Assembly (NCBI GenBank): GCA_026709935.1
Contig: JAPOSC010000065.1
Span: forward strand, 124,001 to 188,000
Direction: 5' to 3'
Length of the DNA: 64,000 nt
DNA from: Thiotrichales bacterium
GTDB taxonomy: Bacteria > Pseudomonadota > Gammaproteobacteria > HK1
The position numbers were made by a program, and so were the translations under genes. Below the pieces are notes generated by a model, which saw only the letters and a program-made list of their open reading frames with translations, was not told where the DNA came from and searched no databases. Position 1 is the first letter of the stretch; each line of letters starts with the position of its first letter. Below are positions 1-64,000 of this stretch, piece by piece.

Positions 1-229
1 TCCGATCCGGATGGCTGCCCGCCGCGCACAGGCGGCACGACGCACACTCGCCACACGGCGCGGCGTCCGACCCGCACAGCAACATCGCGGCGAGTCGGCT
101 CGCGAACATCGCCTTGCCGCGGCCGCTTGCACCACGCAGCAGCAGGGCATGCGGCATGCGACCGGACCGGATGCTGCGCTCCATCCACCGCCACTGCGAG
201 TCATGCCAGGGGAGAGGTTGCGGGATCAC
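1..229 (-). CDS. holB: DNA polymerase III delta' subunit, N-terminal part (runs off the window)
   Basis: Clamp-loader subunit that helps load the beta sliding clamp. Only the first 76 codons are present; the rest lies beyond base 1. The start is GTG at 229, whose bases form a GTGA overlap with the tmk stop, as expected for translationally coupled tmk-holB. Visible are the PHALLL strand (26-31), a P-loop-like GASGRGKA (33-40), and a cysteine cluster C59, C62, C65, C68 matching the zinc module of this family, followed by the usual SHPD. The P-loop ends in Ala rather than Ser/Thr; the E. coli delta' subunit does not bind ATP, so this is not alarming. Last gene seen of the fab-mltG-tmk-holB run. 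Confidence 0.9.
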   Translation of the reverse strand, partial: MIPQPLPWHDSQWRWMERSIRSGRMPHALLLRGASGRGKAMFASRLAAMLLCGSDAAPCGECASCRLCAAGSHPDR

Positions 230-906
230 GGCAGCCGCTCCTCGATTGCGCGGATCAGGTGCTCGGTGACCGTCGCTCCATCGTTGGACGCGTCGATCAC
301 CGCATAGCGCTCGGGATTCTCGCGGGCCCGTTCGAGGTAGATCTCCCGTACCCGCCGAAAGAACGCCGCGTCCTCACGCTCGAACCGGTCGGCAGCGCCG
401 GACCCGGCGGCGGTTCCTTGCACGGAGACGGCGCCGTGCCGACGCCGCTCGGCCCGCGCGAGGCCGACCGCGGGCGGGAGATCCAGCACGAGCACCAGAT
501 CGGGCCGGATGTCGCTCTGCACGATGTCCTGCAACGCCGCAATCGTCGTTCGGTCGACGTCGCGTCCGCCTCCCTGGTAGGCGAACGTCGCATCGGTGAA
601 CCGCTCGCACAGCACCCAGACGCCATCCTCGATGGCCGGAGCGATCACCTTCGCGAGATGCTCGGCCCGTGCCGCGAACACCGCGAGCAACTCCGCCATC
701 GGCGACATGCCCGTGAACCGTGGATCCAGCAGCATCGTGCGCAGTGACTCGCCGAGCGGCGTCCCACCCGGCTCCCGGGTGGCGAGTGTCCTGGTTCCGA
801 CGCTCTGCAACCAGCGTTCGATCCTGGGAAGTTGGGTCGACTTGCCGGCCCCGTCGACGCCTTCGATCGATAGGAACCGGCCTCGATCGGGCTTCGTGCG
901 CGTCAT
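226..906 (-). CDS. tmk: Thymidylate kinase
   Basis: Phosphorylates dTMP to dTDP with ATP in the cytoplasm; essential for dTTP supply. The protein has 226 residues. The P-loop GVDGAGKS is at 16-23, the REPGGTPLGE motif at 44-53, and the substrate-binding ERFTDATFAYQGGGR at 101-115. The LID region carries about 14 extra residues (roughly 157-171, Gly/Ala-rich) between the LARAERRR helix and DRFERED, compared with E. coli Tmk, where the corresponding loop is short. The start overlaps the mltG stop by four bases (ATGA) and the stop overlaps the holB start, so the three genes are probably co-translated. Confidence 0.95.
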   Translation of the reverse strand: MTRTKPDRGRFLSIEGVDGAGKSTQLPRIERWLQSVGTRTLATREPGGTPLGESLRTMLLDPRFTGMSPMAELLAVFAARAEHLAKVIAPAIEDGVWVLCERFTDATFAYQGGGRDVDRTTIAALQDIVQSDIRPDLVLVLDLPPAVGLARAERRRHGAVSVQGTAAGSGAADRFEREDAAFFRRVREIYLERARENPERYAVIDASNDGATVTEHLIRAIEERLP

Positions 907-2000
907 TCGCTTTCCGACTGCGCCGTGCGTTCGGAGCGGCGGGCCCGAATCTGGTAGTGGTACACCGCCTTGCGGTGGTCATCGTAATTGGAGGAAAACA
1001 CGTGGCGGCCGTCGCCCTTCGACACGAAAAAGAGGGAGCCATCCTCGATCGGCACCGCCACTGCATCGATTGCGGCCGCGCTTGCAATCGCGATCGGAGT
1101 CGGCGGCAGGCCCTTGCGGGTGTAGGTATTGTACGGGGTATCACGCCTCAGATCGGCCTTCGTCAGATCTCCGTCGAAGTCGTCCCCCAATCCGTAGATG
1201 ACGGTCGGATCGGTCTCCAGGCGCATGCCACGCCGCAGTCTGGACACGAACACGCCCGCGATCCGCGCCCGCTCTTCGGCCGCGCCCGTTTCCTTCTCCA
1301 CGATGGATGCGAGCACCAGCGCCTCGTCGGGGGACGAGAGCGGCAGATCCGGGGCGCGTCCTGCCCACGCCGATTCCAGGTAGCCGGCCATCGTGTCGAA
1401 CGCACGGCTCAGGAGCTGCAGATCGGTGGCGCCGGAGGGAAAGTGGTAAGTCTCGGGGAAGAAGCGTCCTTCGGGATGCATCTCCGGATGGCCAAGCTTC
1501 GCCATCACTTCCGCGTCGGAGAGACCCTTGAGGGTCTGGACCAGCTCCTCGGACCCCGCGATTCGGCGACGGAGCTCGCGGAACGTCCACCCCTCGATGA
1601 TCGTGAAGGGATACTGGACGACAACACCCTCGACGAGCAGATCGATCAGTCCGCTCGGAGTCAGGCCGGGCTCCAGGGCGTACTCTCCGGCCTTGATGCG
1701 GCCGGCATCGCCGCTCCAGCGCGCCTCGAGCACCAGACGCAACGGCGACTCGATGATCCCCGCCGCCTCCAGGTCCCGTGCGACACGCGCGATCGAGGCC
1801 CCACTCGGTACGGTGTAGACGAATGGTTCGTCGCCGATGCGCAGCGGACGTTCCATCGCGCTGCGTTGGGTGTGCACCAGCCAGACTCCGCCCGCCGCAC
1901 CCACCAGGAGAAGCACGAATCCGAGCAATGTGATGCGTCGCAGGAGCTTCAACCGTCGTTCCCGGGGGCAGGCGTCTCTCGCTTGCGTCCGGCGGCGCAT
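903..2000 (-). CDS. mltG: Endolytic murein transglycosylase MltG (YceG family)
   Basis: Inner-membrane lytic transglycosylase that cleaves nascent peptidoglycan strands and probably terminates their elongation. The 365-residue protein has an Arg-rich cytoplasmic start, one membrane segment at about 24-42 (LLGFVLLLVGAAGGVWLV), a LysM-like part (PFVYTVPSGASIARVARDL) and the YceG catalytic part containing SIVEKETG, whose first Glu is the catalytic acid in the family, followed by TDPTVIYG and TPYNTY. No good ribosome binding site precedes the chosen ATG, so the N-terminus is the least certain part. In E. coli pabC sits between fabF and this gene; here only 155 noncoding bases separate them. Confidence 0.93.
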   Translation of the reverse strand: MRRRTQARDACPRERRLKLLRRITLLGFVLLLVGAAGGVWLVHTQRSAMERPLRIGDEPFVYTVPSGASIARVARDLEAAGIIESPLRLVLEARWSGDAGRIKAGEYALEPGLTPSGLIDLLVEGVVVQYPFTIIEGWTFRELRRRIAGSEELVQTLKGLSDAEVMAKLGHPEMHPEGRFFPETYHFPSGATDLQLLSRAFDTMAGYLESAWAGRAPDLPLSSPDEALVLASIVEKETGAAEERARIAGVFVSRLRRGMRLETDPTVIYGLGDDFDGDLTKADLRRDTPYNTYTRKGLPPTPIAIASAAAIDAVAVPIEDGSLFFVSKGDGRHVFSSNYDDHRKAVYHYQIRARRSERTAQSESE

Positions 2001-2155
2001 GCGGCGGCGACGACCTCGACCATGACTACGCGGGACATGGCCGGTTTGCGTCCACCGTCATGGCCCGCAGTTCACGGCCCGGGTGGAGCAATGCGGATCG
2101 GGGCGAGGCATGCAATGCGCGGCAATGTGCGCGGATCCGCTCGGGAAGCACCTGA

Positions 2156-3391
2156 TCAGGCCGGCTTCCTGAAGATGAGCGTCCCGTTGGTCCCGCCGAA
2201 TCCGAACGAGTTCGACATCGCCACATCGATCTTCGTGGCGCGGGCAGTGAGGGGGACGTAGTCGAGGTCGCACTCGTTGTCGGGGTCGTGCAGGTTGATC
2301 GTGGGCGGGGCGACCTGATCCCGGAGCGCGAGAATCGCGAATATCGCCTCGACCCCTCCTGCTGCGCCCAGCAGGTGGCCAATCATCGACTTGGTCGAGC
2401 TCACGGTCAGCGCGTAGGCATGCGCGCCGAACGTGCGCTTGACGGCGCGGGTCTCGATGACGTCCCCCGCCGGAGTCGACGTGCCGTGCGCGTTGATGTG
2501 ATCGACGCTGCTCGCGTCGAGCCCCGCGTCCCGCAACGCCAGGCTCATGCAGCGGTACGCACCGTCCCCGTCTTCGGGAGGCAGGGTGATGTGGTAGGCG
2601 TCGCTGCTCATGCCGAACCCGGCGAATTCGGCATGGATCGGAGCGCCGCGCGCGACGGCGTGCTCCCGGGATTCCAGCACCACGACGCCGGCGCCGTCGC
2701 CGAGCACGAATCCGTCGCGGCCCTTGTCCCACGGACGGCTCGCGCCTTCCGGGTCGTCGTTGCGCGTCGACAGCGCCCGGGCCGCAGCGAAGCCGCCCAG
2801 CCCCATGGGGGAAGTGGCCATCTCCGCGCCGCCCGCGATCATCACATCCACGTCGCCGCGCTCGATCATGCGGGCGGCGGCGCCGATGTTGTGGGTCCCG
2901 GTCGAGCACGCGGTGACAATCCCGTAGTTCGGCCCCCGAATGCCGAACTCGATCGACAGGTTCCCCGCGATCATGTTGATGATGTTCGACGGCACGAAGA
3001 ACGGCGAGATTCTGCGTGGTCCTCCGGAGAGGTAGCCTTCGTGACCCTTCTCGATTCCCGGCAGGCCGCCGATGCCCGAACCGATCGCGATGCCGATGCG
3101 GTCCCGGTTTTCGTCGGTCACCTCGATCCCGGCGTCGGCGATCGCCTGCTTGGCCGCCGCGATGCCGTAGTGGATGAACGTGTCGGTCTTGCGCGCCTCC
3201 TTCGGCGACATGTACGGGGAGAGATCGAAGTCCCGGACCGTGGCGCCGATTCGACTCGAGAAGCCGCTGGCGTCGAATGTGTCGATCGGAGAGACGCCAC
3301 TCCTCCCGGCGACGATATTCTCCCAGGTCGCTTCGACGGTATGTCCCACCGCGGTGATCAGCCCGAGACCGGTGACGACGATTCGACCCAT
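2156..3391 (-). CDS. fabF: 3-oxoacyl-[acyl-carrier-protein] synthase II
   Basis: Condensing enzyme that elongates acyl-ACP with malonyl-ACP. The 411-residue thiolase-fold protein has the Cys-His-His triad C162 (ACSTG), H302 (NAHGTST), H339 ([11 protein letters not shown]) and the conserved K334. The frame is open further upstream to 3430, but ATG 3391 is chosen because a GAGGAA ribosome binding site lies about 8 bases before it, the protein then begins [10 protein letters not shown] like its homologues, and the upstream bases belong to an intrinsic terminator. It follows acpP on the same strand after a terminator, so its transcript level may be a fraction of acpP. Confidence 0.97.
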
Positions 3392-3417
3392 CTGGCGCTT
3401 CCTCGGGAAAGTGATCG

Positions 3418-3450
3418 AAAAAAGCCGCAATCACGATGAATGATTGCGGC
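3418..3450 (-). terminator. Intrinsic terminator / attenuator between acpP and fabF
   Basis: On the minus strand a perfect 10-bp stem (GCCGCAATCA / TGATTGCGGC, arms 3441-3450 and 3424-3433) with a 7-base loop is followed by six T (3418-3423), the classic Rho-independent design. It lies 34 bases after the acpP stop and 26 bases before the fabF start. A weaker GTCCGG/CCGGAC hairpin precedes it. Partial termination here would allow the very high acyl-carrier-protein expression known from other bacteria while limiting fabF. Confidence 0.88.
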
Positions 3451-3484
3451 CCTCCTGCCGCGTCCGGCTGGAGTACCGGACGGA

Positions 3485-3721
3485 CTACTCGCTGTGGGCC
3501 TGGATGTAGTCGATCGCCTCCTGCACCGTGGTGATCTTCTCCGCTTCCTCGTCGGGGATCTCGCAGTTGAACTCCTCCTCAAGCGCCATCACAAGCTCGA
3601 CGGTATCCAGTGAGTCCGCGCCCAGGTCGTCGACGAAGGAGGAATCCGGACTCACCTCCTCTTCCTTGACCCCGAGCTGCTCGACGACGATGTGCCTGAC
3701 CCGCTCTTGCACTGTACTCAT
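3485..3721 (-). CDS. acpP: Acyl carrier protein
   Basis: Small acidic carrier of fatty-acyl chains in the cytoplasm; it becomes active when 4'-phosphopantetheine is attached to Ser. The protein has 78 residues, as is typical, with the attachment site S37 in [12 protein letters not shown]. The frame is open for another 100 codons upstream, but ATG 3721 is the true start: it has an AGAGGAAC ribosome binding site about 9 bases upstream and gives the standard MSTVQERV N-terminus. It is flanked by a 327-base leader holding a candidate promoter and by an intrinsic terminator, so it is set up as its own highly expressed unit inside the fab operon. Confidence 0.97.
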
Positions 3722-4048
3722 TTGCAGTTGTTCCTCTGCATGGGCGAGGGACCTTGGCGATCCCGACGCTGGAAGTGTGTTCGTAACCGTACCGGTTTCA
3801 CCGATACCGCACTCGCGTGCTCCGTGTCCCGCGCTCCGTCTCCGCCCCCACCTCGCGAAGAGACGGGAATCCGGCTTTCGGACCGCAGGATCACACCGTC
3901 TGGAACGGGAATCCAGTGTATTCAAACCCCTTCGATTTTCAAGGCGGCCACGGCCCCCGCCAAGCCGTGCACCGCGTTGCACGCAGACCGGCGTTGGCGA
4001 TCGATCACTGGGGTGGCCGCACACCGATGCGCGGATCAGGGGGGAGGC
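3722..4048. other. Intergenic region fabG-acpP (327 bases)
   Basis: No gene is seen here. It is much longer than the other spacers of this operon (which are overlaps or a few bases) and is relatively AT-rich in the middle. It holds the candidate acpP promoter described separately. Apparent open frames crossing it are extensions of acpP or opposite-strand shadows. Confidence 0.6.
3915..3942 (-). promoter_or_regulatory. Candidate sigma-70 promoter for acpP
   Basis: Minus strand TTGAAA (3937-3942), a 16-base spacer, then TACACT (3915-3920). This matches the -35 consensus at 5 of 6 positions and the -10 at 4 of 6. It would start transcription about 190 bases before the acpP start codon. A private acpP promoter is common in gammaproteobacteria; the exact position here is inference. 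Confidence 0.4.
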
Positions 4049-4795
4049 TCAGCCCATGTACATTCCGCCGTTGACGTGGAGCGTCTCGCCGGTGATGTAG
4101 GCGGCGTCCGACGATGCGAGGAACGTCACCGCGGCGGCGATCTCCTCCGGCGCTCCGAGCCGGCCGAGCGGTATCTGATCCAGCATCCGGGCGCGTTGCT
4201 CGGAACCGAGATCACGGGTCATGTCGGTGTCGACAAACCCCGGAGCGACGGCGTTGACGGTAATCGAGCGCCCGCCGAGCTCCCTGGCCAGCGCGCGCGT
4301 GAATCCGACGATACCGGCCTTCGCGGCGGCGTAGTTCACCTGTCCGGCGTTGCCCGCGAAGCCGACGACGGACGTCACGTTGATGATTCTTCCCCCCCGG
4401 CGCTTCATCAGATGCCTCACGCATGCCTTGCACATGCGGTAGAGCGAAGTCAGATCAGTGTCGATGACCGCATTCCAGTCCTCGTCATGCATCCTGGCGA
4501 GCAGCGCGTCGCGGGTGATTCCGGCGTTGTTGACGAGAATTCCAGGCAGCAGACTGCGGTCCGCCAGCGATGTGAAGCAGCTCTCGATGCAGACGGTATC
4601 GGCGACGTCGAGAACCACCCCGGTTCCCGGACACCGGGCGCCTTCGAGCATCTGCTCGATCCGCAACGCTCCCGCCTGCGTGGTGGCGGTGCCGATCACT
4701 CTGGCCCCGTGATCCGCGAGCGCACGCGCGACGGCCGCGCCGATGCCCCGGCTTGCGCCGGTGACGAGCGCGATCTCGCCGTCCAGATCCGTCAT
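4049..4795 (-). CDS. fabG: 3-oxoacyl-[acyl-carrier-protein] reductase
   Basis: NADPH-dependent reduction of 3-oxoacyl-ACP, the first reductive step of each elongation cycle. The 248-residue short-chain dehydrogenase has TGASRGIG at 12-19, NNAG in the middle, and the catalytic Ser...Tyr-xxx-Lys set in NVTSVVGFAGN...NYAAAKAG. The C-terminus GGMYMG is typical of FabG. The start overlaps the fabD stop by four bases (ATGA), so the two are probably translationally coupled. Confidence 0.97.
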   Translation of the reverse strand: MTDLDGEIALVTGASRGIGAAVARALADHGARVIGTATTQAGALRIEQMLEGARCPGTGVVLDVADTVCIESCFTSLADRSLLPGILVNNAGITRDALLARMHDEDWNAVIDTDLTSLYRMCKACVRHLMKRRGGRIINVTSVVGFAGNAGQVNYAAAKAGIVGFTRALARELGGRSITVNAVAPGFVDTDMTRDLGSEQRARMLDQIPLGRLGAPEEIAAAVTFLASSDAAYITGETLHVNGGMYMG

Positions 4796-5745
4796 CGTTT
4801 TTCTCCTGCCGCGAGCGCATCAAGCGCGGCGTCGAGCGATTTCGCATCGTGCACAGTCGTCGCCTCGATGGCCCGATCGATGCGCCGCGCGAGCCCGGTG
4901 AGCACCCGGCCCGGGCCGAATTCCACCATCGCCGCGGCGCCGCGTTCGCCCATGGCGACCACGGTCTGGCGCCATCGGACCGGGCTCGCGAGCTGCGCCG
5001 ACAGAGCGGATCGGATGGAAGATCCGCTGGAACGAGGCGTGACGTCCACGTTGTGCAGGATCGGCACCTCGGGCGATTCGATCACGACCCCGGCGAGCAC
5101 CGCCTCGAGCCGCGCGGTCGCCGGCGCCATCAGCGGACAGTGAACCGGGACACTCATCGGAAGGCGGATCGCGCGCCGGGCTCCGGCGACGCGCGCCTCG
5201 CCGATCGCCGCGTCGACCGCGCGTGAGGTTCCCGCGATCGCGACCTGACCGGGCGCATTGAAGTTGACCGCGGATACGTGACCGAGCCTCACCTGCGACC
5301 GCACTCCCTCGCACAGTGCGACGACGGTGTCGTCGTCGAGACCGATGATCGCCGCGATGCCTCCCTCGCCTTCCGGCACTGCCTCCTGCATGAACCGGCC
5401 GCGAGCCGCCACGGTTCGGATCGCGTCCCGAAACCCGAGGGCGCCGAACGCCACGAGCGCCGAGTATTCCCCGAGGCTGTGTCCCGCCGCGACTCCGGGA
5501 CGAGGTCCGCCACGGGCCTCCCAACATCTCCACACCGCGACGCCCGCCGCGAGCATCGCCGGCTGGGTCTGCTCGGTCGCGTTCAGACGCCTCTCCGGCC
5601 CTTCCTGCGCGAGGTCCCACAGGTCGTAGCCGAGTGCGTCGGATGCCTCTTCGAACGTGGTGCGCACCTCCGCGCAGGTTGCGGACAGGCCCGACAGCAT
5701 GCCGACGGACTGGGAACCCTGCCCCGGGAAGGTCGCTGCGAACAT
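4792..5745 (-). CDS. fabD: Malonyl-CoA:ACP transacylase
   Basis: Transfers malonyl from CoA to ACP, supplying the extender unit for FabH and FabF. The 317-residue protein starts MFAATFPGQGSQ, the family hallmark, and has the nucleophile S90 in GHSLGE and H202 in SVPVHCPLM. ATG 5745 is chosen over an in-frame ATG seven codons upstream because GAGGAA lies about 8 bases before it. It sits 21 bases after fabH and overlaps fabG by four. Confidence 0.97.
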   Translation of the reverse strand: MFAATFPGQGSQSVGMLSGLSATCAEVRTTFEEASDALGYDLWDLAQEGPERRLNATEQTQPAMLAAGVAVWRCWEARGGPRPGVAAGHSLGEYSALVAFGALGFRDAIRTVAARGRFMQEAVPEGEGGIAAIIGLDDDTVVALCEGVRSQVRLGHVSAVNFNAPGQVAIAGTSRAVDAAIGEARVAGARRAIRLPMSVPVHCPLMAPATARLEAVLAGVVIESPEVPILHNVDVTPRSSGSSIRSALSAQLASPVRWRQTVVAMGERGAAAMVEFGPGRVLTGLARRIDRAIEATTVHDAKSLDAALDALAAGEKR

Positions 5746-5766
5746 GTGCCGGTTCCTCGCCCCCAA

Positions 5767-6735
5767 TCAGTAGCGAATGAGGGCGGACCCCCAGGTGAAC
5801 CCACCGCCGAACGCTTCGAGAAGCAGCACCTGTCCCCGCTGCACACGACCGTCGCGGACCGCGGCATCGAGGGCGAGCGGTACCGACGCCGCGGATGTGT
5901 TCCCGTGGTCCTCCACGGTGACGACCACCCGCTCCATCGGCATGCCCAGCTTGCGGGCAGTCGCCTCGATGATCCGGATGTTGGCTTGATGCGGGATGAG
6001 CCAGTCGATGTCGTTGTGGTCCAGGCCGTTCGCGGACAGTGTCTCGCCGACGATACGGTGCAGCGTCCGCACCGCAACCTTGAAGACCTCGTTGCCCTGC
6101 ATCTTCGTATACGCCCCGCCGGGGGCGGTCCGACCGGCACCGCGCGGGGTTCCGCCGTCGACGTAGAGCAGAGACTCGTAGCGGCCATCGGCGTGGAGAT
6201 GGGTCGACATCACCCCCGGGGTATCCGACGCTTCGAGCACCACGGCCCCGGCGCCGTCCCCGAACAACACGCACGTACTCCGATCGGACCAGTCGAGCAA
6301 CCGTGAGTGGGTGTCGGCGCCGACCACCAGAGCCCTGGTCACGCTGCCGGCGCGGAAGAACTTCTCGGCCACCCCGAGTGCGTAGACAAAACCGGTGCAC
6401 ACCGCCTGCACGTCGAACGCCGGACATTCTCCCGCGCTCAGCCGCGCCTGCAGGCGGCAGGCGGTTGACGGATAGATGCGATCGGGGGTTGTGGTGCCGA
6501 CCACGATGAGATCCAGCGCCCCGGCGTCGATGCCGGCCGCGTCGAGGGCGTTGCGCGCCGCGCGCTCGGCGAGGTCCGAGGTCGACTCCGATTCGTCGAC
6601 GATGTGACGCTGTCCGATGCCGGTGCGCTCCCGGATCCAGGCGTCGCCGGTATCGACCAGAGCGGCGAGTTCGGTGTTGGTGACGACGCGTTCCGGGAGA
6701 CTCGAACCGGTTCCGGCGATTCTCGGATAGCTCAC
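5767..6735 (-). CDS. fabH: 3-oxoacyl-[acyl-carrier-protein] synthase III
   Basis: Starts fatty-acid synthesis by condensing acetyl-CoA with malonyl-ACP. The 322-residue protein has the Cys-His-Asn triad C113 ([10 protein letters not shown]), H249 (IPHQANIRI) and N279 (DHGNTSAAS), and the usual FGGGFTWGS near the C-terminus. The start overlaps the plsX stop by four bases (ATGA). The order plsX-fabH-fabD-fabG-acpP-fabF is the same as in E. coli. Confidence 0.97.
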
Positions 6736-7760
6736 ACCGCTTCCTTCTCGAGGAGCACGGACGCAATGCGCTCGCTGATGCGCTCGGGCACGTTCTTCCT
6801 GATTTCCGCCACGGCCTCCATGATCGCGCGCTTGAAAGCGACGACATCCGCGCGGCCATGGCTCTTGATCACGATCCCGCGCAGGCCGACAAAGCTCGCC
6901 CCGTTGTAGCTGCGCGGGTCCATGCGCCCCGCCAACCTCCTCAACACCGGACGGGCAAGAAGCCCCGCGACGCGACTGGAGAGGGATCGGCCAAACTCCT
7001 CGCGCATCAGACCGGAAATCATGCGCGCCACGCCTTCGCTCGATTTCAGCGCCACATTCCCGACGAAACCGTCACAGACCACGACATCGACGGTGCCGGC
7101 GTAGATGTCGTCACCTTCGACGAATCCGATGTAGTGGAGGTTGCTCGATGCGAGGAGCCGGGCGGCTTCCTTCACTCGCTCGTTGCCCTTGATGCCCTCC
7201 TGACCGACGTTGAGCAGCCCGACCTTCGGGCGCTCGATGTCGTCCACCGCGCTGACGAGCTCCGAACCCATCACCGCGAATTCGAACAGATGACGCGAAG
7301 TCGATTCAACGTTCGCCCCGAGGTCCAGAACATGGGTATGACCCTTCGCGGTCGGGAGTTCGGAGATGATGGCGGGACGATCGATTCCGGGCAGCGTCTT
7401 CAGCACGAACCGCGCCATCGCCATCAGCGCCCCGGTATTCCCGGCGCTTACACAGGCATCGGCCTTGCCGTCGCGTACGAGGTCGATCGCCACCCGCATC
7501 GACGAATCCTGCTTCGATCGCAGGACCTGCGATGGCGAATCGTCCATCTCCACGCTCTGCGAGGCATGGAGGATGGAAATTCGGGGGTCGGAGGCAGAAG
7601 AAACGAGCCGTAGCGCGGCATCGATCGCGGGCTCGTTCCCGACCAGCACCAGATCGACATCGGTGGACTCGGCAAGCGCCCCGAACGCCGCGGGCACCAC
7701 GACGTCCGGTCCGTGATCTCCGCCCATCGCATCAAGGGCAATCGTGTAGCGCTTGCCCAC
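6732..7760 (-). CDS. plsX: Phosphate acyltransferase PlsX
   Basis: Makes acyl-phosphate from acyl-ACP, the donor for PlsY in phospholipid synthesis; peripheral membrane enzyme. The 342-residue protein carries the family signature [11 protein letters not shown] at 8-18, [10 protein letters not shown] near 115 and [16 protein letters not shown] near 220. It lies 12 bases downstream of rpmF and overlaps fabH by four bases, linking ribosomal protein, phospholipid and fatty acid synthesis in one transcript. Confidence 0.97.
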
Positions 7761-7772
7761 CCCGATGCGCCG

Positions 7773-7952
7773 TCAGTCGCTTCGGCCTTCGACGACCTTC
7801 CTCCCTCGATAGTACCCGTCCGGGGTCACATGGTGGCGAAGATGGGTCTCGCCGGTCGTGGGCTCGGTCGATGTGGCCGGGGCACGCAACGCATCGTGGG
7901 CCCGTCGCATTCCGCGTCTGGATCGTGATTTCCTGTTTTGCTGAACCGCCAT
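7773..7952 (-). CDS. rpmF: 50S ribosomal protein L32
   Basis: Small basic protein of the large ribosomal subunit. I translated this 59-residue gene directly from the minus strand: it begins [20 protein letters not shown] and ends [13 protein letters not shown], typical of proteobacterial L32. The zinc-binding cysteines found in some L32 versions are absent, so this is the zinc-independent form. It lies 70 bases downstream of yceD and 12 bases upstream of plsX, the classic yceD-rpmF-plsX order. Larger open frames over the same bases are shadows. Confidence 0.96.
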
Positions 7953-8022
7953 TCGAGTTCTCCTGTCGATCGGCCGTCGGTCAGCGGCTTAGTCACCGGC
8001 CGCGGCCATGGGTTGCACCAAA

Positions 8023-8562
8023 TCAGTCCGGTTGCTTCGGGTGATCGGTCGGCCACAGTGTACGCAGGGCCGAGAACGGACTGGAATGTCGTGACGGCGG
8101 CCGCTCGCATGCGCCGTGAAACGAGGGCGCATCGCACGAACCGCGAGGGTGGACCGGCGCGTTCGGCAACGCGAGCAGGATTTCCTCCTCGATCAGGAGG
8201 TCCGGATCGATTCGGCCACCGAACGAAGTTACCGCATCCACTCCACCCGTGTCCTCCTGCGCATTCCCGACCACCACGGATTCGAACTTCGCATCGAGAG
8301 GCCAGTCGAGTCGGCCGAGGCAACGCTGACAGACAAAAGTCAGGACCCCCTTCACGTGACCGCTCATTCTCGTTCGTCCCGAGGCATCCCGGGTGAATTC
8401 GATCCGGTATGCGACGGCGTCGGGTCTGGTCGCGACCACCTCGAGGAGCCGTGGCAGTGATTCCGCTTCGACGACGCCATCGAGGATCGCCCGCCGGGAA
8501 GCGAGCTCCTCCACGTCCATCGACCGCCGACCCTCCGTTTGCCCGCCCGTTCGCTCTCGCAT
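8023..8562 (-). CDS. yceD: YceD/DUF177 family protein (23S rRNA accumulation protein)
   Basis: DUF177 proteins are linked to 23S rRNA accumulation or ribosome assembly in bacteria and plastids. The 179-residue product has the VCQRC metal-binding-like pair at about 77-81, the central SGHVKGVLTF strand and the acidic PDLLIEEEILLALP motif that defines the family. The C-terminal tail reads PFSALRTLWP, close to the usual PFAxLxxLK ending. The start may instead be Met15 (MDVEELASRR). A strong promoter lies about 95 bases upstream, and rpmF follows after 70 bases. Confidence 0.88.
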   Translation of the reverse strand: MRERTGGQTEGRRSMDVEELASRRAILDGVVEAESLPRLLEVVATRPDAVAYRIEFTRDASGRTRMSGHVKGVLTFVCQRCLGRLDWPLDAKFESVVVGNAQEDTGGVDAVTSFGGRIDPDLLIEEEILLALPNAPVHPRGSCDAPSFHGACERPPSRHSSPFSALRTLWPTDHPKQPD

Positions 8563-8941
8563 CGTTCACCAGTCCCCAGCCGCGAATCCGAAACCGATGG
8601 AACGGGTTGCACCTGACCCGTAAACTTCGCCACTGCTGTGGAATTTAAGAAACGGGATCGTAAAGAGCCCGCGCTTTCCGTGTCAAAGCGAGCGACGGGC
8701 CTTCGCCATCCTCGCTGGCGCCCCGACCGGCGATCACGCGCGGCGATTCCGGCCAGTTTCGAGCCGTCGGAGCGTCCATTCGGGGCGATTCCGAGCGCAT
8801 GTATCCGCATGAGGGAAATCGCTGAAGCGCTACCCGTGCGTCATGCCCCCATTCGCCACCGGTGTATTGCCGAAACTGCGTTGCCAAAGCCCGTCACGAC
8901 CCGTTATAAGCCACCATTCCTCCATGCCTCGCGGTGGCCCG
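8563..8941. other. Divergent intergenic region yceD / yceF (379 bases)
   Basis: Holds the candidate yceD-rpmF promoter on the minus strand. No convincing promoter for the plus-strand yceF gene was picked out, and no small gene is supported. Confidence 0.5.
8657..8686 (-). promoter_or_regulatory. Candidate promoter for yceD-rpmF-plsX-fab operon
   Basis: Minus strand TTGACA (8681-8686, perfect -35), an 18-base spacer, then TACGAT (8657-8662). It would start transcription about 85-90 bases before yceD. The position and the strong -35 fit a promoter for a ribosomal-protein-led operon. Confidence 0.6.
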
Positions 8942-9574
8942 ATGCATCGGCTCGTACTCGGCTCACGCTCCTCGTCCCGGCGCCATCTGATGGAACGTCT
9001 CTCGATCCCGTTCCTCGTCGTGCCCCCGGACATCGATGAATCCCCCCTTGATGGCGAGATGCCCGATCGACTCGTCGGCCGCCTGTCGGAGCGCAAGGCC
9101 CGCGCAGTGGCCGAACGAGTGGGGACCGGGTTCGTCATCGGCTCCGACCAGGTCGCCCTGATCGACGACCTGATCCTCGGCAAGCCCGGTGGCCATGCGG
9201 AGAACGTCGCCCAGCTCACCAGAGCCAGCGGACGATGGCTCGAATTCCGTACCGGAGTCGTCGTGCTCGACACCGCGACTGGCCATCTCATGAGCGATGT
9301 CGTGCCGTTCGCGGTGAAATTCAGGACGCTGGCGGCAAGCGATATCGAGGCGTACGTGTCACGCGAACGCGCGTACGACTGTGCGGGCGGCTTCCGGGCC
9401 GAGTCCCTCGGTTGCACCCTGTTCGAGCGCATGCGTGGAGACGATCCCACGGCGTTGCTCGGGCTCCCCATGATTCGGCTGTGCGAGATGCTGCGCTCGA
9501 TGGGTCTCGACGTGCTGCGCACGCCGGGAGACGCGATCGACCGTTCCGGGGTCCGCGCGCCGGAGCAGTGCTGA
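8942..9574 (+). CDS. yceF: Maf/YceF-type nucleotide pyrophosphatase (m7GTP type)
   Basis: House-cleaning enzyme that hydrolyses modified nucleoside triphosphates; YceF of E. coli prefers m7GTP. The 210-residue product has LGSRSSSRRHL at 5-15, IGSDQVALID, and the long YVSRERAYDCAGGFRAESLG...LFERMRGDDPTALLGLPMI block that aligns with YceF rather than with the YhdE (dTTP/UTP) subgroup. ATG 8942 is preferred to upstream ATGs because it begins directly with MHRLVLGSR. It is next to rluC and divergent from yceD-rpmF, unlike E. coli where it faces the same way as the rluC neighbourhood. Confidence 0.9.
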   Translation: MHRLVLGSRSSSRRHLMERLSIPFLVVPPDIDESPLDGEMPDRLVGRLSERKARAVAERVGTGFVIGSDQVALIDDLILGKPGGHAENVAQLTRASGRWLEFRTGVVVLDTATGHLMSDVVPFAVKFRTLAASDIEAYVSRERAYDCAGGFRAESLGCTLFERMRGDDPTALLGLPMIRLCEMLRSMGLDVLRTPGDAIDRSGVRAPEQC

Positions 9575-9757
9575 TGCGCCGCTGCGCAGGAACGAAGGTC
9601 CACCATTGCGGCGAAGCGGCCACAGCCATTCCTGTTCAGACGGAGCACGTCCTCGGAATCATCCCGAATGGCCGCGCTGGAAGTCCGAAACTCGTCACTA
9701 TCGCGCCGTTATCGCAACATGTGACGGCGGCCCGGCGGGAGTCGCTCAGGTATCCGG

Positions 9758-10729
9758 TCAGGCACCGATGACGGGAACATCGAGCCCCAGGGACTCCAGC
9801 ACTGCGGCCAGCTCGGGAGGCAACGGGGCCTCGAACGCCATCCGCCCTTCCGCGGTTCGTACCGCAATGGACGCCGCGTGCAGGAAGAGCCGCTTCAGGC
9901 CGTACGACCGCATCAGGCGGTTGAACTCGCGGTCGCCGTACTTCTCGTCGCCCGCCAGTGGCGCGTGCAGGTCCACCGCGTGCACCCGGATCTGGTGGGT
10001 GCGGCCAGTACGCGGATGCGCCGCGACCAGGCTGGCGATCGCGCTGGACCGAAGCGGAACGAACTCCGTCATCGACGGCTTCCCCCCGGCGTGGACACGC
10101 ACGACTCGTTCGCCGGTGCCGCGCTCGGTACGCAGCAGCGGTGACTCGCAGCGACGCCTTCGGGAGCCGAAGTCCCCGCGCACGAGCGCGAAGTAGCGCT
10201 TGCGCATCCGCTCGTGCCGCAGTGCTTCGTGGAGCGCCACAAGCACACTGCGCCGCTTGGCGACCAGAAGGCACCCCGAGGTATCACGGTCGATTCGGTG
10301 GACCAGCTCCATGCGTCCGGCACGGGGCCTGGCCGCACGCAGGCACTCGATGATGCCGAAGTCGACTCCGCTGCCACCATGCACCGCCCATCCGGCCGGC
10401 TTGTTCAGCACGATCAGCCCGTCGTCTTCGTGGAGGATCGCCCGCTCGATGGCCATCCGCCTCTCGCGGCTCGGCGCGGTGGGCGATCGGGTTTCGACCC
10501 GCCACACCGGAGGCACCCGCACGACATCGCCGGCCGCCAGCCGGTAGTGCTGTCGCACGCGGCCGCGGTTGACGCGAACCTCCCCGCGGCGCAGCAACCG
10601 GTAGATCCGGGAGCGCGGAACGCCCTTGAGCCGCAGCGCCAGGAAGTTGTCGATACGCTGACCGCATATCGATTCGTCGATGACGATCTTCTGCGCGGCT
10701 TCCCGTCGCGATCCCTGCGCTGCACTCAT
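9758..10729 (-). CDS. rluC: 23S rRNA pseudouridine synthase RluC
   Basis: Converts specific 23S rRNA uridines (955, 2504, 2580 in E. coli) to pseudouridine. The 323-residue protein has an N-terminal S4 RNA-binding domain (ICGQRIDNFL...RRGEVRVNRGR, about 18-60) and the catalytic RluA-type motif HRIDRDTSGCLLVAK at about 145-159, whose second Asp is the catalytic residue. The C-terminal part holds AHPRTGRTHQIRVH. It is divergent from rne, as in E. coli, which supports the RluC rather than RluD assignment. Confidence 0.93.
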   Translation of the reverse strand: MSAAQGSRREAAQKIVIDESICGQRIDNFLALRLKGVPRSRIYRLLRRGEVRVNRGRVRQHYRLAAGDVVRVPPVWRVETRSPTAPSRERRMAIERAILHEDDGLIVLNKPAGWAVHGGSGVDFGIIECLRAARPRAGRMELVHRIDRDTSGCLLVAKRRSVLVALHEALRHERMRKRYFALVRGDFGSRRRRCESPLLRTERGTGERVVRVHAGGKPSMTEFVPLRSSAIASLVAAHPRTGRTHQIRVHAVDLHAPLAGDEKYGDREFNRLMRSYGLKRLFLHAASIAVRTAEGRMAFEAPLPPELAAVLESLGLDVPVIGA

Positions 10730-10789
10730 CGGGTCATGGTAGTGGCCATGCTGGTGGCGGTGGTAGCAGTGTGGCCCGTCGGGAAGTCA

Positions 10790-10798
10790 TGATATATT
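10790..10798 (+). promoter_or_regulatory. Candidate extended -10 promoter for rne
   Basis: TG-A-TATATT: the TGn extension (10790-10792) followed by TATATT (10793-10798), 5 of 6 to the -10 consensus. The -35 region is poor, which is usual for extended -10 promoters. It would give an rne 5' leader of roughly 525 bases. Confidence 0.5.
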
Positions 10799-11207
10799 CG
10801 CCGCGGCTGGAGGGTGTTCGTCCTGTCCGGGGCCGATGAAGTTCAAGGCCGGGAATTCGGAGACCGGAGAGGTTCCAGGACAGGACGAGCCGAGGTCCAG
10901 CTCACGAATCCACGACGCGACGCCGGTCATCGACGGCGGAGCGGTGAAGAGATCAGCAAGACGAAGTACATGCAGGCCGGCCGGGCGATCAGATCGACCC
11001 GACCCACAAAGATTCGATGCGCACGCACGCTCGGACTCCGGAGCAACGTTTTCCACCAGACATTTCGCGGTAGATCGTCAACGAACTTGGATACATCCCG
11101 CGAACCGGCTTCCAATGGAGGCTGGAGACCCATGATGGCGGCGTGCCGTATCTTCAGGGCGGTCGATTGGCCGTGATGGTCTGCTGCTTCATCTGAGCCG
11201 AGCGACT

Positions 11208-11223
11208 CGAGGCCCGGGCCTCG
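11208..11223. repeat. Perfect GC palindrome in the rne leader
   Basis: Sixteen bases CGAGGCCCGGGCCTCG reading the same on both strands, about 110 bases before the rne start codon. It could fold as a short hairpin in the leader RNA or be a protein site. No known motif is recognised. Confidence 0.5.
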
Positions 11224-11332
11224 GGGGGCGTTTCGCCAATGCCCGGGGCGTGCTTGTGCGATCTCTCCCCTCCCACCTTCATTCCGGCGCAACCCACCGC
11301 GACGCGACCGTCGCATACGCTCGGAACGAACA

Positions 11333-14005
11333 ATGAAAAGAATGTTGGTCAACGCCACCCAGCCCGAAGAGTGTCGGGTCGCGATGGTGGACGGTCAGTT
11401 TCTCTACAACCTCGACATCGAGGTGGCGGCGCGCAGCCAGCGCAAGGCGAGTATCTACAAGGCGAAGATCACGCGGGTCGAGCCCAGTCTGGAGGCAGCC
11501 TTCGTCGACTATGGAGCCGAACGGCATGGCTTCCTGCCCTTCAAGGAAGTAGCGCGCGAGTTCTACGCCGACACGACCAGCGAATCGGGTCAATCCCCAA
11601 CGGTGAGGGACGCCCTCGCGGAAGGGCAAGAGCTTCTGGTGCAGGTGGAGAAGGAAGAGCGCGGCAAGAAGGGGGCGGCGCTCACCACGTTTCCGAGCCT
11701 GGCCGGGCGTTATCTCGTCCTCATGCCCAACAACCCGCGGGCTGGCGGCATCTCGCGTCGTATCGAAGGCGAGGAGCGCGCGGCGCTGCGCGAGGCGCTG
11801 AGCGCGCTCGAAGTACCCGCCGGCATGGGACTCATCGTACGTACCGCCGGGGTCGGGAAGTCCCGGGAGGATCTGCAGTGGGATCTCGACTACCTGCTCA
11901 AGCTGTGGGGAGCCGTCGAGACGGCGGCGAACGAGCGGTCGGGACCGTTTCTCGTCTACCAGGAAAGCGATGTCATCATTCGCGCGATCCGCGACTACTT
12001 CAACAAGGACGTGAACGAGATCCTCGTCGATGACGAGAAGGTCTACGAGCAGGCCCGGGACTTCATCACCCAGGTGATCCCCGAGAGCGCCGATCGGGTC
12101 CGGTACTACGATAGCCAGGTGCCTCTGTTCAGTCGTTTCCAGATAGAGAGCCAGATCGAATCCGCGTTCTCTCACTCCGTACGACTTCCCTCCGGCGGCA
12201 GTCTGGTCATCGACCACACCGAGGCGCTGGTGAGCATCGACGTGAACTCTGCGAAGGCCACCAAGGGAAGCGACATCGAGGAAACCGCCCTCAACACCAA
12301 TCTGGAGGCGGCCGACGAAGTCGCTCGCCAGTTGCGGCTGCGCGATGTGGGCGGACTGATCGTCATCGACTTCATCGACATGGCTCCGGCCCGCAATCAG
12401 CGTGAAGTGGAGAGCCGGCTGCGAGATGCGCTGAGGCAGGATCGAGCGCGGGTCCAGCTCGGACGCATCTCGCGTTTCGGGCTTCTTGAGATGTCACGCC
12501 AGCGGCTGCGTCCATCCCTCGGAGAGTCGAGCCTGCAAACGTGCCCGACCTGCAAGGGTCGAGGTTTCGTTCGCGGTCCGGAATCCCTTGCGCTGTCGAT
12601 ACTGCGGATCGTCCAGGAAGAAGCGATGAAGGACCTGACGGGCCGGATCGTCGCCCGGCTTCCGATCGAGGTCGCGACCTTCCTCCTGAACGAGAAGCGT
12701 GCGGATGTCTCCGAAATCGAGAAGCGAACGCAGGTACAGGTCATCCTGGTCCCCGATCCGTCGATGACGCTCCCGAACTACGAAGTGAAGCGCGTACGCG
12801 AGGAAGATGAACTCAATGATGCGACTCGCGATGCGAGCTACGAGCTGACCGCCGCAGTCGACATCACCTCGACCTTCTCGATGGGGACCACTGCGCAACC
12901 CGACGAACCGGCGGTCAGAGCCGTACCTCCGTCGGCTCCCCCTCCGAGCCAGCCGACACCCTCGGCCGATTCGACGGCAAGAATCGGATTGCTCGCCCGG
13001 CTCCGGACGTGGTTGTTCGGTGAACGTCCCGCACCGGCTCGGGTTCCCTCCCGGCCGCAGGGGCCATCGCGACAGGGGCGCCATGGCACCCGCCGCAACG
13101 GGAACGAACGCGGCCGGGGTGGCAGCTCCGAATCCCGTCGTCGAGGCGGGACACAGCGGCGTACCGAGAACCGCTCGCACCACGACCAAAGTAATGGCCC
13201 GAGTAATGGCCAAAATCATGGGCAGAGTCACGACGAGAGCCGACGACGCAGCACATCGCGCCCCTCCCGAGCGGCGGAGGGGGAGACGACGAGCACACGC
13301 GACAATGCGCCATCCGAGGAGTCGGTCCGGCCCGGGGGCGAGACTGCGTCACGCGGGACGAGACGAGGCTCGCGGCGCGGGAGACGTGGAGGATCTCGTG
13401 GCCGCGGTCGGGACGGTGCGCGGGCTACTTCCAGTGGCGCCGAAATCGACGGGAGCGGGGTCGAGACGCCGGCCGACGCAGCCTCTCCGGCGCAATCCGG
13501 TCCGCAAGCCGAGACCCGAAACGGCGCGACCCCTTCCGCGCAATCCGGCCCGCAAGTCGAAACGCGAACCGGTGCCGCCACCCCGGCGCCGCCCGCCCCG
13601 CAAACCGACGAGCAGATCGATGCCGCCGCCCCAGCGCCATCCGGCCCGCAAACCGAGGAGCAAACCGGCACCGTCGCCCCGACGCGGCCCAGCCCGCAAA
13701 CCGAGAAGCAAACCGGCTCAGTCACCCCGGTGCCGTCCGGCCCCGGCTCAGTCACGCTGACGCCATCCGGCTTCGATTTGGTCAAAGCGCCGCCGTCCGG
13801 CCCCCAGGCGAATCCGACCGGGGACTCCGACGCTTCCGAGTTCGCCGGGCGGTCAACGCCGAAGAGATCTCGTGGACGTGGCAGGACGGACGCACGGCCG
13901 AGCCCTGACTCGCTTTCGAAGGAGGACGATACACCTTCGGCCGGGAACCCGAGCCCACTGCCGCCGGAAGCGACCCCGTCGAGCCCGAAACCCGCCGACA
14001 ACTGA
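11333..14005 (+). CDS. rne: Ribonuclease E
   Basis: Endoribonuclease that starts mRNA decay and processes rRNA and tRNA, and scaffolds the degradosome. The 890-residue protein has the S1 domain (about 38-120), the DNase-I-like catalytic domain with D303 ([10 protein letters not shown]) and D346 (VIDFIDM), and the zinc-link C404/C407 (CPTCKGRG); all four residues fall at exactly the E. coli positions. The C-terminal half (from about 510) is disordered and shorter than in E. coli: it has Arg/Gly-rich RNA-binding stretches ([11 protein letters not shown]) and a tandem Pro/Gln/Thr-rich repeat at about 720-800. The length and zinc-link plus arginine-rich tail favour RNase E over RNase G. Confidence 0.96.
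13490..13740 (+). repeat. Tandem 16-17-codon repeats in the RNase E C-terminal region
   Basis: Five degenerate units of 48-51 bases encode variants of (A/P)xSGPQxExxxGxxxP, for example [33 protein letters not shown] and [16 protein letters not shown]. They lie in the predicted disordered part of RNase E, after the Arg-rich segment. Copy number is likely to vary between strains. Confidence 0.75.
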
Positions 14006-14051
14006 TGTCATGCGGACGGCGGGCGGGGTTGAAACCACTCGATCGTCAGAT

Positions 14052-14079
14052 GTCGGATTGTGCCTTCGGCCAATCCGAC
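14052..14079. terminator. Hairpin between convergent rne and recO
   Basis: Perfect 9-bp arms GTCGGATTG (14052-14060) and CAATCCGAC (14071-14079) around a 10-base centre that can add GCC/GGC pairs. It sits in the 120-base gap between the two convergent stops and could end transcription in both directions, but no T-run follows on either side. Confidence 0.4.
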
Positions 14080-14125
14080 CTGAGAGGTTGCAGAGCTGTG
14101 TCAACCAAACCCCGAAGCGTGCCGC

Positions 14126-14836
14126 TCACCGCCTCCACAAACTTCTGGAGGCAAAGCCACGACCACCGCAATGCTCGTCGATAATCGATCGAAGCAGCCG
14201 CCTGGCCTCCCTGAGCGCCCGGCGGCCGGCAAGATCTTCGCGAGCGAGAGCCAGAAGGGTCGTCCCGCTCACGCGCACGCCGGAGTCCGCTCCATCCGAC
14301 CAGGGTTCCGGTCCGGCATGCGTTGTGTACCGATAACTGGCGTCCGGCTCGATAGCGAGACCGGACCGGACCTCGCGCTCAAGCTCCAGGGCGTAACCGG
14401 CGGCCTGGAGAAGGCGCTTCTCGAAGACGCGGAGTACCGGCTCCGGATCGTTGCCCTGCGAAATCTCGTCGAGGGCCGCACGGTAGTGGTCGAACAGCGT
14501 CGGCTCGGGGTCGTGGCGGTGAAGGAAGCGTAGCACCAGCTCATTGAGATAGAACCCGATGACCAGGGCGGAGCCGGCGGGCGGCAGGACGATACCCCCG
14601 GTTTCGGCTCCGGTCAGGGTCGCGAGCTCACCCCGGCTGCGCCACGACAGCAACAGGGGTACGAACGGCTGGAGCAGACCGCGCATTCTCGATTTCGGGC
14701 GCCGAGCGCCGCGAGCAACCATCCCGAAGCGACCATGGCCTCGGCTGAACGTCTCGACGAGCAGGCTCGTTTCCCGCCAGGATCGAGCGTGGAGCACGAA
14801 GGCCGGCTCCAGATCGACACGTTCGAGGGTGCTCAT
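14126..14836 (-). CDS. recO: DNA repair protein RecO
   Basis: Recombination mediator that helps load RecA on SSB-coated DNA with RecR. The 236-residue protein has the N-terminal OB fold (EPAFVLHARSWRETSLLVETFSRGHGRFGMVARGARRPKSR, in family position) and the helical region with YLNELVLRFL. Zinc cysteines found in some RecO proteins are absent. It is the last gene of lepB-rnc-era-recO; the pdxJ-acpS genes that follow in E. coli are replaced by the convergent rne gene. The spacer from era is 120 bases and holds a long hairpin. Confidence 0.93.
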   Translation of the reverse strand: MSTLERVDLEPAFVLHARSWRETSLLVETFSRGHGRFGMVARGARRPKSRMRGLLQPFVPLLLSWRSRGELATLTGAETGGIVLPPAGSALVIGFYLNELVLRFLHRHDPEPTLFDHYRAALDEISQGNDPEPVLRVFEKRLLQAAGYALELEREVRSGLAIEPDASYRYTTHAGPEPWSDGADSGVRVSGTTLLALAREDLAGRRALREARRLLRSIIDEHCGGRGFASRSLWRR

Positions 14837-14867
14837 GACGTGCCCCGGGGCCCTTCCGCCGACCCCG

Positions 14868-14949
14868 GCCTGAAAAATTCCTCGACTCGCGCAGGGAAAA
14901 CAGCGAGATCCGCACCCTCCGCGGTGAGTCGGGGGAATTTTCGGGTCAG
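14868..14949 (-). repeat. Long imperfect inverted repeat between era and recO
   Basis: On the minus strand the arm at 14925-14949 (containing CCTGA...AAAATTCC...CGACTC) pairs with the arm at 14868-14887 (GAGTCG...GGAATTTT...TCAGG). By hand it gives about 19 base pairs with one mismatch and two bulges, and the 37-base centre can form a further GC stem. There is no T-run after it. It may be an RNA processing or attenuation structure within the rnc-era-recO transcript, or a decayed miniature inverted-repeat element. Confidence 0.6.
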
Positions 14950-14956
14950 GATCATG

Positions 14957-15871
14957 CTACTCGGCAAGGCCGAGCCCGCGAAGCGCATGTTCGTCGTCCG
15001 ACCACCCCTCCCTTACCTTGACCCAGACCTCCAGATGGATCGGGCGTCCGAGCATGCGGGCGATGTCCCGGCGGGCGGCGCTCCCCGCTTGCTTGAGTCG
15101 TCCGCCGCCGTGACCGATGACGATGGCCTTGTGCTGATTGCGCTCCACGAGCACCAGGGCGTTGATTACGGTCCGACCCTCCACCTCGACGAAACGTTCA
15201 ATCTCCACGGTGAGGCGGTGAGGCAGCTCCTGGCCAAGCCGGCGGATGAGTTTCTCGCGCACGATCTCAGCGGCGAGGAACGCCTCGCTCCGATCCGTGA
15301 AATGGTCTTGCGGGAACGCGGGCGGACCGGCGGGCAGGTGGGCCTCGACGACCTCCCGGAGCCGCTCCAGGTTTTCTCCGGTCCGGGCGCAGACCGGCAC
15401 CGCGGCCGCGAAGTCGTACCGTCGGTTCGTGTCCGCGAGCACGGGAAGGACGGCCTCGCGACGCCTTACGCGGTCGATCTTGTTCAGCACAAGGACCAAC
15501 GGCGCCGCTTCCCCGCCGATCCGGGCGACTCGGCCGACCCGGGCGAGGACGCGATCATCGTCGTTCACCCAGCCCGACGCCTCGACGACCATCAGTACGA
15601 GGTCGACGCCGATCAGTGCCCTCGATGCGGTCCGGTTCATGGCCCGGTTGAGGGCGCGCCGGTGCCTCGCGTGGATGCCCGGAGTGTCGACGAAAACGAT
15701 CTGCGACGCATCGCCGGTCGCGATTCCCAGGATCCGGTGGCGAGTGGTCTGCGGCCGGTTGGACGTGATGCTGAGTTTCTGGCCCACCATCGCGTTGACG
15801 AGCGTGGATTTCCCCACGTTGGGTCGCCCGACCACGGCCACGAACCCGCAGCGATGATCGGGCTCAGCCAT
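14957..15871 (-). CDS. era: GTPase Era
   Basis: Essential GTPase that binds the 3' end of 16S rRNA and guides 30S maturation. The 304-residue product has G1 GRPNVGKS at 15-22, G3 DTPGIH, G4 NKID, and a C-terminal KH domain (VIGHGGGRLK...LEVWVKVREGW). The G5 motif reads CARTGENL rather than the usual SAxTGxN. ATG 15871 is chosen because the protein then begins MAEPDHRCGFVAVVG; it overlaps the rnc stop by 8 bases, as is common for rnc-era. A frame extension further upstream is a shadow of rnc. Confidence 0.95.
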   Translation of the reverse strand: MAEPDHRCGFVAVVGRPNVGKSTLVNAMVGQKLSITSNRPQTTRHRILGIATGDASQIVFVDTPGIHARHRRALNRAMNRTASRALIGVDLVLMVVEASGWVNDDDRVLARVGRVARIGGEAAPLVLVLNKIDRVRRREAVLPVLADTNRRYDFAAAVPVCARTGENLERLREVVEAHLPAGPPAFPQDHFTDRSEAFLAAEIVREKLIRRLGQELPHRLTVEIERFVEVEGRTVINALVLVERNQHKAIVIGHGGGRLKQAGSAARRDIARMLGRPIHLEVWVKVREGWSDDEHALRGLGLAE

Positions 15872-16574
15872 CGGTTTCATCGAGAATGGCCATGACGCGC
15901 ATCGCCGCGTCCTGCTCGGCGCGTCTGCGGCTCGATCCGGTCCCGATCGTCTCGCCATCGATGCCTTCGACCCGACAGCCCATGGTGAACAACCGCCGAT
16001 GGGCGGCACCCTCGACTTCCACGATCCGATAGGTCGGCAATGGCTTCGCCCGTGCCTGCAGAAGCTCCTGAAGGCGCGTCTTCGCGTCCTTGCCCCCGTC
16101 GTCGAGTGACGCCGCTTCGAACCACTCCCGAAGCAGCGTCCGCACGCGGTCCCGGCACGTCGTGATGTCCGAATCGAGATAGAGGGCTCCGACGATGGCT
16201 TCGAAGGCGTCGGCGAGAATCGAGTCGCGCTCTCGCCCGCCGGTCTTGCGCTCGCCCGCGCCCAACACCAGCGCGTCGCCGACGCCGAGCTGACGCGCCG
16301 CGCCGGCGAGGCTCTCGCGCCGAACGACCCGGGCGCGCAGACGCGTGAGCTTGCCTTCCGACCCGTCGGGGTGTACGTCGTACAGGTATTCGGCGACGAG
16401 GAAGGTCAGGATCGCATCACCGAGAAACTCGAGCCGCTCGTTGTTGCGGATGCCGGCGCTGCGATGCGTCAGGGCGCGGACGAGCAGTCCCGGTTCGTCG
16501 AACGAGTGGCCGAGCCGCGCCTCGAGCCGTCGCTGGATCGCATTCACCACGCAAGTGCCGGCGCAGGCCGGCAT
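15864..16574 (-). CDS. rnc: Ribonuclease III
   Basis: Cleaves double-stranded RNA, including the rRNA precursor. The 236-residue protein has the RNase III signature NERLEFLGD at 45-53, the second acidic site in DSILADAFEAIVGALYLD, and a C-terminal double-stranded RNA-binding domain (DAKTRLQELLQ...SSRRRAEQDAAMRVM). GTG codons at residues 9-10 are alternative starts. It is 6 bases downstream of lepB and overlaps era by 8. Confidence 0.95.
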   Translation of the reverse strand: MPACAGTCVVNAIQRRLEARLGHSFDEPGLLVRALTHRSAGIRNNERLEFLGDAILTFLVAEYLYDVHPDGSEGKLTRLRARVVRRESLAGAARQLGVGDALVLGAGERKTGGRERDSILADAFEAIVGALYLDSDITTCRDRVRTLLREWFEAASLDDGGKDAKTRLQELLQARAKPLPTYRIVEVEGAAHRRLFTMGCRVEGIDGETIGTGSSRRRAEQDAAMRVMAILDETDG

Positions 16575-16580
16575 CGTGTC

Positions 16581-17387
16581 TCAGTCGATGGACTTGCCAA
16601 TCCGCTTCCAGTCGATTCCGTGCCCGAAATCCCAGTTCATCCAGATGCGAAACGCCTTGCCGATAAGCAGATCTTCCGAGACCGTTCCCCAGTATCGGCT
16701 GTCGCGGCTGTTGTCCCGATTGTCACCCAGCATGAAGTAGTGGCCCTCCGGCACCACCGTCTCGCCCTGAATGGAACGGGCCCCCGGCTGCACGAGGATT
16801 TTGTGGGTGGCTTCGGTGAGCTGCTCCGTCCTGAGACTCGCCCCGCTCATCCCCGCTCCGGACCCGAAGCCGATGTAGCGCCCGACCGGACTCTGATCCA
16901 TCGGCTCGTCGTTTACGTACAGGACTTTGTCATAGTAGCCAATCCGATCGCCGGGCACTCCCACCACCCGCTTGATGAAGGGAGTGGTGGGGTCGTTCGG
17001 AAACCGGAAAACGACGACATCGCCCCGCTCGGGCAGACCGATGTCCACGATCTTGGTGTCGACCACCGGCAGTCGGATGCCGTAGCCGAACTTGTTGACG
17101 AGGATGAAATCCCCGGTCAACAGCGTCGGCATCATCGAGTTCGACGGAATGCGAAAGGGCTCCACGATGAATGAACGCAGCACCAGGACGATCAGGAACA
17201 CCGGAAAGAAAGACTTCGAGTACTCGACGATACGCGACGGCGGCGCGACGACCACATTCTGCGAGGCGCCCTCGGCCCGGCGGGCCGCGGCTCTGCGACG
17301 AGGTGCGAGCACCACGACGTCGAGCGCCCATATGATGCCGGTGGCGAACACCAGCATCACGATCAGGGTCGGGAAATCGAATTTCAC
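16581..17387 (-). CDS. lepB: Signal peptidase I
   Basis: Membrane serine protease that removes signal peptides from exported proteins. The 268-residue protein has membrane segments at about 8-28 and 59-77, the nucleophile S84 in PSNSMMPT, the general base K139 in FIKRVVG, and the GDNRDNSRDSRYWG box. Its start is only 6 bases after the mucD stop. In many gammaproteobacteria lepA lies immediately upstream of lepB; that gene is missing here and mucD takes its place. Confidence 0.96.
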   Translation of the reverse strand: MKFDFPTLIVMLVFATGIIWALDVVVLAPRRRAAARRAEGASQNVVVAPPSRIVEYSKSFFPVFLIVLVLRSFIVEPFRIPSNSMMPTLLTGDFILVNKFGYGIRLPVVDTKIVDIGLPERGDVVVFRFPNDPTTPFIKRVVGVPGDRIGYYDKVLYVNDEPMDQSPVGRYIGFGSGAGMSGASLRTEQLTEATHKILVQPGARSIQGETVVPEGHYFMLGDNRDNSRDSRYWGTVSEDLLIGKAFRIWMNWDFGHGIDWKRIGKSID

Positions 17388-17393
17388 TCGGGG

Positions 17394-18893
17394 TTATTCC
17401 AACTTCAGGGCCAGAAAGATCGGGTTGCCCTGGCGCTGGACGAGTACCGATACGGCCTTGCCCTGAGGCAGCTCGGCCACGAGCCGGGAGAGGTCATCGC
17501 CGTTCGTGGTCTTCCGATTGTTCAGCATGAGAATCAGGTCTCCCTCACGAATGCCCGCCCGCTCGGCCGGACCCCCGGCGGAGACGCTGCTCACGACGAC
17601 CCCTCGGTCGGCGGCATCCACCGATGCCCTCTCCTCTTCGGTCATCTCGCGCACCACGATTCCCAGCCGCCTCGCCTCGACACCCTCCGGTCCCGGCGTG
17701 GTCGCGACCTGGATCTCGTCCTCCTCGGGCAGCTCGTCGGTCGTCACCTGCAGGGTCATCGCCTGTCCGTTGCGGAGGATCCCGACCCCCACCTCCCGGC
17801 CGGCGCGTGTGCGTCCGACGATCGGCGGAAGCTCCGATGACCGCTCGATCGCATGTCCATCGAACGACAGCACGATGTCGCCGACCTCGAACCCCGCCCT
17901 TTCGGCCGGACTTCCGTCGAGCACCCTGGCGACCAGCGCGCCCTGGGGCTTGTCCATTCCGAACGATTCCGCAAGCTCCCTGGTCACGTCCTGAATCAGG
18001 ACGCCGAGCCAGCCTCTGGATACGCGGCCCTTCTCGCGCAACTGCTCGGCGACATCCATCGCCACGTCGATCGGTATGGCAAACGAGAGCCCCATGAACC
18101 CCCCGGTACGACTGAAAATCTGGGAGTTCACCCCCACCACCTGACCATCGAGATTGAACAGGGGACCGCCGGAGTTTCCGGGGTTGATCGCGACATCGGT
18201 CTGGATGAACGGGACGTAGTTCTCGCGTGGGAGGCTGCGGCCCTTGGCGGAGACGATACCCGCGGTGACGGAATAATCGAACCCGAACGGTGAGCCGATT
18301 GCGAGGACCCATTCGCCCACCTTCAGCTCGTAGTCGGTGTCAATACGCGCCACCGGCAATCCCTGAGCATCGATCTTGAGAAGCGCGACGTCGCTGGCTT
18401 CGTCGGTGCCGACGACCGTTGCGATGAACTCCCGGCGATCGCTCAGCCGTACGATGATCTCGTCGGCATTACGTACCACGTGGTTGTTCGAAATGATGAA
18501 CCCGTCTTCGGAGAGGATGAATCCGGACCCCAGCGACCGGGCGTCGAACTGCTCGATTCCCTCTTCCCCGAAGAAGCGCCGGAAGAACTCGTGAAGCGGA
18601 CTGTCTTCGGGCAGGTCGGGAATCTCGAGATCCCGGGGCATTCGGGGCCGATCCGCGGGTAGTGTCCGACGCTGGGTGGTGCTGATGTTCACCACCACGG
18701 CTCGATTGCGTTCGACGAGGTCGGTGAAATCGGGCAGAGACTGCGCGAGCAACGGCTCGGGGGTGAAACACGCCGCCGCGATCGACAGCGCGGCGATCAG
18801 GGTGACGATCGGGGTGGCGATCGGGCCGGAAGCTCTGGTCCGCCTTGCCCGGGCGCCGTGCGCGTGCGGCAGTGTGTCGAACGAATCATGCAT
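17394..18893 (-). CDS. mucD: Periplasmic serine protease/chaperone, DegP/MucD family (HtrA)
   Basis: Degrades or refolds damaged envelope proteins. The 499-residue protein has a hydrophobic export segment at about 26-50 ending ...LLAQS, the chymotrypsin-like triad H138 (SNNHVV), D168 (ASDVALL) and S241 (NPGNSGGPLF), and two PDZ domains (about 285-375 and 405-495). The frame is open for 83 more codons upstream, but those cover rseB; ATG 18893 gives a normal exported HtrA. It follows rseB by 28 bases in the sigma-E operon, so it is probably under sigma-E control as in Pseudomonas. Confidence 0.94.
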   Translation of the reverse strand: MHDSFDTLPHAHGARARRTRASGPIATPIVTLIAALSIAAACFTPEPLLAQSLPDFTDLVERNRAVVVNISTTQRRTLPADRPRMPRDLEIPDLPEDSPLHEFFRRFFGEEGIEQFDARSLGSGFILSEDGFIISNNHVVRNADEIIVRLSDRREFIATVVGTDEASDVALLKIDAQGLPVARIDTDYELKVGEWVLAIGSPFGFDYSVTAGIVSAKGRSLPRENYVPFIQTDVAINPGNSGGPLFNLDGQVVGVNSQIFSRTGGFMGLSFAIPIDVAMDVAEQLREKGRVSRGWLGVLIQDVTRELAESFGMDKPQGALVARVLDGSPAERAGFEVGDIVLSFDGHAIERSSELPPIVGRTRAGREVGVGILRNGQAMTLQVTTDELPEEDEIQVATTPGPEGVEARRLGIVVREMTEEERASVDAADRGVVVSSVSAGGPAERAGIREGDLILMLNNRKTTNGDDLSRLVAELPQGKAVSVLVQRQGNPIFLALKLE

Positions 18894-18921
18894 GGGTGCT
18901 CGGACCCCTCCTCGGTTTGAC

Positions 18922-20019
18922 CTACTGCTTCGTGATGGACGCGGCAACCTTCTCCACCGCGATTGCGGGCACCTCGCCGACCACACTGAGCTGATACCCG
19001 TCGATGACGCGGCTGTATGCATTGACCGCTCCGACCGAGGACAGCCCCTCGATCCGGTTCCCCACTCCGGCCGCCGGCTCGATGAACAGTGACAATGATG
19101 CGAGTCCGTCGCTGTAGACCCGGTGGTGCACGGCCTCTTCACCGGGCGGGATGCGGCGATAGGATTCGTCGGTCATCCTGAATCCGGCCGGCAGCCAGCC
19201 GATCACCCATTCCTGCGCCCGCGAGGCCGACTGGTGTTCGGTGCCCTCCGGGTCGCCTGTCTCGTAGCGCCGGTATCCGGCATCGGAAATGCGGGGTTTC
19301 AGAGCCTCGTCGGGAATCGACGTGGGCAGCTCCAAGTGCGTATAGACAATCTGTTCCAGCGCCGTGGAGTCGTCTTCGAGCAGTTCCATGTTCAGCAGCA
19401 GACCGGTCTCGCGACCGACCGCAAGGCGCAGCCCGTAGCGGTACCGGTCCTTCGGCCGGATGCGGATCACATCCACTTCTCGATCCGCCACCCGATCGGT
19501 GCCGCCGCTCGTCAGGATGTAGAACTCGCTGATGGCGGAATCGATCACCACCTCCGGGTCGAACGCGGCGGAGGGGTACAGATGGCCCGGGCGGCGCCTG
19601 GTGATCACTACCGCTCGATCGTCGGGAAAGATGCATATGACGCGCTCTCCGTCGCGAATGACTTCGCGGGGCACCCCGGATAACGCGACCAGCCGCTCGT
19701 GGCTTCCGCCGACGGCCGCGCGGTGGATGATCTTCATCGAACGGATGATCGATCCGTTGCGGTAGACGAACGTTCCGATGTAGTCGAGCGAACGCGACGC
19801 GCGCACCATCCGGTCGAGCATGCTCCGAATCTGGTCGGCATCCGCGTCGGCGGCATCCGCGGCACTCGGATGGACAGCCGCCGCGACCAGCGCGACGAGC
19901 AGGGTGACGCCCGTCAGGCAAGCGACTCCCGGTCGCCATCGTGATGCCCCGTGGCGTGATGATCCATGCCTTGGTGACCCATGACACGATGACCCATGCC
20001 CTGGTGACTCGTGGCGCAA
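18922..20019 (-). CDS. rseB: Sigma-E regulatory protein RseB/MucB
   Basis: Periplasmic protein that binds RseA, shields it from DegS and senses mislocalised lipopolysaccharide or lipoprotein. The mature part is a clear MucB/RseB domain (LDYIGTFVYRNG...GEEAVHHRVYSDGLASLSLFIE). No in-frame ATG or GTG lies between the rseA stop and the domain, so TTG 20019 is proposed (365 residues); CTG 20040 overlapping the rseA stop is the alternative. An odd Ser/His-rich repeat (HGSSCHGSPRHGSSRHG) precedes the membrane-export segment GVTLLVALVAAAV. The start is therefore uncertain, the function is not. Confidence 0.85.
   Translation of the reverse strand: MRHESPGHGSSCHGSPRHGSSRHGASRWRPGVACLTGVTLLVALVAAAVHPSAADAADADADQIRSMLDRMVRASRSLDYIGTFVYRNGSIIRSMKIIHRAAVGGSHERLVALSGVPREVIRDGERVICIFPDDRAVVITRRRPGHLYPSAAFDPEVVIDSAISEFYILTSGGTDRVADREVDVIRIRPKDRYRYGLRLAVGRETGLLLNMELLEDDSTALEQIVYTHLELPTSIPDEALKPRISDAGYRRYETGDPEGTEHQSASRAQEWVIGWLPAGFRMTDESYRRIPPGEEAVHHRVYSDGLASLSLFIEPAAGVGNRIEGLSSVGAVNAYSRVIDGYQLSVVGEVPAIAVEKVAASITKQ
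19943..20017 (-). repeat. Five tandem 15-base repeats at the start of rseB
   Basis: Five imperfect units on the plus strand, consensus g(a/g)tgaccc(a/g)tggcxx, begin at 19943, 19958, 19973, 19988 and 20003. On the rseB strand they read as repeats of about five residues, HG(S/A)S(R/C) and HGSPR. They lie immediately after the proposed TTG start and before the signal-anchor segment, so slipped-strand changes would lengthen the N-region in frame. Confidence 0.75.
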
Positions 20020-20036
20020 GGATGTCGGGGCGGCGT

Positions 20037-20663
20037 TCAGGGTCTGACCTCCACGAAGGACTGATAACCGACGATTCGAACATAGGTCAGCACGCCGTGC
20101 ACTCCGTGGCCGGAGTATTCGTTGTGGTTGACAAGGTAGGCGGTGAGACGCACCTCCGCGTCCGGCGCCACCCCGCTCCATTGCAGGCGGGACGCTTCGG
20201 TGCCGGCGGGTCGCCCGATCCCCGAAACGACGCGCACTTGGGAGCCATCCGGAGTGATCGGGCCGGAGTCCGTCGTTGCGGTGTCCGACGGTGATGTCTC
20301 CGCGATCTGTGGAGGTTGGGCGCCGCCGCGGTCGAGACGGTGGAGTCCGAGAACCGCGAGGCCGGCAATCGCCGCCGCAATCGCCGCTCCGGCCAGCGGA
20401 CGGAGTCGCGAACGTCGGGTCCGCGGCTTCAGGCGAACGACCGAGTCATCGGCGAGAACCACGCCCACTTTCCGGGCGATGGAATCGGCGCCGGGGACGG
20501 GACCGATCCCGCGCATGGCGTCCCCGATGAGGTGGAACCGCTCCCATGTTCGACGAAGCCCGGGGTCCTGGTACAGGGCATCCACGACTCCGTCCCGCGC
20601 CGGGTCCTCGAGCTCGCCGTCGATGAATGCCGAGAGACGTTCGTTCGAAACGGGTGCGTTCAC
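20037..20663 (-). CDS. rseA: Anti-sigma-E factor RseA/MucA
   Basis: Single-pass inner-membrane protein that holds RpoE inactive until stress-induced proteolysis. The 208-residue protein has an N-terminal cytoplasmic RseA domain (NERLSAFIDGELED at 7-20, WERFHLIGDAMRG at 40-52), a membrane segment at about 89-108, and a periplasmic tail with YLVNHNEYSGHG and YVRIVGYQ, which is typical of MucA-like proteins. It is 27 bases downstream of rpoE and its stop touches the start region of rseB. Confidence 0.95.
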   Translation of the reverse strand: MNAPVSNERLSAFIDGELEDPARDGVVDALYQDPGLRRTWERFHLIGDAMRGIGPVPGADSIARKVGVVLADDSVVRLKPRTRRSRLRPLAGAAIAAAIAGLAVLGLHRLDRGGAQPPQIAETSPSDTATTDSGPITPDGSQVRVVSGIGRPAGTEASRLQWSGVAPDAEVRLTAYLVNHNEYSGHGVHGVLTYVRIVGYQSFVEVRP

Positions 20664-20690
20664 GATCGTTCGTCCTGCGTCGGGCCGCGC

Positions 20691-21266
20691 TCAGTCGAGC
20701 AGCGGATCGAGCCGCGCGTTGATTGCCTCACGAGCGCGGAAAATCCTCGATCGGACGGTGCCGACGGGACATTCCATGACCCGGGCGATGTCCTCGTAGC
20801 TCAACCCTTCGAGCTCCCGCAGCGAGACCGCGACCTTGAGATCCTCGGGCAGAGCCTCGATAGCTGCGGCCACCGTGTGCTGTATCTCCTCGGTGAGGGC
20901 GAGCCCCTCCGGAGTGACGGTCTCCTTCAGCTCGACGACGCCGTCGAACTGCTCGGCATCCGTCACGTCCACCCCGGAATCCCGCGGCCGGCGCGCCTGT
21001 GCCGCCAAGTGGTTCTTCGCGGTATTGATGGCGATCCGATACATCCAGGTATAGAACGCGCTGTCGCCCCGAAATCTCGGAATTGCACGATACGCCTTCA
21101 TGAACGCTTCCTGCGTAACGTCGAGACTGTCGGCCGGATCCTGGACGTAGCGAGTGACGAGTTTGGCGATTCGGTGCTGATACTTGAGCATCAGCAGATC
21201 GAACGCCCTGCGATCTCCCCTCTGCACCCGCTCTACGAGATCGCGGTCTGAGACGTTGTCGGACAT
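20691..21266 (-). CDS. rpoE: RNA polymerase sigma factor RpoE (AlgU/sigma-E)
   Basis: Extracytoplasmic-function sigma factor for the envelope stress response. From ATG 21266 the protein has 191 residues, the same length as E. coli RpoE, starting MSDNVSDRDLVERVQRGDRRAF. Region 2 (DVTQEAFMKAYRAI...FYTWMYRIAINTAKNHL) and region 4 (LPEDLKVAVSLRELEGLSYEDIA) are intact. An upstream in-frame ATG (21287) has a somewhat better ribosome binding site and cannot be excluded. First gene of rpoE-rseA-rseB-mucD. An AT-rich patch (GAGTATGATATT, 21408-21419) upstream is a possible promoter. Confidence 0.95.
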   Translation of the reverse strand: MSDNVSDRDLVERVQRGDRRAFDLLMLKYQHRIAKLVTRYVQDPADSLDVTQEAFMKAYRAIPRFRGDSAFYTWMYRIAINTAKNHLAAQARRPRDSGVDVTDAEQFDGVVELKETVTPEGLALTEEIQHTVAAAIEALPEDLKVAVSLRELEGLSYEDIARVMECPVGTVRSRIFRAREAINARLDPLLD

Positions 21267-21561
21267 CGTGCCGATCCGTGGCTCCATGCACTGCCCCGAC
21301 CGTCGAGCCGGCATGTCGAATCGACAGCCGACCGAGCCCCCTCCGCGGGCGACGCTGAGCTGTGAAGCTGCCGAGCCCCCGCTCGCAGGAAAGTGTGCTT
21401 CGGACGAATATCATACTCTCAAGGCCGGGCAATCGCTGAGTGTGGCTCGGGGATCAACCGATTCATCACCCTGATGTTCAAGCAGGCGAGAAGCTCCGCC
21501 TGCAAGCCTGAGCCGGCAGGAAGTTCCGCCGGTGGGCTGGTGGCGGGTTTCGTCTGCGCGC

Positions 21562-22521
21562 TCATGCCGTATCCTGCGTGAATGCCAGCACCTCCCGCAA
21601 CGACCGGTAGCGACCGGCGAGCATGACGAGACGATCCAGCCCGACCGCCACCCCCGCGCAGGCCGGCAGTCCCGCCTCATGGGCCGCCAGCAGCCGATCG
21701 TCGGCTTCCGGGACCGGTTGCCCCATCCTCGACCGTACCTTGATATCGCGCTGCATTCGCTGACGCAGCTCCTCGGCGTCCTGAAGTTCATGATAGCCGT
21801 TCGCGACTTCGATTCCGTCGATGTAGAGCTCGAACCGCTCCGCCACCGCCGGAGAGCCGGTGCGAACCCTGGCGAGCGCGGCCCGCGACGTGGGGAAGTC
21901 GAGCAGGTAGACCCGCCCGGACCCGAGCGCGGGCTGCACCGCGACGGAGAGGAGCCAGTCGAGACATTCGTCGCGGTCGGTACCCGCGGCGCCGCTCTCG
22001 AATCCGCGTGAGCGGCAGGCATCGTGCAGATCCGCCAGCGGCGCCGTCAGCGGATCGAGACCAAGGTGACGCGAGAACGCCTCGCGAAACGTCAGGCGCC
22101 AGGACGGGCCGGGACCGAGGACCGTGTCGAGCAGCACATCGATATCGTCGATGAGGCGGTGATGGTCGAATCCCACCCGGTACCACTCCAGTATCGAAAA
22201 TTCGTGATTGTGGTGCCGGCCCCGTTCCCCGTCCCGGAACGCCCGGGTAATCTGGTAGATAGGCCCGCTGCCCGCGGCCAGCAGCCGCTTCATCGCGAAC
22301 TCGGGCGACGTCTGGAGGTACCAGGCGCGACCGGCCCCATCACGGGCGATGAGACTCTCGATCGACGGATCAGTGACGGTGCGGGAGCCCAGGCTGGGAG
22401 TCTCCACCTCCAGCACGCCCTCGGCGTCGAAGTGCGCGCGAACCGCACGCAGGACACGAGCCCGGAGTCGGAGCGCGTCAATGCTCGCGTCTGGTCGCCA
22501 GTCGCAACCCGATCCCTCCAT
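21562..22521 (-). CDS. epmA: EF-P lysine ligase EpmA (GenX/PoxA/YjeA)
   Basis: Attaches (R)-beta-lysine to Lys34 of elongation factor P. The 319-residue protein is a class II lysyl-tRNA-synthetase-like catalytic domain without the anticodon-binding domain: motif 2 RAFRDGERGRHHNHEFSILEWYR and motif 3 GVAVGLDRLVML are visible. ATG 22521 has AGGA about 8 bases upstream and gives the typical start close to WRPDASIDALRLRARVL. It is 153 bases downstream of efp on the same strand, which supports the pairing; the mutase EpmB is not in this window. Confidence 0.93.
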   Translation of the reverse strand: MEGSGCDWRPDASIDALRLRARVLRAVRAHFDAEGVLEVETPSLGSRTVTDPSIESLIARDGAGRAWYLQTSPEFAMKRLLAAGSGPIYQITRAFRDGERGRHHNHEFSILEWYRVGFDHHRLIDDIDVLLDTVLGPGPSWRLTFREAFSRHLGLDPLTAPLADLHDACRSRGFESGAAGTDRDECLDWLLSVAVQPALGSGRVYLLDFPTSRAALARVRTGSPAVAERFELYIDGIEVANGYHELQDAEELRQRMQRDIKVRSRMGQPVPEADDRLLAAHEAGLPACAGVAVGLDRLVMLAGRYRSLREVLAFTQDTA

Positions 22522-22674
22522 CACCGTCGTCCTCCGCCCTGACCGAGATCCGGCTCGCTTCACCGCGGATGGATGAATGGCATGCACCGGAACCCGTGCA
22601 TCTGCGCCGTGGAGCACCCGGGTTCGCCAATTCAACGGTATTGGTCCGGATCACGAATGCGGCGAGCGCTGCAC

Positions 22675-23244
22675 TCATTCACGGGCGCGCGACACATACT
22701 CGCCGGTGCGGGTATCGACCTTCACCAGCTCACCCTGCTCGATGAACAGCGGGACCTTGATGACGGTGCCGGTCTCGACCGTCGCCGGCTTGGTCGCACC
22801 GCTCGCGGTATCGCCGCGCACGCCGGGTTCGGTCTCGGTGATCCGCAGCGTCGCGAAGTTCGGTGGAGTAACGGCGATCGGCGTGCCGTTCCACAGCGTG
22901 ATCGTGCATGTGTCCTGTTCCTTGAGCCAGCGTGCGGCGCCGGCTACGGCATCGACCGTGGCCGCATACTGCTCGAACGTCGCCTCGTCCATGAAGTGGA
23001 ACATGTCGCCGTCGCTGTATATGAATTGCAGCGAAACCTCCAGGACATCCGCCGCCTCCACCGACTCCCCGGACTTGAACGTACGTTCGATGACTCGTCC
23101 GCTCCTCAGGTTGCGGAACTTCGCACGGACGAAAGCCTGCCCCTTGCCGGGTTTGACGAACTCGTTCTCGATGATGGAGCACGGGTCTCCGTCGATGATG
23201 AGTTTCAGTCCGGACCGGAATTCGCTGGTATTGATGTTCGGCAT
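22675..23244 (-). CDS. efp: Elongation factor P
   Basis: Relieves ribosome stalling at polyproline stretches. The 189-residue protein is close to E. coli EF-P: the modified K34 is in KPGKGQAF (31-38), and the ends [21 protein letters not shown] and GEYVSRARE match. ATG 23244 begins [12 protein letters not shown]; a longer open frame upstream is a shadow of parC. The Lys at position 34 and the adjacent epmA indicate beta-lysylation rather than rhamnosylation (which uses Arg32). Confidence 0.96.
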
Positions 23245-23267
23245 GGTTAAGGGTCCTCGGTGATCGG

Positions 23268-25523
23268 TCAGGCGTCCTGGACTTCCAGGCGATCCGCCCG
23301 CTGGAAACCGCGGGGCAGCAGCAACCCGGCCCGTCCGCGTCCGAGCGCATAGTGCGCGAGATCGGATGGCTTCAGGTTGATGTAGCGCTTGCCGGCGTGA
23401 ACGGTGAGCGGCCGGCGCGCGGGCACGACCTCGATATCGACCACGAAATCCTCCCGAGTCTCGGCCTTCGCTCTGGGGATCCGGATGATCTTCACGCCCT
23501 TGCCCCGGGCCAGTCGCGGGAGCTCCACCAGCGGATGGACGAGGAGCTTTCCGGCTCTGGAGACCGCCGCGAGCTGTTCGGCATCCGGATCGGTGACCGG
23601 ACGCGGCACGAGCAGCCTGGCCCCCGGCGTGAGTGAAACGCATGCCTTGCCCGCGCGATTCCTTGACCAGAGATCCTCCAGGCGCACGATGAAGCCGTAT
23701 CCGGCATCCGTCGCGATGACATAGTGCTGGGATGCCGCCCCGATCATGACGCCTTCGAAGGTGGCGCCGTCGGGCGGATTGATGCGTCCCGCCAGGGGCT
23801 CTCCCTGACCCCGGGCGGATGCGAGGGTGTGGGCCGGGACGCAGTACACGCGGCCAGTCGAGTCCAGAAACACCGCAAGCTGGTTGCTGCGGCCCCGGGC
23901 CATGGCCCGGAACACATCGCCGGGCCGGTAGCTCAGCCCCCGTGGATCGATCTCGTGTCCCTTGGCGGCGCGGACCCAACCCCGTTCGGAGAGCACTACC
24001 GTGATCGGCTCGGCCGGCGCAAGGTCGGCCTCTCCGAGCGCCTGCGCCGCATCGCGCTCCACGAGGGGCGAACGACGCTCGTCACCGTAGCGCTCGGCAT
24101 CTTCCAGCAGCTCGCCGCGGACCAGCATCGGCACGCCCTGCTCGCTTTCGAGGATCTCCTCCAGGCGGCGGCTCTCGGCGGCCAGCTCCGACTGTTCGGA
24201 CCGGATCTTCACCTCCTCCAACCGCGCGAGATTGCGAAGCCTCAGATTGAGGATCGCCTCGGCCTGCACGTCGGTGAGGCCGAACCGGCTCATCAGCGCC
24301 GGCCGCGGGTGATCCTCCTGCCGGATGATCGCGATGACCTCGTCGATGTTGAGGAAGGCGACGAGCAACCCCTCCAGAATATGGAGCCGGTCGTTAACCT
24401 GATCGAGGCGATGTTCGGTCCGCCGGCGCACCGTCGCGATCCGGAACTTCAACCACTCCGAGAGGATCGCTCGCAGATCGGCCTGTCGGGGGCGGTTGTC
24501 GAGCCCCACCACGGTCATGTTGACCCGGTAGTTGCGCTCGAGGTCGGTGGTGGCGAACAGATGGGACATCAACCGCTCGACATCGACGCGGTTCGATCGG
24601 GGAACGATGACGAGGCGGGTGGGGTTCTCGTGGTCGGATTCGTCGCGCAGGTCCTCCACCATCGGCAGCTTCCTCGCGAGCATCTGCTGCGCGATCTGCT
24701 CCAGCACCTTCGAGCCCGAGACCTGGTACGGAAGCGCGGTCACGACGATCGCGGCGTCGTCGCGCTCGAACCGCGCGCGCATCCGCACGCTGCCCGACCC
24801 GCTCTCGTACATCGCGACGAGGTCCTGGCGCGGAGTGACGATCTCCGCCTCGGTGGGAAAATCCGGACCACGAACGTTTTCGCAGAGCTCGGCGACGGAC
24901 GCCTGCGGTTGGTCGAGGAGCCGGACGCAGGCGGCGACGGTCTCGCACAGGTTGTGCGGGGGCACATCGGTCGCCATGCCGACCGCGATTCCGGCCGCAC
25001 CGTTGAGCAGCAGGTGCGGAAGGCGGGCCGGGAGCAGTTCCGGTTCGTCGAGCGTGCCGTCGAAGTTCGCGCTCCAGTCGACGGTGCCTTCGCGAAGCTC
25101 GCGCAGCAGGACTTCCGCGAACCGGGTGAGCTTCGCCTCGGTGTAGCGCATCGCCGCGAACGACTTCGGATCGTCGGCGGTGCCCCAGTTTCCCTGGCCG
25201 TCGATCAGCGGATAGCGGATGGCGAACGGCTGCGCGAGCAGCACCATTGCCTCGTAGCAGGCGCTCTCTCCGTGCGGGTGAAACTTGCCGAGCACATCGC
25301 CGACGGTGCGCGCCGACTTCTTGTACTTTGCGCCGGTGGTCAGGCCCAGCTCCGACATCGCGTAGACGATGCGCCTCTGCACCGGCTTCAGTCCGTCACC
25401 GACGTGAGGCAGGGCCCGGTCGAGAATCACGTACATCGAGTAATCGAGATACGCTTTCTCGGCGAAGTCCTTCAGCGGGCGCCGTTCGACCTCGTCGAAA
25501 TCGAATGTCATGCCTGTCTGCAT
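23268..25523 (-). CDS. parC: DNA topoisomerase IV subunit A
   Basis: Decatenates daughter chromosomes. The 751-residue protein has the active-site Tyr127 ([10 protein letters not shown]), the quinolone-resistance region [11 protein letters not shown] with Ser87 and Glu91 (equivalent to E. coli Ser80 and Glu84, that is, the susceptible-type residues), and a C-terminal beta-pinwheel of moderate length. The start is ATG 25523 or ATG 25511 (MTFDFDEVE). It lies 23 bases before efp and 44 bases after parE on the same strand. Confidence 0.96.
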
Positions 25524-25567
25524 TCCAGCGACGACCGGAGAGTGATGAATCAGACCGGGCGACCGAC

Positions 25568-27454
25568 TCAGAGATCAGCGAGATTGCCGTCGCGTTCGAG
25601 CCACGCGCGCCGATCCGAGGCGCGCTTCTTCGCGAGCAGCCGGTCGACGGCCTCGTCGGTGTCGTCGCCGGGCGCGACGGTGAGCCGGACGAGGCGCCGG
25701 GTCTCGGGCGCGATGGTAGTTTCGCGAAGCTGCAGCGGGTTCATCTCGCCGAGACCCTTGAACCGCTGCACATTCGCCCGTCCCTTGAATTTCTCCGCCG
25801 CAATCCGGTCGAGAATGCCCTTCTTCTCGTCGTCGTCGAGAGCGTAGTACACGTTCTTGCCGGCGTCGATCCGGTACAGGGGCGGCATCGCCACGTGGAC
25901 CCGGTCGTCCAGCACCAGCGAGCGGAAGTGCCGGAGGAACAGCGCACAGAGCAGGGTCGCGATGTGGGCACCGTCGGAGTCGGCATCCGCGAGGATGCAG
26001 ATCTTCCCGTAGCGTAGTCCGCTCAGATCACCCGAACCGGGATCGACCCCGACCGCAATGGCGATGTCGTGCACCTCCTGCGACGACAGGACCTGACCGG
26101 ATTCGACTTCCCACGTGTTGAGTATCTTGCCCCGCAACGGCATGACCGCCTGGAACTCGCGGTCCCGGGCCTGCTTGGCGGAGCCGCCGGCGGAATCGCC
26201 CTCGACCAGGAACAGCTCGGTGCGGGCGAGATCCTGCGACGTGCAGTCGGCGAGCTTGCCGGGCAGCGCGGGACCGGAGGTGACCTTCTTGCGCACCACC
26301 TGCCGAGCGGCGCGCATGCGAAGCTGGGCGCTGGCGATCGCGATCTCGGCGATTCGATCCCCCGTGTCCGGATGCTGCCCCAGCCACAGACTGAACGCGT
26401 TCTTGACCACTCCCGAAACGAACGCCGCGCATTCCCGGGACGAGAGCCGATCCTTGGTCTGTCCGGTGAACTGCGGCTCGTTCATCTTCACCGACAGCAC
26501 GTACCGGCAGCGCTCCCAGATGTCTTCAGGGGCGAGCTTCACCCCGCGCGGCAGCAGGTTGCGGAACTCGCAGTACTCACGCAGGGCCTCCAGCAGTCCG
26601 GCCCGGAAGCCGTTGACATGAGTGCCGCCCAGCGGCGTGGGAATCAGGTTGACGTAGCTCTCGGTGGGCCCCTCCCCTCCCTCTTGCAGCCATATCGCCG
26701 CCCAGTCCGCCGCCTCGGTGTTGCCCTCCATGCTTGCGACGAACGGAGATTCCGGAACGAAGTCGGCCGTCTCCAGCGCATCCTTCAGGTAGGCGGCGAG
26801 ACCGTCCTCGTAGTGCCACTCACTCCGTTCGCCGCTCGCTTCGTTCTCGAACGACACCCGCAGCCCCGGACAGAGCACCGCCTTGGCGCGCAGAGTGTGG
26901 AGGAGCCGCGGAATCGAGAATTTCGGCGAGTCGAAATAGCGTCCGTCGGGCCAGAAACGGATCGTCGTTCCCGTATTCCGGCGTCCGACGGAGCCGACCA
27001 CTTCAAGCGCCTCGACCTTCTCTCCGCTTTCGAAGGCCATCGCGTACTCGCCACCCCCGCGTTTCACGCGGACCTCCAGGCGTCGCGACAGCGCATTGAC
27101 CACGGACACCCCGACCCCGTGAAGCCCACCCGAGAACCGATAGCTTCCCTGCGAGAACTTCCCCCCGGCGTGGAGCCGGGTGAGGATGAGCTCCACCCCG
27201 GGGACGCCCTCCTCGGGATGGATGTCGACGGGCATCCCGCGGCCGTCGTCGACCACCGTCAGCGAATCATCGGCGTGGAGGACGACAGCGAGACCGGTCG
27301 CCTGTCCGACGATGGCCTCGTCGACGCTGTTGTCGATGACCTCCTGTGCGAGGTGGTTCGGCCGCGCCGTATCGGTATACATGCCGGGGCGCTTGCGAAC
27401 CGGGTCGAGCCCGGCCAGGACTTCGATCGAGGCGGCGTCGTAGAGCGTATTCAT
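25568..27454 (-). CDS. parE: DNA topoisomerase IV subunit B
   Basis: ATPase subunit of topoisomerase IV. The 628-residue protein follows E. coli ParE along its whole length: ATP-site residues NSVDEA and [25 protein letters not shown] acidic residues EGDSAGGSA and DADSDGAH, and the C-terminal [13 protein letters not shown] 27454 is chosen because the protein then starts [19 protein letters not shown], aligning with the E. coli start; two other start codons lie 4 and 13 codons upstream. Confidence 0.96.
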
Positions 27455-27597
27455 GGCCGGAGTCATTGTCCGACATCGACCGTACGGACACAATCTGTTG
27501 TGTCCGCATTACGGTGGCGCCACGACATGGTGTGCTCTCGCCAGGATCGCCTGCAATCCGGAGGCGCAAGCGCCGGCCGGCGCGGGGGGAGGCAGCC

Positions 27598-28176
27598 TCA
27601 GTCGAGATCCGCGATCAGCGCGGCGCGTGACGCTTCGGACGGCGTGCAGTCGTGGTGGTAGTCGTCGTGCTCGATGACGAATCTCATCGTCGCGCCCTCT
27701 CCGAGCGCAGCGCGCATCCGGTCCGAGAGCTCGAATCGCAGGAAATGCACGGCGGAGGTCTTGTCGTCCGTCGTCCGGTCCAGGTCCTCGTCGGCCACGG
27801 CGTGGACGCGCTCTCTCCCGACCTCGATCCAGACCCGATCCTCGATGCCCCGGAGCCGGCCAAGCATGCGCCGGCGCTCGTCCGCATCCTCGTACTCCAG
27901 CATGAACGTCGCCTTGAGGTTGGCGCCGTCGGGGATCAGCGGATTGTAGGCGGCAAGTTCCTCGTCGATCGCCTCGGCCTCGAAGATCCGCTCGACCCGG
28001 AGTATCTCCTGGATCTGATACTGGATGGTCAGCCGATCCTCGAAGTACAGGGTCGCGTTCGGCCCGAGCGGCACCTGCCGGAGCCGCTTGTGCGCGAGCA
28101 CGCGAGTTCGGAACTCGGCCCGGTGATCGTGATACCGCTCCAGGGTGTACAGATCGGCGCGCGTGAGTTTGTCCAT
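27598..28176 (-). CDS. DUF3501 family protein
   Basis: Function unknown. The 192-residue soluble protein begins MDKLTRADLYTLERYHDHRAE, the conserved start of DUF3501, and contains KRLRQVPLGPNATLYFEDRLTIQYQIQEILR and a His/Asp-rich tail (EHDDYHHDC) that could bind metal. It is 3 bases after the Fe-S oxidoreductase gene and therefore almost certainly in its operon, with rubrerythrin just upstream. DUF3501 is known from genome surveys to travel with these two genes; the biochemical role is not established. Confidence 0.85.
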   Translation of the reverse strand: MDKLTRADLYTLERYHDHRAEFRTRVLAHKRLRQVPLGPNATLYFEDRLTIQYQIQEILRVERIFEAEAIDEELAAYNPLIPDGANLKATFMLEYEDADERRRMLGRLRGIEDRVWIEVGRERVHAVADEDLDRTTDDKTSAVHFLRFELSDRMRAALGEGATMRFVIEHDDYHHDCTPSEASRAALIADLD

Positions 28177-28179
28177 CGG

Positions 28180-29556
28180 TCAGATCCCATAGGCCTTGCG
28201 CAGCAGCGACATGGGCGCCATCGGGGTGGAGCCGTCGCCAAGGGTGTTCCCGATATGGTGGGCGGCCATGATGCAGTCGCTGGTGTAGTAGTCGGCCTTC
28301 GACTCCGCCACCCTGCGCGCGGCCGGGCGCGCAATCTTGACCGCGATCTCGTGGAATTCCTTCTTCACCGCGTAGGTGCCATCGTGGCCGGAGCACCGCT
28401 CGATGACGCTGATCTCGGTGTCCGGAACCAGCGCGAGCACGTCGCGCGTCTTCATGCCGATGTTCTGCACCCGCTGATGGCAGGCAGCGTGGTAGGCGAC
28501 CTTTCCGAGTCCTGACCGGAAGTCGGTGCTCAGGAGGCCGTCGCGGTGTCGCAACATGAGGTATTCGAAAGGATCGAAGAACGCCGTCCGTACCTTCTCG
28601 ACCTCCGCGTCGTCGGGAAACAGGAGAGGAAGCTCCTGCTTGAACATCAGCACGCACGAGGGAACGGGGGCGACGAGATCCCATCCGTCATCCACCAGGC
28701 GGGCCAGCTCGGGAATATTGACCTCCCTGGCCCGCGCCACGGCATCGAGATCCCCCAGTTCCAGTTTGGGCATGCCGCAGCACTGCTCCCGCGGGGGGAT
28801 GGTGACGGGAATGCCGTTATGCTCGAACACCCGCACGATGTCCTCGCCGACGTGCGGCTCGTTGTAGTTCGCGTAGCAGCCCGCGAACAGCGCCACCCGG
28901 CCGTGTGTATGCGCGGTCGGAACCACCTCCGACTCGGACGGCGGGCGCGAACGCAGCCGGCTGCGCAGGGGTTTCGATGCGTAGGGTGGCAACTGCGCGT
29001 CCCGGTGCACTCCAAGCACAGATTCGAGGACCGCTCGCGCCGGCTTCGACGCGTTGGCGGTGTTGACCAGTGGAGCAATGACCGGCTTCGCGGCCAGGGT
29101 CCCGACGGCGTCGGTCGAGCTGAGCGTCCGGTTGCGGAATCCGGCGCCCTGCTGTCGATGCTTCACCGCCTTGGCCCGCAACATCAGATGCGGGAAATCC
29201 ACGTTCCACTCGTGCGGCGGAACGTAGGGGCACTTGGTCATGAAGCACATGTCACAGAGGTAGCAGTGGTCGACGACCTTCCAGTAGTCGGACTTCGCAA
29301 CCCCATCGAGTTCCATGGTCTCGGACTCGTCGACGAGGTCGAACAGGGTCGGAAAGGCGTGACAGAGGTTGAAGCACCGGCGACAACCGTGACAGATGTC
29401 GAACACGCGCTCCAGCTCCGCGAACAGGTCGGCCTCATCGTGGAATTCGGGGCTCTTCCAGTCGAGCGGATGGCGCTGCGGTGCGTCCAGGCTTCCTTCG
29501 CGGCGGTCGACCTGGGGGTTGGCCTGGGTGGTGGTGTGGACGGTGGTATCGGTCAT
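28180..29556 (-). CDS. Heterodisulfide-reductase/GlpC-like Fe-S oxidoreductase
   Basis: Predicted cytoplasmic or membrane-associated electron-transfer protein. The 458-residue product has two [4Fe-4S] motifs: C55-C58-C61-C65 (ICHGCRRCFNLCH) and C98-C101-C104-C109 (CYLCDMCFMTKCP). The C-terminal half has one good CCG-type motif (AGCYANY...EQCCGMPKLE) and a second, degenerate one (ACHQRVQN...ERCSGHDG, Ser replacing one Cys). This layout is that of GlpC/HdrB-like proteins. The first cluster ends in CH rather than CP. The substrate is unknown. It is in tight operon with the DUF3501 gene and 268 bases downstream of rubrerythrin. Confidence 0.85.
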   Translation of the reverse strand: MTDTTVHTTTQANPQVDRREGSLDAPQRHPLDWKSPEFHDEADLFAELERVFDICHGCRRCFNLCHAFPTLFDLVDESETMELDGVAKSDYWKVVDHCYLCDMCFMTKCPYVPPHEWNVDFPHLMLRAKAVKHRQQGAGFRNRTLSSTDAVGTLAAKPVIAPLVNTANASKPARAVLESVLGVHRDAQLPPYASKPLRSRLRSRPPSESEVVPTAHTHGRVALFAGCYANYNEPHVGEDIVRVFEHNGIPVTIPPREQCCGMPKLELGDLDAVARAREVNIPELARLVDDGWDLVAPVPSCVLMFKQELPLLFPDDAEVEKVRTAFFDPFEYLMLRHRDGLLSTDFRSGLGKVAYHAACHQRVQNIGMKTRDVLALVPDTEISVIERCSGHDGTYAVKKEFHEIAVKIARPAARRVAESKADYYTSDCIMAAHHIGNTLGDGSTPMAPMSLLRKAYGI

Positions 29557-29824
29557 GACGGAAGCAATGGCGCTCGGGCCGGCCTCATTTCATGGATAGC
29601 TTTGTGGATGGATTTCGCGAGTACGGAACAAATGCCCAGCAACTGCGCTGGCAACACACGACCGACCGCACCAGATTGATGCAGCCGGTCGCGTTCAGGC
29701 TCCAGTGGGTGTCCACAAGCGCGGATCAGCCCGCAGTGACCTCACTGTGATGGTTTCTTCATTCGAACCGACGGCGAGGCTGCGGGTCCAACCGCCGGCC
29801 ACGGCGCCCGGAAGAACCACCAAC

Positions 29825-30244
29825 TCAGGCGTCGAGGTTGTCGAGAGCCTTCTGGAAACGGTTCGCATGGGACCGCTCGGCTTTCGCGAGAGTCTCGAAC
29901 CAGTCCGCGATCTCGTCGAATCCCTCGTCGCGCGCGGACTTCGCCATGCCCGGGTACATGTCGGTGTACTCGTGCGTCTCACCGGCGATCGCCGCCTTGA
30001 GGTTGTTGGAGGTGTTGCCGATGGCAAGACCCGTCGCCGGATCGCCGACGGCTTCCAGATACTCCAGATGGCCGTGGGCATGCCCAGTTTCCCCCTCCGC
30101 GGTCGAACGGAAGACGGAGGACACGTCGTTGTATCCCTCGACATCCGCCTTCTGGGCGAAGTAGAGATACCGCCGATTCGCCTGCGACTCGCCAGCGAAT
30201 GCATCCTTGAGATTCTGCTCCGTTCTGCTTCCCTTGAGCTCCAT
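29825..30244 (-). CDS. Rubrerythrin-like diiron protein without rubredoxin domain
   Basis: Likely peroxide-scavenging or iron-handling protein. The 139-residue four-helix protein has the rubrerythrin diiron ligands E19, E52-x-x-H55, E89, E92 and E123-x-x-H126. The C-terminal rubredoxin domain (CxxC pairs) of classical rubrerythrin is absent; there is no Cys at all, so an external electron donor would be needed. The Fe-S oxidoreductase next door is a natural candidate. A candidate promoter lies about 95 bases upstream. Confidence 0.88.
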
Positions 30245-30336
30245 GAGTGGTTCTCCGTGGCTGTTGGCTGCGGAACGTCCACGGGCCGGGATTGCATGCC
30301 ATGGACGCGAATTGGACTGATTCCAAATCGATCATG

Positions 30337-30365
30337 AGGCTACTATCGGCCCCAGGCACTGTCAA
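30337..30365 (-). promoter_or_regulatory. Candidate promoter of the rubrerythrin cassette
   Basis: Minus strand TTGACA (30360-30365, perfect -35), a 17-base spacer and TAGCCT (30337-30342, weak -10). The strong -35 with weak -10 would suit an activated promoter, but no activator site was identified. Confidence 0.45.
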
Positions 30366-30557
30366 TGCGTCCGGCCGAGCCGCGGCCAAATCGATGGGGA
30401 CGACAGGCGCCGACGAAGCAGGGTCGCGGGCGACCGGATCGTCCGATGCCCGTCTCCGCATCGCGGTCCGAATCGACACCGGTCGAAGCGTCCGTAACGG
30501 ATTCGATCCGGCGGAAATTGGGCGGAGATCGGACAGAACACCGGGGGTCGAAGGTTC

Positions 30558-30571
30558 GGCGAGTGCTCGCC
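30558..30571 (-). terminator. Short hairpin directly after ispA
   Basis: GGCGAG and CTCGCC arms with a two-base loop start one base after the ispA stop. There is no T-run, so it is at best a weak or factor-assisted terminator. Confidence 0.3.
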
Positions 30572-30572
30572 T

Positions 30573-31460
30573 TCAGCTCTTTCGATCCACGATGAACTCG
30601 GACAGGGCAAGCAGGAAATCCGCGTCGCGGCCCAGAGGCGCAAGCTGCTCGGAGGCTCGTTCGTGCAGGGCGTGCGCGTGCGCCCTGGAGGCATCGAGCC
30701 CGAGCACCGACGGGTAGGTCGGTTTGTCGAGCGCCACGTCCGCCCCCTGCGTCTTGCCGAGCACCTCGGTGTCCCCTTCGATGTCCAGAATGTCATCTCG
30801 TATCTGGAAGGCGAGGCCGATGCAACGCGCGTACTCGTCCAGTCGATCGAGGATCTCCGGGTCACGAGCGCCGGCGCAAAGGGCTCCGAGGCGCACGCTC
30901 GCCCTGATGAGCGCGCCGGTCTTGTGCAGATGCATGTTCTCAAGCTGATCGAGGGTCAGGGTGCGGCCGACCGACTCCAGATCGATCGCCTGTCCTCCGG
31001 CCATTCCTCGCGACCCGCTGGCGCGCGCGAGGACCCGGACGAGTTCGCCCGAATCGGACACCGGAGCATGCGCCAGGGTTTCGAACGCGAGCGCCTGCAG
31101 GGCGTCACCGACGAGCAGGGCGGTCGCTTCGCCGAACGCGCGGTGGCATGTGGGAACGCCGCGACGCAGATCGTCATCGTCCATGCAGGGGAGATCGTCA
31201 TGCACCAGGGAGTAGGCGTGGATGAACTCGACCGCACACGCCGCCGGCTCCATGCACTCCGCTTCCGCACCAAGCGATTCACCGGTGGCGACGGCCAGAA
31301 TGGCGCGGACGCGCTTGCCTCCTCCGAGCACCGCGTATCGCATCGCCTCGTGCAGCCGCAACGGCGGCTCCGACGTCGGCGGCAGCGCACGGTCAAGCAT
31401 CGCGTGCACCCGGCCCTGATAGTCGGAGAGCCGTTCGCGGAACAGAGCCGAATCACCCAT
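30573..31460 (-). CDS. ispA: (2E,6E)-farnesyl diphosphate synthase
   Basis: Makes farnesyl diphosphate from IPP and DMAPP/GPP for quinone, undecaprenyl and heme O synthesis. The 295-residue prenyltransferase has the first Asp-rich motif HDDLPCMDDDDLRRG (D88-D94 region), the second FQIRDDILDIEG, and GGGKRVR at 46-52. It lies 15 bases after xseB. In E. coli dxs follows ispA; here dxs is 6.7 kb away on the other strand. Confidence 0.95.
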   Translation of the reverse strand: MGDSALFRERLSDYQGRVHAMLDRALPPTSEPPLRLHEAMRYAVLGGGKRVRAILAVATGESLGAEAECMEPAACAVEFIHAYSLVHDDLPCMDDDDLRRGVPTCHRAFGEATALLVGDALQALAFETLAHAPVSDSGELVRVLARASGSRGMAGGQAIDLESVGRTLTLDQLENMHLHKTGALIRASVRLGALCAGARDPEILDRLDEYARCIGLAFQIRDDILDIEGDTEVLGKTQGADVALDKPTYPSVLGLDASRAHAHALHERASEQLAPLGRDADFLLALSEFIVDRKS

Positions 31461-31475
31461 TCGGTGCGAAATCCG

Positions 31476-31721
31476 CTACGCGGAGTCCTCGACAGCATCC
31501 GCCTCGATCGTCGGGGACCCGGTTTCAGCCTCTGCGAGCACCCGAATCCGCTGCTCTGCGTCATCGAGCGCCTTCTGACACCTGCGCGTCAGGTCCATGC
31601 CTCGCTCGAAGAGCTTCAGTGACTCCTCCAGGCTCGGCTCGCCATCCTCCATTCTCTCGACGAGGACTTCCAGCTCCTCCAGCGCCTCTTCGAATGCGGG
31701 CGATGCGTCCTGCTTCTTCAC
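31476..31721 (-). CDS. xseB: Exodeoxyribonuclease VII small subunit
   Basis: Small helical partner of XseA in exonuclease VII, which degrades single-stranded DNA. The 81-residue acidic protein has the family core FEEALEELEVLVERMEDGE followed by LEESLKLFERGM and CQKALDDAEQRI. It sits just upstream of ispA, the usual xseB-ispA arrangement. Its start region is divergent from folE2. Confidence 0.93.
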   Translation of the reverse strand: MKKQDASPAFEEALEELEVLVERMEDGEPSLEESLKLFERGMDLTRRCQKALDDAEQRIRVLAEAETGSPTIEADAVEDSA

Positions 31722-31980
31722 GGGGCATTGTTCTCGCGGCGCGTGATTGAAAGGAAGCTACAGCACCGTCTCGCCGGCGGTCAATCGGGGGGCCGACACC
31801 GGTGCGTTCGCCCGCAGCTCCGACTCCCCGGATTGTGCGGTCCGCGGGGCCGGTGCAGGGGTTGGTGCAGATATCGGTAATCGGGGATGAAGTCCGGGCG
31901 AGCGTGGTGCGAAGGGAAACTCCTGAGTAAAATGGCAAGAATGAATCCGCACCGGCGGGATGACACGAGGCACAACGGGA

Positions 31981-32829
31981 ATGACGATCAACGCAGCGAC
32001 CGCAGCGACCATGGAGGCCCCTGAGGGGGCGGCGGACATTCCCGATGTCCAGGGAAGCCCGGATACCCGCAACATCGCCATCGACAAGGTCGGCATCAAG
32101 GGAATCCGACACCCCGTCCGGGTCCGCGATCGTTCCCAGGGCGAGCAGCATACGATTGCGAACTTCAACATGTACGTGGAGCTTCCCCACAACTTCAAGG
32201 GGACCCACATGTCGCGTTTCGTGGCGATCCTGAACAACCACGAATACGAAATCACCGTCAAGTCCTTCCGCGAAATGCTTCGCGAGATGACCACCCTGCT
32301 GGAGGCGGACTCCGGCCACATCGAGATGACCTTCCCCTACTTCGTACGCAAGGCGTCTCCGGTCACGGGAGTGACGAGCCTGATGGACTACGAGGTATCG
32401 CTGCTGGGGCGCATCGTGTCCGGCTCGCCCCGCATCGAAGTCGGGGTGGTCGTACCGGTGACGAGCCTGTGCCCCTGTTCGAAGCAGATTTCCGACTACG
32501 GAGCCCACAACCAGCGCTCGCATGTCACGGTGAGGGCCGCGACCCGCGGCTGGCTCTGGATCGAGGAGCTGATCGATATCGTCGAATCCGAGGCCTCCTG
32601 CGAGCTGTTCGGGCTGCTCAAACGTCCCGACGAGAAGTACGTCACCGAACGGGCCTACGAGAATCCGAAGTTCGTCGAGGACATGGTGCGCGACGTCGCC
32701 AGTCGCCTGGACCGGGAGGAGCGGATTGTCGGCTACGTGGTGGAGGCGGAGAACTTCGAATCGATTCACAACCACTCGGCGTACGCGCTCATCGAACGGA
32801 ACAAGGAGCGCGAGACCGCCGGCGGGTGA
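31981..32829 (+). CDS. folE2: GTP cyclohydrolase FolE2 (type IB)
   Basis: Converts GTP to 7,8-dihydroneopterin triphosphate, the first step of tetrahydrofolate (and queuosine) synthesis; the IB type can use metals other than zinc. The product (282 residues from ATG 31981) begins around [22 protein letters not shown], the typical FolE2 start, and has the metal/nucleophile region [12 protein letters not shown] and HNQRSHVTV. Starts at 31960 and 32011 are also possible. No FolE1 gene is in the window. I looked for a Zur-like palindrome upstream and found none. Confidence 0.93.
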
Positions 32830-32886
32830 GGACTCGGCCTGCGGGCCGCCCCCCTCGCCGATGTCGGCAGCCTCGGCGGGGGATGA

Positions 32887-33657
32887 TCACCGCTCCTGCG
32901 TCTTGATATCTGTCCAGATCGCGTCCAGCTCCGCCGCAGTGAGCGCATCGCCGGAAATGGCGCCGGCCCGACGCTCCAGCTCGCGAAAGCGACGCTCGAA
33001 CTTTCGGTTGGCAGCTCGCGCGCAGGCCTCGGGATCGGCGCCGACGTGGCGCGCGAGATTAACGACGCTGAAGAGCAGGTCACCCAGCTCGTCTTCGATT
33101 CCGTTTCGATCATCCATCCGCACGGCGTCGCGCAACTCTTCAAGCTCCTCGGCGATCTTGTCGAACACCCCGCTGGAGTCTGGCCAGTCGAAGCCGCGGC
33201 GCGCCGCTCGGCGCTGAAGCTTCACGGCCCGGGTGAGAGCCGGCAGCGCCACGGGGATATCGTCCATCGCGCTGCCGGCGTTTTCGGATCGTTCGACCGC
33301 CTTCATCTCCTCCCACTGCCGCGACTGCTCCGACGCATCGATTTCGCAGGCGTCGCCGAATACATGCGGGTGACGACGAACCATCTTGTCGGCGATCGCA
33401 TCGACAACATCCTCGAAACCGAACTGGCCGGCCTCTCGGGCCATCTGCGCATGAAACACCACCTGAAGCAGCAGATCGCCGAGCTCATCGACGAGATCGG
33501 CGAGGTTCTCTCGCTCGATGGCGTCCGCGACCTCGTAGGCCTCCTCGATCGTGTGTGGGGCGATGGTGCGAAACGTCTGCACGCGATCCCACGGACAGCC
33601 GCGTTCGGGATCGCGCAGGCGAGCCATGATGCCGATCAGGTCTTCGATCCTGCTCAT
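32887..33657 (-). CDS. mazG: Nucleoside triphosphate pyrophosphohydrolase MazG
   Basis: House-cleaning all-alpha NTP pyrophosphatase. The 256-residue protein has two MazG repeats; the first shows CPWDRVQTF and the metal-binding EEAYEVADAIERENLADLVDELGDLLLQVV helix pair, the second EELEELRDAV...IEDELGDLLFSVVNLARH. ATG 33657 is chosen because the protein then starts MSRIEDLIGIMARLRDPERG. Convergent with folE2 with a 57-base gap. Confidence 0.94.
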   Translation of the reverse strand: MSRIEDLIGIMARLRDPERGCPWDRVQTFRTIAPHTIEEAYEVADAIERENLADLVDELGDLLLQVVFHAQMAREAGQFGFEDVVDAIADKMVRRHPHVFGDACEIDASEQSRQWEEMKAVERSENAGSAMDDIPVALPALTRAVKLQRRAARRGFDWPDSSGVFDKIAEELEELRDAVRMDDRNGIEDELGDLLFSVVNLARHVGADPEACARAANRKFERRFRELERRAGAISGDALTAAELDAIWTDIKTQER

Positions 33658-33760
33658 GGGCAGATCCGCAAACCGGACCACCGGACATGACCGAGGCGGG
33701 AAGCGACTCCCTCCGGCCATCGGCGGCGAGGGCGGGGCGTGCGGGGCGGCGACATCACCA

Positions 33761-34561
33761 TCAGTCGCCGGACGGCGGGGCGCCGGTCATCAACCCTTCC
33801 GGCGGGGCTTCGCTGATCGCCAATCCATTGGTCACGAATTCGGCGACGAGACGGCGCACTGCGGCTACCCCCGCATCCAGGTTCGCCAGAATCATCTCCA
33901 TGGACAACTTCTGCGCGCTCCTGCCCGCCGCGCGGTTCGATACCACTGCGCAGTGTGCGTAGCTCATTCCCAGCTCGCGCGCGAGCGCGGCTTCGGGCAT
34001 TCCGGTCATGCCTACGACGTCGCAGCCGTCACGCTCCAGGCGATCGATCTCCGCCGCCGATTCGAGTCTCGGCCCTTGCGTGACCGCGTAGGTGCCGCCA
34101 TCGGCGGCATCGATGCCGGCGCTGCATGCCGCACCGAGCAGCCCGGCGCGCAAGTGTTCGCAGTACGGGGACGTGAAATCGACATGCACTACGTGATCGA
34201 GGTCATCTTCGAAGAAGGTGTGCTCCCGCCCCCACGTGTAGTCCACGATCTGGTCGGGAATCACGATGGTGCCGCTGTCGAGGCCGCCGCGGATGCCGCC
34301 GACCGCGGCGACGGCCACGATCCGCCGCACCCCCACCTGGTGCAGCGCCCAGAGGTTGGCGCGATAGTTGACGCGATGCGGAGGAATGGCGTGTGGCGCA
34401 CCATGGCGGGCGAGAAACACGACGTCGACACCCTTCAGTCGACCATGGATCAGTGACGCCGAAGGCTGACCCCAGGGGGTGCCGACGGACTCCCGGCGCA
34501 CGACCTCCAGCCCATCGTATGACGTCAGGCCCGAACCTCCGATCACCGCGAGATCGCTCAT
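33761..34561 (-). CDS. S-methyl-5'-thioinosine/thioadenosine phosphorylase (PNP/MTAP family)
   Basis: Phosphorolysis of a methylthiopurine nucleoside in polyamine by-product salvage. The 266-residue protein has the phosphate-binding IGGSGL at 7-12, RHGAPHAIPPHRVNYRAN, and the family motif GMTGMPEAALARELG. A very similar neighbour pair, phosphorylase plus hpt-like phosphoribosyltransferase, occurs in Pseudomonas, where the phosphorylase acts on methylthioinosine. That specificity is inferred here from context; methylthioadenosine cannot be excluded. Seven bases after hpt. Confidence 0.85.
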   Translation of the reverse strand: MSDLAVIGGSGLTSYDGLEVVRRESVGTPWGQPSASLIHGRLKGVDVVFLARHGAPHAIPPHRVNYRANLWALHQVGVRRIVAVAAVGGIRGGLDSGTIVIPDQIVDYTWGREHTFFEDDLDHVVHVDFTSPYCEHLRAGLLGAACSAGIDAADGGTYAVTQGPRLESAAEIDRLERDGCDVVGMTGMPEAALARELGMSYAHCAVVSNRAAGRSAQKLSMEMILANLDAGVAAVRRLVAEFVTNGLAISEAPPEGLMTGAPPSGD

Positions 34562-34568
34562 CGGTCGT

Positions 34569-35117
34569 TCATGACTGGCCGACCGCGTAGATTGCGGGGA
34601 GATTGCGAAAGTACCCCCGGTAGTCCATCCCGCAACCGAAGACGTACCGATCGTCTACCTCGAGTCCGGTGAAATCCGCGCGGGCGAACACACGGGGCCG
34701 TCCGATCTGTTTGTCGACGAGCACCGCGCAGTAGACCTCGCGCGCTCCGAGTTCCCGGCAGTGGGAGATGATCGCGGCCAGAGTGATGCCTTCATCGAGG
34801 ATGTCGTCGACGACGAGCACGCTCCGGCCCTTGAAGTCGCTCGAAGGGTGGGCGATCCATTCCAGGGTGCGGCCCCGCACGTCGCCGCGGTAGCGGGTCG
34901 CGTGGACATAGTCGATCTCCACCGGGAAGGCGAGCCTCGACACGATCCTGGATGCAGGCACCATCCCACCCATCATCACCGGGATGACCAACGGAATGCT
35001 GGCGGCCAGTACCTCGGAGATATCCCGCGCGAGCCTCGCGTACGCGGCGTCGACATCGGCCTCGTCCCACACGAGATCGGCATCCTCCAGCACCTGCGCG
35101 TACTGTGCCGGATCCAT
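34569..35117 (-). CDS. hpt: Hypoxanthine-guanine phosphoribosyltransferase
   Basis: Converts hypoxanthine or guanine plus PRPP into the nucleotide. The 182-residue type I PRTase has the PRPP loop SVLVVDDILDEGITL at about 98-112 and VPVMMGG-like phosphate contact MMGGMVPASR. It is seven bases upstream of the phosphorylase, so hypoxanthine released from methylthioinosine would be recovered as IMP. Guanine versus hypoxanthine preference cannot be read from sequence. Confidence 0.9.
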   Translation of the reverse strand: MDPAQYAQVLEDADLVWDEADVDAAYARLARDISEVLAASIPLVIPVMMGGMVPASRIVSRLAFPVEIDYVHATRYRGDVRGRTLEWIAHPSSDFKGRSVLVVDDILDEGITLAAIISHCRELGAREVYCAVLVDKQIGRPRVFARADFTGLEVDDRYVFGCGMDYRGYFRNLPAIYAVGQS

Positions 35118-35205
35118 GACTCAATCTCTCCGATTCGGTGGCCGCGACATGAGGCACTCGCGCACCCGACCCGAAGCGGATGCCGCGCGTCGATTGTCGG
35201 CCAAC

Positions 35206-36879
35206 TTACGCATCGAGACGCCTGAAGCGTGCACGGTGAGGCTGCTCTGCTTCGGTACCGAGGCGCCGGCGCCGGTCAGTCTCGTAATCCGCGTGGTTGC
35301 CTTCGAACCACACCACCCGGCTGTCACCTTCGAACGCGAGCATGTGGGTCGCGAGCCGATCGAGGAACCAGCGGTCGTGGGAGACGATGACCACGCAGCC
35401 GGGAAAGTCCAGCAGCGCCTCCTCGAGCGCTCGCAGGGTCTCCACGTCGAGATCGTTGGTCGGCTCGTCCAGAAGCAGGAGATTGGCGCCCTTCAGCAGC
35501 ACCTTGGCGAGATGGACGCGGTTGCGCTCTCCGCCGGACAGAAGGCCGACGCGCTTTTCCTGATCCGGACCCCGGAAGTTGAAGCGTCCGACGTAAACCC
35601 GGGAATGCATCTCGAACGATCCGACGGTGAGCGTCTCATGGCCCCCCGAGATCTCCCTCCAGACGGAGTTGTCATCGTCGAGCGCGTCACGACTCTGATC
35701 GACGAAGGCCACCGATACGGTCTCGCCCATGCGGAGCGCGCCGGAATCGGGCGGCTCGACGCCGGCGATCATCCTGAGCAGAGTCGTCTTGCCGGCGCCG
35801 TTGGCGCCGACGACGCCGACGATGCCCCCCGGGGGCAGCCGAAAGCTCAGACCGTCGATCAGCAAGCGGCCTTCGAACGACTTCCGCACCGACTCCGCCT
35901 CGACCACGAGACTCCCGAGTCTGGGTCCCGGCGGCACATGGATCTGTTTGGTTTCGCTGCGTTTCTGAAACTCGCGAGAGGCAAGCTCCTCGAACCGCTC
36001 CATCCTCGCCCTGCCCTTGGCGTGCCGCCCCTTCGGGTTCGCGCGGACCCATTCGAGCTCGGCCTTGATGGCGCGCCGATGGGCGGATTCCTCGCGTTCC
36101 TCCTGCTCGAGTCGGCGCTCCTTCTGTTCGAGCCATGACGAATAGTTCCCCTTCCAGGGGATGCCGTGCCCGCGGTCGAGCTCGAGAATCCAGCCCGCGA
36201 CGTTGTCGAGGAAATACCGATCGTGGGTGACTGCGACCACGGTTCCGGGGAACCCGCCGAGGTAGCGCTCGAGCCAGGCCACGGATTCCGCATCGAGATG
36301 ATTGGTCGGCTCATCGAGAAGCAGCATGTCCGGCGCCGACAGCAGCAGCCGGCACAGCGCGACGCGCCGGCGCTCCCCCCCGGAAAGACGGTCGATCGGC
36401 GCGTCCCAGGGCGGAAGACGAAGCGCATCCGCTGCCACCTCGAGTCGCCGGTCGATCTCCCACCCGTGCGCGGCTTCGATCGCATCCTGGAGCCGACCCT
36501 GCTCTTCGAGCAGCGAGTTCATCTCGTCCGCATCGATCTCCTCCGCAAAGCGGGCGCTGATACTCTCGAAGCGGTCGAGCAGCCGCTTGACGTCCTCGAT
36601 GCCATCCTCGACGTTGCCGCGCACGTCCCGGGCCGGATCGAGCCCGGGTTCCTGCGGGAGATACCCCACCCGAATTCCGGACTGCGGCCGCGCTTCCCCG
36701 TGGTGATCCCGATCCACTCCCGCCATGATCCGCAGCAGCGACGACTTCCCGGATCCGTTCAGCCCCAGGACTCCGATCTTCGCGCCGGGAAAGAACGACA
36801 GCGAGATGTCCTTGAGGATCTCTCGTTTCGGCGGCACCACCTTGGTGACGCGATTCATGGTGTAAACGTACTGAGCCAT
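35206..36879 (-). CDS. ettA: Energy-dependent translational throttle protein EttA (ABC-F)
   Basis: Ribosome-bound ABC-F ATPase that gates entry to the elongation cycle by energy state. The 557-residue protein starts MAQYVYTMNRVTKVVPPKRE, nearly as in E. coli EttA, and has two ABC modules: Walker A GLNGSGKSS and GANGAGKTT, signatures LSGGERRRV and LSGGERNRV, and both DEPTN Walker B ends. The EttA-specific arm and the Arg/Lys-rich linker (about 230-310) are present. No membrane segments. Confidence 0.95.
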   Translation of the reverse strand: MAQYVYTMNRVTKVVPPKREILKDISLSFFPGAKIGVLGLNGSGKSSLLRIMAGVDRDHHGEARPQSGIRVGYLPQEPGLDPARDVRGNVEDGIEDVKRLLDRFESISARFAEEIDADEMNSLLEEQGRLQDAIEAAHGWEIDRRLEVAADALRLPPWDAPIDRLSGGERRRVALCRLLLSAPDMLLLDEPTNHLDAESVAWLERYLGGFPGTVVAVTHDRYFLDNVAGWILELDRGHGIPWKGNYSSWLEQKERRLEQEEREESAHRRAIKAELEWVRANPKGRHAKGRARMERFEELASREFQKRSETKQIHVPPGPRLGSLVVEAESVRKSFEGRLLIDGLSFRLPPGGIVGVVGANGAGKTTLLRMIAGVEPPDSGALRMGETVSVAFVDQSRDALDDDNSVWREISGGHETLTVGSFEMHSRVYVGRFNFRGPDQEKRVGLLSGGERNRVHLAKVLLKGANLLLLDEPTNDLDVETLRALEEALLDFPGCVVIVSHDRWFLDRLATHMLAFEGDSRVVWFEGNHADYETDRRRRLGTEAEQPHRARFRRLDA

Positions 36880-37018
36880 GGCGCATGCTCGGGCGACCGG
36901 CCGCCCGCTTCACCGTCGCAGGCAGGAATCCGCAGGCCGCAAATCCGTATCGATCATGTCGGAGCCGTCGCCGGAGCCGTGGTCGGGCCTGCTCGCGCGG
37001 GCCGTGCGCCGCCGCGCC

Positions 37019-46143: not shown

Positions 46144-46473
46144 ATGAAACGAACGATGCTGATTGGCGCCGCGTTGACGGGCATGACGCTCGCCCTCGCG
46201 ACGTCTGCGCACGCGGACGGAGATGCCGCGAAGGGAAAGGTGAAGGCCATCTCCTGCATGGGTTGTCACGGGATTCCCGGCTACCACAACGCCTATCCCA
46301 ACTACCCGGTGCCGCGGGTAGGCGGACAGTACCCGGAATACATCGTCGCGGCGCTGAAGGCATACAAATCCGGGCAGCGCAACCATCCGACGATGCAGGC
46401 GCAGGCCGCGACACTCAGCGATCAGGACATGCAGGACATCGCTGTGTACTTCGCGTCGGCGCCCGGCCAATGA
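46144..46473 (+). CDS. Periplasmic monoheme cytochrome c, single cytochrome-c4-like domain (first of pair)
   Basis: Electron carrier exported by Sec and matured by the Ccm system. The 109-residue protein has a signal peptide ending SAHA (about residue 22), the heme site SCMGCH, GGQYPEYIVAALKAYKSGQR and the probable axial Met in RNHPTMQAQA. AGAGGA precedes the start by 4-5 bases; upstream open frame is not coding. It is a paralogue of the next gene: each resembles one half of the two-heme cytochrome c4. Confidence 0.9.
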   Translation: MKRTMLIGAALTGMTLALATSAHADGDAAKGKVKAISCMGCHGIPGYHNAYPNYPVPRVGGQYPEYIVAALKAYKSGQRNHPTMQAQAATLSDQDMQDIAVYFASAPGQ

Positions 46474-46526
46474 TCGAACCCCGAATCCCGCATCCGCTCG
46501 TTGCGCACGTTTCCCGGAGATCTCCG

Positions 46527-46862
46527 ATGACCCGCACTCTCCTCGTCCTGGCCGTCGCAACCGGCGTCGCGCTGGCGCAGGCGGCCACCGCCGCCGGTGA
46601 CGCCGAAGCCGGCCGGGAGAAGGCTGCCGCGTGCCAGCAATGCCACGGGATCGACGGCAACGGAACAACACCGCAGTTCCCGAAGATCGGAGGACAGCAC
46701 GCCGGCTACATTGTCCAGGCGCTGGAGGACTACAAGACGGGGGTGCGCCAGGATCCGGTCATGGCTGCTTTCGCCACCGGGCTTTCAAAGCAGGATCGGG
46801 AGGATCTGGCCGCCTGGTATTCGAGCCAGGACGGTCTCCATACCATCAAGTTCGACGAGTAG
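46527..46862 (+). CDS. Periplasmic monoheme cytochrome c, single cytochrome-c4-like domain (second of pair)
   Basis: The 111-residue protein starts at ATG 46527 with GGAGA 7 bases upstream, has a signal peptide ending ATAAG, the heme site ACQQCHG, GGQHAGYIVQALEDYKTGVR, and axial-Met candidate in RQDPVMAAFA. The block around heme and Met resembles the cytochrome c4 domain closely. It is 53 bases downstream of its paralogue, so the two may be co-transcribed and work as a pair, for example with a terminal oxidase. The C-terminal tail HTIKFDE is extra. Confidence 0.9.
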   Translation: MTRTLLVLAVATGVALAQAATAAGDAEAGREKAAACQQCHGIDGNGTTPQFPKIGGQHAGYIVQALEDYKTGVRQDPVMAAFATGLSKQDREDLAAWYSSQDGLHTIKFDE

Positions 46863-47040
46863 AATCCGGGTAGCGCACCCTCGGCGGTGCGTCCGCACGG
46901 ACGACCCTTCCTCTCGACCGTCCCTCGACCACCCGATACACCGTTTCGTTCCCTGCGCCCCCGGGTGCTTCCTTCGCCGCGCCGATACGCGGCGGCGAAG
47001 AGACATTTCCCCCAACCGAATCCATCCGGGTCCGGCGAGG

Positions 47041-47289
47041 TTATTCGGACTCCGGAAGCGAGTTGTGCGTCCCGTCGCAGTACGGAGCGCCGGCGGTGCG
47101 CTTGCAGCCGCACAGCCAGACCTTTGCGGCTTCCGACAGCGACAGCTTCAGCGGAGTGAATTCCGTGTCCTTGTGTGAGCCGTCACAGAACGGCTGGCGG
47201 GCGGACTGCCCGCATCGGCACCAGAAGTAATCGCCAGGTTCCAGTTCGAGCCCGTAGGGACTGCGTTGAGCAATGACCGGTTGTTCCAT
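47041..47289 (-). CDS. Tandem CDGSH iron-sulfur protein
   Basis: Small soluble protein predicted to carry two [2Fe-2S] clusters with three-Cys-one-His ligation. The 82 residues contain two complete CDGSH motifs: CRCGQSARQPFCDGSH (24-39) and CGCKRTAGAPYCDGTH (60-75). There is no membrane segment. Such tandem prokaryotic CDGSH proteins (related to MiNT) are linked to redox or iron homeostasis, but the role here is unknown. It stands alone between the cytochromes and the TPR gene. Confidence 0.9.
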   Translation of the reverse strand: MEQPVIAQRSPYGLELEPGDYFWCRCGQSARQPFCDGSHKDTEFTPLKLSLSEAAKVWLCGCKRTAGAPYCDGTHNSLPESE

Positions 47290-47373
47290 TCGATGCGGAC
47301 TCCCTGAATCAATGTAAATGGATCAATTGAAGTATGTTGCGCGGCATGGGCGGCAGCGAAGCGTCCCGCGAGC

Positions 47374-47982
47374 TCAGATTCGCCTGCCTTTCAATCGCTC
47401 GCGAAGCCGCCGGACGTGAAGCTTCGCGCCCCGCGCGTGCGGGTGGATTTCAAGCACCTTCTCGAACACGTCGAGCGCACCCTTCTCATCGCCGCGCTGG
47501 AGAAAGATCAGCCCCATGCCCGAGATGGCTCCGAAGTGACGCGGTTCCAGCGCCAGCGTCCGCTCGATGTCCCGAACCGAATCCTCAAGGCGTCCCATCA
47601 GATAGTACACCGTCGCCCGCTTGTTCCAGGCCTCGGCGAACATGGGGGCGGCAAGAATCAGGTCGGTGAACCGCTCGGCGGCGTCACGGAACCGGTTCGC
47701 GCGCATGGCCACGATTCCCCGTCCCATCAGCTCGTTCAGCGTCGAGTCCCCTCCATCAAGCCAGATCCGCCAGATGGCGGCCTCGATGCCGAGCGCGGCT
47801 TCCGGGTCCGGAACCTCGGAGAGCGCGGCGAACAGATCTTCGAGACGCGGGTCACGCTGGTCGGCCACCGCTGACATCGGTCCGGCGAGCGAGACCGCCA
47901 GTAACGCGCCCGCGAGCGTGCGCGCGAGGCGCATCACGGATGCAACCATCCGCCGGCGTCGTTCCGGTGCCGCATCACGCAT
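47374..47982 (-). CDS. Exported tetratricopeptide-repeat protein
   Basis: Function unknown. The 202-residue product has an N-terminal export signal (about 13-41, ending SAVADQ) and three TPR units (GIVAMRANRFRDAAERFTDLI, NKRATVYYLMGRLEDSVRDIERTL, SGMGLIFLQRGDEKGALDVFEKVL). It is 7 bases downstream of gor on the same strand, so it is probably co-transcribed with it. It could help assemble envelope complexes; no partner is evident. Confidence 0.8.
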   Translation of the reverse strand: MRDAAPERRRRMVASVMRLARTLAGALLAVSLAGPMSAVADQRDPRLEDLFAALSEVPDPEAALGIEAAIWRIWLDGGDSTLNELMGRGIVAMRANRFRDAAERFTDLILAAPMFAEAWNKRATVYYLMGRLEDSVRDIERTLALEPRHFGAISGMGLIFLQRGDEKGALDVFEKVLEIHPHARGAKLHVRRLRERLKGRRI

Positions 47983-47989
47983 CGAACGC

Positions 47990-49345
47990 TCATCGCATGG
48001 TCACGAGCTCTTCCGCGCTCGTCGGATGGATGGCCACAGTGTCATCGAGATCGCGTTTTCGCGCGCCCATCCTCACCGCCACCGCGAAGCCCTGCATCAT
48101 CTCGTCGGCACCCTCTCCGATCACGTGGCAGCCCACCACCCGTTCCTCTTCTCCCACCGTGACCAGCTTCATCGCGGTCGCGCGCGGATGGTCGGAGAAC
48201 GCGTGGTACATGGAATTGAAACGGGTCCGGTAGACCCTGATCGCATCTCCGTGCTCGGCCCGGGCCTGGGCCTCGGTCACTCCGACGGTGCCGATGGGCG
48301 GGTGCGTGAAGATCACGCTCGGGATGCAGTCGTAGCTCAGCTTGCGATCCGCCTCGCCGCCGAACAGTCGATCGGCAAGGCGCCGACCGGCTGCGATGGC
48401 TACCGGTGTGAGCGCCGCGCGGCCGGTGACGTCCCCGATCGCGTAGACCCCTTCCACCGATGTCCGCTGGAACTCGTCAGTGACGATTGCGCCGCCCCGC
48501 ACCGTTTCCACGCCGGCGGCCGGCAGATCGAGATCCTCGACATTGGGCTTGCGCCCGATGGCCCACAGCACCGAATTCACCGCTCCCATCGAAGTGCCGT
48601 CGGAGATCCGCACCGCCAGCGTGTTGTGCGAACCCTCACCCTCGATCTTCTCCAGTTCCGCCTCGGTCCGGATCTCGATTCCATCGGCCTTGAGCGCATT
48701 CATGAGCTCGGTGCCGATCAGCTCGTCGAAAGCGCGCAGCACTCGATCGCGCCGCACCACCATGGTGACCTCGCTCCCGAGCGCCCGCAGCACCCCGGCG
48801 AGTTCGACCGCAATGTACCCACTGCCGGCCACGACGACCCGACCCGGTAGTTCTCCGAGCTCGAAGAACCCGTCGGACGTGATGCCGAGCTCCGCGCCCG
48901 GCGTGGGCGGCACGATCGGCAAACCTCCGGTCGCGATCGTCAGGTGGTCCGCCGTGAGGCGGGTGTCGCCGACCGTCACGGTGCGCGCTCCGACGAAACG
49001 GGCCGGGCCGCGATAGTGCTCGATTCCCTCGGTCTCCAGACGACGGGCGTAGATGCCATTCAGTCGCTCGACGTAGGCATCCCGGGCCTGCTTGAGCCTC
49101 GGCCAGTCGAATCCCCTCCGGGAAACATCGAACCCGTATCCCGCATAGTCGTCAAGGGCATGACCGAGAGACGCTGCGTACCACATCAGCTTCTTGGGGA
49201 CACAGCCGACGTTGACACAGGTTCCGCCGAGCCGCCCGGGTTCGACGACGGCGGCGCGCGCACCATGACTCGCGGCCCGGACCGCCGCTGCAATGCCGCC
49301 GCTGCCGCCGCCGATGGCCAGAAAGTCGAAATGATGCTCCGTCAT
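47990..49345 (-). CDS. gor: Glutathione-disulfide reductase
   Basis: NADPH-dependent flavoenzyme that keeps glutathione reduced. The 451-residue protein has the FAD motif AIGGGSGGIAAA, the redox disulfide C43/C48 in GGTCVNVGCVPKK, an NAD(P) motif GSGYIAVELAGVL followed by basic RRDR as in NADPH enzymes, and the C-terminal catalytic HPTSAEE. ATG 49345 is chosen; an upstream frame extension is not conserved. Its ribosome binding site lies in the loop of a small hairpin (49347-49371). gshA, the first enzyme of glutathione synthesis, is 5.5 kb away. Confidence 0.94.
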   Translation of the reverse strand: MTEHHFDFLAIGGGSGGIAAAVRAASHGARAAVVEPGRLGGTCVNVGCVPKKLMWYAASLGHALDDYAGYGFDVSRRGFDWPRLKQARDAYVERLNGIYARRLETEGIEHYRGPARFVGARTVTVGDTRLTADHLTIATGGLPIVPPTPGAELGITSDGFFELGELPGRVVVAGSGYIAVELAGVLRALGSEVTMVVRRDRVLRAFDELIGTELMNALKADGIEIRTEAELEKIEGEGSHNTLAVRISDGTSMGAVNSVLWAIGRKPNVEDLDLPAAGVETVRGGAIVTDEFQRTSVEGVYAIGDVTGRAALTPVAIAAGRRLADRLFGGEADRKLSYDCIPSVIFTHPPIGTVGVTEAQARAEHGDAIRVYRTRFNSMYHAFSDHPRATAMKLVTVGEEERVVGCHVIGEGADEMMQGFAVAVRMGARKRDLDDTVAIHPTSAEELVTMR

Positions 49346-49346
49346 T

Positions 49347-49371
49347 GCACGATTTTCTCTGTTTATCGTGC
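49347..49371 (-). promoter_or_regulatory. Hairpin with ribosome binding site in its loop, before gor
   Basis: GCACGA (49366-49371 on the minus strand) pairs perfectly with TCGTGC (49347-49352) around a 13-base loop containing AGAGAA, the only ribosome-binding-site-like sequence. The stem ends one base before the gor ATG. Folding could tune gor translation. Confidence 0.4.
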
Positions 49372-49545
49372 GACCTTCTCTACAACAGTGCCGACCGGGG
49401 CGCAACCGCCCCATTGCCAACACCATCCATTGTCCTCGCAGGTGCCAGCAGGATTGCGATATCGGCATGAAGACCGGGTCTCTCGAGACGCCGCGAAAGA
49501 GCACGACTGTGAATCACCCGCATCAGGCGCACATCGAGCGATGCG

Positions 49546-49551
49546 TATAAT
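49546..49551 (+). promoter_or_regulatory. Consensus -10 element for the ccm operon
   Basis: A perfect TATAAT about 39 bases before the ccmA GTG start. The -35 region is poor (TCAGGC at 17-base spacing). Confidence 0.5.
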
Positions 49552-49589
49552 CCGCGCCGGCCGGTTCGAGCCGAACCAGAGATCTCCCG

Positions 49590-50246
49590 GTGCCGCAAAC
49601 GGAGCTCCACCGCGACCGCAACCCACTTCTGGAGGCCGTCGATCTGTCATGCTCTCGCGGCCACCGGACGCTGTTCGAGAATCTCGCCCTGCAAGTCTCG
49701 GGCGGAGAAGTGGTTCAGATCCTCGGCGCCAACGGAAGCGGGAAGACGACTCTTCTGCGTGTTCTCTGCGGCCTGCAGCCGCCGGCCGCCGGAAGCCTCC
49801 GGTGGCGGGGTCGGGATATGTCCCCCGGCGCGCCGGAGGTGTACGCGGAAGTCCAGTTCATCGGCCACGCGGGCGGCGTGAAGCTCGATCTGACCCCGCG
49901 CGAAAACCTCGACGTCGCCATCGCGCTCGGGGGTCGACCAACCGGAACGACGGTGGCCACCGCGCTCGCCCGCCTCGGCATCGGGAAGTTCGGCCGGCGA
50001 CCCGTACGCACCCTGTCGGCGGGCCAGCGCCAGCGCGTGGCGCTCGCCCGACTGTTGACCTGCGCGAGCCTGCTCTGGGTGCTCGACGAACCCTTCACCG
50101 CACTCGATGCCGACGGAGTGTCGATCGTCGACGCAATGCTGTACGAGCACATCCGAGCCGGCGGCGCGGCGATCATCACCAGCCACCATCCGGTGGCGCT
50201 CGGCCGAGTCACCCCACGACCGGTTTCCATTGACGCCGGGGCATGA
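49590..50246 (+). CDS. ccmA: Heme exporter ATP-binding protein CcmA
   Basis: ATPase of the CcmABCD complex that loads heme on CcmE and releases it. The 218-residue protein has Walker A GANGSGKTT, the signature LSAGQRQRVALARL and Walker B LLWVLDEPFTALD. The start is GTG 49590. The stop overlaps the ccmB start by four bases. First gene of ccmABCDEF-H. Confidence 0.95.
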   Translation: MPQTELHRDRNPLLEAVDLSCSRGHRTLFENLALQVSGGEVVQILGANGSGKTTLLRVLCGLQPPAAGSLRWRGRDMSPGAPEVYAEVQFIGHAGGVKLDLTPRENLDVAIALGGRPTGTTVATALARLGIGKFGRRPVRTLSAGQRQRVALARLLTCASLLWVLDEPFTALDADGVSIVDAMLYEHIRAGGAAIITSHHPVALGRVTPRPVSIDAGA

Positions 50247-50905
50247 ATGCGTTTATCGCCATCGTGCGTCGGGACCTGCTCCTGGCGATGCGCCACCGGG
50301 CGGAGGCGGCCAATCCGCTGTTGTTCTTCGTCATCGTCGTCGCCCTCGTGCCGCTCGGTCTGAATCCACGCCGCGAAACGCTGGAGCTGATCGCGCCGGG
50401 CGTGTTCTGGATCGGAGCACTGCTCGCCACCCTGCTCTCGCTGGAGCGCATGTTCCGGTCCGATTTCGACGACGGCTCCCTGGAGCTGATGCTGATCAGC
50501 CCGCAGCCGCTGCCCCTCATCGTGCTCGCGAAGATCCTGGCGCACTGGCTGGTGACCGGCCTGCCGCTCGTGTTGGCGGCGCCGCCGATCGCATTGCTTC
50601 TCGGTCTGCCGACCAGCAGCCTCGCCGTGCTCCTCACCACACTCGTGCTCGGGACGCCCACGCTCAGCGCCGTCGGCGCCATCGGCGTGGCCCTGACGGT
50701 GGGTCTCCGACGGGGTGGCATGCTGTTGTCCCTTCTGGTCCTGCCCCTTTATATTCCAGTACTGATCTTCGCGGCGAGTGCGGTGTCCGCCGCCGACGGG
50801 CTGCCGGTGACCGGGCAGCTCTACCTGCTGGGGGCGCTGGCCGTGCTGTCGTTCACCCTCGCGCCGCTCGCGGCGGCGGCGGCGCTCAGAATCAGTGTGA
50901 GCTGA
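50243..50905 (+). CDS. ccmB: Heme exporter protein CcmB
   Basis: Membrane partner of CcmA. The 220-residue protein has six predicted membrane segments and the family features FDDGSLELML and ALxVGLRRGGMLLSLLVLPLYIPVLIF. It overlaps ccmA by four bases and is 16 bases before ccmC. Confidence 0.95.
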   Translation: MNAFIAIVRRDLLLAMRHRAEAANPLLFFVIVVALVPLGLNPRRETLELIAPGVFWIGALLATLLSLERMFRSDFDDGSLELMLISPQPLPLIVLAKILAHWLVTGLPLVLAAPPIALLLGLPTSSLAVLLTTLVLGTPTLSAVGAIGVALTVGLRRGGMLLSLLVLPLYIPVLIFAASAVSAADGLPVTGQLYLLGALAVLSFTLAPLAAAAALRISVS

Positions 50906-50921
50906 GACGGATCGAATCCGG

Positions 50922-51668
50922 ATGTGGGCCTTTCTTCACCGCTTCGCGTCGCCGCCGCACTTCTACCGGCGAGCCGGGGCGATCGCGCCGTGGCTCGGCT
51001 GGATCTGTCTGGGGCTGATGGCGGCCGGACTGTACGGCGGCCTCGTCGTGGCCCCACCCGACTACCAGCAGGGCGAGAGCTACCGGATCATCTTCGTGCA
51101 CGTCCCGAGCGCATGGATGTCCATGTTCGTCTACGTGGTGATGGCCGGCGCCAGCGCCATCGCCCTGATCTGGCGCATCAAACTCGCCGAGGTGATCGCC
51201 ATCGAGAGCGCGCCGGTCGGCGCGTCCTTCACCTTCCTCGCCCTGGTCACCGGCTCGTTGTGGGGCAAACCGATGTGGGGAACGTACTGGGTATGGGATG
51301 CTCGCCTCACCTCCGAGCTCATCCTGCTTTTCCTCTACTTCGGGGTGATGGGGTTGTACGCGGCCATCGAGGACCGCCGCACCGCAGGGCGCGCCGCGGG
51401 ACTGTTCGCTATCGTCGGCGTGGTGAACATCCCCATCATCCACTACTCCGTGGAGTGGTGGCACACCCTGCACCAGGGACCGACGGTGACGAAGCTCTCG
51501 GCCCCCTCGATCCATGTCTCGATGCTGGTTCCGTTGTTGCTGATGGCGGTATCGTTCAAGCTTTTCTACGTCACGGTGCTGCTGCATCGCGCCCGCTGCG
51601 GGGTGTTGGAGCGCGGACGCAATGCGGGCTGGGTGCGGAGCCTCCTCGCACGTACGGAACCCGAATGA
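50922..51668 (+). CDS. ccmC: Heme exporter protein CcmC
   Basis: Delivers heme to CcmE in the periplasm. The 248-residue protein has six membrane segments and the tryptophan-rich WWD motif WGKPMWGTYWVWDARLTS (114-131), flanked by periplasmic His residues in FVHVPSAW and PIIHYSVEWWHTLHQG. Overlaps ccmD by four bases (ATGA). Confidence 0.96.
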   Translation: MWAFLHRFASPPHFYRRAGAIAPWLGWICLGLMAAGLYGGLVVAPPDYQQGESYRIIFVHVPSAWMSMFVYVVMAGASAIALIWRIKLAEVIAIESAPVGASFTFLALVTGSLWGKPMWGTYWVWDARLTSELILLFLYFGVMGLYAAIEDRRTAGRAAGLFAIVGVVNIPIIHYSVEWWHTLHQGPTVTKLSAPSIHVSMLVPLLLMAVSFKLFYVTVLLHRARCGVLERGRNAGWVRSLLARTEPE

Positions 51669-51853
51669 CCATGACAGAATCCCTCGTCGACTTCTTCCGA
51701 ATGGGCGGGTACGCCTTCTACGTCTGGTGGTCATACGTCGTAGTGACCGTGGTGCTCGCGCTCAATTTCGTGCTCCCGATGCTGCGCCACCGCCGCGTGC
51801 GCCGAGACCTCGCGCAGGAGCTGCGCTTCGCGGACCGTTGCGATGAACCGTAG
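51665..51853 (+). CDS. ccmD: Heme exporter protein CcmD
   Basis: Small membrane protein needed to release holo-CcmE. Read directly from sequence: 62 residues, starting MTMTESLVDFFRMGGYAFYVW, one membrane segment (YVVVTVVLALNFVLPML) and a basic tail LRHRRVRRDL, all typical of CcmD. An alternative ATG lies two codons downstream. It overlaps ccmC by 4 and ccmE by 11 bases. Confidence 0.93.
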   Translation: MTMTESLVDFFRMGGYAFYVWWSYVVVTVVLALNFVLPMLRHRRVRRDLAQELRFADRCDEP

Positions 51854-52301
51854 GCGACAGCGGATGATCTTCGTGGCCCTCCTGGTCACCGGCGTCACCG
51901 CGGCAACCAGTCTGGTCATCGCCGCGATGGGCGAGAACATGCTCTATTTCTACAGCCCGAGCCAGATCAGGGCCGGCGAGGCACCGAGCGGATCGAGCAT
52001 CCGGGTGGGCGGGCTGGTCGTCGATGGCAGCGTGCAGCGCGGCGAGGGGCTGGAGATCTCGTTCGCCCTCACCGACGGGGCGGCGACCGTCGACGTGAGC
52101 TACGCCGGCATCCTTCCGGATCTCTTCCGCGAGGGACAGGGCATCATCGCCTCCGGAGTCCTGAATGCCGGGGCCCGGCTCCAGGCGGAGGAAGTGCTCG
52201 CCAAGCACGACGAGAACTACATGCCGCCCGAGGTCGCGGAGGCGATGGAGGCGGCGAAGCGAAGCGGGGCGATGGCGCCTCACGGAAGCATGCGGCAGTG
52301 A
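51843..52301 (+). CDS. ccmE: Cytochrome c-type biogenesis protein CcmE (heme chaperone)
   Basis: Periplasmic, membrane-anchored protein that binds heme covalently and hands it to CcmF/H. The 152-residue protein has a membrane anchor at about 10-28, an OB-fold body, the heme-binding H122 in LAKHDENYMPPEV and Tyr126. This is the HxxxY type of CcmE. The stop overlaps the ccmF GTG start. Confidence 0.96.
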   Translation: MNRRRQRMIFVALLVTGVTAATSLVIAAMGENMLYFYSPSQIRAGEAPSGSSIRVGGLVVDGSVQRGEGLEISFALTDGAATVDVSYAGILPDLFREGQGIIASGVLNAGARLQAEEVLAKHDENYMPPEVAEAMEAAKRSGAMAPHGSMRQ

Positions 52302-54274
52302 TCGGCGAGCTTGGTCATCTCGCGCTGATCCTCGCGTTCCTGGTCGCCTCCATCCAGGGCGTGGTGCCGCTGCTCGGTGCGTGGCGCCGCGTGCCGGCAT
52401 GGATGGCGGTGGCGGTCTCCGCGGCACGGGCGCAGTTCCTGCTGATGGGCATCTCCTACCTCTGCCTGACCTGGACCTTCGTCGTCTCCGATTTCAGCGT
52501 CTCCTACGTCGCGCTGAACTCCAACACCGCGTTGCCGCTCGTCTACAAGATCTCCGCGGTGTGGGGCGCCCATGAAGGCTCGATGCTCCTGTGGGCCACC
52601 GTGCTCGCGGGTTGGGGCTTCGCGGTGGCGGTGTTCAGCACCTCCCTGCATGCCGCGTTCCGGGCTCGGGTGCTGGCGGTGATCGCCCTGGTCAGCGTCG
52701 GATTTCAGCTCTTCCTGCTGCTCACCTCGAATCCGTTCGAGCGGCTGCTGCCCGCGCCGATGGAGGGGCGCGATCTCAATCCCCTCCTTCAGGACCCCGG
52801 CATGGCCGCGCATCCACCGATGCTCTACATGGGCTATGTCGGTCTCGTGGTGCCGTTCGCCTTCGCGGTCGCCGCTCTTATCGAGGGACGTATCGATCTC
52901 GCATGGACGCGCTGGACCCGACCGTGGACGACCGTCGCCTGGGCCTTCCTCACCAGCGGGATCATGCTCGGAAGCTGGTGGGCGTACAGCGAACTCGGCT
53001 GGGGCGGGTGGTGGTTCTGGGACCCGGTGGAGAACGCCTCGTTCATGCCCTGGCTCGTCGCGACCGCCCTGATCCATTCGCTGGCGGTGACGGAGCAGCG
53101 CGGGGCATTCCGCGCCTGGACCATTCTGCTCGCGATCTCCGGATTCTCCCTGAGCCTGCTCGGTGCCTTCCTCGTACGCTCGGGGGTGCTGGTCTCGGTC
53201 CACGCCTTCGCCACCGACCCGGCGCGCGGGCTGTTCATCCTCGCCTTCCTCATCGTCGTGATCGGCTCGGCCCTCGTACTCTACGCCTGGCGCGCCGCGC
53301 GGCTCGCCGGCGGTGGCGAGTTCGACGTGTGCTCGCGCGAGACCTTCCTGCTTGCCAACAACGTGCTTCTGGTGGCCACCTCAGCGACGGTGCTCCTCGG
53401 CACCCTCTACCCCCTGTTGCTCGATGCGCTCGACGCCGGGAAGATCTCCGTCGGACCGCCCTACTTCGATGCGGTCTTCGTGCCGCTGATGCTTCCGCTG
53501 GCTGCCTTGCTCGGCTTCGCGCCGCTTGCCCGGTGGAAGAAGGACGGATGGCGGCGGCTGTGGGCGAAGCTCCGGCTGCCGTTGCTGGTCGTGGTGCTGG
53601 CGTCGCTCGCGCTCGCGTTCGGCACCCCGGCGTCATGGGCGATGGCGGCGGGCACCGGCTTTGCGCTCTGGATCGCGGCGGGTGTGGTGCTCGGCCTGCG
53701 GGACAGGCTGCGCCACCGGCACGGCGCATCCGTGCGGCGGGCGCTCGGACGAGGCTTCATCGGGATGAGTCTGGCCCATCTCGGCGCCGGGGTGTTCATC
53801 GCCGGCGTCACCTGGACCACCGGCGCCGGGGTGGAGCGGGACGTGCGGCTCGCACCCGGCGAGAGCGTGGAAGTCTCCGGTTATTCCTTCCGGTTCGACG
53901 GGGTGGCCGTGCACCCCGGCCCGAACTACCGCGCGGTGCGCGGTACGGTGCAGGTGTTGCGCGACGGTGAGCCCTACTCCGTGCTCCACCCGGAAAAGCG
54001 CACCTACCTCGTGCAGGAGGAACCGATGACCGAGGCGGCGGTCGATCCCGGCTTCACGCGTGATCTCTACGTGGCGCTCGGCGAGCCGGTGGGAACGGAA
54101 GGAGCGTGGACGATGCGCGTCCAGTACAAACCGCTCGTGCGGTGGATCTGGCTCGGACCCCTGATGATGGCGATCGGCGGGCTGCTTGCCGCCGCGGATC
54201 GGCGGTACCGGCCCTTGGCCCGGCCGGTGCGGGCGGCGGCGCCCGCCGCAGACAAGGCCCGGGCCTGGGGCTGA
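52298..54274 (+). CDS. ccmF: Heme lyase CcmF
   Basis: Large membrane protein that ligates heme to apocytochromes with CcmH. The 658-residue protein has about 14-15 membrane segments, the WWD motif GWGGWWFWDPVENASFMPWL, and conserved periplasmic His residues (for example WGAHEGSMLLW and AAHPPMLYMGYVG). Start GTG 52298 overlaps ccmE. The stop is directly followed by ccmH, with no ccmG in between. Confidence 0.96.
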   Translation: MIGELGHLALILAFLVASIQGVVPLLGAWRRVPAWMAVAVSAARAQFLLMGISYLCLTWTFVVSDFSVSYVALNSNTALPLVYKISAVWGAHEGSMLLWATVLAGWGFAVAVFSTSLHAAFRARVLAVIALVSVGFQLFLLLTSNPFERLLPAPMEGRDLNPLLQDPGMAAHPPMLYMGYVGLVVPFAFAVAALIEGRIDLAWTRWTRPWTTVAWAFLTSGIMLGSWWAYSELGWGGWWFWDPVENASFMPWLVATALIHSLAVTEQRGAFRAWTILLAISGFSLSLLGAFLVRSGVLVSVHAFATDPARGLFILAFLIVVIGSALVLYAWRAARLAGGGEFDVCSRETFLLANNVLLVATSATVLLGTLYPLLLDALDAGKISVGPPYFDAVFVPLMLPLAALLGFAPLARWKKDGWRRLWAKLRLPLLVVVLASLALAFGTPASWAMAAGTGFALWIAAGVVLGLRDRLRHRHGASVRRALGRGFIGMSLAHLGAGVFIAGVTWTTGAGVERDVRLAPGESVEVSGYSFRFDGVAVHPGPNYRAVRGTVQVLRDGEPYSVLHPEKRTYLVQEEPMTEAAVDPGFTRDLYVALGEPVGTEGAWTMRVQYKPLVRWIWLGPLMMAIGGLLAAADRRYRPLARPVRAAAPAADKARAWG

Positions 54275-54754
54275 GTGCGCGGCATGCGAATCCTGGCCCT
54301 GATCGCCCTGATCGCCACGATGACTCTTGGCAGCACGACTGCGGACGCGCGGAGCATGTTCGAGCCACGCGGATTCTCGAGCCCCGAGCGCGAACGGCGG
54401 TATCACGCGCTGGTCGACGAACTCCGGTGTCTCGTCTGCCAGAACCAGACCATCGCGGAATCGAATGCGGACCTCGCTTCGGACCTGCGCCGCGAGGTGT
54501 ACCGCATGGTCGAGGACGGCCGTAGCGAGGCCGAGATCGCCGAGTTCATGGTCGCCCGCTACGGGGATTTCGTGCTCTACCGCCCGCCGTTGCGCCCCGG
54601 CACCGTGCTGCTCTGGGTGGGACCCTTCCTGCTCGCCGCGGTCGGGCTGGCAGTACTGGTGGCCCATCTGCGCCGGCGTCGGCGCGCCCCGGCCACACCG
54701 CTCGGCGAAGCGGACCGAGCGCGACTGCAGCGCATCATCGGGGCCGAAGACTGA
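54275..54754 (+). CDS. ccmH: Cytochrome c-type biogenesis protein CcmH (CcmL type)
   Basis: Membrane-anchored thiol protein that reduces the apocytochrome CxxCH site. The 159-residue protein has a signal peptide, the redox motif LRCLVCQNQ (C52, C55), one membrane segment near 108-128 and a short cytoplasmic tail. It is the short CcmH without the CcmI-like TPR extension. Start GTG 54275 immediately follows the ccmF stop; ATG 54284 is an alternative. Confidence 0.94.
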   Translation: MRGMRILALIALIATMTLGSTTADARSMFEPRGFSSPERERRYHALVDELRCLVCQNQTIAESNADLASDLRREVYRMVEDGRSEAEIAEFMVARYGDFVLYRPPLRPGTVLLWVGPFLLAAVGLAVLVAHLRRRRRAPATPLGEADRARLQRIIGAED

Positions 54755-54875
54755 TCCGCCCCCTTCCCCCCTGCTCCCGGGAGAACATGGCGCAGCGGCC
54801 GATGCATTCGGCCCTGAGATCGCGCAGAATCCGCGCTCACCGTTCCGGCCGCCGTCCACGCGTGGAGCCCCCGAC

Positions 54876-56462
54876 TTGTCCAGCGTCGTGCAGCAACGCC
54901 TGCGAAATCTCGTCCAGGCCCTCGGTCCGAGCCTGTTCGCGGGAAGGCGGGTCGGGGTGGAGAAAGAAAGCCTGCGCGTTGATCGCGCCGGTTACATATC
55001 CCAGCGGCCCCATCCGGCGGCGCTCGGCTCCGCCCTCACCCACTCCACCATCACCACCGACTTCTCCGAGGCGTTGCTGGAGTTCGTGACTCCCCCCCGG
55101 CGTGGCGTGCGCGAGACCGCCCGCGACCTCCGGTACCTGCACCAGTTCACCTATCCGCTGATCGACGACGAAGTGCTGTGGGCGACGAGCATGCCGTGCA
55201 TGGTCACCGGCGACCGCTCGATCCCCATCGCGCACTACGGCAGCTCCAACGTGGGCACGATGAAGCATGTGTACCGGCACGGACTGAGCCATCGCTACGG
55301 CCGGGTGATGCAGACCATCTCCGGCGTGCACTTCAACTTCTCCCTGCCGAGGTCGTTCTGGGCCGCGTTCCGCGAGACGGAAGGTCGCGCCGGAGAACGT
55401 CTGGGAGCGTTCGCATCCGAGCACTACTTCGCGCTGCTGCGCAACTTCCACCGCCGCGGATGGCTCGTGCCGCTGCTGTTCGGGGCATCGCCGGCGATCT
55501 GCCGCTCCTTCCTCGGCGCCGCGCCGCATGCGTTCTCCGAGTTCGGAAGGGGAACCCTCTACGAGCCGTTCGCCACCTCGCTGCGCATGAGCGACATCGG
55601 CTACAAGAACAATTCGCAGAGACAGCTCGGGATTTCCTACGATTCTCCTACCGACTACATCCGCACCCTGCACGCGGCGACCGAGACTCCGCACCCGCCG
55701 TACGAGGAGATCGGAATCGTCGTCGACGGCGAGCACCGTCAGCTCAACGCGAACCTCCTCCAGATCGAGAACGAGTACTACAGCTTCGTTCGCCCGAAAC
55801 AGATCGCGCGTTCAGGGGAGAAACCCACGGTCGCGCTGCAGCGACGCGGGGTGCGATACGTGGAGATCCGTGCCCTTGATGTCGACCCGTTCTCGCCGGT
55901 CGGGATCGAGGAGGACACGATGCGGTTCATGGAGGCGTTCCTGATTCACTGTACGCTCGACTCGAGTCCTCCCGTGACGCGGCGGGAACGGGATGAGAAC
56001 GAGGAGAACCAGCGCCTCGTCGCGGTGCGCGGGCGCGATCCGGCCCTGCGGCTGCGGCGAACCGGCACCAGCGTGCCCATTTTCGACTGGGCCCGCGAAA
56101 TCGTCGACGCCGTTGCCGAGATTGCCGAGATACTCGATGCGCCGAACCGGACCCACCGCTACGCCGACGCGATCCGGACATGCCGCGCGTCTCTGGACGA
56201 TCCGCAACTGCTTCCGTCGGCCCGGGTTCTGGAGGAGATGCGCACACGCTCCGAGGCATTCTTCGAATTCGCGATGCGCAAATCCGAGGAGCACCGAGCG
56301 ACTCTTCTCGCAACGCCGTTACCGGCGGCGCGCAAGGCGGCGCTGGAGGCGGAGGCGGCCACATCGCTGCGCGCTCAGCGTGAGATCGAGGCGGCGGATC
56401 AGTCCTCGTTTCCGGAGTACCTGCGCCGCTACTTCGCTCGGCACCCGGCCAAGACGCGCTGA
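54876..56462 (+). CDS. gshA: Glutamate-cysteine ligase
   Basis: First step of glutathione synthesis. The 528-residue protein is of the gammaproteobacterial GshA type (GVEKESLRVDRAG, TTDFSEALLEFVTPP, GSSNVGTMKHVYRHGL, SGVHFNFSLP, RGVRYVEIRALDVDPFSPVGI). TTG 54876 is proposed as start because GGAG lies 8 bases upstream and the product then has almost the E. coli length; GTG 54888 is the alternative. The longer open frame reaching back over ccmH is not coding. Same direction as the ccm operon, 121 bases after ccmH. Confidence 0.94.
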   Translation: MSSVVQQRLRNLVQALGPSLFAGRRVGVEKESLRVDRAGYISQRPHPAALGSALTHSTITTDFSEALLEFVTPPRRGVRETARDLRYLHQFTYPLIDDEVLWATSMPCMVTGDRSIPIAHYGSSNVGTMKHVYRHGLSHRYGRVMQTISGVHFNFSLPRSFWAAFRETEGRAGERLGAFASEHYFALLRNFHRRGWLVPLLFGASPAICRSFLGAAPHAFSEFGRGTLYEPFATSLRMSDIGYKNNSQRQLGISYDSPTDYIRTLHAATETPHPPYEEIGIVVDGEHRQLNANLLQIENEYYSFVRPKQIARSGEKPTVALQRRGVRYVEIRALDVDPFSPVGIEEDTMRFMEAFLIHCTLDSSPPVTRRERDENEENQRLVAVRGRDPALRLRRTGTSVPIFDWAREIVDAVAEIAEILDAPNRTHRYADAIRTCRASLDDPQLLPSARVLEEMRTRSEAFFEFAMRKSEEHRATLLATPLPAARKAALEAEAATSLRAQREIEAADQSSFPEYLRRYFARHPAKTR

Positions 56463-56615
56463 GACCAACCATCCGACCAATCGGCATCTACGACTGGAAA
56501 CCCGACCATCTGCTGGATTGATTCGGCTCGGAGCGTGACGTCCGGCCCGACAAGATCCGGATCCGACCGGAAGCCGGCCGTCAAAGATCACCTCCGCGAA
56601 CATGAGGATCTCCGG

Positions 56616-57566
56616 ATGAAGGCATCGCCCTCCCACCACATGGAATCACTGGCCGCCCACGGAGTCTGGTCCCCGGTCCTCGTGCCGCTTCAGCCGGATC
56701 TGGGCATCGATTCGGAGCGCTTCATCGCGCAGGCGCAATGGCTCCTCGCTCAGGGCTGTCACGGTCTCGCCCTGTTCGGGACCACCAGCGAGGCGAACTC
56801 GTTCTCGGTCGCGGAGCGCAAGGCACTCCTCGAAGAGGTTGTCGAGGCCGGCATCTCCCCCGAACGCCTGATGGTCGGCACCGGGTGCTGCGCCCTGACC
56901 GACAGCGTGGAGCTCACGCGGCACGCCGTCGACACCGGATGCCGACGAGTACTCATGCTGCCACCGTTCTACTACAAGGGAATGAGTGACGAAGGGCTAT
57001 TCCAGAGCTTTGCTGAAGTCGTGGAGCGCGTGGGGAACCCCGACTTGCGGGTGTTTCTCTACCACTTCCCGAGGCTTTCGGGAGTGCCGGTCACCGAGGG
57101 GTTGATTGCGCTGCTCGTCGATGCGTTCCCCGAGGTCGTCGCCGGGGTCAAGGACAGCTCCGGCGAGTGGTCGAACACCCGGATGATGCTCGATCGCTTC
57201 CCCCGCCTCGCGATCTTCCCCGGGTCGGAAACATTCCTGCTCGACGGGCTTCGCGCCGGCGGGGCGGGCTGCATCACCGCCACCTCGAACGTCAACGCGA
57301 GCGGAGCCCGGGCGGTCTTCGATGCCTGGAGCGCCGGACACGAGGACGCCGATACAAGGCAGACGGCGGCCACCACCATCCGTCGCGCCATCGATCGACA
57401 TCCGGGGATCCCGGCCCAGAAGTTCCTCATCGCGCGCTACCGGAACGATCCGGCGTGGCGCACGGTCCGCCCCCCCATGACCGCGCTCGCCGACGAGGCC
57501 GGCCACGACCTCCTGGACGCACTCTCCGCCACCGAATTCGACGGAGCCCGCCTCGCCATTCACTAG
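56616..57566 (+). CDS. DapA-family aldolase/lyase (dihydrodipicolinate synthase-like)
   Basis: Schiff-base class I aldolase-type enzyme acting on a 2-oxo acid. The 316-residue protein has GTTSE at 55-59, the catalytic Y149 in LYHFPRLSGVP and the Schiff-base K179 in GVKDSSGEW. GAGG about 8 bases before ATG 56616 supports the start. The YHFPRLSG and SGEW variants differ from true DapA (YNVPxRT), so lysine synthesis is unlikely; family members cleave or form compounds such as 4-hydroxy-2-oxoglutarate, keto-deoxy-sugars or sialic acid. Substrate not assignable. It precedes the ThDP enzyme and MFS gene. Confidence 0.82.
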   Translation: MKASPSHHMESLAAHGVWSPVLVPLQPDLGIDSERFIAQAQWLLAQGCHGLALFGTTSEANSFSVAERKALLEEVVEAGISPERLMVGTGCCALTDSVELTRHAVDTGCRRVLMLPPFYYKGMSDEGLFQSFAEVVERVGNPDLRVFLYHFPRLSGVPVTEGLIALLVDAFPEVVAGVKDSSGEWSNTRMMLDRFPRLAIFPGSETFLLDGLRAGGAGCITATSNVNASGARAVFDAWSAGHEDADTRQTAATTIRRAIDRHPGIPAQKFLIARYRNDPAWRTVRPPMTALADEAGHDLLDALSATEFDGARLAIH

Positions 57567-57810
57567 AACGCCGACAAGAACAACATTTCAATTCAATGTG
57601 TCTGCCCCGCTGATCGGGAAGGGGTTTTGAGACTGTTCGGGGGAAAGTCGATTTCGGTCAGGGTCAGTACCCCAACCCCCGGGACGCGTCGCCACCGCCG
57701 GGAAACGGAACACGATCACGTCGCATTCGGTACCTCTCGATCCGCACATTCTGTGCGAGAATCCGCGCCCTCGCGAATCATCCACCGACCCTTGCCCGAC
57801 CGGTGACGAC

Positions 57811-59490
57811 ATGAACCAGACCAAGCGCCGTACCGGCGGCCGGGTTCTGATCGACGCACTGCGCATCCACGGTGTGGACACCGTGTTCTGCGTACCGGGC
57901 GAGAGCTATCTCGCGGCCCTCGACGCGCTGCACGACGCGCGGGACGCCATCACCACGATCACCTGTCGGCACGAAGGTGGCGCCGCCAACATGGCGGAGG
58001 CCTGGGGCAAGCTCACCGGGCGGCCGGGCATCGCCATGGTCACCCGCGGGCCGGGGGCGTGCCACGCGACCATCGGGCTCCACAACGCGGTTCAGGACTC
58101 GACCCCGATGGTGCTGTTCATCGGTCAGGTCGCGCGCGGGCACTCGGATCGGGAGGCGTTCCAGGAGATCGAGTACCGGCGGTTCCTCGATCCGCTGTGC
58201 AAGGGGGTGGTGCAGATCGACGATCCGGCCCGCATCCCCGAGCTCGTGAGCCAGGCGTTCCACCGTGCCTGCTCCGGGCGACCGGGGCCGGTGGCGGTTG
58301 TCCTTCCCGAGGACATGCTGACCGAGGAGACCGACGTCGCGGACGCGGGGCCGTACACGGTGGTATCGCCGGGCGTTGCGCACGGTGCGATTCCGGCCCT
58401 GCGTACTCTGCTCGCGCAGGCGCGATGTCCGCTGGTCATCGCCGGCGGCGGAGGCTGGTGCGCACGGGCGAGCGAGGATCTGGCCCGGTTCGTGGAAGCG
58501 AATGCGCTCACCACCGCGGCCTCGTTCCGCTGTCAGGACCGGCTCGACAACACCCACCCCTGCTACGCCGGCGACCTCGGGCTCGGCATCGACCCGAAAC
58601 TCGCCGAGCGGGTGCGCGACGCCGACCTGCTGCTGGTGGTCGGCGCCCGGCTCGGCGAGATGACGACCCACGGCTACCGGCTCGTGGCACCGCCGTCCCC
58701 GCGGCAGAAGCTGGTGCACATACACCCCGACCCCGACGAGCTGGGCCGCGTGTACCAGCCGACCCTCGCGATCTGCGCGGGATCGGCCGAGTTCCTGCGC
58801 GCCGCCACCGCGATGCCGCCGGTGGACGCAGGCGCCTGGCGCGACGCCACCGCCCACGCCCACCGGGAATATCTGGAGTCCGTCGAACCGACCGCCGGCC
58901 TGCCGGGGCCGGTGGAGATGGGAAAGGTCATGACGCACCTGCGCGAGCGGCTCCCGCCGGACGCGATCCTCACCACCGACGCCGGCAACTTCTCCGCCTG
59001 GATGCACCGGCACTACGTCTACCGGATCTATCCGAGCCAGATCGGCCCGACCAGCGGCGCGATGGGCTACGGGATCCCGGCCGCCATCGCGGCCCGTCAC
59101 GTCTACCCCGACCGGCCGGTGGTCGCGTTCTGCGGCGACGGGGGCGCGCTGATGACCGGGCAGGAGATCGCGACGGCAGTGCACCACGGGATCGACCCCG
59201 TCATCCTGGTGGTGAACAATGCGATGTACGGCACCATCCGCATGCACCAGGAACGGGAATACCCCGATCGCCCCATCGCCACCGGGCTCACCAACCCCGA
59301 TTTCACGGCGTGGGCCGAAAGTTTCGGCGCGTTCGCGGCCCGGGTCGAACGCACGGACGAATTCCCCGGCGCGTTCGAGGCCGCGCTGTCGGCCGGTCGC
59401 GTCGCGGTGGTGGAACTGCGCATCGACCCGGAGCTGATCACCACCCGCGCGACGCTCGCGCAGATCCGCGGCACCGGCGCGCGCGCCTGA
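57811..59490 (+). CDS. Acetolactate-synthase-like thiamine-diphosphate enzyme
   Basis: Decarboxylase or carboligase of the large acetolactate synthase/pyruvate oxidase family. The 559-residue protein has the catalytic Glu55 (CRHEGGAANMAE), the ThDP/Mg motif GDGG (442-445) to NN (469-470), and a central domain without an obvious FAD signature. Only a catalytic-type subunit is present; there is no ilvH-like regulatory gene, so branched-chain amino acid synthesis is unlikely. Substrate unknown. It is 34 bases upstream of a YcaD-like exporter and near glcDEF, which suggests organic-acid metabolism. Confidence 0.85.
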   Translation: MNQTKRRTGGRVLIDALRIHGVDTVFCVPGESYLAALDALHDARDAITTITCRHEGGAANMAEAWGKLTGRPGIAMVTRGPGACHATIGLHNAVQDSTPMVLFIGQVARGHSDREAFQEIEYRRFLDPLCKGVVQIDDPARIPELVSQAFHRACSGRPGPVAVVLPEDMLTEETDVADAGPYTVVSPGVAHGAIPALRTLLAQARCPLVIAGGGGWCARASEDLARFVEANALTTAASFRCQDRLDNTHPCYAGDLGLGIDPKLAERVRDADLLLVVGARLGEMTTHGYRLVAPPSPRQKLVHIHPDPDELGRVYQPTLAICAGSAEFLRAATAMPPVDAGAWRDATAHAHREYLESVEPTAGLPGPVEMGKVMTHLRERLPPDAILTTDAGNFSAWMHRHYVYRIYPSQIGPTSGAMGYGIPAAIAARHVYPDRPVVAFCGDGGALMTGQEIATAVHHGIDPVILVVNNAMYGTIRMHQEREYPDRPIATGLTNPDFTAWAESFGAFAARVERTDEFPGAFEAALSAGRVAVVELRIDPELITTRATLAQIRGTGARA

Positions 59491-59524
59491 CCCCCCCCCA
59501 ACGCCCCCGCCATCCTCCCCCGCC

Positions 59525-60778
59525 ATGTTCGCCGCGATCGCCAGTGCGTGGGCGTTGCTGCTCGGCATTGCCCTCATCATGCTCGGCAACGGGCTGCAGA
59601 GCACGTTGCTCGGGGTGCGAGCGACCCTGGAGGGATTCGGCACCGGCACCACGGGGTTCGTGATGACCGGCTACTTCGCCGGCTTCCTCGCCGGTTCACT
59701 CATCGTCCCGCGCCTGCTCGCCAACGTGGGGCACATCCGGGTCTTCGCCGCCCTCGCCTCGGTCGCATCCGGCGCCGCCCTGCTGCACACGGTGTCCGTG
59801 ACCCCGGTCTCCTGGTTCCTGATCCGGGTGGTCACGGGGTTCTGCTTCTCCGGCCTCTACGTGGTGGCCGAGAGCTGGATCAACGACGCAGCCACGAACC
59901 GGACCCGCGGCCAGTTGCTCTCGGTGTACATGATCATGGTGATGGGAGGGGTAGGCACCGGTCAGCTCCTGCTGAACCTCTCCGACCCGCGCGGCTTCGA
60001 GCTGTTCGTGCTGGTCTCGGTCCTGGTCTCCTTTGCGCTCGTCCCGATCACGCTGAGCGTGGGCCGCGCGCCGAGCTTCGAGGCGCCGGAATCGATCGGG
60101 GTCCGGGCCCTGTTCCGGGCGTCGCCGCTCGGCGTCTCCGGCGCGTTCCTGGTCGGCATCGCGCACAGCGCCCTCTTCTCGATGGGAGCGGTGTACGCCA
60201 CCCGCATCGGACTCGCCGTGGATCGGCTCTCCCTGTTCATCGCGGTGGCGCTGTTCGGCGGCCTCGCGCTGCAGTGGCCGATCGGCTGGCTCTCCGACCG
60301 GTTCGACCGGCGCCGGGTTATCGTGGCAGCGGCCTGGATCGCCACCGGCGCCTCGATCGCAGCCGGCGCCGGCGGAGCCGATTCGTACGCGCTTCTCATC
60401 GGCGCCACCGCCCTGCTCGGCGGCACGTCGCTGCCGCTCTACTCCCTGTGCGGCGCGCACACCAACGATCACCTGACCCCGCGCCAGATCATTGCGGCGA
60501 GCGCGACCCTGGTTCTCGTCGGGGGGTTGGGGCTCACCATCGGCCCTCTGCTCGCGGCGGAGCTCATGCGGCTCTCCGGGCCGCCGGGCCTGTTCTGGCT
60601 GATCGCCATCGTCCACGGAGCCATCGGCGCCTATGGCCTGTACCGGATGCTGCGCCGCGAGCCGGTGCCGCTCGACGAGCAGCGCACCTACGACCCGGTG
60701 AGCCTGCGCACATCGCCGATCGTGCAGGCACAGACGGGCGGGGAGATGGACGATGCGCAGGACTCGAAGGGCGAATGA
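59525..60778 (+). CDS. MFS transporter, YcaD-like
   Basis: Predicted inner-membrane transporter. The 417-residue protein has 12 membrane segments, GYFAGFLAGSLIVPRLLANVGHIRVFA early and WLSDRFDRRRVI (the MFS loop 8-9 motif). The pattern SGLYVVAESWINDAATNRTRGQ is typical of the YcaD subgroup. It is 34 bases downstream of the ThDP enzyme, so it may move that enzyme's substrate or product. Direction and substrate unknown. The C-terminal tail is acidic and soluble. Confidence 0.85.
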   Translation: MFAAIASAWALLLGIALIMLGNGLQSTLLGVRATLEGFGTGTTGFVMTGYFAGFLAGSLIVPRLLANVGHIRVFAALASVASGAALLHTVSVTPVSWFLIRVVTGFCFSGLYVVAESWINDAATNRTRGQLLSVYMIMVMGGVGTGQLLLNLSDPRGFELFVLVSVLVSFALVPITLSVGRAPSFEAPESIGVRALFRASPLGVSGAFLVGIAHSALFSMGAVYATRIGLAVDRLSLFIAVALFGGLALQWPIGWLSDRFDRRRVIVAAAWIATGASIAAGAGGADSYALLIGATALLGGTSLPLYSLCGAHTNDHLTPRQIIAASATLVLVGGLGLTIGPLLAAELMRLSGPPGLFWLIAIVHGAIGAYGLYRMLRREPVPLDEQRTYDPVSLRTSPIVQAQTGGEMDDAQDSKGE

Positions 60779-60821
60779 AGAGATGACTGCGTCATTGGTT
60801 CAACATGTCGGCGTATGAGCA

Positions 60822-60830
60822 TGGCATACT
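60822..60830 (+). promoter_or_regulatory. Candidate extended -10 promoter for glcDEF
   Basis: TGG followed by CATACT (60825-60830), an extended -10 pattern about 40 bases before the chosen glcD start. The -35 region is weak. Confidence 0.35.
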
Positions 60831-60870
60831 GATGCACCGTCGATCTGGGCGGAATGATGCGTACCACCCG

Positions 60871-62358
60871 ATGAACGAGACGGTGCCCGCTGCAACCCGC
60901 GATACTCGCAAGCGCGACGTGATCGACGCATTCCGCCGCATCCTCCCTTCCGCGTCCGTTCTGCACACCGAGGAGACCCTGAAGCCCTACGAGTGCGATG
61001 GGCTCACCGCCTACCGCCAGGTTCCCCTCGTCGTGGTACTGCCCGATACCGTGGAACAGGTGCAGGAGGTGATGCGTATCTGCACCCGTCTCGGCGTGCC
61101 GGTGGTCGCGCGTGGTGCGGGCACGGGCCTCTCGGGCGGCGCCCTGCCGCTGGCCGACGGGGTGTTGCTGAGCCTCGCGAAGTTCAACCGGATCCTGGAG
61201 GTCGACGCCGTCAACCGCACCGCGCGGGTGGAGCCGGGGGTGCGCAACCTCGCCATCTCCGAGCACGTCGCTCCCCTCGGGCTCTACTACGCGCCGGACC
61301 CGTCCTCGCAGATCGCGTGCAGCATCGGCGGCAACGTGGCGGAGAATGCAGGCGGGCTGCACTGTCTCAAGTACGGGCTCACCGTGCACAACATTCTGGA
61401 ACTCGACGTGATCACCGCCGACGGCGAACGCATCACCATCGGCGGCGGCGCACTCGACTCGCCCGGTTACGACCTGCTTGCGCTGATGACCGGATCGGAG
61501 GGTCTGCTCGGGGTGGTGGTGGAGGTCAGGGTGAAGCTCCTGCCGAAACCCGCCTGCGCGAAGGTGGTGCTCGCGGCGTTCGTGGATGTCGAGAGCGCGG
61601 GCGCGGCGGTCGGCGCCATCATCGCCGAGGGCATTCTCCCGGCCGGACTGGAGATGATGGACAACTTTGCCATCCGCGCCACCGACGACTTCTGCGGCGC
61701 CGGCTATCCGACCGACGCCGCCGCCATCCTGCTCTGCGAGCTCGACGGAGTCGAAGAAGAAACCGAGGACCAGGTCTCGAACGTGCGGTCGGTGCTGGAG
61801 CGCTGCGGGGCGACCGAGGTACGGGTCGCGCGCGACGACGCCGAGCGCGCCCGCTTCTGGATGGGACGCAAAGCCGCCTTCCCCGCCGCCGGGCGCCTCT
61901 CGCCCGACTACCTCTGCATGGACGGCACCATCCCGCGGCGCGAGCTGCCGGCGGTACTCAACCGCATGCAGGCGCTCTCCGACGAATCGGGCCTGCGCAT
62001 CATGAACGTGTTTCACGCCGGCGACGGGAATCTGCACCCCCTCATCCTCTACGACGCGAACGCGCCCGGCGAGCTGGAGCTGGCCGAACGGGTCGGAGCG
62101 CAGATCCTGGAGCTCTGCGTCGAGGTCGGCGGGACCATCACCGGCGAGCACGGGGTCGGAGTGGAGAAGATCGATCAGATGTGCGTGCAGTTCGCATCAC
62201 CCGAGTTGGTCCAGTTCCAGGCGGTGAAGGCCGCGTTCGATCCGGACGGGCGGCTCAACCCCGGCAAGGCGGTGCCAACCCTGCAACGCTGCGCCGAGTA
62301 CGGCGCCATGCACGTGCACGGCGGCAAGCTGCCGTTCGCGGACATCGAGCGGTTCTGA
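60871..62358 (+). CDS. glcD: Glycolate oxidase FAD subunit GlcD
   Basis: FAD-binding subunit of membrane-associated glycolate dehydrogenase, which oxidises glycolate to glyoxylate. From ATG 60871 the protein has 495 residues and follows E. coli GlcD closely: YECDGL, ARGAGTGLSGGALPL, SSQIACSIGGNVAENAGGLHCLKYG, GLEMMDNFAIRA, FHAGDGNLHP and GEHGVGVEKI. Two in-frame ATGs upstream (60805, 60832) are possible starts; none has a clear ribosome binding site. First gene of glcDEF. Confidence 0.94.
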   Translation: MNETVPAATRDTRKRDVIDAFRRILPSASVLHTEETLKPYECDGLTAYRQVPLVVVLPDTVEQVQEVMRICTRLGVPVVARGAGTGLSGGALPLADGVLLSLAKFNRILEVDAVNRTARVEPGVRNLAISEHVAPLGLYYAPDPSSQIACSIGGNVAENAGGLHCLKYGLTVHNILELDVITADGERITIGGGALDSPGYDLLALMTGSEGLLGVVVEVRVKLLPKPACAKVVLAAFVDVESAGAAVGAIIAEGILPAGLEMMDNFAIRATDDFCGAGYPTDAAAILLCELDGVEEETEDQVSNVRSVLERCGATEVRVARDDAERARFWMGRKAAFPAAGRLSPDYLCMDGTIPRRELPAVLNRMQALSDESGLRIMNVFHAGDGNLHPLILYDANAPGELELAERVGAQILELCVEVGGTITGEHGVGVEKIDQMCVQFASPELVQFQAVKAAFDPDGRLNPGKAVPTLQRCAEYGAMHVHGGKLPFADIERF

Positions 62359-62591
62359 GTCGTACCGAGCGCCTCTCCGGCGACAATCCAGAGCACCGAG
62401 CAAGGGCACGATGTCATGGTCTTCGGAACATCCTCTGCCCGGCGGGGCCATGCCGCATCGTCCGCCCCATTGCCCGCCACGTCGTCCGCCATGTCGTCCG
62501 GAAGAATCGCTCGGGGCCCCGCCCGCACGAAATACATCTGCGCCGCCCTGCCGGGTACGACCGGCGACAGTGGACTGACGGACGCAGACCG

Positions 62592-63695
62592 ATGGATGCC
62601 GATCTGAGCGTACAGCTCTGCGAGCGGGTCCGGGCGGCTGCGGCCGACGGGACGCCACTCGCCGTCACCGGCGGCGGGACCAAGGCGTTTCTGGGGCGCG
62701 TCACGCAGGCGGAACGCTTCGACGTCGCCGGCCACCGGGGCATCGTCTCCTACGAGCCGACCGAACTCGTGCTTTCCGCCCGCGGCGGCACCCTGCTGGC
62801 CGAGGTCGAAGCGGCACTCGCAGAGCGGGGGCAGATGCTTGCGTTCGAGCCGCCCGCGTTCGGGGAGACGGCCACTATCGGTGGCACCGTCGCGGCCGGA
62901 CTCTCCGGTCCGGCGCGCCCCTACGCCGGCGCGGCGCGCGACTTCATGCTCGGCACCCGGGTGCTGAACGGCAAGGGCGAGGTGCTGCGCTTCGGCGGCG
63001 AGGTGATGAAGAATGTCGCCGGCTACGACGTATCGCGCCTCATGACCGGCGCCTGCGGTACCCTCGGGGTGCTGCTCGAAGTCTCGCTCAAGGTGCTGCC
63101 GCGTCCGACCGCAGAGCGCACCGTCACCTTCGACACGAGCGCAGCGGAAGCCATCGCGCAGTGCAACGCCTGGGCCGCGAAGCCGCTGCCCCTGACCGGG
63201 GCGTGCCACGACGGGGAGCGGCTCTTCGTGCGGCTCGCGGGGACCAGGAGCGGCGTCGATGCGGCCGCCCGCGAGATCGGCGGTGACTCCGTATCCGACA
63301 CCCCCGATCAGGACCCCGTCGCAGGGAGCAATCGGTGGTGGGCCGCACTGCGCGAGCAGACGCTGCCATTCTTCACCCGGGAGGGGCCACCGTTGTGGCG
63401 TCTCTCGGTACCACCCGGCGCCGCGCCCCTGAACATTGCCGGGGACATCACCGGCGACACCCTCGTCGACTGGGGCGGGGCGCTGCGCTGGCTGCGCACC
63501 GCCGCACCGGCGGTGGAGGTGCGGGCGGCCGCGGAGCGGGCCGGCGGCCACGCGATGCTCTTTCGTGGCGGCGACCGCACTGGCGAGGTGTTCCACCCCC
63601 TTGCTCCGGTCGTCCGCACACTTCACGAGCGCCTCAAGACCGCATTCGATCCGGCCGGTATTTTCAACCCGGGACGAATGTACGAGGGGATCTGA
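62592..63695 (+). CDS. glcE: Glycolate oxidase FAD-binding subunit GlcE
   Basis: Second FAD-binding subunit of glycolate oxidase. The 367-residue protein aligns with E. coli GlcE: TGGGTKAFLGR, HRGIVSYEPTELV, GLSGPARPYAGAARDFMLGTR, GGEVMKNVAGYDVSRLMTG, and the ending FDPAGIFNPGRMYEGI. ATG 62592 gives the same start as E. coli. An open frame of over 500 codons upstream is a shadow of glcD. Unusually, 233 bases separate it from glcD; its stop abuts glcF. Confidence 0.93.
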   Translation: MDADLSVQLCERVRAAAADGTPLAVTGGGTKAFLGRVTQAERFDVAGHRGIVSYEPTELVLSARGGTLLAEVEAALAERGQMLAFEPPAFGETATIGGTVAAGLSGPARPYAGAARDFMLGTRVLNGKGEVLRFGGEVMKNVAGYDVSRLMTGACGTLGVLLEVSLKVLPRPTAERTVTFDTSAAEAIAQCNAWAAKPLPLTGACHDGERLFVRLAGTRSGVDAAAREIGGDSVSDTPDQDPVAGSNRWWAALREQTLPFFTREGPPLWRLSVPPGAAPLNIAGDITGDTLVDWGGALRWLRTAAPAVEVRAAAERAGGHAMLFRGGDRTGEVFHPLAPVVRTLHERLKTAFDPAGIFNPGRMYEGI

Positions 63696-64000
63696 ATGCA
63701 GACCCGCCTCGCCGACTTCATCCGCGACACGCCCGACGGACAAACCGCGGACGCGATTCTCCGCAAGTGCGTGCACTGCGGGTTCTGCACCGCCACCTGC
63801 CCGACCTACCAGCTTCTCGGCGACGAACTGGACGGGCCGCGCGGGCGCATCTATCTGATCAAGGAACTCCTTGAAGGCGCGGAAGTCACCGCCCGCACCC
63901 GGACGCATCTCGACCGCTGCCTCACCTGTCGCGCCTGCGAGACCACATGTCCGTCCGGCGTGCGCTACGGGCGGCTCGCGGATATCGGACGCCGCCTGGT
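63696..64000 (+). CDS. glcF: Glycolate oxidase iron-sulfur subunit GlcF, N-terminal part (runs off the window)
   Basis: Electron-transfer subunit with two [4Fe-4S] clusters. The first 101 codons are present, starting MQTRLADFIRDTPDGQTADA directly after the glcE stop. Both ferredoxin motifs are visible: C25-C28-C31-C35 (CVHCGFCTATCP) and C75-C78-C81-C85 (CLTCRACETTCP). The CCG domains lie beyond the window. Confidence 0.94.
   Translation, partial: MQTRLADFIRDTPDGQTADAILRKCVHCGFCTATCPTYQLLGDELDGPRGRIYLIKELLEGAEVTARTRTHLDRCLTCRACETTCPSGVRYGRLADIGRRL

Follow-up and report, generated by a model that had tools for sequence, protein, structure and literature searches.

A three-gene rubrerythrin cassette

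Three genes follow one another on the minus strand of the window (the whole stretch of 64,000 nucleotides that was analysed): a one-domain (aerobic-type) rubrerythrin of 139 aa (RBR; 29825-30244; Pfam PF02915, E 3e-30), a GlpC/LutA/HdrB-like Fe-S protein of 458 aa (RFO; 28180-29556; PF02754, E 8e-15, 55.2 bits against a cut-off of 20.6) and a DUF3501 protein of 192 aa (27598-28176; PF12007, E 4e-70, 236 bits against a cut-off of 25). The positions, the common orientation and the gaps are those given in an earlier note on this DNA. RFO and DUF3501 are separated by only 3 nt, and the RBR-RFO spacer (29557-29824, minus strand) measures 268 nt, towards the upper limit of the 5-302 nt range found over 95 loci with redundancy kept. 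A scan for sigma-70 promoters over 27300-30800 found none, with 0.5 expected. The same RBR-RFO-DUF3501 trio has been described as the “aerobic-type rubrerythrin” system (Cardenas et al., 2016; PMC5114695), and the cassette is therefore of an already known type, reported since then in many aerobes and also in some protist mitochondria (PMC7050145), while being biochemically unsolved. In the literature that we found, what RFO and DUF3501 do is only proposed.

DUF3501, a close RFO and a close one-domain RBR were held by the identical 17 of 299 genomes (same phylum), “close” meaning at least 43% identity for RFO and at least 81% for RBR, with a clear gap below to the next matches. Not one of the 299 genomes had a close RBR without a close RFO, and close RFO was found only alongside RBR. 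The trio was complete, ordered and on one strand in 66 of the 68 named loci with room for it, one of the 66 (L077) having RFO split over two frames. In two loci (L090 and L179) RBR and DUF3501 occur without RFO in between, the genome of L090 carrying RFO elsewhere, and an earlier study counted 25 genomes that have just RBR and DUF3501 of the three (PMC5114695). The co-occurrence greatly exceeds chance. The three genes do travel together, as had been supposed, DUF3501 is not mostly found without the other two, and the view of the trio as one module, proposed earlier (PMC5114695) and worded as a “functional module” elsewhere (PMC7050145), is borne out. As for mobile or defensive elements, DUF3501 had no match among 50,697 phage records (E 1e-5) and four among 72,556 plasmid records, all of them Burkholderia replicons of 2.4-3.5 Mb; no PADLOC family was found for any of the three proteins and no PHROGs family for RBR or DUF3501, the two that were scanned. 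Links to phages, plasmids or anti-phage defence were discarded.

Conserved residues and fused proteins

The only models above their cut-off in RBR were PF02915 and an overlapping Ferritin model; the protein has neither a rubredoxin domain nor any cysteine. Both had been pointed out before and are correct for this protein, but the absence of cysteine is not a trait of the family, since 19 of 83 relatives have one somewhere. Seven residues (E19, E52, H55, E89, E92, E123 and H126) were kept in 83/83 sequences and are the probable diiron ligands, E52 and E123 by alignment with sulerythrin and the other five by the usual assignment in rubrerythrins. The best PDB matches were 9onm, 4di0, 8fuh and 9onr, followed by sulerythrin, with two-domain rubrerythrins far lower, and by this ranking RBR is closest to the sulerythrin/4DI0 group.

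RFO consists of an N-terminal dicluster ferredoxin part and two CCG domains, and the model of a relative has a fold matching HdrB, LutA and EtfD. It had been described as an eight-cysteine protein; that number covers the dicluster part alone, seven more lie in the CCG domains, and each of the 15 was kept in 87/87 sequences. The second CCG site is formed by C359, C388-S389 and C428. Its CSG motif, which had been read as degenerate, is really present but conserved (Ser in 85 of 87 sequences, Ala in the other 2), which rules out decay. Compared with two GlpC sequences (L045 and L046), the site of the window RFO has C-S and C-xx-A where they have C-C and C-xx-C. The NCBIfam GlpC equivalog models scored below their cut-offs (238.4 vs 278 bits and 159.5 vs 279.9).

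For DUF3501 the structure model was confident (pLDDT 95.6) and a solved relative exists (3fjv, Z 26.9). Besides 3fjv, no VIA-align row exceeded Z 7.0 and Foldseek gave no match at E <= 0.001, so the fold offers no functional hint. The His/Asp-rich tail, which had been suggested as a possible metal binder, kept H170 in 94 of 97 sequences and Y173 in most (84/97), while H174, H175, D171, D172, D176 and C177 were not conserved. With a single conserved histidine the metal-binding tail is unsupported, and we have dropped it.

RFO and DUF3501 are joined in nature. In one genus, 33 of the 50 genomes bearing DUF3501 had both in one open frame (a hand count by frame length), and the fusion was confirmed in 24 of 29 checked loci of the same genus; such a fusion had been reported in Nitrosomonas (PMC5114695). 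Because the fusion model reached a pTM of 0.69, gave pLDDT values under 50 for the linker (residues 445-465) and came with no estimate of the inter-domain error, we claim no interface from it; some DUF3501 rows in the alignment behind it look misplaced near the linker. Over 22 loci the DUF3501-RFO distance correlation given ParE was 0.33 (4/500 permutations), and the DUF3501-RBR partial correlation was -0.15.

A palindrome upstream of RBR and its candidate regulators

On the 5' side of RBR, 67 nt from its start codon, lies the palindrome TTGGAATCAGTCCAA (30312-30326), a putative operator and a degenerate form of TTTAGA-N5-TCTAAA. With an independent PWM the site scored 12.0, above the 1% control threshold of 7.9 and just under the maximum of 12.14 among 1620 controls; a PWM trained with this locus included gave 17.5, the highest control reaching 15.8. 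The core TTAGA-N5-TCTAA was exact in 41 of 84 regions upstream of RBR, and by score the palindrome was present in 50 and below threshold in 34 of them (the PWM being derived from these regions themselves). Copies in front of genes other than RBR preceded catalase, KatG, diheme cytochrome c peroxidase and AhpC-type peroxiredoxin, although two preceded phosphoglycerate mutase, which is no peroxide gene. The palindrome resembles the consensus of the Irr box. A putative operator upstream of the trio, pointing to a likely regulator, is likely new here.

With a PWM trained elsewhere, the motif was found in 7 of 9 trio genomes that have an Irr-like gene and in none of 8 that do not (p = 0.0019), the gene threshold (E <= 1e-15) having been chosen after the list was seen; a tree-aware version with four independent pairs, 3.8 of them agreeing, was not significant (p 0.125). 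In 4 of 17 trio genomes the gene next upstream of RBR is Irr-like, and the motif is missing from two of the nine Irr-positive genomes even though irr adjoins RBR there. By hand count, 65 genomes have an Irr-like gene and 56 of these are without the trio. The Irr-like protein of locus L211 stayed below the NCBIfam cut-offs (IrrA 113 against 150, Irr 108 against 170), these being still its two best families. Titles and abstract openings among the open-access matches listed for Irr, Fur-family and mutant topics contained no link between Irr and the trio. Ten of 67 loci had an OxyR-like gene no more than 4 kb away, and the motif was present in 0 of these 10 versus 42 of the other 57, a contrast for which the tree-aware version (three pairs) was mostly uninformative.

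Proposed pathway and alternatives

The cassette probably serves to destroy hydrogen peroxide. A one-domain relative, the ferriperoxin of Hydrogenobacter thermophilus, reduces H2O2 and its knockout fails to grow aerobically (PMC3317640), the reaction of sulerythrin is fast with H2O2 and very slow with O2 (PMC12851003), and B. pseudomallei is reported to express its rubrerythrin during oxidative stress (PMC12585693). Alongside the genes, co-occurrence, conserved ligands, RFO-DUF3501 fusions and palindrome in the company of peroxidase genes computed here, we favour, at somewhat better than even confidence, a diiron peroxidase that is induced by peroxide and receives its electrons from RFO, DUF3501 being a docking or assembly part and a repressor of the Irr/PerR kind acting at the palindrome. 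Peroxide, or iron/heme status, would relieve this Fur-family repressor, OxyR probably taking the role in other lineages. H2O2 would then oxidise the diiron site of RBR and be reduced to water, and RFO would re-reduce RBR, its Fe-S clusters replacing the missing rubredoxin domain, while DUF3501 may hold RFO to RBR as a non-redox part. We infer the identity and sign of the repressor, the electron path from RFO to RBR, the electron source of RFO and the role of DUF3501. The Fe-S protein is a reasonable candidate donor, as had been suggested in the earlier note and, before it, in the literature (PMC5114695).

The best-placed alternative, which we nevertheless think improbable, is that RBR is reduced by the general NAD(P)H-FNR/ferredoxin route and that RFO and DUF3501 serve its assembly, metal loading or repair rather than turnover. 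In the literature consulted, NADPH via FNR is the only experimentally demonstrated donor for a one-domain relative, ferriperoxin working with both in vitro (PMC3317640), and the loci L090 and L179 together with the 25 genomes having RBR and DUF3501 only (PMC5114695) would suit it. On the other side, the full retention of the 15 cysteines fits a redox enzyme, and none of the 299 genomes has a close RBR but lacks a close RFO.

Less probable still is that the trio handles iron and not peroxide. RBR would then clear surplus Fe(II) as a small ferroxidase or metal binder, which would account for an operator of the Irr type. The likeness of the palindrome to an Irr box would agree with this, as would the control of the iron exporter MbfA by Irr (PMC7762939) and the binding of Mn, Co and Fe by the B. 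pseudomallei rubrerythrin (PMC12585693); the 1.57-fold rise of Pelagibacter rbr on iron limitation (PMC2864753) is weak and arguably a change in the opposite direction. The several motif copies preceding peroxidases or catalase, the OxyR-like neighbours, the ferriperoxin knockout phenotype (PMC3317640) and the fact that ferroxidase action needs no Fe-S partner all argue against it. Finally, RFO could be the main enzyme, with HdrB-like reduction of thiols, disulfides or persulfides at the CCG site and RBR only shielding it from peroxide, as its HdrB/LutA/EtfD fold and GlpC-kind CCG domains might suggest, but we regard this as very improbable, since two cysteines that GlpC keeps, the second of CC and the last of CxxC, are missing from the second site, which makes an HdrB-type double active site unlikely, and no close RFO turned up without RBR in the 299 genomes.

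Returning to the RFO-fed peroxidase, a wider and rather doubtful extension of it is that an Irr-like Fur-family protein outside Alphaproteobacteria is a sensor of peroxide (or heme plus peroxide), whose commonest target would be the RBR trio, besides catalases, cytochrome c peroxidase and peroxiredoxin, and that the second CCG domain of RFO holds an unusual cluster site of three cysteines (plus His/Ser), which feeds cellular electrons through DUF3501 to a rubredoxin-less peroxidase. The pathway can be tested directly, given the conserved putative operator, the candidate regulator and the RFO-DUF3501 fusions found in nature, and the conserved CSG site shows which residues of RFO to mutate.

Comparison with known systems

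Sulerythrin (PDB 1j30) and the B. pseudomallei rubrerythrin (4di0, 9onm) have sequence and diiron ligand residues in common with RBR, but their PDB listing shows rubrerythrin chains only, without RFO or DUF3501 partners. Ferriperoxin is likewise a one-domain rubrerythrin that acts as a peroxidase and has an aerobic role (PMC3317640); H. thermophilus differs in having the RFO gene apart (PMC5114695) and in its demonstrated donor, NADPH-FNR (PMC3317640). The CCG proteins GlpC, LutA, EtfD and HdrB share the two CCG domains and the fold with RFO, and GlpC also the N-terminal dicluster part, but H391 of RFO is Ile in both GlpC sequences compared. Irr and the Irr box (ICE) of Alphaproteobacteria (PMC3413700, PMC7762939), with targets that include the rubrerythrin-like mbfA and ccpA, have a counterpart here in the Irr-like genes and a palindrome of matching form. 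Unlike there, the motif precedes a soluble RBR trio, many loci are titled Gammaproteobacteria and the regulator falls below the Irr cut-off. The nearest system is that of Cardenas et al. (2016), with the same three families, order, single strand and near-perfect co-occurrence, and with RFO-DUF3501 fusions already there; the gene set shows no difference. The present analysis goes beyond the consulted text of that study (PMC5114695) on three points: the proposed link between operator and regulator, the conservation of the CSG site and the absence of a conserved metal tail from DUF3501.

Gene order and co-occurrence of the trio

The cassette in the window is an already known one, the aerobic-type rubrerythrin trio with RFO and DUF3501, as named in passages of Cardenas et al. 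(2016; PMC5114695). Its three genes, all on the minus strand, code for a one-domain rubrerythrin of 139 aa (RBR, 29825–30244, Pfam Rubrerythrin), a GlpC/LutA/HdrB-like Fe-S protein of 458 aa (RFO, 28180–29556, Pfam CCG) and DUF3501 (192 aa, 27598–28176, Pfam DUF3501). The spacers are 268 nt (RBR-RFO) and 3 nt (RFO-DUF3501), so that coordinates and Pfam bear out the arrangement described in the earlier note. The trio is flanked by ispA/xseB and parE/parC (23268–31721, neighbours named from translations), a setting that is a recurrent genomic address; a long ParE-like match was present in 27 of 80 related loci, these being the best 80 of 588 DUF3501 alignment matches and hence close relatives only.

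The DUF3501 family search was positive in 17 of 299 genomes of the phylum. The RBR of the window retrieved the identical set at 81% identity or more, the values then dropping to 57% in one genome (G247) and to at most 53% in the others. RFO recovered the same 17 at no less than 43% identity and 373 bits, with matches below them falling to 31% and 146 bits; two of these weaker matches were examined and resemble what we take to be GlpC next to GlpB. The order RBR-RFO-DUF3501 on a single strand was read from the coordinates in 17/17 genomes. Among the 80 loci, 68 had room for the whole trio and 66 of them kept this order on one strand (in one, L077, RFO is broken across two frames), so the proposal that the three genes travel together holds. 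The exceptions were L060, where RFO and DUF3501 are together but RBR is at another site of the genome, and L090, with RBR-DUF3501 lacking RFO in between and RFO elsewhere in the genome; L179 is a second locus with DUF3501 directly after RBR. DUF3501 was also found in 122 of 250 sampled genomes of one order (believed to be Burkholderiales).

Anatomy of the three proteins

In RBR, residues E19, E52, H55, E89, E92, E123 and H126 are invariant (83 sequences), and E52 and E123 align with sulerythrin E53 and E126. RFO had been described as an eight-cysteine protein, whereas it has 15 Cys, all invariant among 87 sequences. Two ferredoxin-type sets (C55/58/61/65 and C98/101/104/109) are followed by two CCG sites. 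Site 1 (C227, C259-C260, C301) has the same four Cys as the GlpC rows. In contrast, site 2 is C359, C388-S389, C428 in RFO and C, C-C, C-xx-C in GlpC. The CSG motif, previously regarded as degenerate, is instead conserved (residue 389 is Ser in 85/87 and Ala in 2/87), and H360 and H391 are each present in 87/87. Site 2 of RFO thus probably holds a different cluster from that of GlpC. Elsewhere in the window (60805–63695) there are consecutive GlcD and GlcE reading frames, glycolate-oxidase-like and named from translations; GlcF, which would bear CCG domains as well, falls beyond the window if present.

RFO and DUF3501 occupied a single stop-free frame in 24 of 29 loci checked in one genus (believed to be Nitrosomonas), the remaining 5 not forming one frame; an open frame of at least 660 codons around DUF3501 was counted by hand in 33 of 50 DUF3501-bearing genomes of that genus. 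The linker of these fusions is variable. In an AlphaFold model of a natural fusion, used as query for structure comparison, the RFO part resembles LutA (9a6l), EtfD (9ojn) and HdrB (8rwn, 5odc) and the DUF3501 part 3fjv; a search with the model of the window DUF3501 (pLDDT 95.6) gave no standout match besides 3fjv. The distances of DUF3501 and RFO correlated beyond ParE (partial r 0.33, 4 of 500 permutations, 22 loci); the DUF3501-RBR partial correlation was −0.15 (22 loci), RBR variation being too small to inform.

The His/Asp-rich, possibly metal-binding tail suggested for DUF3501 found no support in 97 sequences, where H170 (94/97) and Y173 (84/97) are conserved and the remaining His, Asp and Cys of the tail are not. 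Eleven of the 19 invariant residues are charged (R19, R33, E46, E57, E62, E73, R101, D131, R134, K139, D190) and no alignment column has Cys in more than half of the rows; the residue pattern thus suits a docking part more than a redox role or a metal site rich in His, but metal binding by carboxylates is possible.

A palindrome upstream of RBR and its candidate regulators

Comparison of 84 non-redundant RBR upstream regions revealed the palindrome TTTAGA-N5-TCTAAA, with the exact core TTAGA-N5-TCTAA in 41. Scored with a position weight matrix (PWM) built on these very regions, 50 of the 84 exceeded the 99th percentile of 1680 Markov controls, and 48 exceeded every control. Across the 80 loci (1.19 Mb), 40 copies of the exact core were counted, of which 38 fall in the 300 nt that precede RBR. 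The putative operator of the window, TTGGAATCAGTCCAA (30312–30326), scored 12.0 with an independent PWM trained solely on 67 named-genome regions (1% threshold 7.9), the top of 1620 controls being just higher at 12.14. In L053 the core is found twice, adjacently (5371–5402), before a gene for a KatG that probably carries a signal peptide; this gene in turn lies immediately ahead of the RBR trio.

The palindrome shares the form of the box of Irr, a Fur-family regulator, which we take to be TTTAGAANNNTTCTAAA. The genome of the window has three Fur-family genes, Fur, a Zur-like one and an Irr-like one (L211), the best NCBIfam models of the last being IrrA (113 bits, cut-off 150) and Irr (108, cut-off 170), both below cut-off. 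A weaker site, TTAGACATTATCGAA, follows L211 on its 3' side at the end of contig C63 and recurs at the start of C10 (L217). A search of the same 299 genomes with L211 gave matches at E ≤ 1e-15, a threshold picked after the list was seen, in 9 of the 17 that have the trio; among the eight remaining trio genomes, two had weaker matches near 1e-9 and six had none. In four trio genomes (G139, G008, G032, G016) the Irr-like gene precedes RBR by 117–282 nt in the same orientation, the match in G139 crossing one stop. Likewise in G247, the Irr-like gene directly precedes the 57% identical one-domain RBR (L238, 1474–2614); DUF3501 and a close RFO were not found there in the searches across the 299 genomes. 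The palindrome (independent PWM) was detected in 7/9 Irr-positive trio genomes vs 0/8 others (Fisher p 0.0019). Tree correction leaves 4 independent pairs (mean of 3.8 agreeing, p 0.125), so the association is only suggestive. At E ≤ 1e-15 an Irr-like gene is present in 65 genomes, of which 56, by hand count, have no trio.

The strict palindrome was counted 26 times, vs 6 for the reversed control, in 31 genomes, of which 24 were chosen via motif-bearing trio loci and 7 came from the sample. RBR accounts for 17 sites; by Pfam, the other nine lead on one side into catalase, KatG and diheme cytochrome c peroxidase (one each) and phosphoglycerate mutase (iPGM, two), four having no clear target. 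As the palindrome is directionless, the gene on its opposite side could be the target. The sites before iPGM, the 2,3-bisphosphoglycerate-independent enzyme, are 3 and 33 nt away (L278, site 1501, and L282, site 1696), and their opposite flank carries an ArsR-like gene. L235, from a genome that lacks the trio, has an Irr-like gene, then a scoring site, then an AhpC-type peroxiredoxin.

Ten of 67 loci have an OxyR-like gene no more than 4 kb from the trio; OxyR was the best NCBIfam model in 6/6 scanned, under cut-off, and the C-x8-C pair was present in 11/11. OxyR also adjoins the genes in Sideroxydans, according to part of a published account (PMC7852563). The palindrome appeared in 0/10 OxyR-flanked loci vs 42/57 others (p 1.3e-5), a contrast that lineage may largely explain because the tree holds only 3 independent pairs.

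A peroxidase reading and comparison with known systems

We consider it fairly probable that the trio is a peroxide-inducible diiron peroxidase: peroxide would induce the genes, RBR would act as the peroxidase, RFO would supply its electrons and DUF3501 would serve as the docking part. The peroxidase reading is supported by experiments on relatives, as reported in excerpts of the respective papers: sulerythrin is fast with H2O2 and very slow with O2 (PMC12851003), and ferriperoxin reduces H2O2 with NADPH and FNR, its knockout being unable to grow aerobically (PMC3317640). The FNR result also counts against our reading, since RFO would then not be strictly needed in vitro, as do the RBR-DUF3501 pairs without RFO. 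Rival explanations are that RFO and DUF3501 serve maturation, that the trio handles iron, or that RFO acts on a thiol substrate of its own.

All three proteins have been described in eukaryotes, including a protist where they are predicted to be targeted to mitochondria (portions of PMC7050145). Passages of Cardenas et al. (2016; PMC5114695) report all three in 185 of 4461 genomes and RBR with DUF3501 only in 25, as well as the Nitrosomonas fusion, and propose that RFO replaces rubredoxin. To this known system the present study adds the operator link and a corrected anatomy, and the pairs in L090 and L179 are like those of Cardenas et al.
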